Assembly: GCF_001548115.1 (NCBI RefSeq)
Contig: NZ_AP014821.1
Location: 3,351,262 to 3,415,261 of the forward strand
Reading direction: 5' to 3'
DNA length: 64,000 bases
Source: Geminocystis sp. NIES-3709
GTDB taxonomy: Bacteria; Cyanobacteriota; Cyanobacteriia; Cyanobacteriales; Cyanobacteriaceae
Position 1 is the first letter of the stretch, and each line of letters starts with the position of its first letter. Position numbers and translations under genes: made by a program. Below the pieces are notes generated by a model that did no database searches, was not told where the DNA came from, and was given only the letters and a program-made list of their open reading frames with translations. Below are positions 1 to 64,000 of this stretch, in pieces.

Positions 1-825
1 AATATTGTAACTGATTTAACACCTAAACCACTAATTATTAATGATTCTTCAAAAGAATTAAATGAACCAGAAATAGGCTTAATGATGTACTTATATTCTT
101 TTCTTCCAAATCGTTATGCTATTGATGTGGGTGCAAATATAGGGGATGTTTCTGAAAGTTTATTAAAAGCAGGATATGAAGTATATGCTTTTGAGCCATT
201 TTTACCTACCTATGAAAAACTAAAATTAAGACTAGAAAAAAATCCTAATTTCCACTGTCATCAAATTGCTTTAGGTTCAAATAATGACACCAAAGAATTA
301 TATTTAGCTACGGATAAAACTCCAGACAAAATTTATCAAGATTCTAGCTTATATAATAGTTTAATTAAACATTCTATGCCTGAAGATTTGTCCTTTACCG
401 ACTCTACCACTGTGACGGTAAAAACCCTAGCTAGTTTACATGATAGTCGAGAGATTCCTTCTAATGTTGGTTTAGTCAAAATTGACACCGAAGGTTTTGA
501 TTTACAAGTAATTCAAGGTATGGGATTGTATCAATATCCTGTGGTGATAACCGAATTTTGGGACTCTCAAATTCCTTTCGGTATTTCGGAAACTCACAAT
601 AAATTAGAAAATTTAGTCACCGAAATGCGTCGTCGAAAATATTATTGGCATATTGTAATGTATCGAGTTTGGGGTGATAAAAATACATCGATCGCATTTT
701 ACTGTAATCATTCCCATTCTGTCACTAACAGTTGGGGTAATATTTTTTTCTTCCAAGACTATAACATTTTTGTTCAAGCTCATCGTTGGGCATTATCCGT
801 CATTTCTGAAACTTATTTCTATTAA
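1..825 (+). CDS. FkbM-family methyltransferase, 5' truncated by window edge
   Basis: The reading frame is open from base 1, so the ATG at 82 is probably internal and the gene starts outside the window. Family knowledge: FkbM proteins are SAM-dependent methyltransferases that often O-methylate sugars in glycan or secondary-metabolite clusters. Visible from the ATG at 82: the SAM-binding glycine motif VGANIGD, the acidic end of the next strand (YAFEPF), and the FkbM signature VKIDTEGFDLQVIQG near residues 131-145. The C-terminus is rich in aromatic residues. The substrate cannot be told from the sequence, and the upstream neighbour is not visible. Confident on family, not on target. Confidence 0.85.
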   Translation, partial: NIVTDLTPKPLIINDSSKELNEPEIGLMMYLYSFLPNRYAIDVGANIGDVSESLLKAGYEVYAFEPFLPTYEKLKLRLEKNPNFHCHQIALGSNNDTKELYLATDKTPDKIYQDSSLYNSLIKHSMPEDLSFTDSTTVTVKTLASLHDSREIPSNVGLVKIDTEGFDLQVIQGMGLYQYPVVITEFWDSQIPFGISETHNKLENLVTEMRRRKYYWHIVMYRVWGDKNTSIAFYCNHSHSVTNSWGNIFFFQDYNIFVQAHRWALSVISETYFY

Positions 826-934
826 TAAATTTTGAGTAATAACAACTGTATTTTCCCAAGGCGTAAAATACTACGCCCCGAAATAATTAGAAATTAAATT
901 CGCTCACGGAAAGTGACGATCGCACCGTATAACT

Positions 935-1177
935 TTAATCATTATCCCAGTCTTCTGCACCTAATAAATCACCAATACGATCGCGTAGTAAATAATCTTT
1001 TTCTTCTAATTGTCTTTCAATAGATAACCATTCTCTAGGGGGAATATAATTTGCCAAACTATAAATAGGTTGATGACGGCTAATGCTACCCCTTTCTAAT
1101 AAGGCTCTAATTTCATCTCTAATGAAATCAAGGGTGTAACGATAGGGAGAAATAGGGGAAAGAGTATAAGTAGTCAT
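935..1177 (-). CDS. DUF4327 family small protein
   Basis: An 80-residue protein of a small family I recognise from cyanobacteria. The pattern is a conserved helix (residues 15-35, IRDEIRALLERG), a central W in PPREW, and an acidic end, LLGAEDWDND. No signal peptide or membrane segment is seen, so it should be cytosolic. Function is unknown for the family. It stands alone between the methyltransferase and gatA, on the opposite strand to both. Confidence 0.75.
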   Translation of the reverse strand: MTTYTLSPISPYRYTLDFIRDEIRALLERGSISRHQPIYSLANYIPPREWLSIERQLEEKDYLLRDRIGDLLGAEDWDND

Positions 1178-1466
1178 AATTAATTCAGTATTATAAGTAA
1201 AGTATTTAAAATTGCCTTAAAGGAAAAAAACAAATCTTTCAGTTAAATTCTATACCGTTTCTTTAAGAAGTCGCAACAATTCCTTGACAAATACTCTTTA
1301 ATAAGCTGAAACCTATCTAAATGATTGGCCAGAAATAGAAAAAAATGTTGGTCGATGAATAATTGTTCAATCATTCTCTGTTTAGTTAATCTGTCTGATT
1401 TCGATTCAAAAATATTGGTATAGTTAATAAAATATTGATAATGTATAACAGAAAAAATATTTATTC

Positions 1467-2918
1467 ATGGCTTCTATTAAAGAATTACACAAGCAAATTA
1501 AAAACAAAGAACGATCGGCAGTAGAAATTACAGAAGAATATTTAACCACGATCGAACAATTAGAACCACAAATTAAAAGTTTTTTGTGCGTAACCAAAGA
1601 TTTAGCTCTTTCTACAGCGAAACAAGTGGATGAAAAAATAGCAAGAGGAGAAGATATTAACATCTTAGAAGGTATTCCTATAGCTATTAAAGATAATATG
1701 TCCACTAAAGGCATTCCCACCACTTGTGGCTCAAAAATTTTAGAAAACTTTATCCCCAGTTATGAATCTACCGTCACCCAAAAATTAAAAGATCAAGGAG
1801 CAGTTATTTTAGGTAAAACTAACTTAGATGAATTTGCCATGGGAAGTTCCACAGAAAACTCAGGTTATCAAGTCACCGCAAACCCTTGGGATATTACTAG
1901 AGTACCGGGAGGTTCTTCTGGTGGTTCAGCCGCCGCCGTTGCCGCTAACGAGTGTGTCGTTTCTTTGGGTTCAGATACCGGGGGTTCGATTCGTCAACCA
2001 GCTTCTTTATGTGGAGTTGTTGGTTTAAAGCCTACCTATGGTTTAGTATCTCGTTTTGGTTTAGTCGCCTATGCTTCTTCTTTAGATCAAATTGGCCCTT
2101 TTGCCCATACCGTAGAAGATACAGCTATTTTATTACAGTCGATCGCAGGATATGATCATAAAGACTCTACCAGTTTAAATGTAGAAATTCCCGATTATAC
2201 AAAATCTTTCAGTAGTGATTTAAAAGGCTTAAAAATAGGCATCATCAAAGAAACCTTTGGAGATGGATTAGACAATATTGTAGCACAAACTGTCGATCGA
2301 GCTGTAGAAGAATTAGTCAAGTTGGGCGCAACCGTAAAAGAAATTTCCTGCCCTCGTTTTCGCTACGGATTGCCCATTTATTACATTATTGCTCCTTCCG
2401 AAGCCTCCGCCAACCTTGCTCGTTACGATGCCGTTAAATATGGCATAAGAGAAGAATCAGAGAACCTTCTTGAAATGTACACTCGTACTAGAGCCAAAGG
2501 ATTTGGTGCAGAAGTCAAGAGACGAATTATGTTGGGTACTTATGCCTTATCTGCTGGTTACTATGACGCTTACTATCTCAAAGCTCAAAAAGTGCGTACT
2601 CTCATTAAAGAAGACTTTGATAATGCTTTTAACGATGTGGATGTGTTAATTTCTCCCACGGCACCTACCACAGCTTTTAAAGCAGGAGAAAAAACCGATG
2701 ATCCTCTTAGTATGTATTTATCTGATTTAATGACTATTCCAGTTAATTTAGCCGGTTTACCCGGCATGAGTATTCCTTGCGGATTTGATCACCAAAATTT
2801 ACCGATCGGGATGCAATTAATTGGTAATGTATTAAGGGAAGATGTGTTATTTAAAGTGGGTTACGCCTATCAACAAGCCACTGATTTTCATACAAAAACT
2901 CCATCTTACCAAGGGTAA
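1467..2918 (+). CDS. gatA: Glutamyl-tRNA(Gln) amidotransferase subunit A
   Basis: GatA is the amidase subunit of GatCAB. It frees ammonia from glutamine and feeds it to GatB to convert Glu-tRNA(Gln) to Gln-tRNA(Gln), needed where GlnRS is absent as in cyanobacteria. The 483-residue length is normal. The amidase-signature triad is visible: K75 in GIPIAIKDN, cis-Ser S150 in [11 protein letters not shown], and nucleophile S174 in [12 protein letters not shown]. The 24-residue spacing between the two serines fits the family. gatB and gatC are not in the window. Two shorter ORFs in other frames inside it are shadows. Confidence 0.98.
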
Positions 2919-2960
2919 ACTATAAAATTATCGGTAAAGAGAGTTCAACAATGGAGAATT

Positions 2961-3018
2961 AACAATGTACAATTGATAGTCTAAAAAGGGGAGGCTTTAA
3001 ACCCTGAATGGATCAATT
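2961..3018 (+). repeat. Dispersed intergenic repeat, family A, copy 1
   Basis: This segment contains AACAATGTACAATTGATAGT followed by a GGGAGG..TTTAAA..TGAATGGATCAATT block. Both parts recur, with a longer spacer, at 60969-61094. It lies just after gatA and directly before a family B repeat. It does not code for protein in any sensible frame. Confidence 0.6.
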
Positions 3019-3043
3019 GTCAATTGGTAAGTAATAAGTAATA

Positions 3044-3184
3044 CCTCAGTTCGATGCAAAATGTATGGGTAATAGCAAGGTATTAGGTATGATTTGTTAG
3101 GTATTAGGTAAATAATTGATGAAAAACTGTTAATAATTGATTTTACTTAGATTAATTTAATTAAATAATTCAATCAGATTTGGT
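3044..3184 (+). repeat. Dispersed intergenic repeat, family B, copy 1
   Basis: A segment of about 140 bp beginning CCTCAGTTCGATG and ending CAGATTTGGTA. It matches the reverse complement of 59071-59204 along nearly its whole length, by eye about 80% identical. The best conserved part is TTGATTTTACTTAGATT followed by an AATTTAATTAAATAATT-type tract. No ORF. It is probably a non-autonomous repeat family of this genome. Confidence 0.65.
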
Positions 3185-3199
3185 ATTTTTAGAACCAAA

Positions 3200-3880
3200 A
3201 ACCCTTAGTGGTGCAGAAAAGTCCTGAAAAGTAGATATGGTAATCTTTTCGCTTTTGATAAGGTCTTGTCAGTAGAAGTGGATTTTTGAGATAATTTTTT
3301 TGTCTATATTTCATCATTATTTCTCATGAACACACTTCTACCTTATCTTCAACTTATACAACATTTTAGCCAATACATTCAACCCAAAGATAAGCGACAT
3401 CTCATTGTTTTTGGAGAGATTGTCAGTACCATTCTACTTTCGGGCAGTGAAGCGTCTTTCTCATTGGCTACCCTTTTTTTCCCACCGTAATTGTAATGCC
3501 CGTAGTCATATAGCTCGTCTTTCTTATTTTCTTCTTAATCAAAATATTACACCCTCCATTTTTTATCAACCACTACTACAATTTTTCTTCCATCTTGGCA
3601 ATCTCAACCGATAGTTCTTGTTCTCGATACCAGTGTACTCTGGGATCAATTTTATTTGATTGAAGTTTCCTTTGCTTGGGGTGGACGCTCTTTTTGTGTT
3701 GCACAAAAAGTGACCGAACATGGTAGTGCTACTGTTAGTTTTTCTGATTATGTATCGGTGTTAGAAATCGCTCGACAAGCATTACTGGTTAGCTGAGTTT
3801 CTTCGTTATCGAATTGAATTTGAAAAAATTATCGTATTTCAGTAATTATGTTCTATTATTTTTCTGCACCACTAAGGGTT
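3200..3880 (+). mobile_element. Internally deleted IS remnant with perfect 20-bp terminal inverted repeats
   Basis: The left end (3200-3219, AACCCTTAGTGGTGCAGAAA) is the exact reverse complement of the right end (3861-3880). Between them lie pieces of one DDE (IS4-like) transposase: an N-terminus from the ATG at 3326, a frameshift near 3445, a middle region with the first catalytic Asp motif (VLVLDTSVLWDQ, about 3614-3650), then a jump to a C-terminal scrap ending at a TAA at 3843-3845. At about 680 bp it is too short for a full copy. The intact ends mean it could still be moved by a transposase supplied in trans. A related scrap lies at 6971-7373. Confidence 0.75.
3326..3845 (+). pseudogene. 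Transposase remnant (IS4-like DDE), frameshifted and internally deleted
   Basis: Translation starts MNTLLPYLQLIQHFSQY, loses frame after about 40 residues, and continues in another frame with LSHWLPFFSHRNCNARSH. A third segment carries VLVLDTSVLWDQFYL and WGGRSFCVAQKV. The last segment, HYWLAEFLRYRIEFEK, is separated from it by a deletion that removes the rest of the catalytic core. It cannot make an active transposase. Confidence 0.75.
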
Positions 3881-4052
3881 TCGACTAATAAATCACGTTG
3901 CAATAAATTGACAAAGCGTCGGGCAAAAATCTGCTAAAGCGACTTGAAAAAATTCAATTTTATCTCGACTTTGAAAACACTCTGCCTGATAAGATAACAA
4001 AAGGCAAGAGGCAACAGTTAAGAGTTTTAGTAATTTTTAAGAGTTAATAGAA

Positions 4053-4079
4053 AATGTAAGTTAAATGCGTCTTAGCTTA
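4053..4079 (+). repeat. Solo right end of the second IS630-type element
   Basis: These 27 bases are identical to 16755-16781, the right terminus of the IS630-type element at 15542-16779, including the last transposase codons and the inverted repeat AATGCGTCTTAGCT. No transposase gene or left end is found here. It sits about 50 bp upstream of hemW, so it is a leftover from an earlier insertion and deletion, now part of the hemW leader region. Confidence 0.7.
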
Positions 4080-4131
4080 CCCTTTTCAAGGAAAAATTTA
4101 TCATATTCAAAGTAGAAAAGCTATTATTTTT

Positions 4132-5325
4132 ATGTTAACTAAATCCGCTTATATTCATATCCCATTTTGTAAAAGAAGATGTTTTTATTGTGATTTTCCC
4201 ATTACCGTTTTAGGTGATAATAGTGGTCATAATTATTCCCATTGGCAAAAAGAATATGTTGATTTTCTCTGTCAAGAAATTATCGCTACTTCCCAAGAAA
4301 ATACTACCAGTTTAGAAACTATTTTTTTTGGTGGTGGCACTCCTTCTTTATTAGCTGTAGAAGGTTTAGAAACAATTTTAACCACTTTAAACAATCATTT
4401 TAGAATTAATAAAGATGCTGAAATTTCCCTAGAAATTGATCCTGCTACCTTTGATTTAACTAAACTTAAACAATACCAAAAATTAGGAGTAAATCGAGTT
4501 AGTTTAGGAGTACAAGCCTTTCAAGATAAATTGTTGGAGGATTGCGGCAGAACACATAGAATAACAGACATATATCAAGCTGGAGAGTTAATTAATCAAG
4601 CAGGTTTTGATAATTGGAGTTTAGACTTAATTTCGGGTTTACCTCATCAATCCCTCGATGATTGGTTAGAGTCTTTAAAAAGCTCGATCGAGTTGCAACC
4701 TAAGCACTTATCTTGTTATGATTTGGTGTTAGAACCCGTTACTGTATTTGGAAAGAAATATGCTCAAGGTGATAACCCTTTACCTCCTGATGAAATAACA
4801 GCAAAAATGTATTGTTTAGCCTCAGAAAAATTGAGGGAAGCAGGATACAGTCATTACGAAATTTCTAACTATGGTAAAGAGGGTTACAAATGCCGACATA
4901 ACCAAGTTTATTGGCGTAACGAATTTTATCATGGTTTTGGTATGGGTGCGGCCAGTTATACTGATTATAAACGCTTTACCCGTCCTCGTACTCGAAAAGA
5001 GTATTTTGCATGGGTAGAAGAATATAAAAAAAATAGAGGAATAATTGATATTCCTACTACGTCTAAAAATGACCAATTATTAGAAACTTTAATGTTAGGT
5101 TTAAGACTAAAAAAAGGAGTTAATTTAGCTGAAATAAGAACTAATTTTGGTCAAGAAATTGGTGAGAAAATTTTACAATGTCTTAAGAGTTTTTTCTTTG
5201 ATAATTTAGTAACATTAGATGAAAAGCTTGATCTATTAAGTTTAACAGATCCCCAAGGATTTTTATATTCTAATACAGTTTTAACCGCTTTATTTTCTGA
5301 ATTTGAAACTCTTGAAAATCAATAA
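4132..5325 (+). CDS. hemW: HemW-type radical SAM haem chaperone (coproporphyrinogen oxidase-like)
   Basis: The radical SAM cluster motif is near the N-terminus: C13, C17 and C20 in HIPFCKRRCFYCDF. The SAM-binding motif GGGTPS is at residues 67-72. The 397-residue length and short N-terminus fit HemW rather than true HemN. HemW family members bind haem and pass it to membrane targets; many are misannotated as oxygen-independent coproporphyrinogen oxidase. The gene is monocistronic as far as can be seen. An IS end remnant and a repeat-rich stretch lie just upstream. Confidence 0.88.
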   Translation: MLTKSAYIHIPFCKRRCFYCDFPITVLGDNSGHNYSHWQKEYVDFLCQEIIATSQENTTSLETIFFGGGTPSLLAVEGLETILTTLNNHFRINKDAEISLEIDPATFDLTKLKQYQKLGVNRVSLGVQAFQDKLLEDCGRTHRITDIYQAGELINQAGFDNWSLDLISGLPHQSLDDWLESLKSSIELQPKHLSCYDLVLEPVTVFGKKYAQGDNPLPPDEITAKMYCLASEKLREAGYSHYEISNYGKEGYKCRHNQVYWRNEFYHGFGMGAASYTDYKRFTRPRTRKEYFAWVEEYKKNRGIIDIPTTSKNDQLLETLMLGLRLKKGVNLAEIRTNFGQEIGEKILQCLKSFFFDNLVTLDEKLDLLSLTDPQGFLYSNTVLTALFSEFETLENQ

Positions 5326-5402
5326 TTTTTTAGATAATTAGGACATGGTATAAAGTTTAAATTGCTTAATTGTACTATATCCTAACTCCTTTCTCTTAAC
5401 TT

Positions 5403-6626
5403 CTAATTAGTAGGTAATACACCTAATTTAACAGGTATTTTTAACTCTTTTTGTTGTCGGCGTAAATCAAGAGTTAAATCAGATCCTACATCTTTAGATT
5501 CTACTTTTTTCTGTACTTGAGAAGGCTCTTTAATAGATTCTCCTTCAATACTTTGAATAATATCCCCTGACTGTAATCCAGCCTTAGCGGCGGGAGAGTT
5601 AGGCATTATTTTGACGATTAAAACTCCTTCTTCATTGGTTAAGTTAAACCCTTCCGTTTGATTCAACTGTTGTTTTGTTTGTTCATTCAAAGATACCATG
5701 GAGATTCCTAAGTAGGGATGATCTACTTTTCCTTCTGTGATGAGTTTTTCTGCAATTTCTGCCGCCCGATTGATAGGAATAGCAAAACCTAATCCTTGGG
5801 CATTTTTAATAATCGCAGTGTTTATGGCAATTACCTCTCCTTTGGCGTTTAAAAGTGGGCCTCCAGAGTTACCCGGATTAATAGCCGCATCGGTTTGAAT
5901 AAAGTCTAGTCTTTTATCTCCTACTCCTATTTGAGAACTCGATCGACCTGTAGCACTAATAATTCCTGTCGTAACTGTATTATCTAATCCTAAAGGATTA
6001 CCAATGGCGATCGCCCATTCTCCAATTACCAATTCATCAGAATTACCCAAAAGTGCGATCGGTAAATTTTCAGCTTCAATCTTAATGACGGCTAAATCTG
6101 TGAGAGGATCACTACCTAAGACTTTACCTTCTAAAACTCTACCATCTTTAAGATTTACCGTTACTTGAGTTGCACCCTCAACAACGTGGGCATTCGTCAA
6201 GATTTTACCATCATCACTAATGATAAAACCAGATCCTGTACCCTGTTGGATTTCCTCTTGTGGCATTTGGGGTATTTGATTGCCAAAAAATTGACGGAAA
6301 AGAGGATCATTAAATACAGGAGGTACATTATTATTGTTATTTGCCACAGTACGTTGAGCATTAATTCTTACCACCGCCGGCCCAACTTCTTGTACAACTT
6401 TGGTAACAAAATTAATATCGCCATTTTCTACTAATCCGGGTAATTTAGCCGTGGCAACGGTATTATCTTTCTGCTCTAAAGTTTGATTATCATTGGTTCG
6501 AGCAAATATTTGAGGGGTGCTCATTATATAATTGATACCAACACCTAGACTCGCACCTAGTACAAGTAAGGAAGTGCAAGTAGTGGCTTTTTTGAAAGAA
6601 TTGTTAGTCGATGATTTATTGATCAT
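5403..6626 (-). CDS. Deg/HtrA family serine protease (HhoA/HhoB/HtrA type)
   Basis: A 407-residue protein with an N-terminal hydrophobic segment (about residues 17-34, signal or anchor), a trypsin-like domain and one C-terminal PDZ domain (about 305-400). The triad is visible: H147 in LTNAHVVEG, D177 in PLTDLAVIK, S254 in NPGNSGGPLLN. Such proteases degrade or refold damaged proteins in the periplasm and at thylakoid or plasma membranes under light and heat stress. One PDZ domain and this length match the cyanobacterial Hho/HtrA group. Which of the three paralogues it is cannot be decided by eye. Confidence 0.93.
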   Translation of the reverse strand: MINKSSTNNSFKKATTCTSLLVLGASLGVGINYIMSTPQIFARTNDNQTLEQKDNTVATAKLPGLVENGDINFVTKVVQEVGPAVVRINAQRTVANNNNNVPPVFNDPLFRQFFGNQIPQMPQEEIQQGTGSGFIISDDGKILTNAHVVEGATQVTVNLKDGRVLEGKVLGSDPLTDLAVIKIEAENLPIALLGNSDELVIGEWAIAIGNPLGLDNTVTTGIISATGRSSSQIGVGDKRLDFIQTDAAINPGNSGGPLLNAKGEVIAINTAIIKNAQGLGFAIPINRAAEIAEKLITEGKVDHPYLGISMVSLNEQTKQQLNQTEGFNLTNEEGVLIVKIMPNSPAAKAGLQSGDIIQSIEGESIKEPSQVQKKVESKDVGSDLTLDLRRQQKELKIPVKLGVLPTN

Positions 6627-6714
6627 AAATAATTACTCCTAAATGGTTTGGGTTATTTTTAATAAAATTAAGATATATATAGCAATGAATTTGCTCTTCT
6701 GTTTAAAATAAAAT

Positions 6715-6789
6715 AAGTTTCATGAAACTTTGAAAAAGTCAGCTTAAAGAGCGAAGGAACAAAAGAGGAAAACCTTTTTTTAAGCTGAC
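6715..6789. other. Palindrome plus stem-loop upstream of the Deg protease
   Basis: AAGTTTCATGAAACTT (6715-6730) is a perfect 16-bp palindrome. It is followed by an 11-bp perfect inverted repeat, GTCAGCTTAAA (6738-6748) and its complement (6779-6789), with a loop of about 30 nt ending in a T-run. The palindrome could be an operator for a dimeric regulator. It lies about 90-100 bp upstream of the Deg protease start on the minus strand. No bound factor can be named. Confidence 0.35.
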
Positions 6790-6949
6790 ATCTACTAATA
6801 TAAACGAATGATTTGACTTTCCTGTGACAGTGAGATGAAAAGTTTATGACGAAAAATTCCATTATAGAAGAGGTAGAATCAAATATAGCATTTATCAGTC
6901 AGAATGATGAGGTACAGTAACAGCAATGGGTGAACCAATTGTGCATATC

Positions 6950-7461
6950 TAACGGTACTTAAACAAAATAGTCTTAGTGGTGCAGAAAAGTCCTAAAAAC
7001 TAGATATAGTAATCAATCTTTTCACTTTTGAGAGGATCTTGTCAGTAGGAGTGGGTTTTTGAGATAATTTTTAGTCTACATTTAATCATTATCTCTCATG
7101 AACACACCCCTACCTTATCTTCAACTTATACAACATTTTAGCCAATACATTCAACCCAAAGATAAACGACATCTCACCGTTTTTGGCGAGATTGTCAGTG
7201 CCATTCTACTTTCGGGCAGTGCCAGTCTTTCCCATTGGCGACCTTTTCTTTCCCACCGTCATTGTAAAGCTCCTAGCGGTACTTTGAAAAATTTTGGTGC
7301 AAAAATAGCTTCAAATACAGTCAGAGTAAGGGATTTAGGTAAACGCCATAAAAACGGCTGAAACTCTTAGTATAAAAGGAAAAGTTATTGATCGATGTAA
7401 AATCTTTGATTTATAACGATTTGAGATTCATAGTTTAATATTTTTAGTTTAAGTACCGTTA
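6950..7461 (+). mobile_element. Nested IS scrap inside a second pair of 15-bp inverted repeats
   Basis: From 6973 the sequence matches the left end of the IS remnant at 3200. At 7098 it encodes the same transposase N-terminus (MNTPLPYLQLIQHFSQY, then LSHWRPFLSHRHCKA) before the similarity stops near 7262. A degenerate right end may be at about 7360-7373. Outside this, TAACGGTACTTAAAC (6950-6964) is exactly inverted at 7447-7461, giving a block of about 510 bp with its own termini. Either an IS fell into a small palindromic element, or the outer repeats mark a separate non-autonomous element. Confidence 0.5.
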
Positions 7462-7520
7462 ATGAAACTTCTAACGCTAATTTTTATGTAGGGTGAGCAA
7501 TGCCCACCAAAACCTCACCC

Positions 7521-7577
7521 AAGCACTAAAATACTTCGCTACTGGATGATAACAGACGATCGTACTTCCAAACTGTT
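7521..7577 (-). pseudogene. Displaced duplicate of the metH 3' end
   Basis: This 57-bp segment matches 10440-10496, the last codons of metH, at 49 of 57 positions by eye. In the metH frame it still reads [13 protein letters not shown], identical to the MetH C-terminus, with synonymous changes such as GCG AAG for GCT AAA. It lacks the stop codon at the equivalent place. It lies beyond the NACHT-TIR gene, so that gene is bracketed by direct repeats of the metH end, the usual scar of insertion at a gene 3' end. Confidence 0.75.
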
Positions 7578-7604
7578 AATAATACATTTATAAAACCGAT
7601 TATA

Positions 7605-10358
7605 TTAGGGATTGTTTGACGCTTTTTTAATTTTATGTGCAATATCTTTTAAAACTTTATTTAATTCTGAGTCATTAAGACTATCTAAGGGAGAATTTAT
7701 TTGATGAACTGCCTGATACTTTTTAATCTCAGTTTCTTCATATAAACACTCACTAATGTATAACCAGAGAATTTTTAAACCTCTTTCTTCTGATGCTTTT
7801 AATAAAGGTGGAAGTTCATGGTCTATAATAAAATCAGAAGCTAAAAAATGTGGACTAACCATTAAAATGGCAACTGTCGCAGAATCTAAAGCCTGATTAA
7901 TTTCATCTTTCCAGATAGAACCTGGTACTATCTGTGTGTCATCCCAATAAGAAATTTTGTTATTTTTGATTAGTGGTTTAATCATGATTTTAAGTTTATC
8001 TAACCAGTCTTTATCTTTCTGACTATAACTAATAAAAATTTGGTTTTCTTCTTTTTGCATACTATTTGGTGATAATTCTAAGCTGGACTCAATTACATAT
8101 GAATTTTTTTCTATTTCTGAGATAGGTAACAATAAAGTTTCTTCTATCTGTTGTTTGATTGTGTTCGTAACCGTAGCATAATTACTTAAACAATGAATTA
8201 ATAAGTAATTTAAATTATAATAATAGCTTAGTAAGTGTTTCTCTTTCTCGGTAAAATTCCAATCGTGACAAATATCCCTGTTCTCTATCAATATTTTTCT
8301 CAACCTTTCTAAAAAATTTTTTCCATTATTTATCCACCAAGATTTCCATATATCTATATTATTGTGTCTTTCTCTCATTATTTCTAAAAAATCAGAATTA
8401 TTAGATTTTTTATTTCTTTCCATTCTGATATGATCGAATGGACTACATAAAGTATCTAATTCAGTATTTATTTTTTCCAGTTCTATTGACAGTTTTTGTT
8501 CAAGAAAATTACTTTTGATAAAAGATATAATAGGAAACAAATCAAAATCTCTATCATTTGTAATTACATCTGGAAAAGTTTCACAATATGCTCGGTCAAA
8601 GTTTCTTAATAAATTAAAATCAATAATCATGTCTTTTAATTGGAGAATAGTTCGTTTGTCATTTGTGTGATAAAAATATTCCTCATAATCGAATTTAGGT
8701 AAAATATTGCAAAACTTATCAAAAGCCATATCAATTTCAACAGCTATCTTTTTTATTGGTTCAAGCTCACTATCTATTGCACAAGATAACTGTGGTTGTC
8801 GAGTTTTTATCTCTAAGCCTAAATAAAATGCTCTTATGGCAGATGGTTTTAAATTTGTATCAATTGATTTAGACTTAATATTTAACCAGTTTAAGAAATC
8901 TTGTATTTTGTTATGCCCTGAAACTAGATTATCAATCTTATGTTTCATTTGCAATAAAAAGCAATTACTGTTTGATAACATACCTGACATAAAAATCAGA
9001 ACATGATGCCATTTATAGAATAAAGAACTACTTTTAAAATTTTTTACCTGTAATGTTAATAAGTTGTTTACATCATTATTAATACAATATATTGCTGTAA
9101 AATATTCCATAAAACTTAAATGAGAAAAGGAATAAATACAGTTTGCTCTTTCTACTAATAAACTTTGTTGTATAACAATTGAATCCAAAATTAATTGACT
9201 GTCTTTTTCATTGATACTTTTATTTAATTTTTGTTCAAAGTACTCACTAATATATTTCAATAATTCTTCTTTTTCAAATAAAATATATTGGTCTTTTTTA
9301 AATTTTTGATAGGCAATATAAGCCAATAAATATTGCTTTTCATTTATTGTTAAATGATAATAAATTTGTTCAGCACAACGATTGATACCTTTGGTTTCGT
9401 CCCACTTAGAGAATAAAATTTCTAGTGCTTTTTCATATAAGTGATGTCGTTTAGAATAGAATTTTTCTGTATCGGCAAATATCTTACAAGTTAACGTTAA
9501 TAGTATTGGAGTAACAACTAAATCTCTAATTTGTTGATTTTCTCCAGAGCCTAATTGTTCTAAAAAATATTCTGCTTTCTTTTGTACTGTTTCTTCGTCT
9601 TCTTGATTAAATAAAGTAAGGAAATATTTATTGACAAAGGTAATAATTTGGTTTTCGTTAAAATCTGCTATTTCTATATATGAAAAATTATTAAACTGAC
9701 GTTTTTGTGCTAAGATTCGACTGCTAATAATTATACGATTATTTCCATATTCTTCTATAAAGTAATCAACTTCATCTACAATTTTATCTTGATTTTCTAT
9801 ACTGACTTCATCTAAACCATCTAATAGTATTAAAAATTTTCCTTTCTCCATTAAAGTTTGTATTTCTGCTTGAGAATGGTTTCTAAAATACCAAATAATA
9901 TAATTTTGTACAGTAAAATTATTATGTCTTTTTTCCCACTTAATAATATCTCTTAATTTAATTAAAATCGGTACATAATGAGTTAATAAATTTCCCTTAT
10001 TACATTCTATGATAATCTGCTTTAAAAATGTCGTTTTTCCTGAGCCTGGTTTTCCCAATACCATTAATTTTTGAGAATTTTTAACCTTTTCTATTCCTCC
10101 TTCTCTTTTCTGTCTCTCAGAGAGTCCTAAACGCTCAAAATCTTGATGATAATCCTGACTATTGTTTAATAAATCTTCAATTCCTCCATGATAATAATTT
10201 TTGGGTTCATTGAGAACATTTACGTCCACATATAAATCATTAATTTCAATAGGAAAAGACACATCTAATAATTTTATTGTGCCATCTTGTTGGTGAATTT
10301 TATCTTGAACATTTTGACGAACTTTTTTGACCAATGTAATTATTTGCTGATTATTCAT
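7605..10358 (-). CDS. NACHT NTPase with C-terminal TIR domain (NLR-like, candidate anti-phage protein)
   Basis: A 917-residue soluble protein. Residues 35-60 carry the short DLYVDVNVLN motif usual before cyanobacterial NACHT domains. The NACHT domain has a Walker A motif GKPGSGKT (102-109), a Walker B FLILLDGLDEV (175-185) and a sensor-like IIISSR. A long helical middle follows (about 300-760). The C-terminus is a TIR domain (about 772-905) with FISYSQKDKDWL, SYWDD and the probable NADase glutamate E848 in IDHELPPLL. Established knowledge: bacterial NACHT and TIR proteins often act in phage defence, TIR by consuming NAD+. That this one does so is inference. It is co-directional with metH, 79 bp downstream, and bracketed by a metH-end duplication. 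Confidence 0.9.
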   Translation of the reverse strand: MNNQQIITLVKKVRQNVQDKIHQQDGTIKLLDVSFPIEINDLYVDVNVLNEPKNYYHGGIEDLLNNSQDYHQDFERLGLSERQKREGGIEKVKNSQKLMVLGKPGSGKTTFLKQIIIECNKGNLLTHYVPILIKLRDIIKWEKRHNNFTVQNYIIWYFRNHSQAEIQTLMEKGKFLILLDGLDEVSIENQDKIVDEVDYFIEEYGNNRIIISSRILAQKRQFNNFSYIEIADFNENQIITFVNKYFLTLFNQEDEETVQKKAEYFLEQLGSGENQQIRDLVVTPILLTLTCKIFADTEKFYSKRHHLYEKALEILFSKWDETKGINRCAEQIYYHLTINEKQYLLAYIAYQKFKKDQYILFEKEELLKYISEYFEQKLNKSINEKDSQLILDSIVIQQSLLVERANCIYSFSHLSFMEYFTAIYCINNDVNNLLTLQVKNFKSSSLFYKWHHVLIFMSGMLSNSNCFLLQMKHKIDNLVSGHNKIQDFLNWLNIKSKSIDTNLKPSAIRAFYLGLEIKTRQPQLSCAIDSELEPIKKIAVEIDMAFDKFCNILPKFDYEEYFYHTNDKRTILQLKDMIIDFNLLRNFDRAYCETFPDVITNDRDFDLFPIISFIKSNFLEQKLSIELEKINTELDTLCSPFDHIRMERNKKSNNSDFLEIMRERHNNIDIWKSWWINNGKNFLERLRKILIENRDICHDWNFTEKEKHLLSYYYNLNYLLIHCLSNYATVTNTIKQQIEETLLLPISEIEKNSYVIESSLELSPNSMQKEENQIFISYSQKDKDWLDKLKIMIKPLIKNNKISYWDDTQIVPGSIWKDEINQALDSATVAILMVSPHFLASDFIIDHELPPLLKASEERGLKILWLYISECLYEETEIKKYQAVHQINSPLDSLNDSELNKVLKDIAHKIKKASNNP

Positions 10359-10406
10359 TGATTACATTTATTAAATGTGATTAAATGATAATTATATTTG
10401 TTTTAA

Positions 10407-10425
10407 GGTGAGCTTTTTGCTCACC
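10407..10425 (-). terminator. Stem-loop after metH
   Basis: GGTGAGC and GCTCACC pair as a 7-bp stem around a 5-nt loop, 13 bp past the metH stop. There is no T-run on the metH (minus) strand, so it may be a weak terminator or an RNA-stabilising hairpin. A similar GGGTGAG..CTCACCC pair (7491-7520) follows the displaced metH end, which suggests the hairpin was duplicated with it. Confidence 0.5.
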
Positions 10426-10437
10426 ATTTTTGATAGA

Positions 10438-13400
10438 TTAAGCACTAAAATATTTAGCTACAGGATGATAACAGACGATCGCACTTGTGGACTGTTCAGG
10501 GTATATTTGTTCTGACTCATCCATATACATACCAATCCGTTTAGCGTCCAGTAAATCTAACTGTACATACTGATCTTGCATATTCGGACAAGCTGGATAA
10601 CCAAAACTATACCGTGAACCCTGATAATGTTGCTTAAAGATTTCTTTAATATTGTCAGGCTCTAAATGTCCAAAACCCAACTCACGGCGAATCCTTGCAT
10701 GACACCATTCCGCCATCGCCTCCGCCGTTTGCACCGCCATACCATGATAATAGAGGTAGTTGGTATATTCATCATTAGCAAACAGTTTTTGGGCGTATTC
10801 TGTGGCAATTTCTCCCACTGTCACCGCTTGGAGGGGGAAAACATCAATTATTCCAGAATCTTTCGAGGCGAAAAAGTCCGCAATACATAACCTTTTACCA
10901 GACTTTTGACGAGGAAATTCAAACTTAGCAATTTCTTCCTTAGCTTCAGGATTTTCAGGGTTATAAATATATAAAGTATTGCCCTGAGATTGACAAGGAA
11001 AATAACCATAAATGAGAGTGGGATGTAATAAATTTTCTGCTTTAATTTTCGTTTTCCATTCCTCTAAAATAGGGTAAACTTTTTTTTGCAAAAATTGATC
11101 ATATTCTTCTCTCGGTTGCCCTTGAGGTTTACGGAATTGCCATTGCCCAGCAAACAGTGCTTGTAAGTCTAAATACCAGAGAATTTCGTCTAAATTAAGC
11201 TCATCAGGAGACATAATTTTTGTACCCCAAAAAGGAGGAGTAGGTCGATCGATATTCCCATCCACTGCGTCACTTCTTCGAGTATCAATTTCTTTGATTT
11301 CTTGATTTTTGGACAGGCTAGAAGCCTGTTTTACGACTTCTCCTGATTCGTCAAAATTACGTCCTTTAAAGATACTATTTTCTTCAACAAAATCTCCTAA
11401 AAATCCTTCTAAGTTATCCCATTGATTACTTTTTTTGGAGGGCATTAATTTATCCATAAAATGCAAATCAGCAAAGGCATCTTTTCCATAAACTACTTTT
11501 CCTTGATAAGCATTTTGACAATCTTCATAGACAAATTTGGGGGTTAATGCCGCCCCCCCTAAGATAACAGGAACATTGATTCCTTCTTGGTTAAATGTCT
11601 CTAAATTGTCTTTCATAAAAGCGGTGGATTTTACTAATAAACCACTCATGGCGATACAATCTGCGTTGGATTCACGGTAGGCTTTAATGATGTTTTCTAC
11701 GGGTTGTTTAATGCCTAAATTAATCACTTTATAGCCATTATTAGACAGAATAATATCCACTAAATTTTTACCAATGTCGTGAACATCTCCTTTCACTGTA
11801 GCGATTAAAAATGTGCCTTTTCCGCTACCATCACTATCGGCTTTATCCATAAATGGTTCAAGAAAAGCAACGGCGGCTTTCATGGTTTGAGCAGACTGTA
11901 AAACGAAGGGTAATTGCATTTGTCCACTGCCAAATAATTCTCCCACAACTTTCATCCCGTCTAATAAATAAACGTTGATAATTTCTAAGGGTGGATAGGT
12001 TTCTAATGCCAGTTTTAAAGCATCTTCTAAGCCTATTCTTTCCCCTTCAATAATATGTTGTTTTAGTCTTTCTTCAATGGGTAAATCTGCCACATTTGTT
12101 TTAATACTTTTAGTGGTTTTACCCTCAAATAATGTGGTTAATTTTCCTAATGGATCATAAGTGCAAATATCACCGTCAAATTCTCTTTTATCATAGATTA
12201 AATCAGTGCAAATTTTAAGCGCTTCTTCGTCAATTTTTGCCAATGGTAATATTTTACTAGCAGATACGATCGCACCGTCCATTCCTATTTGCATGGCTTC
12301 ATGGAGAAACACGGAGTTTAACACCTGTCTTGCCGCAGGATTCAAGCCAAAGGAGATATTCGACACCCCTAACATAAAATGACATTCGGGAAACATTGCA
12401 TGGATGCGTTGGATAGATTCGAGCGTCGCTTTTCCGTTTTCTCTGTCTTCCTCAATCCCCGTCGAAATAGGCAAAGCAAGGGTATCAAAAAAGATTTCAT
12501 GGGGGGGAATGCCATAATTTACCACGTCTTGATAAGCTCGTTGGGCAATTTCCACCTTTTTATCAGCAGTGCGCGCCATACCATCCTCATCTATAGTACC
12601 AATCACCACCCCGGCACCGTATTGCTTCGCCAATTCCAATACCTTGAAAAATCGTTCTTCTCCGTCTTCATAGTTAGTAGAGTTGAGGATACATTTACCC
12701 CCTGCCACTTTCAAACCTGCCTCCATTTTTTGCCATTCGGTGGAGTCTAACATCAAGGGGAGGGTAACGTTATTCACCAGACGGGAAGCCAATTCGTGCA
12801 TATCTTTCACCCCGTCGCGCCCCACATAATCCACGTTAACATCGAGGATGTGCGCCCCTTCTTTTACTTGGGCTTTGGCGAGGGAGATTAAACCATCCCA
12901 ATCTTCGGCGTTGAGTAAATCACGGCATTTTTTCGAGCCACTGGCGTTGAGTCTTTCTCCCACAATCAGGAAAGAGTTATCCTGTTGATAGGGCTGAGTT
13001 GTATAGATAGATGCTGCGGAAGGCTCATAATGATACTGTCTTTGTTTTGGTTTTAATGTACTAGCGATTTCTGCTAAAGCTCTAATATGCTCGTAACGGG
13101 TTCCACAACACCCGCCGATAATTTGAACCCCTAAGTCTTCGATAAAGTGCATTAACGCCATGCGTAGCTCGATCGGTGTCAATCGGTAATGAGCTTGTCC
13201 GCCCAGATTTTCAGGTAAACCAGCGTTAGGCACACAGGAGACAACGAAAGGAGAATTTTCGCTCAAATATTTGATGTGAGGTTTCATCAAATCGGGTCCT
13301 GTGGCGCAGTTTAGCCCCATAATATCGATAGGATAGCGCTCTAAAATGGCGAGGGCGGCGTTAATTTCTGTACCCACTAACATTGTACCCATTGTTTCCA

Positions 13401-14010
13401 TTGTCACGGATACCATGAGGGGAAGTCTTTCTCCTTTTTCCTTAAATACTTCTTCAATGGCGTTAAGGGCGGCTTTGATTTGTAAGACATCCTGACAGGT
13501 TTCTATTAATAATAAATCAACCTCACCATCGTATAAGCCTTGTACTTGGGTTACATAGGCGTTTTTGAGGGTATCGTAGTCGATATGTCCTAATGTTGGT
13601 AATTTTGTACCTGGTCCGATACTTCCTGCCACAAAACGGGGTTTTTCAGGGGTAGAATATTCATCGGCTAATCTTTTGGCAAGTTGGGCGGCGGTTTTGT
13701 TGAGATAATAGGATTGATCTGCTAGGTCATATTCTGCTAAAACTAAGGGAGTACCCCCAAAGGTGTCGGTTTCGATAACATCTGCACCTGCTTCCAAAAA
13801 TCCTCGATGCACGGTTTCTACTGCTTCGGGTTTAGTATGAACTAAATATTCGTTACATCCTTCGTATTCTGCACCACCAAAGTCTTCGGCTGTCAGGTTT
13901 TGCACTTGCAGATTTGTACCCATTGCACCATCAAATACTAGCACTGGTCGTGCACGTAGCGTGCCGTTGGCATCGCTGCTGTGTAGTCTTTCTAAAAATC
14001 GGCTTTTCAT
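10438..14010 (-). CDS. metH: Cobalamin-dependent methionine synthase
   Basis: MetH transfers a methyl group from 5-methyltetrahydrofolate to homocysteine through cobalamin. The 1,190-residue protein has all modules in order: homocysteine domain (about 20-320) with zinc ligands C235, C301 and C302; pterin-binding domain (about 345-610); B12 cap and binding domain (about 640-855) with GDVHDIGKN at 741-749 giving cobalt ligand H744; and the SAM-dependent reactivation domain (about 925-1190). The linker at 875-910 is longer than I expect and contains KQASSLS, encoded by a palindromic repeat (11313-11329). The 3' end is duplicated at 7521-7577. A B12 riboswitch was not seen in the short upstream region. 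Confidence 0.97.
11313..11329. repeat. Palindromic repeat inside metH coding sequence
   Basis: ACAGGCTAGAAGCCTGT forms a 7-bp stem with a 3-nt loop. I recall this type of short palindrome as common in cyanobacterial genomes. Here it sits in frame in the linker before the reactivation domain of MetH and encodes KQASSLS. The linker is the one place where an insertion would be tolerated. Confidence 0.55.
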
Positions 14011-14112
14011 AGATGACTGAGATTATGAGAAGTTCTATAAAGTTATGTTAAATAACTACTTTAGCTTATTTCTGGGAAATCTTAGGGCTATCTCTTTTTC
14101 AATTTAGAGTTA

Positions 14113-15270
14113 AGTAAGTGGGCAGAATTAATTGTATAATTATAACATTAAAATAAATTTAATAAAATCAAAAAGTAATATACAAAAGTTTTATTTATAT
14201 TTAAAAATAATTAATGTAGCTTAAAATCTGCTAAAAATATGAAAAATAAGTAAATCAAGGATAAAAAATGCGATTTGTTACCAGATTAGCTCCAGAAACA
14301 CAACAGTTATTAAAGACTATTGAACAAAAAAGTAAATACTATCAAGTTAGACATCGAGCAAAATCGATTTTGTTAAGTTATCAAGGTTATAAAATTACTC
14401 AAATAATGTTAATATTAAATATTAGTAGAAATACAATTTATAATTGGCTTAATAATTGGGAAAAAATGGTTTAAATGGATTATATAGCTTGAAGGGAAGA
14501 GGAAGAAAATCAACTTTAAATGAGCAACAAGAATTAAAAGTAAAAGAATGGATAAAATCTCATCCAAAAACCTTAAAGATAGTTCAAGAAAAAATAGAAA
14601 ATGAGTGGGAGATAAAAATAAGCAAAGATACGATAAAAAGATTAGCAAAAAAAAAGGGCATGGGGTAGTATCGGTTCAAGAAAAAAGTAAAAGGGGAAGT
14701 ATGCCCTGAATTATACCAACAAAAAAAGAGACAATTAGAGCAACTAAAAAGAGCAGAAAATGAAGGAAAAATAGATATATATTATGGTGATGAAAGTGGA
14801 TTTAGTTTAGTACCTTGTTTACCTTATGGATGGCAAGAAAAAGGGAGAAAAATAGAAAGAGAAAGTAGCCTAAGTAAAAGATTAAATGTGTTAGGATTTA
14901 TGAAAAAAAATAATGAGTTAGAAAGCTATGTATTTGAGTCATCAATCAATAGTGATATCGTGATAGCTTGTATAGATAACTTGAGTAAAAAAATAAAGAA
15001 GGAAACAGTATTAGTAATGGATAATGCCTCGATTCATCAAAATAAAAAATTCTGGAATAAAGAAGAAGAATGGGAAAAAAAAGGATTAAAAATATTCTTT
15101 CTACCACCCTATTCACCACAATTAAATAAAATAGAAATACTGTGGAGATTTATGAAATATAAATGGTTAGAGAACTCCTGTTATAAAACTTATTTAGATT
15201 TAGTAAAAGGAGTAGAAAATATTCTTATAAACTTTAGTTCAAAATATACAATTAATTTTGCCTAGGTACT
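14113..15270 (+). mobile_element. IS630-family element 1, complete ends, decayed transposase
   Basis: Imperfect 26-bp terminal inverted repeats (14113-14138 and 15245-15270, 22 of 26 matching; shared core AATTAATTGTATA) are flanked on both sides by TA (14111-14112 and 15271-15272). A TA target duplication is the hallmark of IS630/Tc1-mariner transposition. The 1,158-bp element holds one transposase gene, broken as described separately. Confidence 0.8.
14268..15265 (+). pseudogene. IS630-family transposase, frameshift plus in-frame TAG
   Basis: The N-terminal HTH part (residues 1-68, with ITQIMLILNISRNTIYNW) ends at a TAA at 14472. The rest is in the -1 frame and overlaps at an A6 run (14461-14466), so this shift could be programmed slippage or decay. 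The second frame then meets a TAG at 14666-14668 but continues after it in the same frame to 15265, with the DDE motifs YYGDESGF, LVMDNASIHQNKKF and LPPYSPQLNKIEILW. Reading through that stop would give a full-length transposase. The nonsense codon makes the gene a pseudogene. Confidence 0.8.
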
Positions 15271-15539
15271 TATGATCAAGTAAAAGAGATAGGATTAGAG
15301 TATTGCAGAGTACAAAATAATCAGCAAAATACTTCAAAAACACAAATTGGTCAAATCAATCAAACTTTAAGAAATAAAATTGATGTCTATCGCTTTTCAG
15401 TCAGTGTTAATGAATTTCAACAATATCTTGATACTGTATTCTTGAATGAAAATATTTTATCTCGTGGAGAAGTAAATTATTTAAAATCAAGTATTGAACC
15501 TTTAACACATAGATTAAATGAATATAGCGTTTATCTGAA
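15271..15539 (+). pseudogene. 3' fragment of an unknown gene, interrupted by two IS elements
   Basis: After IS630 element 1 an open frame with no start codon reads YDQVKEIGLEYCRVQ and on to LTHRLNEYSVYLN, where IS630 element 2 interrupts it. Removing element 2 and one TA joins it in frame to 16782-16825, giving the ending INCHENTMKHFLNN and a TGA that overlaps the lipB 3' end. The N-terminal part is not found left of element 1, where a TAG stands in the frame. I do not recognise the protein; it is hydrophilic and mostly helical. Confidence 0.6.
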
Positions 15540-15604
15540 TAAGCTAAGACGCATTGATTTGGTATATAATTTAAGTCAGAAAAGATAAAACTTAGGTGTG
15601 ATTT

Positions 15605-16766
15605 ATGCCTTCTAAAAATTTTTTGTCAGAGGAAGGAAGAAAGAAAGTATCTACAAGATGCTTTAAAAATAGAAAAGAGATCGGAAGTCAGGGAAAGAAT
15701 TTTAATATTTTTATTAGAGAATGATGGTAAAAATTATCAAGAAATAGCAGTTTTTTTGGGTTGTTCCCCCAAAACGGTGGCTTACTGGGCAGTTCATGGT
15801 AATCCTAATAATGTAGATTCATTGCAAGATAAAAGAAGAAAAGGAAACCAAACAAAAGCAACGGATAAATATATTGAAAGATTATTAGAAGTAGTTGATA
15901 AAAATCCTGAAGATTTTGGATATGATTTTGGTCGATGGACGGGGCAAAGATTATCAGAACATTTGGAAAAAGAAACAGGAATTAAATTAAGCAAATCACA
16001 AGTAGTGAGGATATTAAAAAGAAAAAAGTATAGTTATATTTGGGGAAAATATAGTTTAGAAGACAAACAAAATCAAGAACAAAGAAAAGCATTTAAAGAA
16101 AAATTAGAACATTACATAGAAATAGGTAAAGAGAATCCTGAGTTAGTTCAAGTATGGTTTTGGGATGGGGCGTTTAAAGTGGCGAACTAAATTCGCCACA
16201 CAGCCCCTCATGAATGTGGTTTTAGTTTAAGGGTGATAAGAAGAAAAACATGGACGAAAAAAGGAAAAAGAAAAAAGGTGAAGGGAGAAAGAAGAAGAGG
16301 AAGAGTAAATATCATGGGAGGAATAAGATATTCGGATAAAAAAAGAAGATGTTTTGTAATAAAAAAAGGTGATTCAGAAACGTTTTGTGAACAATTAAAA
16401 AAGTTATGGGAAGAAATAAAAAATGAATGGGTAAGTAAGGGAAATGATGAAAAAGATTTTAAAGAATGTGGTCCGAAAATAATCATAATATTAGACAACG
16501 CAAGTTTCCATAAAAAAAAGGAAATAGTAGAAAAAATAGAAAAAAATCTACCGAATATAAGACTAGAATATTTACCGGTATATAGTCCAGATTATAACTT
16601 AATAGAATTAGTGTGGCATTCGGCAAAGGAATATATAGCTTATAGAAACTTTGAAAATAAAGAACAGCTAGAAAAAACAGTAAATTACTTATTAAATGAA
16701 GGAGGTTTAGTAATTAATTGGAGTAAAAAATTTAAGAATAAGGGTGAATTAATCAATGTAAGTTAA
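15605..16766 (+). pseudogene. IS630-type transposase, early frameshift and palindromic insertion
   Basis: It begins MPSKNFLSEE and shifts frame near 15635 at a GAAG duplication. It continues with LQDALKIEKRSEVRERI, the HTH (IAVFLGCSPKTVAYW) and FGRWTGQRLSEHL. The catalytic motif WFWD is followed by a 45-bp insertion (16168-16212) that brings an in-frame TAA, after which the same frame resumes at CGFSL. The later DDE motifs IIILDNASFHKKKE and LPVYSPDYNLIELVW are intact to the TAA at 16764-16766. It is inactive as it stands. Confidence 0.8.
16168..16212. repeat. 45-bp palindromic insertion with 3-bp target duplication
   Basis: Within the transposase, TGGGATG is followed by a segment starting GGGCGTTTAAAG and ending CAGCCCCTC, then ATG again, then the expected continuation AATGTGG. 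The core TGGCGAACTAAATTCGCCA is a 7-bp stem with a 5-nt loop, and GGGGC..GCCCC extends the pairing at the ends. The repeated ATG at both borders suggests transposition-like insertion of a small palindromic element. Confidence 0.65.
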
Positions 16767-16813
16767 ATGCGTCTTAGCTTATCAACTGTCACGAAAATAC
16801 TATGAAGCACTTC

Positions 16814-17458
16814 CTAAATAATTGAAATACAAAAAACTTTTGCAAAAGTTTCTACTAATTTTTCCTTAACTTCTATAATATTAATATTAGGATCATAATG
16901 GGTCATCTTCGTCACAAATTTATCTTGAATACCACAAGGAATAATTTGCTTAAAACCTGATAAGTTGCAATCAACATTTAAAGCAAAACCGTGCATCGTA
17001 ATCCAACGTTTAACTTTAATACCAATAGCTGCTATTTTTGCATTTCCAATCCAAACTCCTGTTAAGCCTTTTATTCTATAAGATTTAATATTATATTGAT
17101 ATAAAAGTTGAATAACGACTTCTTCTAATTGTCTTAAATACCAATGTAAATCTTGTTTATAATAATGAAGATTTAGAATAGGATAAACAACAATTTGTCC
17201 GAGACAATGAAATGTTACCTCTCCGCCCCTTTCCGTGCGGTATAATTCCCCTGAAAAAGATTTTAGGTCAAATTTGAGATTATTAAGAGTAGAGCCGGTG
17301 CCTAGGGTATAAACAGGGGGATGTTCTACTAATAACAACTTATCCGATAATAGAGGATTTTTTAGTCTTTCTTGAACTAATTTTTGTTGGTATTCCCATG
17401 CTTTTTTATAGCTGATTAACCCAATATTTTCTAATTCTATAACTCGATCGTGTACCAA
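16814..17458 (-). CDS. lipB: Octanoyl-[acyl-carrier protein]:protein octanoyltransferase
   Basis: LipB moves octanoate from ACP to lipoyl domains of 2-oxoacid dehydrogenases and the glycine cleavage H protein; LipA then adds sulfur. The 214 residues include the family motifs RGGEVTFH (77-84), K141 in NAKIAAIGIKV and the acyl-thioester cysteine C175 in IIPCGI. The usual H-x-P-G-Q is HCLGQ here, with Pro replaced by Leu. The gene stands alone; its 3' end meets the IS-disrupted ORF. lipA is not in the window. Confidence 0.95.
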   Translation of the reverse strand: MVHDRVIELENIGLISYKKAWEYQQKLVQERLKNPLLSDKLLLVEHPPVYTLGTGSTLNNLKFDLKSFSGELYRTERGGEVTFHCLGQIVVYPILNLHYYKQDLHWYLRQLEEVVIQLLYQYNIKSYRIKGLTGVWIGNAKIAAIGIKVKRWITMHGFALNVDCNLSGFKQIIPCGIQDKFVTKMTHYDPNINIIEVKEKLVETFAKVFCISII

Positions 17459-17661
17459 TGAACAATTAATAGTGAATAGTGAATTAAATAAATAATTAAT
17501 TTTCTGAATTAGTAAGCTAGGATTCGTCTAAGTTGACTCCGTAAGCGTAAGGAATAGGCAACAGGTGATAGTAATAGTTAAGAGTTTCACAGTTTTTTAT
17601 TGTTAGAAAAATTTAACCTAATACCTAACACCTAATACCCAATACCTTGAATCTCAGATAG

Positions 17662-19158
17662 TTAAGTATTAATTTGTAGAATTGGATTTGAAGTTGTTTC
17701 TTGATTGCCATATAAAATGACAGTGGCTTGGGTTTCACTCCAACGAATCATCAAATTAGGTTGTAAGCCAAAGAGAATAATTAAAAAAGCAAGGATTAAA
17801 GCTGGAATTCTTTCACTCCATAAAACCCTTGGTAAATTACTTAATTCTGGAGTTAAACGCCCAAAAAATACACGATTTACCATAAGCAAGAAGTAAACAG
17901 CAGTTAATCCTGTACCGATTAAACAAAGTAAAGTTGGTATAGGAAATATCGGGAAACTACCTCTAAACACGAGAAATTCAGAGACAAAACCTACCATCCC
18001 CGGAATACCAGAACTGGCCATAACTGCTAAAATCATTAAACTACCAGTAACAGGTAAGCCTTTTTCCGGGTTAAGTAAACCACTTAGATAATTGACATCT
18101 CGACTGCCTGTTTTTTTATAAACTATCCCTACTAAAATGAATAACGTGGCGGAGATTAAACCATGACTTATCATCTGCAAAATAGAGGCACTTAAACTTA
18201 ATCTGGTAGTTGCCGCCGCCGCTAATAATACATAAGCCATGTGTGCAATAGATGAATAAGCCACTACTTTTTTCATATCTTTTTGTGCAATGGCACAAGT
18301 CGCCCCATATAAAGCACTTATACCTGCTAGAAAAGCAAGATAAGGGGCAATCATTACCCATGCTTCAAGGAAGAAACCAACACCAAACCTTAGTAAACCA
18401 TAAGTTCCTAATTTCAATAAAACTCCAGCCAGAAGCACAGAAACTGGGGTACTAGCTTCTACATGGGCATCAGGTAACCAAGTATGGAAGGGAAAAATGG
18501 GGATTTTGATAAATAAACCAATTAAAAGAGGGATAAGTAGTAATAATTGGCTATTGACAGGGATAGAATGAGATTTTAAAGGCTCAAATGCGAAAGTTGA
18601 TTCCCCACTCAACCACACTAAACCTAAGAAGGAGACTAATACAAAAAATCCAGAAATGGCAGTGTATAATAAAAACTTCATGGCGGCATAGCCTCTTCTT
18701 GCACCACCCCAGACAGCAATAAGAAAATACAATGGCACAATTTCTATTTCATAAAAGAGGAAAAAGAGTAGTAAATTTTGAGCTAAAAATGCTCCGGCAA
18801 CTCCTCCACTCAATAATAAAATCATGCCATAATAAAATCGAGGTCTTTGTATATCTTTTGGTGTGATATAAAGGGCAATTAAAGTTAATAAACTGTTGAG
18901 ACAAAGGAGAGGAAATGATAAACCATCTACTCCTAAGTCATAGCCTAAACCTAACCAACTTAACCAAGTAAAATTCTCAGTAAATTGTAACCCAACAATA
19001 TTGGTTTGAAATTTTATCCCTAAAATAACATTAAGAATACAAATTATTCCAGCTATTATTAAAGCTATATGACGATAAATTAAGACATTTTTAAAAGTAG
19101 GTAAAAAACAGATTACTATAGTACTAATTATAGGAATCCAAATAAATAAACTAAGCAT
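17662..19158 (-). CDS. NDH-1 subunit NdhD of the CO2-uptake type (D4 or D3)
   Basis: A 498-residue, about 14-helix antiporter-like subunit of cyanobacterial NDH-1 (complex I-like). Family motifs are visible: LGVDGLSFPL near the N-terminus, a membrane glutamate in FLFYEIEIVPLYFLIA, and the HTWLPDAHVEAST loop with the following lysine in LLKLGTYGLLRF. It follows ndhF on the same strand. An ndhF-ndhD pair is typical of the CO2-hydrating NDH-1MS complexes. No cupA follows (lipB does), which favours the NdhD4/NdhF4 constitutive system, whose CupB gene is often elsewhere. That assignment is inference. Confidence 0.85.
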   Translation of the reverse strand: MLSLFIWIPIISTIVICFLPTFKNVLIYRHIALIIAGIICILNVILGIKFQTNIVGLQFTENFTWLSWLGLGYDLGVDGLSFPLLCLNSLLTLIALYITPKDIQRPRFYYGMILLLSGGVAGAFLAQNLLLFFLFYEIEIVPLYFLIAVWGGARRGYAAMKFLLYTAISGFFVLVSFLGLVWLSGESTFAFEPLKSHSIPVNSQLLLLIPLLIGLFIKIPIFPFHTWLPDAHVEASTPVSVLLAGVLLKLGTYGLLRFGVGFFLEAWVMIAPYLAFLAGISALYGATCAIAQKDMKKVVAYSSIAHMAYVLLAAAATTRLSLSASILQMISHGLISATLFILVGIVYKKTGSRDVNYLSGLLNPEKGLPVTGSLMILAVMASSGIPGMVGFVSEFLVFRGSFPIFPIPTLLCLIGTGLTAVYFLLMVNRVFFGRLTPELSNLPRVLWSERIPALILAFLIILFGLQPNLMIRWSETQATVILYGNQETTSNPILQINT

Positions 19159-19493
19159 ATTATGAATTTAAAATTAGGAATAGGTAATTAAAAATTATTT
19201 CTTAGATGACTTTTATAATAAGTCAAAATACTCTGAATAATATTTCAAAGCCATCTAAATTAATGATACAGATGGAGAATGGGTAATAAATAGTTAAAGA
19301 TTTGAAAGTTTTTTAATCTATAAATAAGAAGTTTAAATTATTTTTAGCTTATAAATTGATTAACACAAAAGAATAATCGATCGTAATTTGAATTTAACAA
19401 AAGATGTTTTTATGAATAAAATAAATTTGATATTTTATTATTTATTTTCAAAACAATAACTTTTAATTATAAATTGTTAATTTAATGAAATGA
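19159..19493. other. 335-bp ndhD-ndhF spacer
   Basis: AT-rich spacer between the two co-directional ndh genes. It has one HIP1-core site (near 19379) and short direct A/T tracts. No ORF, hairpin with T-run or known repeat was seen. Its length leaves room for a separate ndhD promoter. Confidence 0.4.
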
Positions 19494-21380
19494 TCAATAG
19501 TTGATGATATTTCCCCATTGTCCACTTAAAATACACCACATTAGTAAACTAACGCCGATGATAATGGTTAAAATATAAAACTGTGATTGTCCAGAAGTGT
19601 TATATTTAAGAGCACTACCACTAAAAATTGTCACTAAACTGACGAGGTTTACTACCCCATCAATAATATATCGATCGAACCAAGTGGTAAATTTTGCTAA
19701 ATTAGAGACAAAAGCTACTACTGTAAACTGATAAATTTTATCAAGATAGAAATCGTAAGCTAAGAGATCTTGAATTACACGAATTGACTTCTCAATGGGA
19801 CGATTCCAACCTCTTCTCAAAGGAATAAAAGCACCAATTAAGCAACCAACCACGCCGGATAAAAAGATTAAGGGTAAACCATAGTTCACCACAATAGTAT
19901 CATTATTAAGTATCGGGGCAGTAGAACTTAACCAAAGAGAATATTTAATAGGTGCAATAGGTGCAAGAAGAGCAAGGATAGTTAAACTTACCATAGGAAC
20001 AGCCATTTGCCAAGGTACTTCTGGTGCTCGGCGAGTTTTTGGTTGTGGTTTGCCAAGAAATACTAAGCGAAAAACCCTTGTAAAATTAACCGCATTAACG
20101 GTATTGACGATTAAAAGGATAGTTAATAACCACCAAGACACATTGAGACTTCCATTAAACCAACGGGAGAAAGTCATTAACATTCCCAAGGGTAATAAAG
20201 CAATAATTCCAGCACTACCAGTCATATAAGCTAGTGTAGTAGCAGGCATTTTAGACCAAATTCCACCCAATTCTGTGATATTTTGACCGCTTGTAGTTAA
20301 AATTATAGAACCTGCACTCATGAAAAGCAAAGCCTTCCCAATACCATGACTAAATAATATCAAAAAAGCAATGTCCACATGACCCAAACCTACCGCAATA
20401 AACACTAATCCAAGATAAGCACTGGTAGAATGACATAAAGTACGTTTGAGATCTATTTGTGCCAAAGCAATTAATGAACCACCGATAGCGGTAATTCCAC
20501 CGATGACAATTAAAGTATTAACTACCACAGGAGATAAGAGGAAAACAGGGGCTAGTTTAATTAGTACAAAAGCACCGGCAGAAACAACGATCGAGTTACG
20601 CATAATACTAGCAGGATTAGGGCCTTCCATCCCTTCGTCAAGCCAGAGATTAAGAGGAAATTGAGCACATTTGCCGATAGGCCCAGCAATTAAAGCTAAA
20701 CCAATTAAAGTTATAGTAAAAGGAGGTAAAGGAGAAGTTTCTGCCCAATTTTGGAGTTGAGAAAAACTTAATCCAGCACCATCACTAGAAAGTGCAACAA
20801 TACCCATCAGTAAGAGAATGTCTCCCACTCGTTTCGTTAAGAAAGCATCTCTGGCGGCGGTGACAACGAGGGGTTGTGCATACCAAAAACCCACTAATAA
20901 GTAAGTAGAGAGAGTTAGCAATTCTAATAAACCGTAACTTAGTAAAAGAGAATCACTTAAAGCTAATCCTCCTAAAGCCGCTTCAAAAAATCCCATCATA
21001 CCGAAGAAACGTGCCAACGCCCAATCTTTCTCCATGTAACCTAGTGCAAATAATTGAGCTAATAAACTAATACCTGTTACTAGTTGTAATGCTCCTACAC
21101 TGACAGGAGAAATTTCAATAGTAAAAGATAAATCTAAATCAGCAAGGCTAAACCAAGGAAAAACGATACTTTGAGCTGGTTTTTGCCAAATATGACTATA
21201 AACGATACTATCATGAATAAAAGATAGTACAGTCATAAAAATATTAATATAAGCGGCTGGACGAGGGCCTGTCCTACGAATGAAACCAAAAGCCCAAGGA
21301 AGACTTAATATTGCTCCTAATAGACCATAAAAGGGTATCAACCAGATATAATTTGTAAAAAAATCGATCATTATTCCCAT
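19494..21380 (-). CDS. NDH-1 subunit NdhF of the CO2-uptake type (F4 or F3)
   Basis: A 628-residue, about 16-helix NuoL-like subunit. It has FIRRTGPRPAAY near the N-terminus, which I associate with the NdhF3/F4 group rather than respiratory NdhF1, and the central GKCAQFPLNLWLDEGMEGPNP motif with the proton-path lysine. The C-terminal lateral-helix region (about 520-628) is present. Together with NdhD and a Cup protein such a subunit builds an NDH-1 form that hydrates CO2 to bicarbonate at the thylakoid. ATG codons at 21380 and 21371 are both possible starts; neither has a clear ribosome site. Confidence 0.88.
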   Translation of the reverse strand: MGIMIDFFTNYIWLIPFYGLLGAILSLPWAFGFIRRTGPRPAAYINIFMTVLSFIHDSIVYSHIWQKPAQSIVFPWFSLADLDLSFTIEISPVSVGALQLVTGISLLAQLFALGYMEKDWALARFFGMMGFFEAALGGLALSDSLLLSYGLLELLTLSTYLLVGFWYAQPLVVTAARDAFLTKRVGDILLLMGIVALSSDGAGLSFSQLQNWAETSPLPPFTITLIGLALIAGPIGKCAQFPLNLWLDEGMEGPNPASIMRNSIVVSAGAFVLIKLAPVFLLSPVVVNTLIVIGGITAIGGSLIALAQIDLKRTLCHSTSAYLGLVFIAVGLGHVDIAFLILFSHGIGKALLFMSAGSIILTTSGQNITELGGIWSKMPATTLAYMTGSAGIIALLPLGMLMTFSRWFNGSLNVSWWLLTILLIVNTVNAVNFTRVFRLVFLGKPQPKTRRAPEVPWQMAVPMVSLTILALLAPIAPIKYSLWLSSTAPILNNDTIVVNYGLPLIFLSGVVGCLIGAFIPLRRGWNRPIEKSIRVIQDLLAYDFYLDKIYQFTVVAFVSNLAKFTTWFDRYIIDGVVNLVSLVTIFSGSALKYNTSGQSQFYILTIIIGVSLLMWCILSGQWGNIINY

Positions 21381-21496
21381 TATCTATCATTATATTGATG
21401 ATCAATCTTATAGCAATCTGTCGATCGATACTAGGATTCTCTATAAAATATTCTAATACCATTGGTTATTTTCTATAATTTCTATGGCAAAATAGG

Positions 21497-22687
21497 CTAT
21501 GGTGAACGATACCACACTTTTTGAATTTCATTTATTATCTCTGGATTTGGACTGGATTTAATCTCAACTGAAGGGTTAATTTCTACTCCGGGAATATTTT
21601 GACTCCAAGGAGTATTGGGTAAAGATTTTAACTCTACATTATACATCGGACGAAAACCATAGTTTGCAAAAATTATTTGTTGTTCATTTTCTGTTAAAAA
21701 ATCTAAAAATTTTTGACTTGATTTAGCTTCTGATTTATTCACATTTTTTTGTACGATCGCACCCATAATAGTTGTTTCAATGGTAGGATTAGGATAATAA
21801 ATTTGATAGCCTTGTTTTTGATTTTCTTTGGCTTGTAACCAACGGTGTAAAGCAATACTTTCATAAACTGTAGCAACATCAGCATCATTTACTCCCCTTG
21901 CGATAAATTCTTGTAATAAAATATCAGTTGATCTAGGAGGTTGATAAATGGAACTTTTAATAAGTCCAAATAGTTTATTTATTTCAGGACTATTAAGATC
22001 ATTTACACTTAAATTATTTTGATTAAGTTCATTTTTTGCCCATAAACTAAGAGTTAATTGACCAGAATTCGATCGAGTGGGATCTGTTGTGATAAAATCA
22101 AAACTACCCCATGTTTTTTTTCCTCCTAATTTATCCCAATTTTTGGTAATTAAGGCATTTTCTAATGTTTTCCAATTAAATTTATTATCAGGAAATAAAA
22201 CTTTTCCTCTTTCTTCCCATGCAATACCAACTAATAAAGTTTTAACAATTGCTTTTGGGTTATCATAAAAAATCTTAGTTTCTCCTTGGGCTTTTAATTT
22301 AGTTTCTAATTCATTAATTAACTCACTGTTAGCAGGAATTAAAATAGTTGGTTTAAAATCGTTTTTTTCATCAGTAAAATTAGTAACAATATCTTGTGAA
22401 CCTTGAAACTTTAAATCTATATTAATATTAGAATTTTCTTGTTCAAATTTTTTTTCGATCGTTTCTAAAACTTCTTTTAATTCTGTACCACTAACAATAA
22501 TAATATTCGTTTTTAAACCCAAAAGAGGTGGTAAATAAGTTATTCCTAAAGAAATGAAAATAATACCTAAAGAAATAAGTTGATTGGTATAATTATTAGA
22601 TTTATTTTGATTTTTAGTAGATATAATCTGTTCTGATGAAGAGGGCATTTTTAATATTGCTAAAAATTTTCGTGTTAATTTATTCAT
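21497..22687 (-). CDS. Membrane-anchored substrate-binding-like protein
   Basis: A 396-residue protein. An N-terminal cytosolic stretch (1-35) is followed by a membrane helix (about 37-55, ISLGIIFISLGITYLPPLL) and an extracytoplasmic periplasmic-binding fold: IIIVSGTELKEVLETIEKKF, DPTRSNSGQLTLSLW, and a C-terminal QKFLDFLTENEQQ helix. It shares the TRSNSG motif and overall order with the VWA-fused protein two genes upstream in the same transcription direction. No permease or ATPase gene is nearby, so classical uptake is not supported. Function unknown. Confidence 0.75.
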   Translation of the reverse strand: MNKLTRKFLAILKMPSSSEQIISTKNQNKSNNYTNQLISLGIIFISLGITYLPPLLGLKTNIIIVSGTELKEVLETIEKKFEQENSNINIDLKFQGSQDIVTNFTDEKNDFKPTILIPANSELINELETKLKAQGETKIFYDNPKAIVKTLLVGIAWEERGKVLFPDNKFNWKTLENALITKNWDKLGGKKTWGSFDFITTDPTRSNSGQLTLSLWAKNELNQNNLSVNDLNSPEINKLFGLIKSSIYQPPRSTDILLQEFIARGVNDADVATVYESIALHRWLQAKENQKQGYQIYYPNPTIETTIMGAIVQKNVNKSEAKSSQKFLDFLTENEQQIIFANYGFRPMYNVELKSLPNTPWSQNIPGVEINPSVEIKSSPNPEIINEIQKVWYRSP

Positions 22688-22857
22688 AATTTTTATTTTT
22701 GAATTTAATTTATTATTAATACAATTAAAGCTAATATTTTGATTCTTTTAATAAGATGTGATGACTTGAGATATTTCTTATAAAAACATATCCTGTTCAA
22801 ACTTATTTCATATATGGTAATATTAAAAACTTTAAATAGTATATTTGTGGAGTTTTT

Positions 22858-23586
22858 TTAAATTAATAAATCTACATTATCTTGAAAATTATTTAACTCC
22901 TGACTTAAACTTTTCAACTCTTGAATTTGCTCAGAATTAGTAAGATCAGATGTTCTTAATTTATTTTGTAAATTCTGTAAAACTCCTCCCAATTCAATAA
23001 TAATATTCACTAAGGAAAACACTTGAGCTTCCCTTGCATCCTGTCCTTCTAAAGCTAATTCTATGTTATTTTTTAAGGTAGTTTCTAGTTGTTTTAATTG
23101 TCTTAATGCCATGCCCCCGCTATACTTTTGTTTTGTTTCCACTTGCCGTAATTGTTTATTTAATTCATCTACTGATAATAAAGAATCTCCCCCGTGTAAT
23201 CTTCTACTTAATTTCTCTATTTTTTCTGGTAATTCTAAGGTTCGATCGCACGTATATTGTACAGTAGTTAATAAGTCTAATTGCCATGAATCTTGTAATA
23301 ACTTTTCTGCTTCCATGCGTAAACTTTCAGCACTTTTTATTAATAATTTAGCTTGATTTTTAGCATTATTTAACTCTGTTTCTAAAGCTGTATTTTGAAT
23401 ATCAATATCTCCTCGAACTTCTTTTTCTTTACCGACTAAAACTACTGAACTGATAAAAGCGATCGAAGCCGATAATGGCAACATAATTAAGGAGGATAAA
23501 TTGGCAAATCTTACCCCTAAAAATAAACAAATTCCTGCAATTAAAACTCCTAAAGGATAGTTAAGAGGATTGACTAATTTTGCCAT
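22858..23586 (-). CDS. Two-helix membrane protein with long coiled coil
   Basis: A 242-residue protein. Two closely spaced membrane helices (about 9-30 and 33-52) form a hairpin, and the remaining 190 residues are charged and heptad-like (for example LETELNNAKNQAKLLIKSAESL), so a cytosolic coiled-coil bundle is likely. It lies 9 bp downstream of the SBP-VWA gene and upstream of the anchored SBP-like gene, so the three look like an operon. I do not recognise a named family. A structural or signalling role at the membrane is inference. Confidence 0.7.
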   Translation of the reverse strand: MAKLVNPLNYPLGVLIAGICLFLGVRFANLSSLIMLPLSASIAFISSVVLVGKEKEVRGDIDIQNTALETELNNAKNQAKLLIKSAESLRMEAEKLLQDSWQLDLLTTVQYTCDRTLELPEKIEKLSRRLHGGDSLLSVDELNKQLRQVETKQKYSGGMALRQLKQLETTLKNNIELALEGQDAREAQVFSLVNIIIELGGVLQNLQNKLRTSDLTNSEQIQELKSLSQELNNFQDNVDLLI

Positions 23587-23595
23587 AAAAACTCC

Positions 23596-25293
23596 TTAAA
23601 ATTCTACTTGTAAATTATTCATCACTTGATCTATCGTGCTAGGATCACCTTTACGATAATAACCATTATTTATTTTGGCAATTTCTTCTAAAACTTGGCT
23701 ATTAAATTCTCCATCATTACCATAACCTACAGTAAAAAAAGCAATTCTTTCATCACTATTAAAACCACTTTTTTGCAATTGGGCTTCTAAATTTGGTAAA
23801 GTTATTCCGCTTCCTGAATCTTCTCCATCGGTAAGAATTAACACAGCATTAATCGCATTAGGTTTTAAATTTTTTCTTAACCAATCCCTCGCAAATAAAG
23901 CACTATCATATAATTTTGTGCCACCTCTCGCCTGTAAACTACTGATATATTTAATGCCATTATTTTTGCCTTCTGGAGTACCTTTAATAATGATAGGAGG
24001 ATTAATTTCATCACTAAAAGTTATTAATACAATTTCCTCTTTTACACCCAAATTTTGCACATAATTAAGTAACGTATTTTGCACTGCTGACATTTTTTGT
24101 CCTCGCATTGAACCAGAAATGTCCACAACGATCGCTACTTGAGAGGGTTTTTTAGCATAATCCTGCCAATTTTTAAGCATGGCTTCCACCACTTCTGGTT
24201 TAGGTGGACGATAAGACTCATAATTAGGATTAGGATTAACACCAAATTGAGCATTGAATTTGTTACTTAGAGGAATACCCGGAATACCGGGGCGCAATCC
24301 TAACTCGGAGGCAAGGGTTTGTAATTCAGGAGTTAACATAAAATCTAGCACTTTTTGCGCGCCTTCTTTTTCCTCCTCTGACACCCATGGGGCGTTAGGT
24401 AGCATACCCCGAATGTTAGAACTAAAGGTGGCTTTAGGATATACTGCCTGATATTGGTTATTGCCTTGACTGTTAGCACGAATAACTAAAGACTCATACA
24501 CAGAGCCTACATTTGCCCAAAACACTCCATTTTCCACCATTGAATTAGCCAAAGAGGTGGTAGAAACTCCATAGCGAGTAATTTTTTCTTGAATAGCTTT
24601 TACTTTATCTTGATATTTTGTCACATCTTCGATCGTTAAATCTTGAGGGGGTTTATTGGCAACAGAAGCAAATTGAGCAACCAGAGTTTGCAGTCCAGAG
24701 TTCGATCGAGTGGGTGCAGTTTGCACAAAATAGATAGGTAAGGGTTGACTATTGGGATCTAATTGTTGATAATTATTATAATTGGCTAAACCTGTGTAAA
24801 TATTCGGGGTTTTTTCTAAGGCTGGTGCTAACTCTTTTGTAGTCATGAACACCATTGGACTAAAAACAATTAAAGGAGTGTCTGTAATCGCAGGAATATA
24901 GTTTTTTCCCGGAAAAATCTTGTCAATTTGATAAATTAATTGATTCTGATATATCTCTCCATCTACTGCAATTAAAGAAGGAAATTGAGCATCTTCCCCT
25001 AAAATTGTCCCATCGGATAACTGTTGTGCTAGTGATACAACTTCATTAATAACATCTCCACTTCCTTTTGCATCACAGGTTAACAAAAAAGATTTACCGT
25101 TACTTAATTTCGGATTTGTGGCATTAAGTTTTGTTGCTGTTTGTTGACAAAATTCCCCTAAGTCGCTACCTACTAAAAATTTAATAGAAATCCCTGAAGT
25201 TTGATTATTATTACTATTTCTTTGATTACAAGATGAGAGTAATAGTAATGGAGTTACAATAAAAGGAAAGATTGACTTAAGTTTGAAGACCAT
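23596..25293 (-). CDS. Lipoprotein: substrate-binding domain fused to VWA domain
   Basis: A 565-residue protein. The signal peptide ends in a lipobox (LLLLSSC, lipidated C22). Residues 35-375 form a solute-binding fold with APTRSNSGLQTL. Residues 386-560 form a von Willebrand A domain with a complete metal site: D391, S393 and S395 in DISGSM, T459 in GGTK, D489 in LTDGED. VWA domains of this type bind protein partners through the metal ion. It is the first gene of a tight three-gene unit. The domain pair suggests sensing or binding outside the membrane coupled to a partner, which is inference. Confidence 0.85.
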   Translation of the reverse strand: MVFKLKSIFPFIVTPLLLLSSCNQRNSNNNQTSGISIKFLVGSDLGEFCQQTATKLNATNPKLSNGKSFLLTCDAKGSGDVINEVVSLAQQLSDGTILGEDAQFPSLIAVDGEIYQNQLIYQIDKIFPGKNYIPAITDTPLIVFSPMVFMTTKELAPALEKTPNIYTGLANYNNYQQLDPNSQPLPIYFVQTAPTRSNSGLQTLVAQFASVANKPPQDLTIEDVTKYQDKVKAIQEKITRYGVSTTSLANSMVENGVFWANVGSVYESLVIRANSQGNNQYQAVYPKATFSSNIRGMLPNAPWVSEEEKEGAQKVLDFMLTPELQTLASELGLRPGIPGIPLSNKFNAQFGVNPNPNYESYRPPKPEVVEAMLKNWQDYAKKPSQVAIVVDISGSMRGQKMSAVQNTLLNYVQNLGVKEEIVLITFSDEINPPIIIKGTPEGKNNGIKYISSLQARGGTKLYDSALFARDWLRKNLKPNAINAVLILTDGEDSGSGITLPNLEAQLQKSGFNSDERIAFFTVGYGNDGEFNSQVLEEIAKINNGYYRKGDPSTIDQVMNNLQVEF

Positions 25294-25509
25294 CGAGAAA
25301 AAAGTTTATTTCTAGGTTTTGTCGTCAACCCAAATCAGTGATATAAATATGGTACGGGCATTTTTGCTTTTACGCAAATTTTCATAAATGATTTCGGTTT
25401 AATCCAATCATAACCGATCGATCTTTGAATCTAGGTTAAGTAATTATTAACTTTCATCCCCTTTCATTGTATTTCAACAATCAAGTTATTAACTTTCAAA
25501 GTAAGGATT

Positions 25510-26154
25510 ATGAAACACTTTTTCCCCAAGATCATTATTAGCATTAGTCTTTTGTCTGTATCTTTTTCAGTTTACCCTGTACAGGCACAATCACAAAGAA
25601 ATATTTATACTTGTATTTCCGATCGAGGTAAACCTACTACTATAGTCGATACAAAGAGAGGTAGAATCAGACTAATTGTCTGGGAAAGTAATTATTTTGG
25701 TAGTTCAGGATGGACACCGCAAAAAAGATGTGAAGAAATAACAAAAAGGTTTCAAAAATATTCTGATGATGGAACTTTAAGACAAATTACCACAGGTAAA
25801 ATTATTGCTTCCAATGGAGGAATTTATAATATCGTCTGTGTAGCAAATAATCAACCCGGTACTCAAGGGCAATGCTTAAAAGATGGGTTACTTTTGACTC
25901 TCGAATCAGGAGATAATCCTAAACAAGTTTTAAATAGCTTATTTCAATCCGCTAGAGATGTCGGTTTACCAGCTTTTAAAAGGGGAACAGAGTCTTTTAA
26001 TCTCCTACAATATTTAGAACAAGCTCCCTTAATGGAAGCAGTACAAGAGAATAATACATCTTCCTCTGAAAATACCACAATCATAAAAGATACGATCGAA
26101 CAAACAGAAAAAAATACAGAAAACAACACCTGTCCTGCAATTCTTTGTAATTAA
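25510..26154 (+). CDS. COP23-domain secreted protein
   Basis: A 214-residue protein with a signal peptide (1-26, ending PVQAQ) and a COP23 domain (about 30-165). It has cysteines at YTCISD, RCEE, IVCVAN and GQCLKDG, and RCEEITKRFQKYSDDGTL is the typical segment. COP23 is named after a circadian oscillating, membrane-associated cyanobacterial protein of unknown role. The tail (166-214) is acidic and Ser/Thr-rich and ends TCPAILCN. The next gene, a kinase, ends with almost the same motif. It starts the envelope-related region and is 230 bp upstream of the kinase. Confidence 0.8.
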   Translation: MKHFFPKIIISISLLSVSFSVYPVQAQSQRNIYTCISDRGKPTTIVDTKRGRIRLIVWESNYFGSSGWTPQKRCEEITKRFQKYSDDGTLRQITTGKIIASNGGIYNIVCVANNQPGTQGQCLKDGLLLTLESGDNPKQVLNSLFQSARDVGLPAFKRGTESFNLLQYLEQAPLMEAVQENNTSSSENTTIIKDTIEQTEKNTENNTCPAILCN

Positions 26155-26383
26155 AAATTTTTCATTTGAGGATAGATAGCCGTTAGCAATTATCATAGCA
26201 AGGTTTTTGTTGAATATAATTAAGCTAAGACTTATAAAAGTTACATACTTTAATCTCAGTCGAAATTGTTTTATCAATTTCCTTTTTCCGATTGCCTCAT
26301 TATTCTACTTAGATGCGTTTGCTCTCATATTCTCAATTCTGCATTTTACTACGTTTATCTAAAATCAAGCTACTCTTATATAG

Positions 26384-28120
26384 ATGAATTCTTTCACCTC
26401 TACCAATCAAATATTACCCTCCCCCTATCACTTAGTTAAACAATTAGGAAGTGGCAGTTTTGGCAATGTTTACTTAGTTATTAACAAAACTAACAACACT
26501 CAATGTGTGGTTAAACAACTTCATCTTATCTCCAATCAACCTAGTTTTGTTAGCCATGCGCGCCGCTTATTTCGTCAAGAAGCAGAAATTCTGAGAAAAC
26601 TTACCTATCCGCAAATACCTCATCTTATTGACTATTTTGAAGAGGGAGACGAATTTTACCTTGTAGAAGAATATATCCAAGGTCATACTTTACGACAAGA
26701 ATTAGTTCCCAATCAATCTTGGACAGAAAAGCAAGTTGTGGAATTATTGCAAGATGGATTATCTATCTTAGCTCATATTCATGAACAAGGGATCATTCAC
26801 CGAGACGTTAAACCCGATAATTTTATTCGCCGTCAGTCAGACAATAAGTTGGTATTAATTGATTTTGGAGCAGTTAAAGAGTTTAAAATAGAACAAAGTC
26901 GCCTCATAGATCCAACTGTAGCTATGGGTACTCGTGGTTATATGCCAACCGAACAAGCTAGAGGAAAGCCTTATAAAAACAGTGATATATACGCATTAGG
27001 AGTTATTGGTATCCAAGCCTTAACGGGAAAAAATCCCCTTGAATTAGAAGAAAATGAAGAAGGAGAAATAATTTGGGAATGTCCCGGAATTCATCCCAAT
27101 CTTCGTGCTATTTTAGAAAAAATGACTCGTCATCATTATAAAAATCGTTATCAATGTGCTGAGGTGATTATTCAGGATTTACTAATATATCCACAAAAAG
27201 AAAATCTAAACCTTAATTACCAGGAAAATATCAATAATCCTGCTCTTAATTCAACAGAAGTTATTACTTCGGCTACGGCAATTCATTCCGTTACAGAGTC
27301 TTTTACCTCTTCTTCTATCTCAAATACCTCTAATTCTGCTGGTAAATGGTTAAAATCTCCATTTGGTGCAACTATTAGTCTCGTTTTAACTATTGCTTTG
27401 GTAACTACTGGGGGGATTTATTATTTTAACATACAAGAAAAAGCTCGTCAGGAAAAGGCACAAGAAGATTTAATTGCGTCATTGACACAAAAATATCAAA
27501 GTCAGTCTTATCAAGAATGTTTTGAAGAAATAGAGACTAAAAATAGGGAAAATGATCCTAGTATCACTCCTAAAGCCTTAGAATATATTGGACTATGTCG
27601 TTTATCTGAAGCAAAAAATCAAGGAAATTTGTTGAACTACGCTTCTGCTTTAGAAATTATTGCTAAAATTCCGAAAAATGATCCTAATTATAGTGAAAGT
27701 CAAATATTGATCGAAAACTGGAGTACAAAAGTTTATACCAAAGCAGAAAGTTTATATAAGGAAAAAGGAAAATTAGAAGAAGCCTTAACAGAAATTAATA
27801 ATTTACCTCAAGGAAATATAAGAGAAACAGCTTTAGTTAATGCGGAAAAATGGAAAGAAGAATATCAAATTAATAATCCAATACTTTTACAAGCAGAAAA
27901 AGATTTGGAATATAATAATTGTACCGATGCAATTCAAACAGTTAGCCAGATTTATGGTTCTAATTATTGGCTATTACAAGGAAAAAAAATTGTCGATCGA
28001 GCGCGAAAATGTTTAGAAAATTCGAATAAAAATACTAACAATAATTCTAGCACAGATCCCATCACACCACAAAATGGAGTGATACCTCTTTGCCCCGGTA
28101 TTTTGTGTCCTGACAATTAA
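26384..28120 (+). CDS. Membrane-anchored Ser/Thr protein kinase with extracytoplasmic tail
   Basis: A 578-residue bacterial PknB-like (Hanks-type) kinase. The kinase domain (about 15-270) has the glycine loop GSGSFG (22-27), K44 in VVKQL, catalytic HRDVKPDN with D141, and DFG with D160. A Ser/Thr-rich linker leads to one membrane helix (about 328-347). The outer part (350-578) is helical and TPR-like, then ends with a low-complexity segment and LCPGILCPDN. The same C-terminal CPxILC motif ends the preceding COP23 protein. Its stop is 3 bp from the convergent protease gene. The substrate is not evident. Confidence 0.9.
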   Translation: MNSFTSTNQILPSPYHLVKQLGSGSFGNVYLVINKTNNTQCVVKQLHLISNQPSFVSHARRLFRQEAEILRKLTYPQIPHLIDYFEEGDEFYLVEEYIQGHTLRQELVPNQSWTEKQVVELLQDGLSILAHIHEQGIIHRDVKPDNFIRRQSDNKLVLIDFGAVKEFKIEQSRLIDPTVAMGTRGYMPTEQARGKPYKNSDIYALGVIGIQALTGKNPLELEENEEGEIIWECPGIHPNLRAILEKMTRHHYKNRYQCAEVIIQDLLIYPQKENLNLNYQENINNPALNSTEVITSATAIHSVTESFTSSSISNTSNSAGKWLKSPFGATISLVLTIALVTTGGIYYFNIQEKARQEKAQEDLIASLTQKYQSQSYQECFEEIETKNRENDPSITPKALEYIGLCRLSEAKNQGNLLNYASALEIIAKIPKNDPNYSESQILIENWSTKVYTKAESLYKEKGKLEEALTEINNLPQGNIRETALVNAEKWKEEYQINNPILLQAEKDLEYNNCTDAIQTVSQIYGSNYWLLQGKKIVDRARKCLENSNKNTNNNSSTDPITPQNGVIPLCPGILCPDN

Positions 28121-28123
28121 CTT

Positions 28124-29008
28124 CTAATCGTCTTTGATTTTTTCATTATTTTTAATAAAGTTTTTGATAGATTCTATAGTAATTCCCCAGCTTAATTCAC
28201 TCATTTTTTCTGCTTGTTTTTCATCTATTTTAACCCCATCTTGATAAATATAAGGATTTCCAAAAATAGGATATTTGCCTAAACCATTTATTCCTATTAA
28301 TTCTCCTTTTTGGTTAATAATTGAACCGCCACTCATGCCATTATGAACTAAGTTAGTATATCCCAGTTGATAACCACCAATTAAGGGTTTATTTAAGATC
28401 ATAATTAAGTTACCTTTAGTATAATTTAATTCCTTGGATTGTTCTAAATTTTTTTGGAAAGAAAAGCCCGTAGAAAAAACTATTTGGTTTTCTTTTAAGG
28501 ATTGTTGGCTAACATTAATCATGGGATAATTTTCTTTAGAGGTAAATTTTAGTAACGCTAAATCATTTTCTTGATAGTTGTGATTATTTCTTTTTATTAC
28601 TTCAGCTAAATAGATTTTCCCTTTATAAGTAGCAATACTATAATTGATGTTTTCTTCCTTGACTACATGATTATTAGTAATCACAAAATAGTTATTATCT
28701 TTTTGATAAATTATTACTCCAGAGCCACCGATCGAGCTATTATTATCATCAAAAAATATTCTTACAGTAACTTTTTCTGCGATCAATTTGATTTCATTTT
28801 CCGTAATAGTAGGAGAATTATTAGAAGATGAATTACTACCTAGATTGATTTTAAATCCTGAACTTTGTATTTTTTTATCAATATCTTTAAGTAATAAAAT
28901 TCGACTAAAATGAAAAAATATAGCTATAGCTAAGAATAAAACAATCAAAAACCATGAGTATTTATTTAACTTAAATCTAAAAATAGTTAATAGTAAAATC
29001 ATAGTCAA
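28124..29008 (-). CDS. Membrane-anchored trypsin-like serine protease
   Basis: A 294-residue protein. An N-terminal membrane helix (about 18-38) is followed by a short linker and an S1-type domain with H114 in TNNHVV, D149 in ENDLALLKF and S226 in GMSGGSI. There is no PDZ domain, unlike the Deg protease at 5403-6626. It is convergent with the kinase and divergent from the giant exoprotein gene, 178 bp away. Processing of the secreted proteins encoded next to it is a reasonable but untested idea. Confidence 0.82.
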   Translation of the reverse strand: MTMILLLTIFRFKLNKYSWFLIVLFLAIAIFFHFSRILLLKDIDKKIQSSGFKINLGSNSSSNNSPTITENEIKLIAEKVTVRIFFDDNNSSIGGSGVIIYQKDNNYFVITNNHVVKEENINYSIATYKGKIYLAEVIKRNNHNYQENDLALLKFTSKENYPMINVSQQSLKENQIVFSTGFSFQKNLEQSKELNYTKGNLIMILNKPLIGGYQLGYTNLVHNGMSGGSIINQKGELIGINGLGKYPIFGNPYIYQDGVKIDEKQAEKMSELSWGITIESIKNFIKNNEKIKDD

Positions 29009-29186
29009 TTTTTATCCTAAAAAAAATTTTTCTACAACTTAATCATTTATTATTAATTTATCCTAACTTTTAAAAAAAAATATTAAGAAAAAATAACAAT
29101 AGTTTACACAATATTGACCGAAAAATTGATACTAAGTATATTATTGTAGATGTATTATTTATTTCTGTCGAACTGACCCTAAATAT

Positions 29187-32100
29187 ATGTTCAGAAAAGC
29201 GAGTTTGTTTGTTGCTATCCTGTCCTTTTTTACCCTTTTGGATTCTCGGTTAACCCAAGCCCAAGAAATTAGTATTGACGGTAATACGGCTACTATTGTA
29301 ACGAAAAATGGCGATCGAATCACCATAGACGGCAACACTCTATCCAGAGACGGAAAAAACCTTTTTCATAGCTTCAAAGAATTTGGTTTAACCCAACAAC
29401 AAATAGCGACTTTTCTGACAAATCCTAACATTCAAAACATTTTAACAAGGGTGACAGGAGGCAATCCTTCCTATATCAACGGCTTAATTCAAGTGGTGGG
29501 CGGTAATAGTAACCTTTTCTTGATGAATCCCGCAGGTATTGTTTTTGGTTCAGGGGCTAGTATAAATGTTCCTGCGGATTTTACAGCAACCACAGCAACG
29601 GGTATCGGCTTTAATAACGGCATTCTTAACGCCATCGGCAGTAACGACTATCAAAACTTAACAGGCAATCCCACTAACTTTGTTTTTAATACCAATCAAC
29701 CGGGTAGCATCATCAATGCTGGAGAGTTGAAAGTTGCCCAAGGAAGTAACATAAATCTCGTTGGTGGCAATGTGATTAATACAGGCACGATCGAGACTCC
29801 CAACGGAAATATCAACATACAAGCGGTGGCAGGGACATCTAGGGTAAAAATAACTCCCGAAGGCAGTTTGTTGAGCTTAGAGATAGAAATACCAACGGAT
29901 GAGAAAGGAAATTTACTAGGGTTCACCCCTCAAGATTTGCCTACCTTACTCACTGGAGCGAATAACACCGGGGTAGGCACTCCCAATGTCACAGTCAATA
30001 ACAATCAAGTGCAAGTAGCTAATACCAATATACCTAATGAAACAGGTGTTTCCATCGTCTCTGGTAAAATCAGCACCTCATCCGAAACATTAGCAGGGGA
30101 AATAACAGTATTAGGTAATAAAGTAGGAGTGATTGACGGCGAAATCGAGGCAAATGGGGAGAATGGAGGAGGGAAAGTGTTAATAGGCGGAGATAGGGAA
30201 GGAAAAGGCACAATTCCCAACGCAGAAGTTACTTATATCAGTCCAGACTCCAAAATTTCTGCTGATGCGATCGTTAATGGTGATGGTGGAGAAGTAATCG
30301 TTTTTGCAGAAAATCATAGTAGTATTCACGGGGAGTTAACCGCTAAAGGGGGGAATATATCGGGTGATGGTGGATTTATCGAAACCAGTGGGAAAACCTC
30401 TTTTAATATAACTAGCGTACCTGATGCCAGTGCCATCAATGGTCAAGCCGGGGAATGGTTAATTGATCCCTATAATATTGATATTGTAGATGGTGCGACT
30501 AATATTGGTTTTGATCCTCTCAATCCTTTTACTGCCTTTGCTGATAATGCCCAATTGGGAGTAGATGTAATTCGATCGGGCTTATTGTTATCAGATGTTA
30601 CTATATCCACAGGCACAACGGGAACTCAAGAGGGTAATATTACATGGGATTCCTTAGCTAACCTTGACTATGAAGGTATCGGTACAGGTAAAATTCTAAG
30701 TCTGCGTGCGGCTAGAAATATTCGTTATGAAGGCACAATCCAAGATTCTAATACCTCAACCCTAGATTCTCTCAAAGTTGTTTTTAACTCGAATGTCGAT
30801 GGAAATGGTGGGGCGATCGCCCTTTTGAGTGGTTCTTCTATTAGTACCAATGGAGGAGATATAATTCTCGGCGGTGGTGCCAATCCCTTAATAACCCCAG
30901 CAGTAGGCACATCAGATCTTATTTTTCCAGAAGTTCCCGATTCAACCTCGATCTTTAAAACAGGAGTGGATATAAGAGGTACATTGAGTGCAGGAGGAGG
31001 AAATATTAATATACTCGGACAAGGGTTATCATCTTCAACTGAAGCACTTAATGATGGTATTTCCATTAGTTCTAGCCAAATTACCACCATCGGCAATGGT
31101 AATATTATCATGGAAGGCACGGGTGGAAGTGGTAGCGGTGCAAGTACGGTAACAGGAGATAGTTTTGATCGTGGTATTAATATTTCAAATAGTAGTATTA
31201 CCACAGAAGGTGGCAGTATCAGCTTAAGAGGAGTGGGGGGTTTAGGAGATGGAAACTCTAATCATGGTATCAGTATTTTAGAGGGCAACATTTCCAGTAC
31301 CTTAGGCGGTTCAATCGGTTTAGAAGGAGTAGCGACAACAGGTTCAGGTATTGACATTGGTTCATTCCGTAACATTTTGATTTCCACTGCCAACAATGGT
31401 TCAATTAACCTATCGGGAACATCAGAAACCACTTATGGCATATACATTAGCGATCCCATACAAAACGATATTTTTGAAACGCGCTTATCTTCCAGTGGTT
31501 CTCTTAATATAGCAGGATTTACCAATTCGATCGATGCCTTTGGTGTTGCCTTACAAGGAAACAAAACAATTATTGAATCATCTCAAAACCTTACCATTAA
31601 TGCCCAAGGGGGAATAACTGACTTTCCTTTATTAGTGGATGACCAACCGCAAATTATTGTTTCTAATTCCACTACTCTTAACTCCTTCAATCTTGTCAGT
31701 GATAGTACAACCCCTGCAGTTATTTCCTTAACAGGGGAGAATGATTTTAATACTGTTACCGTTATCAATGGTCAAGATACTGCCTTAACAGACATCAATG
31801 ACATTATTGTAGGCATCATAAACAATACAGAAAGTCTTGATGTAAGAGCAGAAGGAAATATTACCACAACAGGGAGTATAACCTTAGATGGTGGTGATGT
31901 TGATTTAAGGGCTGGAGGTAATATAAATGTTAGCGATATATTTACAGAAGGAAATAATAAGGACTCAGGAGATATTACCCTCGATGCAGGAGGAATTATT
32001 AATTCTACGGGTAGTTTTAGTTTTTCTGCCGCTAATTTTACGACGGGAGATGGAGGTAATGTTACCTTAACTTCTGGTGGTGATCTCTTTCTTGATGCAG

Positions 32101-35100
32101 GTGTAAATACTTCTTCTACCACAGGAAATGGTGGTAATATTTCTCTTACTTCCACTTTAGGATCAGTTAATACTCAGGGTACAAACATCAATGGAAATCG
32201 TTTAGATGCTAGTGGAGACAATAATGGTGGGAATATTAGTATTACGGCCGCACAAAATATTGCAACTGATGATTTAAGAATTGACGGCAATTTGGGTTCA
32301 GGTGGTTCGATCGATCTTGATGCCGGTGGAGACGTTGATATTCGTCCAAGTAATCAAATTTTCTTTGGTTCCAATTCTGGTGCTTCTAGTGGTAATTTTA
32401 CCATTAACTCTTCTGGAATAGTCTCTTTATCAGGTACGATTACTAATAATGGTGCGAACTTTACGATCGGAAATAACACTACACCCGAACAAATAACTAA
32501 TAGTGATTTTGTTGGTTTTAACACTTTGGGAGGTGATTTAGATTTTCACGCTCACAGTATTAATTTTACCAGTGCAGAGATTAATTCCGATGGCGGTAAT
32601 ATAACTTTTAGTGCTGAGGGAAATATTACCACTCCCAATATTGATACCAGTGGAGTAACCGTACAAACTGGCGGAAATGTGACGATCGAAACTAATACTG
32701 GCAACATTGTAACAGGAGATATAAAGACTCAAGCTGTCAATTTAGGAGATAATAACGGAGAAGGCGGTAGTATTAGTTTAAATGCCCTAACGGGAAGTAT
32801 TGCCAGTGGAAACTTAGATGCTTTTGATCCTGGACTTGACTCTAATGCCAACATTACCTTAGATGCAGGAACAACGATCAATACAGAAAGTATCGCATTG
32901 GGTGCAAGTAATAACAACGGTAGTGGAACTCTGACAATCGAAACTCCCTCTGTCTTAACTATTAATGGAGCAATAAATAGCAATGGTGCAGATGTTTTTA
33001 TCGGTACTGAAACACCTAGCGAAGTTGTCATCAATGGAAGTGTAATCAGTAATGGTGGAGATTTGACTATCAATAGTTTAGGATTGGTAAGAATAAATGA
33101 TCCTCTTGATGGTACTCCTAGTATTTCTAGTGGTGATGGCAATATTGTTATCAATCATGGGGGAGGAGACTTAAATCCTCGTGTACCTTTTGTGGTAGGA
33201 GACTCTACTATCAACGGTACCACTGAAAACATCGTTACTGCCATAGAATCTATTAATACTACCCAAACTTTTTCTAATAGTTTTGCAACTCCTGATAGTA
33301 CGATCGAAATTAATACTACCAATGCACCCGTCGCCAATTCACCAATTATTGCTGCCACTTTAGATATAGATAACGATGCCACAGGCTCGATCGTATCTTC
33401 TAGCGATGGGTTATTAATAGATATTAAGGGGGGTACTCTTTCTAGTAACGGTAGTAACCTATTCCACAGCTTCACTCACTTTGATTTACTTTCTTCCGAA
33501 CAAACTGCGAATTTTATTACCGAAACATCAGGAATTAATAACATTTTAGCTCGTATTATTAGTGGTAATCCCTCGATTATTAATGGTACAGTTCAAGTCA
33601 GTGGTTTAAGTAATCCAAATCTTTACTTAATGAATCCGGCAGGTATTGTTTTTGGACAAAGTGCCACTATTAATGTACCTTCAGACTTTATCGTAACCAC
33701 TGCCACAGGTATCGGTTTTGGTGATAACTGGTTTAGTGCTAACGGAGATTATAGTGCCAATTTACTTAATACAGATCCTACTACTTTAGCCTTTACTGCC
33801 ACAGAATCAGGGGCAATTATTAACGCATCGAACCTCAATAATGATAACGGGGATGTGAGTTTATTAGCTGGTACTCAAATTAACACTGAGAATATCAGTA
33901 ATAGTGGTGACATAAAATTAACAGCAATTCAAGGGCAAAACATTCTCGACTTAGGTACCTTTGCCTTAACTCCTGCTTCGGAAAGTGCTACCTTACCCAA
34001 TACTTTTACCCCTTCAATTCCTACTTTAGATAATCTCGTTACCACAGCTTTAAGTGCAGGTACAGGAAATTTAGGAGTTAGTATTTTAGGTACTAATTCT
34101 CTGCAAGTTGATAGCACGGGAGTAACTGTAGGTTTAGGAGACGTATCAAGTCAAGCCATTAATGCAAGTAACACGAGTATCTTGGCAAATCGTAACGTTA
34201 CTTTAGGGACTTTTGGAGATAGTCTTGACAGTAACAGTAGTTCTCTTAATGTTAATGCTAATGGACAATTGCAATTATTAGGAACGATCGAACCTCAAGG
34301 CGGTGATATTGCTATTGCAGGAGTGAGTAACTTTATTTCTCCGAATAATATCAATACAGGAGGAGGTAACTTTAATCTTGATACTTCTAGCGATTTTACC
34401 CTTGACGTTGCCATGTTTACTGAGAGGGGTAACTTTACTCTCAATAGTTTAGGAAATGTGGACATCAATAGTGGTATCGATACGGATGGAGGTAATATAG
34501 CCGTAACAGGAAATTCGATTAGTAGTTCATCTGTTGTAATTGTACCTTTTGATACCAGCAGTTTAACAGGTACTGGTGGCAATATAACTCTTACCAGTAA
34601 TAGTGGGGATATAAATGTAGGTAATCTACTCTCTAATTCTTCCACAGCAAATGGTGGGAATGTTAATATTAATGCTTCTTTAGGGAATATTATTACTCAA
34701 AATATTAATAGTTCTGGTGACTTAAAAGGTGGTAATGTTACGATCGAAAGTCCACAAGGTTCAATTCAAACAAGTCTCATTGATTCTAATGCTCCTCAAG
34801 GTGAAGGTGGGAATATTAATTTAACCGCACAGACAAATATTGCCACTGAGGATTTATTAGGTGAGGGTGATTTTGGTTTAGGAGGAGGAGATGTTATCAT
34901 TACCAGTAATAATGGTTCTATTACCATAGACGCGATCGATACAAGTAGTAGCAATAGTGATGCGGGGGAAGTGCAGATTAATTCTTTCGGCAATATTCGA
35001 ACTCAAGTAATTGATACGACATCTTATTCTGGTAACGGTGAATCTAATCCTGTGGTGGGAGATGCAGGAAATATAAATATTGTAAGTGAACAAGGTTCAA

Positions 35101-38100
35101 TCTCTGTGGATGGAGATATTTTTGCTGGGTCTATAAATCCTAATCGTTTAGATATAAATAAGGGTAAAGGTGGTAATGTTTTTATTTCAACTCAAAATGG
35201 AGATATTACGACTCAAAATATTGTTACTGAATCTCGCTTTGATTTAGCCGGCGAAATTAACCTTAATACAAATATTGGTTCTATTAATACAGGCACTTTA
35301 ACGACAAGAGGATTTATTAATAATGATGTTAATATAAGTGCTTCTAATACGATCATTTCAGGTACTATCAATACCAATAATTTGAATTTGAATGCGACAG
35401 GAAATCTTGATTTAAGCACATTAAACATCATCAATGATTTAAGTATTAAGACAACTGGAAATGTAAATGGAACAAATGCCATTAATGTGGGAGGCAATAC
35501 ATTTTTAACGGGAAATGATATTACTCTCGATAATATCGGAAATGATTTTAATACTGTCAGTGTGGTTAATGGTCAAAATGTTACTTTATATGATACTAAT
35601 GATATTGACTTAGGCAACACTAACGTCACCGATAATTTAGAGATAGTCATAGGCAACGCTACTTTAGGAGGAGCAATTACCGATATTGGCACGATAATTG
35701 TCGGAGGAGTTACCACTTTAAATCCGAATAATGCGGATGTGATTCTCGATAGTATCGGAAATGATTTTAATATTGTTTCGGTGAATAATGCTAATAACGT
35801 TATCCTTACCGATATTAACGATTTAACTTTGTTCAACGTCGATACATTGGGAAATCCTCTTGATATTATGGTAGGTGATTTGAATCTTCAAGTAACAGGG
35901 ATTACTACCATTAATAGTAATATTCAAGCTGATAGTATTCTCACCGATAGTAGTGGCTCAACAATTATTAATGCAGATACGATCGCTACTAATTTAGATC
36001 AAACCTACAATGATTCGGTTATCTTAGCAAGAGACACAGAAATAAGGGGGGCAAATATTACTTTTAACAATTCCATAGATTCTCAAACAACCCCTCAAAG
36101 TTTGACAGTGACAGCAGATACTAACATCAATTATGGTGACGGTAGTGGGGACGATCGAATTGGTGCTAACATTGGCTTAAATAATTTTGAAAGTACCGCC
36201 TTAGATATATTTTTAAATATCGATCGAAATGGATTATCCACAGAACAAGCTAGTATTCGCACAATCGGTAATCAAACTTACAATATCATCACTACAGATG
36301 TGGGAGTACTTGCCGATACTCTTTATTTAGCAAAAGATACCGTCATTGATACCAATGATTTTACCCTAGACGGTAGTATTAGAGTTGATGATTCGATCGC
36401 CATAAATGGAGTTTCTTTGACGATTAATGCTCAGGGGAACGTTAGTGTTACTACCAACAATACAGGGTTGACTACAGCAACATCTATTGATACGGCTTTA
36501 GGAAATCAAGGAGGCAATATCACAATTACGGCTGGAGGAGATATAGATATTGATGGAGTCATAAACACGAGTGCATTAAGTCCCACTTCTTTCGTTCCCA
36601 ATGGTGGTAATGTTTCCATAAGTGGTAATGGTATTGTCGCATTAGGTTCGATCGGTACTTTAGGTACTGCCCAGTCTGGCACGATCGACATACAGGGTGA
36701 AAATATCGTTTTAGGTACAATAATTAGTAGCCTACCGAATTTTGGCATAGTGGGAAATGGCGGTACTATCAATATAGATGGGACAAATACTCTAGTCTTA
36801 GGAGAAATTCAAGGAGAATCTTTAACCGTATCAGGTAATTTATTGTTAAGTAACTTTACCGTCTTAAATATCCCTATTCCCCCAGACATTCCATTTTTTG
36901 CCACGTCCAATATTACAACTACCCAAGATCAAGTTTATAATGGTGCAGTTTTCAGCGATGATAACGTTACTTTTACTGGCAGAAATATTAGTTTGAATGA
37001 TGGTGTAGATTCTTTCGATTTAAACATTAATACCAGTGACATCGATAATATTCCTCCCTCAGAGATTCCTAATATTATTCTCGATAGCATTCAAAATCGT
37101 CAAAATGCAACTCCTAATGACGTTACTATAACCGCTAGTAATAACATTCAATTGGGAGATGGTATCGGAGACGATCGTTTTGGGAGTGTAGCAGGTTTAG
37201 CAAGTCTTTCCGCTACTGGACAAACGAATATTAACATTAACGGTACGGGAAATAGTATTAACACCACAGGGAATCAAATCTATAATAACTCAGTATTATT
37301 ACAAGCTGATACTATTTTTAATGGGGTAAATATTTCCTTCAATGGCACTGTAAATGGAAACAATGACTTAACAGTTAATACCAATAATAACGGTATAACA
37401 ACTTTTAACACCATAGTAGGAGACACAAATCCTTTAAGTCGCCTTACCACTAACGCCGATGGCTTAACAATTTTAAATGGTAGTGTAATCACTTCAGGAA
37501 TTCAAAATTATCTTGATAATGTAGAAATAGGTAATCCTATCACTCTAACAACAAACAATAGTAATATTATCTTCGGGGGTACGATTAACAGTGAGTCGGG
37601 AGAAAATAATGACTTCTCCATCATTGGTGGTACAGGAAATATAACCCTTAATCAAGCCCTTGGCACGAGTCAAAGTCTAGGAAATATTAGCTTCAATACG
37701 AGTGGATATACAACTTTAAATAATATCACCGCTAATGGTTTAATCACCAATCCCGAAGGAAAAACTATCTTAAATGGTGATGTTACGACAACGGGTGTTC
37801 AAAACTATCAAGATAATGTAAAAATAGGCAATCCTATTACTATAACTAGCACTGATAGTAATATTACTTTTGACGCTTCCGTAAATAGTCAAACGGGCGA
37901 AACGAATAACCTCACCCTTGATAGTGGTACGGGAAATATAACCTTCAACCAAGTTATTGGTAATACTCAGGCATTAAACAACATTATTGCTAATAGTAGT
38001 GGAGAAACTACTTTTAATAGAGTGAATGCCAATAGTTTAACAACCAATGCAGGAGGTACAACCCGATTAAATAGTAATGTCACAACTACGAATAGTCAAA

Positions 38101-40973
38101 ACTATGAGGATAATGTAGAAATTGGGAATACTACTATTTTGCGTAGTACTCAAAGTGAGATCAATTTCGGTGCAGATGTTAATACTGCGTCTAATAATTT
38201 AACAATTAGAAGTTTAACAGGAGTTAATTTTTCTAGTAGTGGTGTTGTTTCTTCCGAAGGTAGTAATTTATTCTTGACAACGATCGATTCTAATGGCAAT
38301 ATTTTGGTTGGTAATGGCGAAAATAACCAATTTGTCATAACTAATCTCGATCGAGTCAATGGATTTAATAATATTACCATCGGTGAAATTATATCTTCCG
38401 AAGCTGGAGAAAGTATTATTACTCGTAGTATAACAATCAATGAGGATTTGACGGTAAATGATCCTTTGAGGCTTCAAGCTAGTAATATTTTTGTTAATAA
38501 CACCATCAACGGCAATGATAATGCTTCTATTACCATACTAGGAGAAAAAACAACTACAACCCTGAACGCTGATATTATAACTCAAGGCAATGATATAACG
38601 ATCGATGATAATATCATCTTAGGTTCAAATGTGACTCTTGCCACTAATAGTGAAAATGGTGAAGGGGGAAATATTGAAATTTTAGGTACGATCGAAGGTA
38701 ATCAGAATTTGATTCTTAATGCAGGAAATAGTAGTGTTTCTTTGACGGATAATATTGGGGATAATGAGGCTTTAAATAATTTATCCATTACTGCTAACAA
38801 TATAGACTTTAATGGTGGTTCTATTTCTACTAATGGTAATCAAAACTTTAATGGTGATCTGACATTAGCACAAAATACTGTTTTCAATGTAGGTAGTGTA
38901 TTTTTCGGTCAAGATATTTCCGCTAACAATACTGATGTTAATATTGTAGCTCGACGTATTGCCACGGATAATATCATTACTAGAGGGGGTAATATTTCTC
39001 TTACCAGTAATATTCTCGGTGTTGCAACTCAAAATCTTGATACTTCTGGTGGCTCGATCGATATTAACTCCAATACAACTATCAATAGTGGAGAGATTAA
39101 AACCGCAAGAAATCGTGGAAATGGTGGTAATATTACCCTTACAGCAAATAATGATATTGAAGTTAGTACTATAAACACCAGTAGTAATAATGGGCAAGGG
39201 GGAGATGTAAATATTAGTACTTTAGGACGTTTAAGAGTTACGGACACGATCGAAAATACAAATATTAGTATTGATGCTACTGGAACTACTGGCGGGGGAG
39301 CGATTACGATCGACTTTTTCCCTGATAATTCCCAAGCAGGAAAAACAGAAGATCCTCGTTTACCCTTTATTGTTGGTGATCCTAGCAGTAACGGTACGGA
39401 AGGAATAATTACTAACGGGGAATTTTTTATCAGTCCTGATGAATATTTTGAGGTTGTTCAAGAGGGAAATATTGATGTTATCCTTTTAGATCCTCAACCT
39501 GTTGATCCTGTTGATCCTGTTGATCCTGTCGAGCCTGTTGATCCTGTTGAACCCGTTGAACCTGTTGATCCCAGATTGGAAAAACTCGATCAATTGATTG
39601 AAGATGGTGATACAAGTAATTCTGTTGAACCTCCACCAGAAACCCCCCCCCAAATAGCTACTGTTCTTCCTCCTGTACTACCGATTTCAACCGTAGCTCA
39701 AGGACAAGAAATCTTATCATTGATCGAACGAGAATCATCAGAAAAACCAGCATTTATTTATGTTAGTTTTACTCCAAAGGGTTATCAACCTAGAGATCTC
39801 GAACAAGAATTTGCTCGTAGAGAAGTAATTAACACTCAAGAATATAGCCAGATTGATATTAAAAAGCCTAATCTTACACCCAGTATTGCTTTAACACCGG
39901 CGGAAGATGACCAACTTGACTTATTAATTATCACTAATAAAGGGCAACCTGTAAGAGTTACAGTACCTGTCACCAGAGAACAAGTGATAAATTCAGCAAC
40001 TTTTTTATGGTCAAGTACTGCGGATATATTTGCTTTAAATGAGGATTATAAACCTTATGCAACAGAACTATATAGCTGGTTAATTGCCCCGATCGAAGAT
40101 AAATTGAAAGAGCAAGAAATTAGCAATCTCTTATTTATTTTACCTGCTGAAATTCGTTTTATTCCGATCGCAGCTTTATATGACGGAAATAGTAAACAAT
40201 TCCTTGTAGAGAAATATAGCAGTGGTTTAGCACCTAGTCTTAACCTTAACGATAACCGCTATCGTCCTATTAAAGATGTGAACTTGTTGGCTATGGGAGC
40301 ATCACAATTTAGCGATAGTCAAGTAGTACCATTACCTGCGGTTGGTTTAGAGTTACCTACCATCAAAAAAGTATGGAATGATGAATCTCCAGAAGAATAT
40401 CAACGTTATTTGAATGAAAACTTTACATTAGAAGAAATTAAAGCTAATTTAGCTCGAAAACCTTATGGTATAGTTCATTTTGGTACCCATGGAGAATTTA
40501 ACCCCACAGAAACGACAGAGAGTTTCATTCAACTATATAATTCCCGCTTACCTCTAAGTGAAATTAATAATCTTGGCTTAAATCAACCTTTAGTCGAGTT
40601 GATGGTGTTAAGTGCCTGTGAAACTGCTTTTGGGAATGAAATTGCTGAGTTAGGTTTTGCTGGATTGGCAGTACAAGCGGGAGTTAAAACGGCCATGGGG
40701 AGTGTTTGGCAGGTTAGTGATACGGGAACTTTAGCACTGATGACAGATTTTTATGCTCAACTAAAAACTCAAACCACTAAAGCGGAAGCCTTACGTCAAG
40801 CTCAATTAAATATGCTCAATGGTAAGGTTTACAAATCTAGTAACGGCAAAACGATCATCACTCCTCAACTAGAGGTATCTTTAGAAGAATTACCAGAAAA
40901 TTCTCAACAACCGGAAAACTTTTCTCATCCTTTTTACTGGGCACCTTTTACGATGATTGGTAATCCTTGGTAA
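29187..40973 (+). CDS. Giant two-partner-secretion exoprotein with two TPS domains and C-terminal CHAT protease
   Basis: A 3,928-residue secreted protein. Signal peptide (1-26, ending LTQAQ); haemagglutinin-type TPS domain (about 27-245) with LFLMNPAGIVFG; a GFIETSGK / GEWLIDPYNIDI segment (about 395-430) typical of cyanobacterial members. A second, internal TPS-like domain (about 1390-1580) has its own NPAGIVFG at 1483-1490. Long Asn/Gly/Thr-rich beta-helix repeats follow, including 99-residue units. Then an acidic VDP/VEP repeat linker (nt 39492-39573) and a CHAT caspase-like domain with H3768 in FGTHGEF and C3811 in LSACETA. Secretion is expected through the TpsB encoded next. Antisense ORFs within are shadows. 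Confidence 0.93.
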   Translation: MFRKASLFVAILSFFTLLDSRLTQAQEISIDGNTATIVTKNGDRITIDGNTLSRDGKNLFHSFKEFGLTQQQIATFLTNPNIQNILTRVTGGNPSYINGLIQVVGGNSNLFLMNPAGIVFGSGASINVPADFTATTATGIGFNNGILNAIGSNDYQNLTGNPTNFVFNTNQPGSIINAGELKVAQGSNINLVGGNVINTGTIETPNGNINIQAVAGTSRVKITPEGSLLSLEIEIPTDEKGNLLGFTPQDLPTLLTGANNTGVGTPNVTVNNNQVQVANTNIPNETGVSIVSGKISTSSETLAGEITVLGNKVGVIDGEIEANGENGGGKVLIGGDREGKGTIPNAEVTYISPDSKISADAIVNGDGGEVIVFAENHSSIHGELTAKGGNISGDGGFIETSGKTSFNITSVPDASAINGQAGEWLIDPYNIDIVDGATNIGFDPLNPFTAFADNAQLGVDVIRSGLLLSDVTISTGTTGTQEGNITWDSLANLDYEGIGTGKILSLRAARNIRYEGTIQDSNTSTLDSLKVVFNSNVDGNGGAIALLSGSSISTNGGDIILGGGANPLITPAVGTSDLIFPEVPDSTSIFKTGVDIRGTLSAGGGNINILGQGLSSSTEALNDGISISSSQITTIGNGNIIMEGTGGSGSGASTVTGDSFDRGINISNSSITTEGGSISLRGVGGLGDGNSNHGISILEGNISSTLGGSIGLEGVATTGSGIDIGSFRNILISTANNGSINLSGTSETTYGIYISDPIQNDIFETRLSSSGSLNIAGFTNSIDAFGVALQGNKTIIESSQNLTINAQGGITDFPLLVDDQPQIIVSNSTTLNSFNLVSDSTTPAVISLTGENDFNTVTVINGQDTALTDINDIIVGIINNTESLDVRAEGNITTTGSITLDGGDVDLRAGGNINVSDIFTEGNNKDSGDITLDAGGIINSTGSFSFSAANFTTGDGGNVTLTSGGDLFLDAGVNTSSTTGNGGNISLTSTLGSVNTQGTNINGNRLDASGDNNGGNISITAAQNIATDDLRIDGNLGSGGSIDLDAGGDVDIRPSNQIFFGSNSGASSGNFTINSSGIVSLSGTITNNGANFTIGNNTTPEQITNSDFVGFNTLGGDLDFHAHSINFTSAEINSDGGNITFSAEGNITTPNIDTSGVTVQTGGNVTIETNTGNIVTGDIKTQAVNLGDNNGEGGSISLNALTGSIASGNLDAFDPGLDSNANITLDAGTTINTESIALGASNNNGSGTLTIETPSVLTINGAINSNGADVFIGTETPSEVVINGSVISNGGDLTINSLGLVRINDPLDGTPSISSGDGNIVINHGGGDLNPRVPFVVGDSTINGTTENIVTAIESINTTQTFSNSFATPDSTIEINTTNAPVANSPIIAATLDIDNDATGSIVSSSDGLLIDIKGGTLSSNGSNLFHSFTHFDLLSSEQTANFITETSGINNILARIISGNPSIINGTVQVSGLSNPNLYLMNPAGIVFGQSATINVPSDFIVTTATGIGFGDNWFSANGDYSANLLNTDPTTLAFTATESGAIINASNLNNDNGDVSLLAGTQINTENISNSGDIKLTAIQGQNILDLGTFALTPASESATLPNTFTPSIPTLDNLVTTALSAGTGNLGVSILGTNSLQVDSTGVTVGLGDVSSQAINASNTSILANRNVTLGTFGDSLDSNSSSLNVNANGQLQLLGTIEPQGGDIAIAGVSNFISPNNINTGGGNFNLDTSSDFTLDVAMFTERGNFTLNSLGNVDINSGIDTDGGNIAVTGNSISSSSVVIVPFDTSSLTGTGGNITLTSNSGDINVGNLLSNSSTANGGNVNINASLGNIITQNINSSGDLKGGNVTIESPQGSIQTSLIDSNAPQGEGGNINLTAQTNIATEDLLGEGDFGLGGGDVIITSNNGSITIDAIDTSSSNSDAGEVQINSFGNIRTQVIDTTSYSGNGESNPVVGDAGNINIVSEQGSISVDGDIFAGSINPNRLDINKGKGGNVFISTQNGDITTQNIVTESRFDLAGEINLNTNIGSINTGTLTTRGFINNDVNISASNTIISGTINTNNLNLNATGNLDLSTLNIINDLSIKTTGNVNGTNAINVGGNTFLTGNDITLDNIGNDFNTVSVVNGQNVTLYDTNDIDLGNTNVTDNLEIVIGNATLGGAITDIGTIIVGGVTTLNPNNADVILDSIGNDFNIVSVNNANNVILTDINDLTLFNVDTLGNPLDIMVGDLNLQVTGITTINSNIQADSILTDSSGSTIINADTIATNLDQTYNDSVILARDTEIRGANITFNNSIDSQTTPQSLTVTADTNINYGDGSGDDRIGANIGLNNFESTALDIFLNIDRNGLSTEQASIRTIGNQTYNIITTDVGVLADTLYLAKDTVIDTNDFTLDGSIRVDDSIAINGVSLTINAQGNVSVTTNNTGLTTATSIDTALGNQGGNITITAGGDIDIDGVINTSALSPTSFVPNGGNVSISGNGIVALGSIGTLGTAQSGTIDIQGENIVLGTIISSLPNFGIVGNGGTINIDGTNTLVLGEIQGESLTVSGNLLLSNFTVLNIPIPPDIPFFATSNITTTQDQVYNGAVFSDDNVTFTGRNISLNDGVDSFDLNINTSDIDNIPPSEIPNIILDSIQNRQNATPNDVTITASNNIQLGDGIGDDRFGSVAGLASLSATGQTNININGTGNSINTTGNQIYNNSVLLQADTIFNGVNISFNGTVNGNNDLTVNTNNNGITTFNTIVGDTNPLSRLTTNADGLTILNGSVITSGIQNYLDNVEIGNPITLTTNNSNIIFGGTINSESGENNDFSIIGGTGNITLNQALGTSQSLGNISFNTSGYTTLNNITANGLITNPEGKTILNGDVTTTGVQNYQDNVKIGNPITITSTDSNITFDASVNSQTGETNNLTLDSGTGNITFNQVIGNTQALNNIIANSSGETTFNRVNANSLTTNAGGTTRLNSNVTTTNSQNYEDNVEIGNTTILRSTQSEINFGADVNTASNNLTIRSLTGVNFSSSGVVSSEGSNLFLTTIDSNGNILVGNGENNQFVITNLDRVNGFNNITIGEIISSEAGESIITRSITINEDLTVNDPLRLQASNIFVNNTINGNDNASITILGEKTTTTLNADIITQGNDITIDDNIILGSNVTLATNSENGEGGNIEILGTIEGNQNLILNAGNSSVSLTDNIGDNEALNNLSITANNIDFNGGSISTNGNQNFNGDLTLAQNTVFNVGSVFFGQDISANNTDVNIVARRIATDNIITRGGNISLTSNILGVATQNLDTSGGSIDINSNTTINSGEIKTARNRGNGGNITLTANNDIEVSTINTSSNNGQGGDVNISTLGRLRVTDTIENTNISIDATGTTGGGAITIDFFPDNSQAGKTEDPRLPFIVGDPSSNGTEGIITNGEFFISPDEYFEVVQEGNIDVILLDPQPVDPVDPVDPVEPVDPVEPVEPVDPRLEKLDQLIEDGDTSNSVEPPPETPPQIATVLPPVLPISTVAQGQEILSLIERESSEKPAFIYVSFTPKGYQPRDLEQEFARREVINTQEYSQIDIKKPNLTPSIALTPAEDDQLDLLIITNKGQPVRVTVPVTREQVINSATFLWSSTADIFALNEDYKPYATELYSWLIAPIEDKLKEQEISNLLFILPAEIRFIPIAALYDGNSKQFLVEKYSSGLAPSLNLNDNRYRPIKDVNLLAMGASQFSDSQVVPLPAVGLELPTIKKVWNDESPEEYQRYLNENFTLEEIKANLARKPYGIVHFGTHGEFNPTETTESFIQLYNSRLPLSEINNLGLNQPLVELMVLSACETAFGNEIAELGFAGLAVQAGVKTAMGSVWQVSDTGTLALMTDFYAQLKTQTTKAEALRQAQLNMLNGKVYKSSNGKTIITPQLEVSLEELPENSQQPENFSHPFYWAPFTMIGNPW
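37480..38160 (+). repeat. 99-residue tandem repeats within the giant exoprotein
   Basis: Three consecutive units carry GIQNYLDNVEIGNP, GVQNYQDNVKIGNP and SQNYEDNVEIGN. The shared CAAAA.TAT stretch starts at 37503, 37800 and 38097, exactly 297 bp apart. More diverged units with the pattern Q-x-Y-(N/x)-x-V occur upstream from about 35995 (DQTYNDSV, NQTYNIIT, DQVYNGAV, NQIYNNSV). The exact period shows recent duplication in the 3' half of the array. Confidence 0.75.
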
Positions 40974-41138
40974 TTTGATTGAATAATTGATAGTTGATAG
41001 TTGCTGTTATTTATTTAAAAATTAAATGGTTTAAAATTTGTTAATTGCATAAAAAAGATACCATAACCTAAAAATATTTTGTTGCAATTTTAAATTTTAT
41101 TATTATAATTTGTTTATTTAAAACCTATATATAAAATC

Positions 41139-42800
41139 ATGACTAACATAAAAATTAACAAGAAATTATCTTTATTTCCTCTGATTTTTCTCTCTTTTTT
41201 TTTGATAAAGATTCCTATATTAGCAGAAGATTTGACATTAATAAATAATAATGAAAATATCAACTCCAATTTATCCAATAAAAATGTTTTAATTAGCCAA
41301 AATAATGGAGAAGAATTTTCTGCAAAAGCTATAGAAGTTAAAGGAAATACTATCTTTAATAATGAAATTAACACTATTACTCAGAATTATCAAAATAAAA
41401 CTATTACGATCGAAACTTTACAAGAAATTGCCAATCAAATTACTCAACTTTATCTCAATCAAGGCTATATAAGTACAAGGGCGATCGTTGAAAATGTTGT
41501 GGATGATATAGCTATTATTCAAGTATATGAAGGACAAATAGAAGCGATCCAGATTGAAGGTGCTAAAAGATTAGAAAATTATGTTCGATCGAGAATAGCA
41601 TTAGGTGCAACAACTCCTCTTAATTCTGGTAATTTAGAAGATCAATTAAGATTATTAAAAGCTGATCCTTTAATTGAAAATATTGAAGCTACATTGAGAG
41701 CCGGCAGTGCAGAAAAACAAAGTATTTTGATCGTCAACGTGACAGAAGCTGATCCCTTTTTTGCCACCATTGGTGTCGATAACTATTCTCCTCCCAGTAT
41801 TGGTGCAACTCAAGTTACTTTAGCCGCCGGTTATGGCAATGTTTTAGGCTTAGGGGATAGTTTCTCTGTGTCTTATCAACCCCGTGTAGAAGATTGGGCT
41901 GGGACTTATAATCTCGATATTAACTATAATATACCTCTTAATCCCATGAATGGCACTTTAAATGCTAGGGTTACGATACAAGAAAATACAGTAGTAGAGG
42001 GAGACTTTCAAGAGTTAGATATTAGTGGCGAAAGTCAATTTTATGAGTTAAGTTATCGTCAACCTTTAATTCGTAGTCCTAGAGAAGAATTAGCTTTATC
42101 TGTGGGTATGAGTTACCGTAATGGTCAAACTTTCACTTTTCAAGGGCCGACTCCTTTCGGTGTAGGACCAAATGAAGATGGTATTACTCGTACCAATGTT
42201 ATTAGTCTTGGTCAAGATTATGTCAAACGAGATAATATGGGTGCTTGGGCATTACGATCGCAATTTCGTATCGGTACAGGCTTGTTTGATGTTACGACTT
42301 CTAATAGTTCAAATGATCCTGATGGTTACTTTTTGGCTTGGTTAGGACAAATTCAACGAGTACAACTATTAAACCCCGATAACTTATTAATTATTCAAGG
42401 AGATATTCAATTAAGTTTAGATCCTTTATTGCCTTCAGAACAATTTGTCATTGGTGGTGGACAATCCGTGAGGGGTTATCGTCAAAATGTCCGAGCAGGA
42501 GATAATGGTTTTCGTTTTTCCATTGAAGATAGAATTACGATCGTTCGTAATGATGAACGTTTTCCAGTGTTTCAAATAGCACCTTTTTTCGACATGGGTT
42601 CGGTATGGAATGCCCAAGGAAATCCTAACTTTTCGTCCAATCAAAGATTTATCGCCGCTTTGGGTTTAGGTTTAATTTGGCAACCTGTGGAAAATCTCAA
42701 TATGAGATTAGACTATGCACCCCCTTTAATTGATTTAGTCGATCGAGGTAACAACATTCAAGACGATGGACTATATTTTAACGTGAAGTATAATTTTTAA
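41139..42800 (+). CDS. TpsB outer-membrane transporter (ShlB/FhaC/HecB family)
   Basis: A 553-residue protein with a signal peptide (about 1-32), an unusual Asn-rich linker, a POTRA domain (about 65-140, FSAKAIEVKGNTIF and YLNQGYISTRAIV) and a second POTRA (to about 205). A 16-strand barrel follows (about 215-553) with the conserved IGGGQSVRGYR and DNGFRFSIEDR near strands 11-13, ending in a terminal Phe (VKYNF). It exports the large protein encoded 165 bp upstream through the outer membrane. The gene order tpsA-tpsB is common. No second TpsA is seen in the window. Confidence 0.93.
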   Translation: MTNIKINKKLSLFPLIFLSFFLIKIPILAEDLTLINNNENINSNLSNKNVLISQNNGEEFSAKAIEVKGNTIFNNEINTITQNYQNKTITIETLQEIANQITQLYLNQGYISTRAIVENVVDDIAIIQVYEGQIEAIQIEGAKRLENYVRSRIALGATTPLNSGNLEDQLRLLKADPLIENIEATLRAGSAEKQSILIVNVTEADPFFATIGVDNYSPPSIGATQVTLAAGYGNVLGLGDSFSVSYQPRVEDWAGTYNLDINYNIPLNPMNGTLNARVTIQENTVVEGDFQELDISGESQFYELSYRQPLIRSPREELALSVGMSYRNGQTFTFQGPTPFGVGPNEDGITRTNVISLGQDYVKRDNMGAWALRSQFRIGTGLFDVTTSNSSNDPDGYFLAWLGQIQRVQLLNPDNLLIIQGDIQLSLDPLLPSEQFVIGGGQSVRGYRQNVRAGDNGFRFSIEDRITIVRNDERFPVFQIAPFFDMGSVWNAQGNPNFSSNQRFIAALGLGLIWQPVENLNMRLDYAPPLIDLVDRGNNIQDDGLYFNVKYNF

Positions 42801-42832
42801 TCAATGAAAACAGACAAGCTATCTCACTTTAT

Positions 42833-44464
42833 ATGATACAAAAAGAAACTGTTTTTATGACAACCCGTGACGGAATTTCATTAGCCAGTGATATTTATTA
42901 TCCTGTCACTGATGAGAAACTGCCTGTGTTGTTGATGCGTCAACCTTATGGTAAATCGATCGCTTCTACTGTAGTATATGCTCATCCAAAATGGTACGCC
43001 AAACATGGCTATATTGTCGTTATTCAAGATGTTAGAGGTAGAGGAGAATCAGAAGGAGAATTTCAGCTATTTGAGACCGAAATAAATGACGGTTACGATA
43101 CCCTCGAATGGGTTGCAAATATAAACAGAAGTAATGGCAAAGTAGGGATGTATGGTTTTTCCTATCAAGGTATGACTCAATTATATTGTGCTATCAGTCA
43201 AAATCCTGCTTTAAAAACTATTTGTCCTGCGATGATTGCTTATGATTTATATAGTGATTGGGCTTATGAAAACGGAGCTTTTTGTTATCAATTAAATTTA
43301 GCATGGGCAATACAGTTATCTGCTGAAACTGCTCGATTAAAACAAGATTTATTAGCTTATAAAGTTCTTTATTTAGCTAGTCGTAATCTACCTGTTTATG
43401 ATCTACCAATCATAGTGGAAGAAGCCTTAAAAAAATATTGTCCTAGCAACTTTTATTTTGAATGGTTAAAGCATAAACAAGACGATGAATATTGGCAAAA
43501 ATTATCCCCAAAAACCTATTTTAAAAATGTCGATTTGCCCATGCTTCATATCGGTGGTTGGTTCGATACTTATTTACGAGGAAGTCTTAATTTATATCAA
43601 GAAATTAATAAAAAAAGTAAGTTTCAACAACATTTAATTATTGGCCCTTGGGCTCATCTTCCTTGGGGAAATACTCTTGGCGATCGATATTATACCACTC
43701 AGGCTAATAACAATATTAATGAGATACAAATAGCTTGGTTTAATAAACATTTAAAAGGTATTGAAAATAGTAATTTATTTTCTAAAAATATTCAATTATT
43801 TCAAATGGGTACTAATAAATGGATTAAAGTTAATAAATTAAATAATGAAAACAAGTTAATATTTTATTTAAACAGTACAGGATTAGCTAATATTAAAGAT
43901 GATGATGGAAAATTAATAATAGATAATCAAAAAAATAATTATCAACAAGAAGATATTATTATTCATGATTTTTGGCGATCAACTCCAAGTTTAGGAGGAC
44001 ATAGTAGTATTTCTAGCGGTAGTTTCGATCGAAGTGAATTAGATAATCGCAGTGATGTCATTACTTATACTAGCAATATTTTTTCAGAAGATTTAGAGAT
44101 ATTAGGAGATATAGAATTAGAAATTTATGTTCAAGCTGATACAAAAAGTTTTGATTTATCTGTTACTTTATCTCAAAAATTTAATGATGGAAAAGTTTAT
44201 AATTTTAATCAAGGATATATAAAAATTAATAACCACAATTCAGAAAAACCAATAAAATTTTTATTACAATCAACTTGTATTCAAATTCAAAAAAATACCG
44301 CCTTGAGATTAAGTATTAGTCCAAGTAATTTTCCCTCTTATTCTGTAAATTTTGGTAGAAATAAATCGGAGATGAATTATCAAGATTTAGAGACTAAACC
44401 TATTACTATCATTATCTTTTCTGGACAGAAAACTTCCTCAAAATTAATTATTAATCAAGGATAA
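42833..44464 (+). CDS. CocE/NonD-type alpha/beta hydrolase
   Basis: A 543-residue protein. The N-terminal hydrolase domain has nucleophile S110 in GMYGFSYQGM, with D245 in GGWFDTYL and H275 in GPWAHLPW completing the triad. The C-terminal jelly-roll (about 340-543) is the X-Pro dipeptidyl-peptidase-like domain of this family. Characterised members hydrolyse cocaine, glutaryl-7-ACA or proline-blocked dipeptides; the real substrate here cannot be told. No signal peptide, so cytosolic. It starts only 32 bp after tpsB and may be co-transcribed with the secretion pair. The C-terminal half is more Asn/Lys-rich than usual. Confidence 0.88.
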   Translation: MIQKETVFMTTRDGISLASDIYYPVTDEKLPVLLMRQPYGKSIASTVVYAHPKWYAKHGYIVVIQDVRGRGESEGEFQLFETEINDGYDTLEWVANINRSNGKVGMYGFSYQGMTQLYCAISQNPALKTICPAMIAYDLYSDWAYENGAFCYQLNLAWAIQLSAETARLKQDLLAYKVLYLASRNLPVYDLPIIVEEALKKYCPSNFYFEWLKHKQDDEYWQKLSPKTYFKNVDLPMLHIGGWFDTYLRGSLNLYQEINKKSKFQQHLIIGPWAHLPWGNTLGDRYYTTQANNNINEIQIAWFNKHLKGIENSNLFSKNIQLFQMGTNKWIKVNKLNNENKLIFYLNSTGLANIKDDDGKLIIDNQKNNYQQEDIIIHDFWRSTPSLGGHSSISSGSFDRSELDNRSDVITYTSNIFSEDLEILGDIELEIYVQADTKSFDLSVTLSQKFNDGKVYNFNQGYIKINNHNSEKPIKFLLQSTCIQIQKNTALRLSISPSNFPSYSVNFGRNKSEMNYQDLETKPITIIIFSGQKTSSKLIINQG

Positions 44465-44476
44465 AATCTGCTGAAA

Positions 44477-44605
44477 ATGTCTTCTCAGATCTTGCACCAG
44501 TACGATAATACTAACAAACCAGAACGGAAAAAATCAATTTTAGGAGTTTTAAAATCAATTCTTGTCACTTTTCCCTATTTCCTCTCTTTACCGATAATTT
44601 TATAG
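44477..44605 (+). CDS. Possible 42-residue small membrane peptide
   Basis: A short ORF 12 bp after the hydrolase gene, starting MSSQILHQYD. A basic stretch (KPERKKS) precedes a hydrophobic C-terminus (ILVTFPYFLSLPIIL). The positive-then-hydrophobic layout resembles a small tail-anchored peptide. No strong ribosome site, and I recognise no family, so it may be chance. Confidence 0.25.
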   Translation: MSSQILHQYDNTNKPERKKSILGVLKSILVTFPYFLSLPIIL

Positions 44606-44694
44606 TTAATTTTAGAAGAAGTGTTTATAAAAGAGGATTTCATGGATTAAAATGAGTTGATAAAACAAAATTCAATCATATTAATTAAAGCATT

Positions 44695-44883
44695 ATGATA
44701 ATTTTACCCGGCACAGTGGTGACAGTCACAAATCCCGATGATACTTACTATCGTTTTGAAGGTTTAGTACAAAGAGTTACCGATGGCAAGGCTGCGGTTT
44801 TGTTTGAAGGAGGAAACTGGGATAAACTTATCACCTTTAGGTTATCAGAATTAGAAGCGATCGATCCCAAAAATAAAAAATAG
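44695..44883 (+). CDS. ndhS: NDH-1 ferredoxin-docking subunit NdhS
   Basis: A 62-residue protein with the NdhS SH3-like fold: [35 protein letters not shown] and [14 protein letters not shown]. NdhS sits on the peripheral arm of cyanobacterial and chloroplast NDH-1 and helps dock ferredoxin for cyclic electron flow. Length is typical. Read from the ATG at 44695 (MIILPG). It is not linked to the ndhD/ndhF genes at 17.6-21.4 kb. Confidence 0.85.
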
Positions 44884-44926
44884 CCTATGTTTGACAATTA
44901 ACAATTCAATGTTGAATTATTTTTCT

Positions 44927-44984
44927 GAAGTATAGTGCGAGTCACAATCATATTTTTTTTAGCGAAGTATAGTGCGAGTCACAA
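44927..44984. repeat. Two 21-bp direct repeats between ndhS and the pseudouridine synthase
   Basis: The sequence GAAGTATAGTGCGAGTCACA, plus one more A, occurs at 44927-44947 and again at 44964-44984, 37 bp apart, in the convergent gap. The spacer is T-rich. Nothing else in the window matches. It could be a repeat insertion or a slippage product. Confidence 0.6.
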
Positions 44985-44996
44985 ATATACTTTAAT

Positions 44997-46754
44997 TTAA
45001 AAAGGTGTAATGGTTTTTAGATGTAAAGATTGTTGTGTGTGGGGATGGATAAAAGTAATTTCTCGGGCGTGGAGATGCAATCTAATATTATTATCCTGTG
45101 AATTGCCGTAAAGTCGATCGCCTTTAATGGGAAATCCTAAGCCTTGTAAACAATGGACTCTTAATTGGTGAGTTCTTCCGGTAACAGGCTTTAATTGTAA
45201 TCGTGTTTCTCCATTTTCTAGTTTCATCATTTGAAAATGAGTAATGGAAGATTTGCCATGAAGATAATTAACTTCTTGACGAGGACGAGTCAAGGGATTA
45301 CTCCATAAAGGTAAATTAATTATCCCCTCTGGAGTGGAAACAACACCATTTAAAATTGCTTCATAAATTTTTTTTACTTGTCTTTGGGCAAATTGTTGAG
45401 AAAGATTGATATAAGTGTCTTGAGTTTTTGCCAAAATTAATATACCTGAAGTATCTTGATCTAATCTATGGACTGTTGTAAACTGAAAATTAGATTTAGC
45501 CGTGGTAATCTGTCTAAAACGAGATTCTACACTCTCAAAATTATGACTTCCTCTACCAGAAACCGATAGCAAACCAGAGGGTTTATCTACCACTAACACC
45601 CATTCATCTTCATAAATAACAGGTATCGATTCTTCCCTGTTAACAGCCCGAAAAGTGGGTAATCCTGATAAAAGAAAACCCATTAAAGGTTGACATCGAT
45701 CGACACAAGCAGGATAAAAATGACCTTCAACTCTTTCACCATTAGGAGAAGACTCCCCCCACCAAAATTCTGCCATGGCGACGGGTTGTAAATGATTAGT
45801 TGAGGCATAGTGTAAAAGTTTTGGGGTGCAACAATCTCCTGTACCAGTGGGAATAAAAGCCTTACCTAATAATGAACCAATACTTAAACTATCCCCCGAA
45901 AAATTAGTAAGAGTATAAGCAGTTTGCATTTGTGCCTGTAATTGTTGTGATAATTTCTTACGTTGTTGTTTAAGTTGTTGAATTTTTTCATTAGTTTGAT
46001 TAATTTCAATTTCCAAAGGAAGTAACTTTTCCTCCCATTGACGTTTTAAAATACGTCTTTCCCAATCATCTCGGCGACTATCCTGCTGTAAACGATAAAG
46101 TTGGAAAGATAAATCAAACTCTAAGAGTAAATAATAAAAAAACTTTGCGTCTTTGCGTCTTTGCGAGAGACTTAAACAAAATAATGACACAATACCAAAC
46201 ACTAATTCTGGTGTTTTTGAGATGTTTTTATAAAAAAATCGGTTTTTATCTCTAATTTCCTTTCGTTGACGATGAATAACTTTTAAATTCTTATATTGAC
46301 GTTGATATTCTGGGGAAATTTGTTGATAGTCGTGACGAAGGGGGAGACTTTCTAAAGTGAGAATTTCTTGTTTAATATCATCTAACTGTTTGAGAGTAAG
46401 ATTTTCTGCTAAAGCAATCATCGAGTCACCCGAAATTTGAGACACCCAACCATCCACCTGTTTTTTTCCGTTTAACAATCCAGAAAAGGCTTTAATAACT
46501 GCCAGTTTTCCGAAACTGTCTTTAACAATTAAAACTCCTAACATTTTACCTTTAACAGTTTGAAAAGAAGTTTTTTTAAGTTGACGACATAAACTTAAAG
46601 CTACTTTTTCGGCCAAAATAGTACGGGGTAATCGTAGATTGTCTCCAGTTTTTGGACAAATTCCTTCATAGTAATAAGTGACGGTATCTGTTTCTTTTAT
46701 TTCTTCTTTGGTGACAAAATCCGTTAAGGGATATATTTCTTTTACAAAATCCAC
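44997..46754 (-). CDS. RluA-family pseudouridine synthase with long N-terminal extension
   Basis: A 585-residue protein. The C-terminal catalytic domain (about 375-585) has VVDKPSGLL, the active-site motif HRLDQDTSG with D432, and VTGRTHQLRVH. The first 320 residues are an extension with an acidic N-terminus, a coiled coil (about 245-275, INQTNEKIQQLKQQRKKLSQQ) and a CCTPKLLHYA segment. Such long RluA proteins are usual in cyanobacteria. Within the coiled-coil region a hydrophobic stretch (about 185-215) is partly encoded by a CTTTGCGT repeat (46141-46172) and looks inserted. The RNA target is unknown. Confidence 0.85.
   Translation of the reverse strand: MDFVKEIYPLTDFVTKEEIKETDTVTYYYEGICPKTGDNLRLPRTILAEKVALSLCRQLKKTSFQTVKGKMLGVLIVKDSFGKLAVIKAFSGLLNGKKQVDGWVSQISGDSMIALAENLTLKQLDDIKQEILTLESLPLRHDYQQISPEYQRQYKNLKVIHRQRKEIRDKNRFFYKNISKTPELVFGIVSLFCLSLSQRRKDAKFFYYLLLEFDLSFQLYRLQQDSRRDDWERRILKRQWEEKLLPLEIEINQTNEKIQQLKQQRKKLSQQLQAQMQTAYTLTNFSGDSLSIGSLLGKAFIPTGTGDCCTPKLLHYASTNHLQPVAMAEFWWGESSPNGERVEGHFYPACVDRCQPLMGFLLSGLPTFRAVNREESIPVIYEDEWVLVVDKPSGLLSVSGRGSHNFESVESRFRQITTAKSNFQFTTVHRLDQDTSGILILAKTQDTYINLSQQFAQRQVKKIYEAILNGVVSTPEGIINLPLWSNPLTRPRQEVNYLHGKSSITHFQMMKLENGETRLQLKPVTGRTHQLRVHCLQGLGFPIKGDRLYGNSQDNNIRLHLHAREITFIHPHTQQSLHLKTITPF
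46141..46172. repeat. CTTTGCGT tandem repeat inside the pseudouridine synthase gene
   Basis: AACTTTGCGTCTTTGCGT is followed by CTTTGCGAGAGACT, three copies of CTTTGCG in a row. I recall this CTTTGCGTC type as an intergenic repeat in cyanobacteria. Here it is in frame and encodes SLSQRRKDAKFF in the middle of a helical region. Confidence 0.45.
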
Positions 46755-46953
46755 TCAAACTTATCGATAATTATTCATTGTCCATCTTACAGCACTTTTT
46801 AAATTGATGAGCGTCATTCAGAAAAATTTGTGAAAAACAAACAAATCTCTTCCTTCTAACTTTGGCAAGTAAATGTCGATTCCTTTGAACTTATCGGACT
46901 CTCGATCGAGTAAAATAGTATTTAAAACAGTATCAGAATAGAAAAAAATAATT

Positions 46954-47295
46954 ATGACTCAAGTCAGCAACCATAAAACCTTAGAAGCAATGAAGAATTT
47001 TGCGGAACAATATGCTAAACGTACAGATACTTACTTTTGTATAGATCCTTCTGTTACTGCCGTAGTTATTCAGGGTTTAGCTCGTCATAAAGAAGAATTG
47101 GGATCACCTCTTTGTCCTTGTCGTCACTACGAAGATAAAGAAGCAGAGGTGAAAAACACTTTTTGGAATTGTCCTTGTGTACCAATGAGAGAGAGAAAAG
47201 AATGTCACTGTATGTTATTCATCACTCCGGATAATGAATTTGCCGGTGACAAACAAGAAATCACATGGGAAGACTTACAATCTGTTAAGTATTAG
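46954..47295 (+). CDS. ftrC: Ferredoxin-thioredoxin reductase catalytic chain
   Basis: FtrC passes electrons from photosystem-reduced ferredoxin to thioredoxin through a 4Fe-4S cluster next to a redox disulfide. The 113-residue length is normal. All seven key cysteine positions are present: cluster ligands C54, C73, C75 and C84 in the CPC, CPC and CHC motifs, and the redox pair C56 and C86. Found in oxygenic phototrophs, so it supports a cyanobacterial source. It is monocistronic. Confidence 0.97.
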   Translation: MTQVSNHKTLEAMKNFAEQYAKRTDTYFCIDPSVTAVVIQGLARHKEELGSPLCPCRHYEDKEAEVKNTFWNCPCVPMRERKECHCMLFITPDNEFAGDKQEITWEDLQSVKY

Positions 47296-47308
47296 ATTTT
47301 GATTAAGG

Positions 47309-47542
47309 TTAACTATTTGTTATCTTGACAGTTTTAGTATTAAAAACAGGAATCCGAATACAAAGTAGGGTTAACAAGGCGATCATATGTATTGACCAAT
47401 GAGCCATAGCAAATCCCCAAATAATAAAAATCACGGCAGTAAAGATGGCTAACACTAAATGAATTTCTTGATTAGTCCGTTTGTAAATTAAAGTACTAAA
47501 GATCGTGGTTAAGAATAGAAGAGTCATAAATAGGGTAATCAT
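47309..47542 (-). CDS. Small two-helix membrane protein
   Basis: About 77 residues with two hydrophobic helices (roughly 3-19 and 29-60) and a short basic loop (YKRTNQE) between. I prefer the ATG at 47542 over the upstream GTG at 47554, because GAGG lies about 11 bp before the ATG but runs into the GTG. No recognised domain. It is convergent with ftrC, 13 bp apart. Confidence 0.55.
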   Translation of the reverse strand: MITLFMTLLFLTTIFSTLIYKRTNQEIHLVLAIFTAVIFIIWGFAMAHWSIHMIALLTLLCIRIPVFNTKTVKITNS

Positions 47543-47815
47543 GATTATTATCACCTCAATAAACGGAGATTTTTATAATCAGACATTTGTAAAACTAGAC
47601 TAATTTCCTGTATTTAACCTAATTTTTAAAAACTCTGATTATTCTTTACTGTGACTCTAAACTAACATTTTTTTTTGTTTTCGATCGTTAGATATTGTCC
47701 TTATCTTTCGATCGTTATAAAACTTTATATATCTTAATATAGAAAGCCCAGATCACTTGTTGAAAATTTAAAATTCATCATAGATTTAGTATATATTGAA
47801 AAAGTTTATTAGTTA

Positions 47816-49297
47816 TTAATTATTAATAATTTTTGATAACCATTTTTTAAGTTGATAAGTACCTAAACAGTCATCCTCATTATAAATTAAAATATAATTT
47901 AGCCAAGTTCGATCGAGAGTTTTTAACCATTGATCATACCAAAAAACACATTGATCCCCACCGATGTTAAGATAATTAGAACCTATTTTTCCTGTTTTTG
48001 GATCACGCCATTGAAAACCTAACCAATTGGCAACAGATTTTAAAGAGTAGCTTTCTACGGGGAGAAAAAGAGAATTAATCACCAATTTATGTAAGTCAAA
48101 TAAGCGATTTAGAAGAGACTGTAAATCACTATGAGGAGTTTTATAAATATAGCTTAAACGTTTAACAGTTTCTACTTCATAATTGGAATAATGAAAGATA
48201 GGTGCATTTGGATATTGACTCACAAAGTGAAGAAATTTTTCCCAAATATCTTTTTCTTGTTCAATACTTTCAGCTAAAAACTTGTAATATTTTTTCTCTT
48301 TTGTTTGATAATTAACCAGTAAAACTCCCAATAAATAATCTAAATTTCGATCGGGTTCCGCTTCTATGTCAAAATATAACTCAATAGTATTAGTGGGAAT
48401 CAGTAAAACAGTAGAATTTTTAAAAATAGGTTGATGAGAAATCAAAGACTTCCCTTGTAGATAAATATTATTGGCAATTTCTTTTTCAAAAAGTTTTTTT
48501 AAATGAGATAAATCAGCATGAGAAAGGGAAACTAAATCATTAATTCCCTCACTAATTAAAGAATCATATCTTTTAGGGGTAATACCCGGAATCAAAGACA
48601 GATGTTGTTGAGATTTAGCTTTCGAGTAACAACCATCATACCATTGACAAAAAGTACAACGTTGACGAGAAATAAACACTTCTGGTTCTTTTTTTTCCGA
48701 TACCATTGATATAAATTCTCTAACTAACTCTCGGCAACGAGGAATCCAAAGATTAAGGTTAAGATAATAAGGGTGATAGCTATAGCGTAAAATGATATGG
48801 GTTTGTGATAAATCAATACCTTGAAAAACACTCAAAATATCTCCTTGAAATGCGGAAATTAAGCGATATTCAGGTTTCATCTTTTTCCCTAAATGAGTGT
48901 TAACAGGAATATAACTCCAATCACCCCAAATACTGGGAATTTTTTGCTTAATTAATAAAGTAGGAGATGTCTGGAAAACAATTTCTTCTTGATTTTCTCG
49001 ATAATGGGTATAAGTAACTATACCTTGATAAATACAGTCAACTCCTTGACGCATTAAATCTTCTGTAACGGATGCGACTTGTAAACTATCTTCACTATCT
49101 TTTACTAAGAGTTTGGGTTGCTGATAGGATAAGTTGTAGTTTTGTAAAACTTTCCAACTATGAGATTCTCTTTCTTGTTTTAGTTTTAAGATAAAATCTT
49201 TTTCGGGTTGTTTTTGACTATCTCCACCATAAATATTAAAAAAGGCGCGACGATGACAACGTTTGTAATGAAGCAACAATTCATCAGTCAGCAACAT
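47816..49297 (-). CDS. TM0106-type RecB-like nuclease with Fe-S cluster and RNase H-like domain
   Basis: A 493-residue protein. The N-terminal PD-(D/E)XK-like domain has C14 and the C214, C217, C223 set (RCTFCQWYDGC), which together would hold a 4Fe-4S cluster as in Cas4/AddB-type nucleases. A helix-hairpin-helix-like stretch follows (about 232-275, LIPGITPKRYDSLISEGI). The C-terminal exonuclease-like domain begins with D310 and E312 in LYFDIEAEPD and ends with YNEDDCLGTY. A DNA repair role is expected for the family but not shown. No cas genes are nearby, so it is not a CRISPR adaptation gene. Confidence 0.85.
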   Translation of the reverse strand: MLLTDELLLHYKRCHRRAFFNIYGGDSQKQPEKDFILKLKQERESHSWKVLQNYNLSYQQPKLLVKDSEDSLQVASVTEDLMRQGVDCIYQGIVTYTHYRENQEEIVFQTSPTLLIKQKIPSIWGDWSYIPVNTHLGKKMKPEYRLISAFQGDILSVFQGIDLSQTHIILRYSYHPYYLNLNLWIPRCRELVREFISMVSEKKEPEVFISRQRCTFCQWYDGCYSKAKSQQHLSLIPGITPKRYDSLISEGINDLVSLSHADLSHLKKLFEKEIANNIYLQGKSLISHQPIFKNSTVLLIPTNTIELYFDIEAEPDRNLDYLLGVLLVNYQTKEKKYYKFLAESIEQEKDIWEKFLHFVSQYPNAPIFHYSNYEVETVKRLSYIYKTPHSDLQSLLNRLFDLHKLVINSLFLPVESYSLKSVANWLGFQWRDPKTGKIGSNYLNIGGDQCVFWYDQWLKTLDRTWLNYILIYNEDDCLGTYQLKKWLSKIINN

Positions 49298-49502
49298 TCA
49301 GTAAATTCCTTTCAAAATCACAATTATATCAAAATCTATCAAATTTAATACTTTACCAGTTTAGTTCATAAATACTAACTATTTAATTCTTAAATCTATT
49401 ACCAATTACTTTGTTTGATCAATAATTTTATAATTCACTTATATTATGTAATACGGTAATTTTAGCTTTAATCAATTTATTGCAAAGCGCTTTATTGTTG
49501 TA

Positions 49503-49530
49503 TTGATTTTTCTTGTAGATTAGCTATAAT
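49503..49530 (+). promoter_or_regulatory. Predicted promoter of the candidate sRNA
   Basis: TTGATT (49503-49508) and TATAAT (49525-49530) are spaced by 16 bp on the plus strand, opposite to both flanking genes. Confidence 0.4.
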
Positions 49531-49536
49531 ATTATC

Positions 49537-49641
49537 ATCAACTGTCAACTTGGGTTAATACTTTTAACCCGTACAAGTCAACTATCAACTAGCCTCCCTG
49601 TCTTTTTGGGCACCCTCTTTCCGGAGGAATGGGAGGTTTTT
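49537..49641 (+). ncRNA. Candidate small RNA with terminator
   Basis: About 105 nt downstream of the predicted promoter. A first stem-loop is GGGTTAA..TTAACCC (49552-49570). An unpaired CAAGTCAACTATCAACTAG stretch follows, then CCTCCC..GGGAGG (49593-49636) enclosing GGGCACCC, followed directly by T5. Layout of two hairpins, a free middle and a Rho-independent end resembles known cyanobacterial sRNAs, but I cannot assign it to one. It could also be a repeat with chance structure. Confidence 0.35.
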
Positions 49642-49655
49642 AAATGTCACATTTT

Positions 49656-50846
49656 CTATAAAATTAATTGATAGGCTTCGATCGTTTCTTGTGCGACTCT
49701 ATTCCACGAGTATAATTGAGAGCGTTTTTTGCCTTTGATAATTAATTCTTCCCGTAAGTCTGGTTGGCTAATGATTTGATAAATACTGTCAGCGATCGAG
49801 GTATAATCATCAGGATTAATATATATGGCGGCTTCTTGTGCAACTTCGGGTAAAGATGAGGTGTTGGAGGTGATGACTGGCGCACCCAATGTCATGGCTT
49901 CTAAAACTGGTAAGCCAAAACCTTCGTAAAAAGATGGATACACAAACACATCCGTTAAATGATAACAAACGGCAACTTCTTCGTCGGATAAATAGCCTAG
50001 GTGATGAATGTCATTATGAAACTCTGAGTTTTCAATTTCTGCAAAGATTGTCTCATAATTCCATCCTTTTTGTCCAATTAAAATTAAATGATGATTGATA
50101 CAGTATTTTTTTTTGACTAAATTAAAGGCTTTAACTAAATTTATTATATTTTTTCTTGGCTCGATCGTACTAACAAATAAAATATAGGGTTGAGTGAAAT
50201 CATAATTTATTTTATTTTTAATAATCTCAATATTTTTATCTTCTAAATAATTAGAATCATATCTACTTGCTTCGGAAGTAATCGCTATTTTATCTTTTTT
50301 TACCCCAAAATAGTCAATAATATCTTGTTTTGTACTTTGAGCAAAAGTAATTATTAAATCAGTCCACTGCAAACATTTTTTAATTCTATCAGTATAACTT
50401 TTAACTATTTTGCTACTATAAAAAGGATATTTAAGGAAAGTTAAATCATGAATTGTCATGACTTTTTTACCATAAGTAAAAGGGTAAACGTAATGATCTG
50501 TACCATGAATTATATCCACATCTTGCCAAAATCGATCGTGCTGAGGTACAAATAACCCTGCGGATTTACCTAAAAAGTTACTAACGGTGACGGGAAAAGG
50601 TAAAAATTGCAAATCAGAAATATCTTTCAAGGTATCAGGAAGATGATTATTATTTATCAACCAATGAGAAACAGAAGGTTGTCGATAGATATTGAAAGAG
50701 TAGTTAGTCTCATTTTCTAAGGCTTTTAATCCCTTAATCAAATTATAAGTGTAAAATCCCACTCCACTAGGACAATCTCGAATTGAACTACAATCCACTA
50801 ATATCTTAAACATCTCGATCGTTTTATTATTAAACATTCTTAACAA
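49656..50846 (-). CDS. GT4-family glycosyltransferase
   Basis: A retaining GT-B glycosyltransferase. Visible are SGVGFYTYNLIKGL (donor-side loop), MTIHDLTFL, the C-domain start FVSTIEPRKN, and the EGFGLPVLEAM motif with the E-x7-E pair. Another ATG at 50813 (MFKILVDCSS) would give a 385-residue protein starting right at the first beta strand; I think it is the likelier start. It probably adds a sugar to a surface polysaccharide or lipid. No other glycan genes are adjacent. Transcribed away from the riboswitch unit. Confidence 0.85.
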   Translation of the reverse strand: MLRMFNNKTIEMFKILVDCSSIRDCPSGVGFYTYNLIKGLKALENETNYSFNIYRQPSVSHWLINNNHLPDTLKDISDLQFLPFPVTVSNFLGKSAGLFVPQHDRFWQDVDIIHGTDHYVYPFTYGKKVMTIHDLTFLKYPFYSSKIVKSYTDRIKKCLQWTDLIITFAQSTKQDIIDYFGVKKDKIAITSEASRYDSNYLEDKNIEIIKNKINYDFTQPYILFVSTIEPRKNIINLVKAFNLVKKKYCINHHLILIGQKGWNYETIFAEIENSEFHNDIHHLGYLSDEEVAVCYHLTDVFVYPSFYEGFGLPVLEAMTLGAPVITSNTSSLPEVAQEAAIYINPDDYTSIADSIYQIISQPDLREELIIKGKKRSQLYSWNRVAQETIEAYQLIL

Positions 50847-50929
50847 TACCTGAAATTGAGTATCAAAGAGGGTTTTAAATATTATTCTTCAGAAAAAGCA
50901 AAACAAAATACATCTTTTGAAAGAAAAAG

Positions 50930-50959
50930 TTGTCAAATTTGATACTTTTTGGTTATATT
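50930..50959 (+). promoter_or_regulatory. Promoter with overlapping NtcA-type box
   Basis: GTCAAATTTGATAC (50932-50945) fits the relaxed NtcA site GT-N10-AC (GTC-N8-TAC). It overlaps a TTGTCA -35-like hexamer (50930-50935), 18 bp before a TATATT -10 (50954-50959). The centre would lie about 28 bp before the start site, a position expected for repression. Known gif genes are repressed by NtcA, which matches. Confidence 0.55.
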
Positions 50960-50975
50960 AAAAGAGTAAGGATAA

Positions 50976-51035
50976 ATCGTTCATCTGTTTAGGCAGACGG
51001 AAGTAAGAAGTAATAATCTTCTGAAGGAACGCGCC
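50976..51035 (+). promoter_or_regulatory. Glutamine riboswitch (glnA RNA motif)
   Basis: The conserved pieces of the motif occur in order: ATCGTTCATCT, CAGACGGAAGTAAGAAG, and CTTCTGAAGGAACGCGCC. A short helix CTTCT/AGAAG joins the last two. In cyanobacteria this RNA senses glutamine and controls gifB, which encodes a glutamine-synthetase inactivating factor. Here it sits 40 bp before an IF7/IF17-like ORF with a strong ribosome site (GAGGAGG, 51061-51067), so sequence and context agree. Confidence 0.85.
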
Positions 51036-51074
51036 TCGAATCTAAACCCATCGAAAATTAGAGGAGGCGACATT

Positions 51075-51212
51075 ATGAACGCTAAAGAAAACAACAATCT
51101 TGGTTCTATCAGTCAACAAGCGCGTTTGTTAATGGTTGATAATCGTCAACGCAAACAAAATCGTCAGGCTAGTATGTTAGAAAGATCTGCTAAACAAGTT
51201 GGTCTTGAATAA
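51075..51212 (+). CDS. gifA: Glutamine synthetase inactivating factor IF7/IF17-like small protein
   Basis: A 45-residue basic protein missed by length cut-offs. The segment SQQARLLM followed by NRQRKQNRQASMLERSAKQVGLE matches the conserved core of IF7 and the C-terminal part of IF17, including arginines that contact glutamine synthetase. IF proteins bind and block GlnA when nitrogen is plentiful. An NtcA-like box and a glutamine riboswitch lie upstream, as expected for gif genes. It is shorter than the 65-residue IF7 of Synechocystis. The choice between gifA and gifB is uncertain; the family assignment rests on motif and context. Confidence 0.75.
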   Translation: MNAKENNNLGSISQQARLLMVDNRQRKQNRQASMLERSAKQVGLE

Positions 51213-51320
51213 TAGATTATAGGAATATTCGATATTTTTAGTTAGAATAATATCCAGAAAATCTGACTAGAAATATCCACAAATAGGTTATTTATTTTAA
51301 TTAGATTAGAGGAAAAAAAT

Positions 51321-51473
51321 ATGATTAGTCAAAAAACTATTGAAAATGCAAGACAAGCCCACAGAACAGCTTTACTAGAAACTTTAGAACGTCGTTTAGA
51401 AGTAGCTAAATCTAAAGGACAAAGTGCATTAGTAGATCAATTAGAAGCTGAAAAACATTATTATACTAAATAA
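51321..51473 (+). CDS. 50-residue hypothetical protein downstream of the gif-like gene
   Basis: Starts MISQKTIENARQAHR, with RALLETLERRLEVA-like helical charge pattern and an LEAEKHYYTK end; preceded by GAGG with about 8 bp spacing. It is 108 bp after the gif-like gene and before a clear terminator, so the two probably share one transcript and its glutamine control. It resembles small helical nitrogen-response proteins in size and charge, and comparison with the PII-interacting PirA (51 residues) would be worthwhile. I cannot assign it by sequence. Confidence 0.6.
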   Translation: MISQKTIENARQAHRTALLETLERRLEVAKSKGQSALVDQLEAEKHYYTK

Positions 51474-51563
51474 TAAAGATTGGCGCTTTTCACAAATAGT
51501 TAAGAGAAAATTAACTTAGATAAGTCGTTGATTAATTTCTTAATTTTCTAAAGTATATATTTC

Positions 51564-51594
51564 ACGTCAAGAACTTAGTTTTTGGCGTTTTTTA
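51564..51594 (+). terminator. Rho-independent terminator of the gif-like operon
   Basis: ACGTCAAGAA (51564-51573) pairs with TTTTTGGCGT (51579-51588) through ten positions, counting two G-U pairs, with a 5-nt loop. It is followed by a T-run to 51593. It lies 90 bp after the second small ORF and ends the unit before ilvC. Confidence 0.7.
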
Positions 51595-51757
51595 TTGTCT
51601 AATTTTCCTTTACTTATCTAAATTAACCTCAGATGCATCTAAGTAGAATAGTAAAGGGAGGCAATACTCATTTGCTCATTATTCATTGCTAATTGTTCAT
51701 AGTTTTAAGCTAAGATATAAGATTGCTCACTAAATTTAAAATTTTATATTGAGGTAA

Positions 51758-52756
<999 letters not shown>

Positions 52757-52825
52757 TTCTTTAATAAATAATTGATAATAGATAATGGATCGTTAGTTCT
52801 TTTATCTGTTGTCAATTGCTTTTAT

Positions 52826-53068
52826 ATGCTGAAAAAATTATTAATTTTTCTTATAATTGGTTATCGTCGCTTCATCTCTCCTCTATTTCTTCCTAATTGT
52901 CGATTTGTGCCGACTTGCTCTAGTTATGCTTTAACAGCGATCGAGCGTTATGGTACATTTAAGGGTAGTTGTTTAAGTGTCCGTAGAATTTGTCGTTGTC
53001 ATCCTTTTCATCCGGGCGGTTATGATCCTGTACCCTCTTTGTCAGATAAGTTACCAATTGATAATTGA
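52826..53068 (+). CDS. yidD: Membrane protein insertion efficiency factor YidD
   Basis: An 80-residue protein starting at the ATG at 52826 ([19 protein letters not shown]), where the family normally begins; the longer frame from 52772 adds an unrelated leader. The hallmark [20 protein letters not shown], with paired cysteines, and [13 protein letters not shown] are both present. YidD lies at the inner membrane and helps YidC-dependent insertion. It is 69 bp downstream of ilvC in the same direction. Confidence 0.92.
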
Positions 53069-53181
53069 CAATTGTTCATGGTTGAACATCTTTTTTCGAT
53101 CGAGATTAGACAATACTTATATACTGCTCCCTTTTAGAGTACAATCAATATTTAATTTCCGTGCTTAAGTAAGGAGTTTAA

Positions 53182-53778
53182 ATGTTTAGTAATAGCGAAA
53201 TTTATTTTCAGGCAGAAGAAATTGTTAACTTGGAAGTACAACAGCAAACTATTCCCATTCAACATTATCTCAAGCAACCTTTTCGATTAGTAAAGACCAT
53301 CGCTAATGAAAGATTAATGAAAGTTTTAGGTTTCGATCGTTATCAACTACAGATGAAACCGCTTAATTTTCTGGAAATTTATCATTTTCAACCGACAGTT
53401 ATTCTCAAAGTTTGGACTGGTGCATCAGGTAATGTATATTTAAAATCTGAATCTTGCGAAATCAAAGGTATTGAATATATTAATCGTCGATTTTCTCTGG
53501 ATCTTAAAGGAAAATTGACTCCTGTAGAAATAGAAGGAAAAATTTATTTACAAGGGAAAGCTAATTTAACAGTTAAAGTTGATTTACCACCACCATTATG
53601 GTTAACTCCAAAGACTCTTTTACAAAGTACTGGCAACAGTTTACTCAAAGGGGTATTAATGCGCATCAAACATCAATTAATGTCCCAATTATTGCAGGAT
53701 TATTATAACTTTGCTCAAGGAGAAAAAGAAAAAATATCTCCTAATCAGAATATTTTAGGAGTTTTTAGTGGGAACTAA
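53182..53778 (+). CDS. DUF1997 family protein
   Basis: A 198-residue protein of a family found in cyanobacteria and plastids. The START/coenzyme-Q-binding-like pattern is visible: an N-terminal strand followed by a helix (QHYLKQPFRLVKTIANERLM), then repeated beta strands (ILKVWTGASGNVYL, EIEGKIYLQGKANLTVKV), and a C-terminal helix (TLLQSTGNSLLKGVLMRIKHQL). No signal peptide. Function is not established for the family. Preceded by an AAGGAG ribosome site at about 53171. Confidence 0.8.
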   Translation: MFSNSEIYFQAEEIVNLEVQQQTIPIQHYLKQPFRLVKTIANERLMKVLGFDRYQLQMKPLNFLEIYHFQPTVILKVWTGASGNVYLKSESCEIKGIEYINRRFSLDLKGKLTPVEIEGKIYLQGKANLTVKVDLPPPLWLTPKTLLQSTGNSLLKGVLMRIKHQLMSQLLQDYYNFAQGEKEKISPNQNILGVFSGN

Positions 53779-53799
53779 TTTTTTGTTAATTTAAACTCT

Positions 53800-54558
53800 C
53801 TAAGTCGGGGAATTAGTCCGTTTTAAAAATGTTTTTAATCGATCGCTTTTTGGACTGGAAAATACATCATTAGGTTTACCCATTTCCTCAATAATTCCCT
53901 CATTAAAAAATAAAACTAAATTAGAAACTTCTCTGGCAAACTGCATTTCATGAGTAACAACAATCATCGTCATGCCTTCTTCTGCTAATTGTCTCATGGT
54001 AGAAAGTACTTCTCCCACTAATTCAGGATCTAAGGCACTGGTAGGTTCATCAAACAAAATAATTTCAGGTTCCATACATAAACTACGAGCGATCGCAACT
54101 CTTTGTTTTTGTCCACCAGAAAGTTGTTCAGGGTAAAAATTGGTTTTAGCCGATAATCCTACTTTTTCTAAATAATGTAAGGCTTTTTCTTTTGCTTCAA
54201 TAGTGGATTTTTTTAAAACTTTTTGAGGTGCTAACATCAAATTTTGTAAAACGGTTAGATGGGGAAATAAATTAAAATGTTGAAAAACCATACTTACTTT
54301 ACTTCTTAATTGGCGTAAAGAATTTTCAGTTATTTTATGAGCAGACATATCTACTCCCATTACTTCTAACATACCTGAAGTAACGGTTTCAAGGCGATTT
54401 AAACAACGAATAAAAGTAGTTTTACCACAACCCGAAGGGCCAATTATCGAGACCACATCCCCCTTATATAATTTTACATCTACTCCTTTTAATACTTCTA
54501 AATTTCCAAAACTTTTATGTAAATTTTTACTAATAATTACAGGATCAAGTGAAGACAT
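53800..54558 (-). CDS. Polar amino acid ABC transporter ATPase (GlnQ/BgtA type)
   Basis: A 252-residue ATPase. It has Walker A GPSGCGKT (about 39-46), Q-loop [11 protein letters not shown], signature [15 protein letters not shown], Walker [15 protein letters not shown] and the switch H in VVTHEMQFA. The sequence type is that of glutamine, arginine and other polar amino acid importers. It is divergent from a gene for a binding-protein/permease fusion 186 bp away, and the two match the BgtA/BgtB pair known from Synechocystis, where they are not adjacent. Confidence 0.93.
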
Positions 54559-54744
54559 AATTATAGATTTTTTAACTATTTAGAGAGTATTTTAACAAGT
54601 TTTAATTACTACTGTTTATTATTATCATAATAAATTCGATCGACCAGTACCACTCAAAGAGTATATTTTAGGGAACAAAAGATCTTAACTGTTCACATGA
54701 TAGTTAAAATTATGATTACTCTTAACCAAATAGGATAAAAAATA

Positions 54745-56313
54745 ATGATCAAATACCTCCACTATCGATGGATTAAACCTATTGCTTTGGGGTTATTGGC
54801 TTGTATAATGATAATTTTCATGACCTTTAACCCTTTTATCGTACCTTCAGCAAAAAGTCAGTTAATTTCTTTCAAAGTAGGCACAGAACCAACTTTTCCA
54901 CCCTTTGAGATGCCTTCTGAAGATGGCAGTGGTTTACAAGGTTTTGATATTGATTTAATGAAAGCTATTGGTAATGAAGTCGGTTTGGAGATGGTGTTTG
55001 AATCCTTACCTTTTGATGGTCTTATCCCTGCATTACAATCAAATACGATCGATGCAGCCGTTAGCGGTATTACGATCACTGCTGAAAGAGGACAATCCGT
55101 AGGTTTTTCTAGTCCTTATTTTAAAGCAGGTTTAGCCATTGCAGTACAAGAAAATAATACAAAGATTGACAATTTTGAAGATTTAACAGGAAGAAAAATT
55201 GCCGTACAAATAGGTACAACTGGGGCGATGGAAGCAGAAAAAATCCCGAATGCTCAAATAGTTGCTTTTGATTCCGCAGTATTAGCTTTACAAGAATTGG
55301 TTAACGGAAAAGTTGAAGCAGTAGTAAATGATGCACCAGTAACATTATTTGCTATCAAAAATGCAGGATTAAGAGGAGTCAAAGTTGTCGGGGAATTAGT
55401 CACGGAAGAGTTTTATGGCATAGCTTTACCCATTAACTCCGAGAAGACTATGTTACTCAATTATGGCTTATTTCAAATTTTACGCAACGGCACTTATAAA
55501 CAAATTTATCAAAAATGGTTTGCAGGTGAGCCTTTCATATTACCTTTGATTGCTCCTTCTTTAATAGGCACTACGTCTTCAGACTTTACTACAAATCCCC
55601 TGAGTGGTAGTGGTAGTCAATCAGTTTTAACTTTACTTATTCAAAGATTACCTCAAGGGGCTGTTGTCACAATTACTTTAACGGCTTTGTCGATCTTTTT
55701 TGGTTTAATGGGAGGCTCATTTATCGCTTTTGGCTTAATTTCTGATCACAAAATTCTCAAAAATATTTTACGCATCTATGTAGAATTTTTTCGAGGTACG
55801 CCAATGTTAGTACAACTATTTATTATTTATTTTGGTTTACCAGCTTTTTTTCAAGGCATCGGATTACAATGGAGTTTACAACGACTTCCTGCGGCGGTTA
55901 TTGCCCTGAGTTTAAATGTTGCCGCCTATCTTGCAGAAATCATCAGGGGGGGTATTCAATCGATCGATAAAGGACAATGGGAAGCCTGTGAAGCATTGGG
56001 AATGAATAGATTACAAACCTTAAAAGAAGTAATTATGCCCCAAGCATTTCGCAGAATTTTACCACCATTAGGCAATGAATTTATAACCCTTATCAAAGAC
56101 ACCAGTTTAGTTGCCGTAATCGGTTTTGCAGAATTATTCCGCCAAGGACAATTAATTGTAGCCACTACATTCCAAGCCTTTCAAGTTTATATTGCTGTGG
56201 CGTTAGTTTATCTTGTTTTAACTACTTTATCCTCTTTTGGATTTAAGTGGTTAGAGCAAAAAATGGATCCTGTAGGACAAAAGAAAGAAAAAGGATTATT
56301 AAGAAATGCTTAG
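54745..56313 (+). CDS. Amino acid ABC transporter binding protein-permease fusion (BgtB type)
   Basis: A 522-residue fusion. A signal/anchor helix (about 11-34) precedes a type 3 solute-binding domain (about 41-270; KVGTEPTFPPFEM, GFDIDLMKAI, DAAVSGITIT). The C-terminal permease domain (about 300-515, five helices) carries the EAA coupling loop WEACEALGMNRLQTLKEVIMPQA near 412-432, split here only for naming. Such fusions take up basic amino acids and glutamine. The divergent ATPase gene is its likely partner. Together they may also salvage leaked glutamine or arginine. Confidence 0.92.
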   Translation: MIKYLHYRWIKPIALGLLACIMIIFMTFNPFIVPSAKSQLISFKVGTEPTFPPFEMPSEDGSGLQGFDIDLMKAIGNEVGLEMVFESLPFDGLIPALQSNTIDAAVSGITITAERGQSVGFSSPYFKAGLAIAVQENNTKIDNFEDLTGRKIAVQIGTTGAMEAEKIPNAQIVAFDSAVLALQELVNGKVEAVVNDAPVTLFAIKNAGLRGVKVVGELVTEEFYGIALPINSEKTMLLNYGLFQILRNGTYKQIYQKWFAGEPFILPLIAPSLIGTTSSDFTTNPLSGSGSQSVLTLLIQRLPQGAVVTITLTALSIFFGLMGGSFIAFGLISDHKILKNILRIYVEFFRGTPMLVQLFIIYFGLPAFFQGIGLQWSLQRLPAAVIALSLNVAAYLAEIIRGGIQSIDKGQWEACEALGMNRLQTLKEVIMPQAFRRILPPLGNEFITLIKDTSLVAVIGFAELFRQGQLIVATTFQAFQVYIAVALVYLVLTTLSSFGFKWLEQKMDPVGQKKEKGLLRNA

Positions 56314-56482
56314 ATGAAGGCAGATTAAAAGATTAGGAGAAGATTTTTAAAGAAACAACTATTAGTTTTGATGAAATTCATCGATAAATTCAAAAAATTA
56401 CCTCTCGATTTTAGGTATTTCTTTTATCTCCATACTCCTACCTTCATCAGAAGACTTTTTCAGAAACCTTAATTACTAATTG

Positions 56483-56719
56483 TTAAATAACTTGCTCAAC
56501 TTCAGCGATTTCGGGAATATATTCTCTTAATCTTCGTTCAATACCCATTCTTAAGGTCATAGTAGAACTAGGACAAGAACCACAAGCACCTTGTAATCTT
56601 AATTTGACTGTAGGCCCATCAATTTCGACTAATTCCACGTTGCCACCATCAGCCATAAGATAAGGACGTAATTCATCTAATACTTGTTCTACGTTTTCGT
56701 TAGTCAATGCTAAAGACAT
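56483..56719 (-). CDS. nfu: NifU C-terminal-domain Fe-S scaffold (Nfu)
   Basis: A 78-residue protein with the Nfu motif CGSCPSS (C46 and C49) following [14 protein letters not shown]. Nfu dimers hold a labile Fe-S cluster and hand it to apo-proteins; in cyanobacteria the single-domain form is the main scaffold linked to photosystem I clusters. Length is typical. Only the C-terminal NifU domain is present. Confidence 0.95.
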
Positions 56720-56843
56720 AATCTTTAATAATAATTTTTTGTTAGGTAGATTTTAATTTCAGTTTTGTTCATCTATTATAACTCTGAACAGTTAGTAATT
56801 AATGAAATACCTACATAGAATCCAGTAAATAAATCGAAAAATC

Positions 56844-57560
56844 CTACTTATGGTCGATCGACCATTCAATTTGTCGTAAAATCCCTCTAATTGTGGCTAA
56901 TTCCTGACGGGTAAGATTCGTACGATTGATAATTCGTCGTAACTTTTCCATTTTTTTTGGTGCTGTATGAGAATATAAATAATTGACTTGCAATAACACC
57001 GATTCCAAATGTTGATAATATCCTTCCAATTCATCTATATTTGCTAAATCTTCTAGGGAAGAATCTTGTTGAATAGGTGATTCTTGAGACAGTTGATAAA
57101 GTTCGTAAGCACAGATACCAACAGCTTGAGCTAAATTAAGAGAAGGATATTCAGGATTAGCCGGAATACACACAAAACGTTGAGCATAACTCAATTCTTG
57201 ATTGCTTAAACCTCTGTCTTCAGGACCAAAAATTAAAGCAGAAGTGATATTTGCTCCTTTTAACCAAGGAATTGCTTGTCTAGGAGTTTCTAATAATGTC
57301 GGTACGTCTCTTTCTCTAGCGGTAGTGGCGATGGCTCTTTGGCATCCTTGTAAGGCTTGAGGTAAAGAATGAACAATGTTTGCTTTTTCTAATACTTCGA
57401 TCCCATGAACTGCCATAATTTTGGCATCTTCCGATAAATGATCACAACGGGGGTTGACGATCGTTAACTGACTTAATCCCATATTACGCATAACTCTTGC
57501 GATCGAGCCAATATTTCTTTCTCCTGCCGGTTCTACTAAAATTATTTTGACCTGAAACAT
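56844..57560 (-). CDS. TrmJ/TrmH-type SPOUT RNA methyltransferase
   Basis: A 238-residue protein with SPOUT motifs: VEPAGERNIGSIARVMRNMG at the N-terminus (motif 1, N16 region), ALIFGPEDRGLSNQEL (motif 2) and PSLNLAQAVGICAYEL (motif 3, knot). It lacks the extra domain of TrmL/RlmB. TrmJ makes 2'-O-methyl at tRNA position 32; the family assignment is firm, the exact target is not. The 35-bp gap to the next gene is a divergent promoter region. Confidence 0.88.
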   Translation of the reverse strand: MFQVKIILVEPAGERNIGSIARVMRNMGLSQLTIVNPRCDHLSEDAKIMAVHGIEVLEKANIVHSLPQALQGCQRAIATTARERDVPTLLETPRQAIPWLKGANITSALIFGPEDRGLSNQELSYAQRFVCIPANPEYPSLNLAQAVGICAYELYQLSQESPIQQDSSLEDLANIDELEGYYQHLESVLLQVNYLYSHTAPKKMEKLRRIINRTNLTRQELATIRGILRQIEWSIDHK

Positions 57561-57595
57561 TTTATAATAAATACAAAATTTTAAATATAACTACT

Positions 57596-57865
57596 ATGAC
57601 AGAAATTATTACTCAAGCTATTAGCGATCGAATTTGTAAACATATGAATGATGATCATCAAGATGCAGTAAAATTATATGCTCAATATTATGGCAAAATT
57701 GACACCCTCGAAACTGCTAAAATGTTGTCGATCGATCCTCAAGGAATGTACTTAATCATTGATAATCACGAAGAAAATCCCCTCAGAATTGAATTTGATC
57801 ATACTTTAACTGATGCTAAAGACGCTCATACAACTCTAGTAGAAATGATGAAACAAGCAAAATAA
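57596..57865 (+). CDS. DUF2470 domain protein
   Basis: An 89-residue protein that is a single DUF2470 domain. The pattern ICKHMNDDHQDAVKLYAQYY (about 12-31) and the later IDPQGMYL..LRIEFDHTLTDAKDAHTTLV are typical. The domain also occurs at the C-terminus of haem-utilisation proteins and in plant tetrapyrrole regulators. Stand-alone copies are common in cyanobacteria, and a role with haem or flavin is possible but not shown. Confidence 0.85.
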   Translation: MTEIITQAISDRICKHMNDDHQDAVKLYAQYYGKIDTLETAKMLSIDPQGMYLIIDNHEENPLRIEFDHTLTDAKDAHTTLVEMMKQAK

Positions 57866-58049
57866 TTAAGAATCTAGGAATTAGGAATTAGAAATTAATA
57901 AATTTTCCTTTATTTACCAATCGTCAATTGTCCATTGTTAAAAAGTATCTTTTGAATTTTAAAAACTTTTCAACTATAATGATTCAAGTATTTAGACAAA
58001 CGATCGAAATTGATTGATTGTCTTTGATGTAATATAACCACTTAAAACT

Positions 58050-58853
58050 ATGACTGGAAAAGTAATAGATAGTGGTGCTAACAGTATCCTTTTAGTGATA
58101 TTGCCTATAGCGTTAATCATAATGGTAGTATTTGTCTTTTGGCCTGTAATTGTGGGGATTTTCATCCTTACATTGGGTTTTAAATTATGGCAAAAATATC
58201 GTTTGAAACAACTATCTGAACAAATAGATCCTTTTTTCAATCAATTAATACAAGCAAATCAAGGTTGCTTAACGGTAATCGATATTACCACCAAAACCAA
58301 CCTAAGTGCTAGTACTGCCCGTTGGTATTTAGACCAAAAAACACAAGAATATGGTGCAGTCAAAAGATTATATGAAGATAAAGGAATCGTCTATTATTTC
58401 TTAACAGCTAACGCTTTGGGTAGTATCTTTGATGATAGTGAACCAGATAGTGATACTGATATAGCACCTAGTTTAACCGCTTCATTTTCCAATACTGAAA
58501 CAACTACAGTTATTGAATCTCAATCTGCAAAAGTTCCAGAGAAAATCGTTACTCCCGTAGTGGATGAACCTTCGACAACAACAGTAATTTCATCTCAACC
58601 TAGTCCATCTGTTTCTGATAACTTTCCCCCCTCTCCACCTCCCAAAGAAACAGAAATTTCTACGACTAACATAACTGAAAGCAACATTAATGCTTTGAAT
58701 CAGAGTGAATTAGCCAAACGTTTAGAAGTGAGTCCTAGCACGGTAGGAAAACGAAGATCTGATGCTGATTTTACTTTGTGGACTCAAACTCGTGATCCAG
58801 ATGGAGTTGCTTGGCAGTATATAGAGGAAACGAAGTTGTTTATTCCCCAATAA
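58050..58853 (+). CDS. Membrane protein with cytosolic winged-helix-like and HTH segments
   Basis: A 267-residue protein. A strongly hydrophobic N-terminus (about 14-46) suggests one or two membrane helices. A wHTH-like part follows (about 50-125; LTVIDITTKTNLSASTARWYLDQ looks like a recognition helix). A long Ser/Thr/Pro-rich linker (130-215) leads to a second HTH-like segment (218-250; LNQSELAKRLEVSPSTVGKRRSD). This layout resembles a membrane-tethered regulator. I do not recognise a named family. It stands alone. Confidence 0.65.
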   Translation: MTGKVIDSGANSILLVILPIALIIMVVFVFWPVIVGIFILTLGFKLWQKYRLKQLSEQIDPFFNQLIQANQGCLTVIDITTKTNLSASTARWYLDQKTQEYGAVKRLYEDKGIVYYFLTANALGSIFDDSEPDSDTDIAPSLTASFSNTETTTVIESQSAKVPEKIVTPVVDEPSTTTVISSQPSPSVSDNFPPSPPPKETEISTTNITESNINALNQSELAKRLEVSPSTVGKRRSDADFTLWTQTRDPDGVAWQYIEETKLFIPQ

Positions 58854-59229
58854 GTTGAAACCTATCAATATCTATTGGTGAAGCAAGATAAGTCTAAGGA
58901 GACTAAAAGACGAGAAGATGGGCTTTAGGTTCACAAATAATGGTTGACAGTTGATACTTGAAAAAGTAAAAGTTGGTTGGGTTTTTATTCTTTAACCCAA
59001 TCTAACCTGAGTTCGATGAAAAAAATCTTTGATGTGGCTAGGTTTTAGGTTTTAGGCTAATGGTTAATTTTGCCAAATCTGTTTAATTATTTAATTAAAT
59101 AAATCTAAGTAAAATCAATTGTTAATGGTTTTTTATCAATTATTTACTTAATACTTAACAACTAATACCTTACCTTTACCCATAAATTTTATGTCGAACT
59201 GAGGTAATCTACAGTTTTTATGAGGGATT
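58854..59229. other. 376-bp gap before the amidase gene
   Basis: Contains a short hairpin TTGGGTT..AACCCAA (58977-59000) without a T-run, and a family B dispersed repeat in minus orientation (59071-59204). No ORF. The amidase promoter must lie in or next to the repeat. Confidence 0.5.
59071..59204 (-). repeat. Dispersed intergenic repeat, family B, copy 2
   Basis: On the minus strand it reads CCTCAGTTCGACATAAAAT at the start and CAGATTTGGCA at the end, aligning to 3044-3184 with small gaps. It ends 26 bp before the amidase start codon. Confidence 0.65.
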
Positions 59230-60969
59230 ATGATACCACCGCAAAAGTTTTGGCAAGGTTTATTTTTAACTGCTTCTTTTAGTTTAATAATGGATTATGC
59301 TTCGGCACAATCTTTGACGGTTGTTTATCCTCCTGTTAATCATGAAACCACCGCAGATTCTATTTTTATTATCGGTTCGGCTAATGCTAATGGTAATGTA
59401 TATGTTAACGATCGATCAATTAAACGATCGTCTCAAGGTTATTTTGCACCAAGTATTCCCCTACAAATAGGCAAAAATGAGTTAGTTATTCGCTACGGTA
59501 ACGAAGAAATTAAAAGAATTGTAACGAAAAAAGATATTTCTCAACCATCTAAATTTACTCCTGTTTTCCCTACACAAAATATTAGTAGATTACCAAATGA
59601 ATTAATTTGTTTTCAAGCGATCGCACCTTTAAATAGTCAAGTATTTGTCAGTCTAGCAGGAGAAAGCATTAATCTCACTCCCGATTTAACGATGACGAAT
59701 TTACCCTCTAATGCCTCTATCCTCACGGGGAATAACCAAGGACAAAAAATCATCTCTCAGTCGTGGGAAAATAAAAAAGGATGTGCTAGTTTTGGCAATG
59801 TTAAAACGACTGTTACTCCTACCTTTGTCATGAATCATCAGGGAATCACAGTAACAGAAATAAGTCAAGGAAATGTAACAATTCTTAATCCTCAAGAGTT
59901 GAGCGTCATTGAAATTATCTCAGAACAAGGTGTAACTCGATCGGGTGCAAGTACCAATCATTCAAGGTTAACTCCTTTACCGCAAGGTACAAGGGCATTA
60001 GTTACGGGAAAAGAAGGAGACTGGTTACGTTTAGATTATGGCGCATGGATAAAAGCAGAAGAAACAAGAGTTTTACCAACAAATGTACCTCCAACTTCCA
60101 TTATTCGCAGTGTGTCTTCCCGTCAATTAGACAATCGCACAGAGGTTATTTTTCCCTTACAAAATCCTGTACCTATTTCCATTCGTCAAGGAGATAATAC
60201 TTTTACTCTCACTTTACACAATACCACTGCGGAAACCGATACTATTCGTTTCGATGATGACTCTTTAATAAAGCGTTTAGATTGGTATCAAACTTCCCCC
60301 TCTCAGGTTGACTATATTTTTAACTTTAAATCCGATCGACAATGGGGTTATGATGTTCGTTATCAGGGTAGTAATTTGATTCTTACTTTTAATCATGCAC
60401 CTTCTAACATTCAAAGTACAACTATTTTATTAGATCCGGGTCATGGTGGAGAAGAAAAAGGATCACTAGGGGCAACTGGTTATCCGGAAAAAGATGTTAA
60501 TTTAGCGGTATCTCTCTTATTAGCAGAAGAATTGAGAAAAAGAGGTATGACAGTTTATTTAACGAGAGAAACTGATACTTTTGTATCCTTAGTCGATCGA
60601 CAAAAAATGATCAATCAATTAAAACCAACTCTCGCCTTTTCTATTCACTATAATGCTTTACCTGATGGGGGCAACGCCGAAAAAACTCAAGGAGTTAGTA
60701 CATTTTGGTATCATCCCCAAGCCCATGATATAGCGGTATTTATGCACAATTATCTGGTTAAAACCTTAAATAGACCTAGCTATGGGGTATATTGGAATAA
60801 TCTAGCCCTCACTCGTCCTTATACATCTCCTAGCATATTATTAGAGTTAGGTTTTATGATTAATCCTGATGAATTTGAATGGATTACTAATCCTCAAGAT
60901 CAAAAGCAATTAGCACAAATAATAGCCAATGGTATTACAGAATGGATAAAGAAGGACAATGAACAATGA
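59230..60969 (+). CDS. N-acetylmuramoyl-L-alanine amidase (AmiC type)
   Basis: A 579-residue secreted amidase. Signal peptide (about 1-26, MDYASAQ). The middle holds a carbohydrate-binding-like beta domain, an SH3b-like segment (about 225-280, GVTRSGASTNHSRLTPLP) and an AMIN-like segment (about 295-390). The Amidase_3 domain (about 398-575) has zinc ligands H405 in DPGHGG, E420 in GYPEKDVN and H473 in SIHYNA, and catalytic E539 in LLELGFM. It cuts the stem peptide from muramic acid during cell separation. It stands alone and is flanked by dispersed repeats on both sides. Confidence 0.93.
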   Translation: MIPPQKFWQGLFLTASFSLIMDYASAQSLTVVYPPVNHETTADSIFIIGSANANGNVYVNDRSIKRSSQGYFAPSIPLQIGKNELVIRYGNEEIKRIVTKKDISQPSKFTPVFPTQNISRLPNELICFQAIAPLNSQVFVSLAGESINLTPDLTMTNLPSNASILTGNNQGQKIISQSWENKKGCASFGNVKTTVTPTFVMNHQGITVTEISQGNVTILNPQELSVIEIISEQGVTRSGASTNHSRLTPLPQGTRALVTGKEGDWLRLDYGAWIKAEETRVLPTNVPPTSIIRSVSSRQLDNRTEVIFPLQNPVPISIRQGDNTFTLTLHNTTAETDTIRFDDDSLIKRLDWYQTSPSQVDYIFNFKSDRQWGYDVRYQGSNLILTFNHAPSNIQSTTILLDPGHGGEEKGSLGATGYPEKDVNLAVSLLLAEELRKRGMTVYLTRETDTFVSLVDRQKMINQLKPTLAFSIHYNALPDGGNAEKTQGVSTFWYHPQAHDIAVFMHNYLVKTLNRPSYGVYWNNLALTRPYTSPSILLELGFMINPDEFEWITNPQDQKQLAQIIANGITEWIKKDNEQ

Positions 60970-61094
60970 ACAATGTACAATTGACAGTTACCATTACCTT
61001 TAAGGAAGAGGATTGAATTAGATAGAAAGTGAGTGGGAAACCTTTTATCTTTTTATCCTTAAAAGAGGAGGTTTTAACGTTGAATGGATCAATT
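60969..61094 (+). repeat. Dispersed intergenic repeat, family A, copy 2
   Basis: Begins AACAATGTACAATTGACAGT and ends with GAGGAGGTTTTAACG..TGAATGGATCAATT, the same two blocks as 2961-3018 but with about 70 bp of extra sequence between. It starts at the amidase stop codon. Confidence 0.5.
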
Positions 61095-61206
61095 AATGGG
61101 GATGATTAATTAAATTAACATCTAACTAACTCTTAACACTTAATTGCTAACCGCTACTTAATGAGATAATCAGAATCAATATCGGCAATATTAGACTTAG
61201 AAAACT

Positions 61207-62100
61207 ATGGGATTTAAAATTCTACTATTAATCTCGATCGTAATTATAACAGGGTTATTTTATATACAGAATGCCCAGACAATTACGCTAGTTTTTTTTG
61301 GATTTAATTCTCTCAATTTACCTTTATCTTTGTGGATTATTTTAGCAGTATTGGCAGGAATTTTTTCCAGTTTCATTATTCAATTGTTAAGCTATTCTGC
61401 TCCACAAAATCGAGACAATTCTTCAGCAAAAAAACCATCTTATAACCCTCCTTCTAGTCCTCAACCATCTTTTAAAAACACACCTAAAAATAAAGTTTTT
61501 TCTCAACCTTTGCCAGTAGAAAATAATACTCAATATAAGAGCCAACCTGAAGAAATAGATCCAGATTTTGACTTCGATTTTGAAGAAGATTTTATCCCGG
61601 AAACTTCTCTCATTTACCAAAAAGATAATATTAATATTAAACAAAAAAAAGAACAGATAAATCTAAATTTTGAAGATAATGTTCCTGTCGAAAATATTTC
61701 TCAAGATGAGGTAATTATTACAGAAAAAAATCAGGAAGTTTTAGAAAATATTAACTTTTCTATCTCAGAAACATTAGAGGAAGAATCATCAAAAATAGAA
61801 GAAAAAGAAGAAGACATGATTTATTCTCCCGTAGAAGATATACCTTCAGAAACTTTCTTGAAAATCAGAGAAGCCTCTCTTTATTCCTATCAACCGGGGG
61901 AAAAAACTGAAATTACTCCTAAACGTCTCAACCCGACTCCTCCTAAAACTCGATCGAGTAATTCTCCTAAATCATTGGATAATAAAGAGAGAAAACAAGT
62001 TTATGATGCCCCTTATCGGGTGATTTCTCCTGCATCTGACAATATATTACCGAAAGATGACGAAGAATTTTTCGATGATGATGAAGATTGGGATTTTTAG
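61207..62100 (+). CDS. LapA-domain membrane protein with acidic cytosolic tail
   Basis: A 297-residue protein. The first 65 residues form the LapA (DUF1049) hairpin of two membrane helices (about 3-20 and 38-62; FYIQNAQTITLVFFGFNSLNLPLS between). The rest is disordered and acidic (EIDPDFDFDFEEDF, ending FFDDDEDWDF), with Ser/Pro-rich and Lys-rich patches. LapA proteins in other bacteria act in envelope lipopolysaccharide control; the tail is not part of the usual family. Role unknown here. Confidence 0.75.
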   Translation: MGFKILLLISIVIITGLFYIQNAQTITLVFFGFNSLNLPLSLWIILAVLAGIFSSFIIQLLSYSAPQNRDNSSAKKPSYNPPSSPQPSFKNTPKNKVFSQPLPVENNTQYKSQPEEIDPDFDFDFEEDFIPETSLIYQKDNINIKQKKEQINLNFEDNVPVENISQDEVIITEKNQEVLENINFSISETLEEESSKIEEKEEDMIYSPVEDIPSETFLKIREASLYSYQPGEKTEITPKRLNPTPPKTRSSNSPKSLDNKERKQVYDAPYRVISPASDNILPKDDEEFFDDDEDWDF

Positions 62101-62229
62101 TTTTTATAAATTTTACAGAGAATGACTATTCATCATTTTCAATTCTCATCAACATAAATTTATTCCCTTGTTGAGTATAAAATTAATATTTTCATTCTCA
62201 GAAATCACTTTAATCTTAAATTATTCCAA

Positions 62230-62664
62230 ATGAATAAGTATCTCTTTACTTTTTGCTCTTTAATTCTCTCTTATAATTGTTTTATTTTTACAGCTTCTGC
62301 TCAATCGAAAATATATAATCCGATTCCGATACAAGAAAGTCAACCGATTTCTGATACTCTCACCAGCGATGATATTCCCACAGGAGAAGGTGGTTTTGCC
62401 AGAGATTATATTATTAGTTTAGAAAAAGGTGATCAAATTGCGATCGATTTAATGTCAGATGATTTTGACACGGTAGTGGCTTTAATCAAACAAGATGGCA
62501 CAACTATTGCAGAAAATGATGATGCCCCTGATAGTGAAAGTAATTCCCTTCTTTTTACCCGTATCGCCGAAGAAGGGATATATATTATTAGGGTAAAGGC
62601 TTTTGGTACTACTGGTAATGGAAAATTTACTCTAAAATTAACAAAATTAAAACCAGTACCCTAG
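62230..62664 (+). CDS. Secreted PPC-domain protein
   Basis: A 144-residue protein with a signal peptide (about 1-25, ending ASAQS) followed by one pre-peptidase C-terminal (PPC) beta-sandwich: RDYIISLEKGDQIAIDLMSDDFDTVVALI, then IAENDDAPDSESNSLL and GIYIIRVKAFGTTGNGKFTLKL, given here in separate pieces. PPC domains usually sit next to secreted enzymes; this one is alone. Function unknown. Confidence 0.8.
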   Translation: MNKYLFTFCSLILSYNCFIFTASAQSKIYNPIPIQESQPISDTLTSDDIPTGEGGFARDYIISLEKGDQIAIDLMSDDFDTVVALIKQDGTTIAENDDAPDSESNSLLFTRIAEEGIYIIRVKAFGTTGNGKFTLKLTKLKPVP

Positions 62665-62880
62665 AAAATGAATTAATTTTGACCAATGATGTTTTTATCA
62701 ACTATTCAAACTATTCCTTCCTATCACCGATAATTTATGATAAAGGTGCAAGATCTAAACTAAATATTAACTTTTTTTGAGGAGATTTTTGTAAAAGTGT
62801 GGATCATTAACGATCGTTTGCTAAAATAACATCGGGTGCTAAAATAGCATCGAAAATTTAAGGATAATTATAGATAGTCT

Positions 62881-63384
62881 TTGAGTCAATCACTAGAAAT
62901 TCCTAAACTTGATACTTTGGCGCAAGAATTAGCGGCTATTCAGCAAACAAGCTCGAAAAAAATAGCACTGCTAGGTTCTCGTCATGTTCCTATTACTCAT
63001 CAACATTTAATCGAAATGATGAGTTACGCTCTTGTGTTAGAAGGCAACCGAATCATTACCTCTGGGGCGATAGGTACTAATTCCGCCGCAATCAAAGGGG
63101 CAATGAAAGCAGATCCAAATCTTTTGACGGTGATTTTACCCCAAAGTCTTCATCGTCAACCGAGAGAATCTCAAGATCAATTACAACAAGTTATTCACTT
63201 GGTAGAAAATCCTGATCATGATCATCTTTCCTTAGGAGAGGCTAGTGCTATTTGCAATCGAGATATTATTTCTCGTTGTCAACAGTTAATTTGCTTCGCT
63301 TTTCATGATAGTCAGACTTTAATGCAAACTTGCGAAGAAGCTGATGAACAACGAAAATTAGTCACTAGATTTTATTTTGATTAG
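62881..63384 (+). CDS. DprA/LOG-like Rossmann-fold protein
   Basis: A 167-residue protein. The DprA-like Rossmann core is visible: KIALLGSRHVPI at the first strand, NRIITSGAIGTNSAAIKGAMK as the G-S/T-G loop and helix, and LTVILPQSLHRQP. It lacks the DprA winged helix. The start must be the TTG at 62881, because a TAG lies 6 bp upstream in frame and no other start precedes the conserved core. Small proteins of this type are annotated as DNA recombination-mediator-like; a nucleotide-binding role is likely. Confidence 0.75.
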   Translation: MSQSLEIPKLDTLAQELAAIQQTSSKKIALLGSRHVPITHQHLIEMMSYALVLEGNRIITSGAIGTNSAAIKGAMKADPNLLTVILPQSLHRQPRESQDQLQQVIHLVENPDHDHLSLGEASAICNRDIISRCQQLICFAFHDSQTLMQTCEEADEQRKLVTRFYFD

Positions 63385-63524
63385 TTCTAACAAAACTATA
63401 AAAAGTTATAAGCAGGAGACTTAAGGCAAAAATATCTCGTTTTGTCTTGTCTCATGCCCATAAAATCCTGTTTCTGTTTTACAATGGTTTTCAATTATTG
63501 GATCTTGGCAAGGATTTTTCATGC

Positions 63525-64000
63525 CTAATGGTTTTGTCCCAATTCACGGCGCAATTTATCTAAAGCATAACAACTGCTAAGGTATCTTATAGCCTCCCTC
63601 TCTCGTTTTTCTCCTAGTCTTAATTCATAACTCTCTACTTGTTTATCAGGATCTGCGATCGCAATATAGACTAATCCCACAGGTTTTTCTTCTGTACCAC
63701 CTCCAGGCCCTGCTATTCCTGTAATAGAAATACTCCAATCGGTCTTAAATTTATGTTGAACTCCTTTAGCCATTTGTCGTGCCACGATCGCTGATACTGC
63801 TCCATATTCGGCTAAAAATGCTTCAGAAACGTCTAGTTGTTCAATTTTTACCTGATTACTGTAGGCGATGATACCTCCAATAAAATAACTCGAACTTCCT
63901 GCAACTTCCGTTAACATCGCACCTAATCCTCCTCCAGTACAAGATTCTGCGACACTAAGAGTCTGTCCTCTTTTTTCTAAAAGTTTACCCACCACAGAAG
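63525..64000 (-). CDS. cinA: CinA, C-terminal part (5' cut by window edge)
   Basis: The visible 156 residues are the CinA C-terminal domain, a nicotinamide-nucleotide amidohydrolase fold: LSVAESCTGGGLGAML, SNQVKIEQLDV, SISITGIAGPGGGTEEKPVGLVYIA. The frame stays open to base 64000, and the preceding codons fit the linker of full-length CinA, so the GTG at 63995 is probably internal and the MoeA-like N-terminal domain lies outside the window. CinA recycles pyridine nucleotides and is tied to competence in some bacteria. Confidence 0.88.
   Translation of the reverse strand, partial: SVVGKLLEKRGQTLSVAESCTGGGLGAMLTEVAGSSSYFIGGIIAYSNQVKIEQLDVSEAFLAEYGAVSAIVARQMAKGVQHKFKTDWSISITGIAGPGGGTEEKPVGLVYIAIADPDKQVESYELRLGEKREREAIRYLSSCYALDKLRRELGQNH

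Follow-up and report, generated by a model that had tools for sequence, protein, structure and literature searches.

A TpsA-type exoprotein of Geminocystis sp. NIES-3709 with an internal TPS domain and a predicted C-terminal CHAT peptidase

Described two-partner exoproteins and the organization of the locus

TpsA exoproteins usually carry a single N-terminal TPS domain, although this is not strictly defining, and CHAT peptidases include HetF of Anabaena and Csx29/TPR-CHAT of Craspase. TpsA proteins of the FHA, HMW1, and HxuA type share a signal-like start, an N-terminal TPS domain, a long repeat passenger, and a TpsB partner gene with the protein described here, which differs by having an additional, internal TPS domain from a separate lineage and by ending in a CHAT domain. 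In a published review (PMC5422565), LepA-type TpsA is described as carrying a protease, FHA as being released by SphB1, the tail of CdrA as being cut by periplasmic LapG, and TPS domains as possible nuclei of passenger folding. By these descriptions, LepA-type proteins likewise have a protease on TpsA (here a CHAT domain), and FHA/SphB1 and CdrA/LapG tie a TpsA to proteolytic release, whereas the protease of the present protein lies in the same chain. HetF (PMC8406250) and Csx29/TPR-CHAT, also compared by description, have the CHAT domain in common; the CHAT domain examined here ends an exoprotein, and Pfam gave no TPR match in the fused 3,928-aa protein. Literature searches, with most subscription papers outside their reach, found no report on a CHAT domain with two-partner secretion and cyanobacteria or with filamentous hemagglutinin, and the one paper found for a double or internal TPS compares two separate proteins.

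The features of the locus within the 64,000-nucleotide stretch of DNA analyzed (the window) are listed in Table 1. The initial annotation had described a 3,928-residue ORF with a signal peptide followed by a TpsB gene, and both were recovered (the signal-like start by eye). The TpsB protein matched ShlB (E 1.4e-32) and POTRA_2 (E 4.3e-12) in Pfam, and DUF5649 repeats were matched in the giant protein. An N-terminal TPS domain behind a signal-like start, together with an adjacent TpsB containing POTRA and an ShlB barrel, characterizes the protein as a TpsA predicted to be secreted through TpsB. Judging from its position, this TpsB probably serves the 3,928-aa TpsA; a TpsB gene also adjoins the orthologue in several relatives.

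Table 1. Positions of the exoprotein gene, its encoded domains, and the partner gene in the window
Feature	Residues or length	Positions	Strand	Basis or remark
TpsA-type exoprotein gene	3928 aa	29187..40973	+	ATG start; ORF list, Pfam; order: signal-like start, TPS1, passenger 1, TPS2, passenger 2, Pro-rich linker, CHAT
Signal peptide	1-26	29187..29264	+	Read by eye
TPS1, N-terminal TPS domain	32-240	29280..29906	+	PF05860
First passenger-end-like motif, PFVVGDSTINGT	1334-1345	33186..33221	+	Label is our own
TPS2, internal TPS domain	1403-1589	33393..33953	+	Profile search; clade of internal TPS
Second passenger-end-like motif, PFIVGDPSSNGT	3393-3404	39363..39398	+	
Asp/Glu-Pro repeat linker ahead of CHAT	3435-3462	39489..39572	+	
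CHAT caspase-like peptidase domain (predicted)	3623-3926	40053..40964	+	PF12770
Catalytic codon in CHAT	His3768	40488-40490	+	
Catalytic codon in CHAT	Cys3811	40617-40619	+	
TpsB outer-membrane transporter	553 aa	41139..42800	+	165 bases downstream of exoprotein gene

The internal TPS domain

PF05860 matched two stretches of the 3,928-aa ORF (E 5.7e-63), as did NCBIfam adhes_NPXG, and when scored separately in a genome profile search (cut-off 33.5), TPS1 and TPS2 reached 139.7 and 104.2 bits, respectively. Both copies are located in a single open frame without stops, contain NPAGIVFG (residues 114-121 and 1483-1490), and aligned with each other at 39% over 294 columns (E 4e-41). The second TPS domain with a motif of its own, which the initial annotation had proposed, is thus confirmed, and the domain search suggested there returned two TPS domains and a full-length CHAT domain; the usual single N-terminal TPS of TpsA does not apply to this protein (Pfam, genome search). 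Since the gene contains no exact repeat reaching 25 bases, and the internal TPS with the same junction recurs in other genomes, an assembly error or chimera joining two genes, raised earlier as an objection, is unlikely. A recent internal duplication of TPS1 was also rejected: TPS1 shares 93% identity with a genus orthologue, whereas none of the matches listed for TPS2 exceeds 54%, and TPS2 falls in another clade.

The best non-self matches of TPS2 among 388 genomes of the order (no more than six candidates scored per genome) were in G024 and G190. A profile running from the passenger-end-like motif through the linker into TPS2 (A3) was built from four loci (the window, one in G190, and two in G024), and this stretch aligned between the window and the three other loci. 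A3 was run against the 388 genomes of the order plus 27 from the G190 family. Apart from the four loci used for training, which necessarily match, it revealed one new locus, in G155 (276 bits, with the alignment starting at profile position 1); the match ranked after it (242 bits) began at position 48 and some lower ones at positions 10 to 40. In six regions chosen from a similar search, whose other matches included G101, G319, G354, and G376, no second TPS above 50 bits was found (L169 gave a 12-bit trace). The loci of G190 (L124) and G155 (L208) encode intact proteins with two TPS domains and CHAT (Pfam), and both G024 loci are interrupted. TPS1 and TPS2 are separated by 1369 (window), 1392 (L124), and 1527 (L208) residues.

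In a tree of 68 TPS domains, which left out a 44-residue fragment of L208, the five internal copies formed one clade (99/98) with one label change, as had four internal copies in an earlier tree (100/98). The four N-terminal TPS domains of the double proteins needed three changes, and a single clade for them was rejected (p-AU 1e-5). In this analysis the internal copies were long-branched, the bootstrap was unsettled, and the groups had been named after the first tree. Judged by tree and profile, the internal TPS is one lineage, present in the window and at four loci from two further families, at the same junction. As predicted from its domains, the window protein is an extension of two-partner secretion by an internal TPS, in an architecture that occurs in three families and is not private to this strain. 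TPS domains can also exist as a distinct, conserved lineage located within an exoprotein, so that TPS-nucleated passenger folding becomes testable apart from secretion.

The reference set comprised 87 columns, each with a constancy of 90% or more across 63 N-terminal TPS domains. All five internal copies keep 39 of these, including NLFHSF and N-P-x-G (NLFHSF and NPAGIVFG are intact in TPS2), and differ at 13: seven are substituted in all five copies (for example, Gly67 by Asp and Gly91 by Ser), and the remaining six have gaps in some or all of them, the ORF of L125 ending nearby. Because of this pattern of retention and loss, we infer that TPS2 acts as a folding cap or nucleus rather than as a second secretion signal, although it may conceivably bind TpsB, given the amount of motif kept. 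The TPS2 model had a low mean pLDDT of 45.6, and the first 19 PDB rows were all TPS domains, none of them significant; PDB sequence searches gave no significant match either. The structure models of TPS2 and CHAT were too poor to carry an argument.

The CHAT domain and its linkage to TPS domains

PF12770 matched the C-terminal region over profile positions 2-289 of 289 (E 2.2e-61; 208.3 bits vs a gathering score of 24), and the two catalytic residues lie in HFGTHG (residues 3764-3769) and LSACET (residues 3808-3813). The intact dyad previously noted is therefore in place, and the domain is a predicted caspase-like peptidase. The dyad columns are retained in 70 of 71 CHAT sequences; the lone exception is a TPS-CHAT protein (L143, 4104-13958) with both catalytic residues replaced (Arg and Ser). 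The CHAT region shows 58-82% identity to its best matches in the family. The CHAT model had a poor pLDDT (50.6), with ctSPD (separase) ranked 4 and Csx29 ranked 35, neither significant. Self-processing by CHAT, suggested earlier, is possible. A role in anti-phage defense was set aside, being indicated by weak PADLOC matches alone: a partial BovA match in the CHAT region (E 7.8e-6) and a TPR model in the neighbor at the second TpsA locus described below (0.0032).

Forty relatives were searched with the CHAT region and the TPS family (best matches listed), stretches were fetched, and profiles built from the fetched sequences were used to count ORFs with both domains. At least 58 distinct ORFs contained TPS and CHAT, 56 with one TPS and two with two; L208, fetched later, was the third double form, giving 3 of at least 59, and these counts are not unbiased rates, the sequences having been selected for strong matches and large frames. 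The TPS-passenger-CHAT fusion is common, and the double-TPS form is a rare but real variant, intact in L124 and L208; this answers the comparison of homologues with one and two TPS domains that had been proposed at the outset. One of the 56 single-TPS ORFs (L047) has an internal-type TPS behind an interruption. By our own count from labels, the 59 ORFs represent 22 families, including one from outside the order, and their lengths range from 950 to 3935 aa. The genus relatives have one TPS each, in proteins of 1782, 1958, 2859, and 2920 aa, with TpsB just downstream in three of the four. The orthologue in Geminocystis sp. GBBB08 (MAG G003; L068:3110-13654, L088) is split into two overlapping frames. 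A family 2 glycosyltransferase domain precedes the signal-like stretch and TPS in frame in L124:2738-13720 (Pfam, E 1.5e-32), and the same arrangement was seen by eye in the TPS-CHAT ORFs L054:890-7393 and L055:5371-11811.

A motif of the form (P/T)F-x-(V/I/L)-G-(D/N)...NGT occurs at residues 1334 and 3393 of the window protein, a doubling on which the initial annotation had not remarked. The first copy is followed by TPS2, and the second by the Pro-rich linker and CHAT. The name passenger-end-like, which is ours, reflects its location no more than 350 residues ahead of CHAT in 29 of the 59 fused ORFs; with 36 of 59 containing it anywhere, the motif is common, not universal. In L124, as in L208, the pattern finds just one copy instead of two, and the A3 alignment shows a similar motif in L124 and L125. 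The first 436-678 residues of the window protein match genus orthologues at 65-75%, three of which also match the C-terminal stretch, from approximately 2690 or 2950 onward, at 58-61%. For the middle, including TPS2, matches in the genus and family are patchy or weaker, mostly at 37-52%. With a similar motif ahead of TPS2 and again ahead of the CHAT linker, we read the protein as two exoproteins in series, minus the first CHAT and the second signal peptide. The fusion of two exoproteins suspected earlier is thus the natural reading, but not as a private event, the architecture being found in three families.

The distance between TPS and CHAT genes was assessed with 30 TPS frames from 14 genomes picked for few contigs. 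Seventeen were fused to CHAT, and among the other 13, 8 lay within 10 kb and 11 within 20 kb of a CHAT gene; random placement gave a mean of 0.38 within 10 kb and a maximum of 5 in 5000 draws. Two of the eight (L211 and L212) look like split fusions, and G058 has one TPS frame and one TPS fragment without CHAT within 400 kb. Because 25 of the 30 frames are fused to CHAT or no more than 10 kb away, an extracytoplasmic role for these CHAT peptidases is suggested.

A second locus in the same genome (L006:5231-15986) encodes a 1980-aa TpsA, a divergent TpsB, and an 886-aa TPR-CHAT protein with a signal-like start and no TPS domain; a 470-aa CHAT protein is encoded at a third place. The genome has two TpsB genes in all, one of them at the window locus. 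The TpsA of the second locus has two TPS domains side by side (42-207 and 230-377). Seven CHAT proteins of 838-888 aa within approximately 11 kb of a TPS gene, in which TPR is Pfam-confirmed for L006 and the localization cue is hydropathy alone, all have an N-terminal hydropathy of at least 1.97; this is not specific because 7 of the 12 CHAT proteins encoded away from TPS genes reach the same value. Since a CHAT protein with a signal start and no TPS domain should stop in the periplasm, the split version in this genome is a hint that CHAT may be periplasmic. External delivery of the protease, as initially proposed, found no support.

Proposed account and alternatives

We tentatively favor, at a little less than an even chance, a type Vb exoprotein with its own caspase-like protease, in which TPS2 is a cap and CHAT is probably periplasmic. 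TPS1 would engage the POTRA domains of TpsB and lead the chain out, and passenger 1 would fold at the surface as a β-helix. Without renewed recruitment of TpsB, TPS2 would serve as a cap and as the folding nucleus that starts a second β-helix, so that a passenger of approximately 3,400 residues would be assembled from two modules. CHAT, the last part of the chain, would most likely stay in or act from the periplasm, where it may process or release the exoprotein or cut a periplasmic substrate upon exoprotein engagement.

Three other explanations were weighed. TPS2 may be an evolutionary relic of a recombination that fused two TPS-CHAT genes, tolerated as a β-helical segment; the similar motif at both places, the rarity of double forms among the fused ORFs fetched, and the interruption of both G024 loci fit this idea, which we regard as rather unlikely in view of a junction and internal lineage common to three families, beyond expectation for a neutral relic, even though horizontal spread could equally produce such sharing. 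It is unlikely that TPS2 is a second working docking signal that engages TpsB again halfway, with translocation pausing and then restarting: the intact NLFHSF and NPAGIVFG and the retained columns would suit such a role, but the 13 columns are lost in every internal copy, and a single TpsB gene stands at the locus, of two in the genome. An exported CHAT effector acting on neighboring cells in the style of contact-dependent inhibition would explain the position of CHAT at the C-terminal end of a very long TpsA. We consider this highly improbable: a toxin tip would be variable, yet the CHAT region is conserved; CHAT is also encoded by separate neighboring genes that lack a TPS domain; and Pfam detected neither a pre-toxin nor a toxin domain in any of five proteins, with no CdiA-type pre-toxin or variable C-terminal toxin at E 0.001 in the window protein. 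The toxin reading thus has no supporting Pfam domain, and the contact-dependent killing first considered is left unsupported.

Beyond the favored account of a capping TPS2 and a periplasmic CHAT, a broader conjecture, to which we give a small chance, is that cyanobacterial TPS-CHAT systems are outside-in devices, in which a contact-sensing surface filament would fire a periplasmic protease in cis or in trans and TPS2 would represent a new class of TPS domain for restarting folding.

A Ser/Thr kinase gene (26384-28120) and a trypsin-like peptidase gene (28124-29008), both identified by Pfam, are located immediately upstream of the exoprotein gene.
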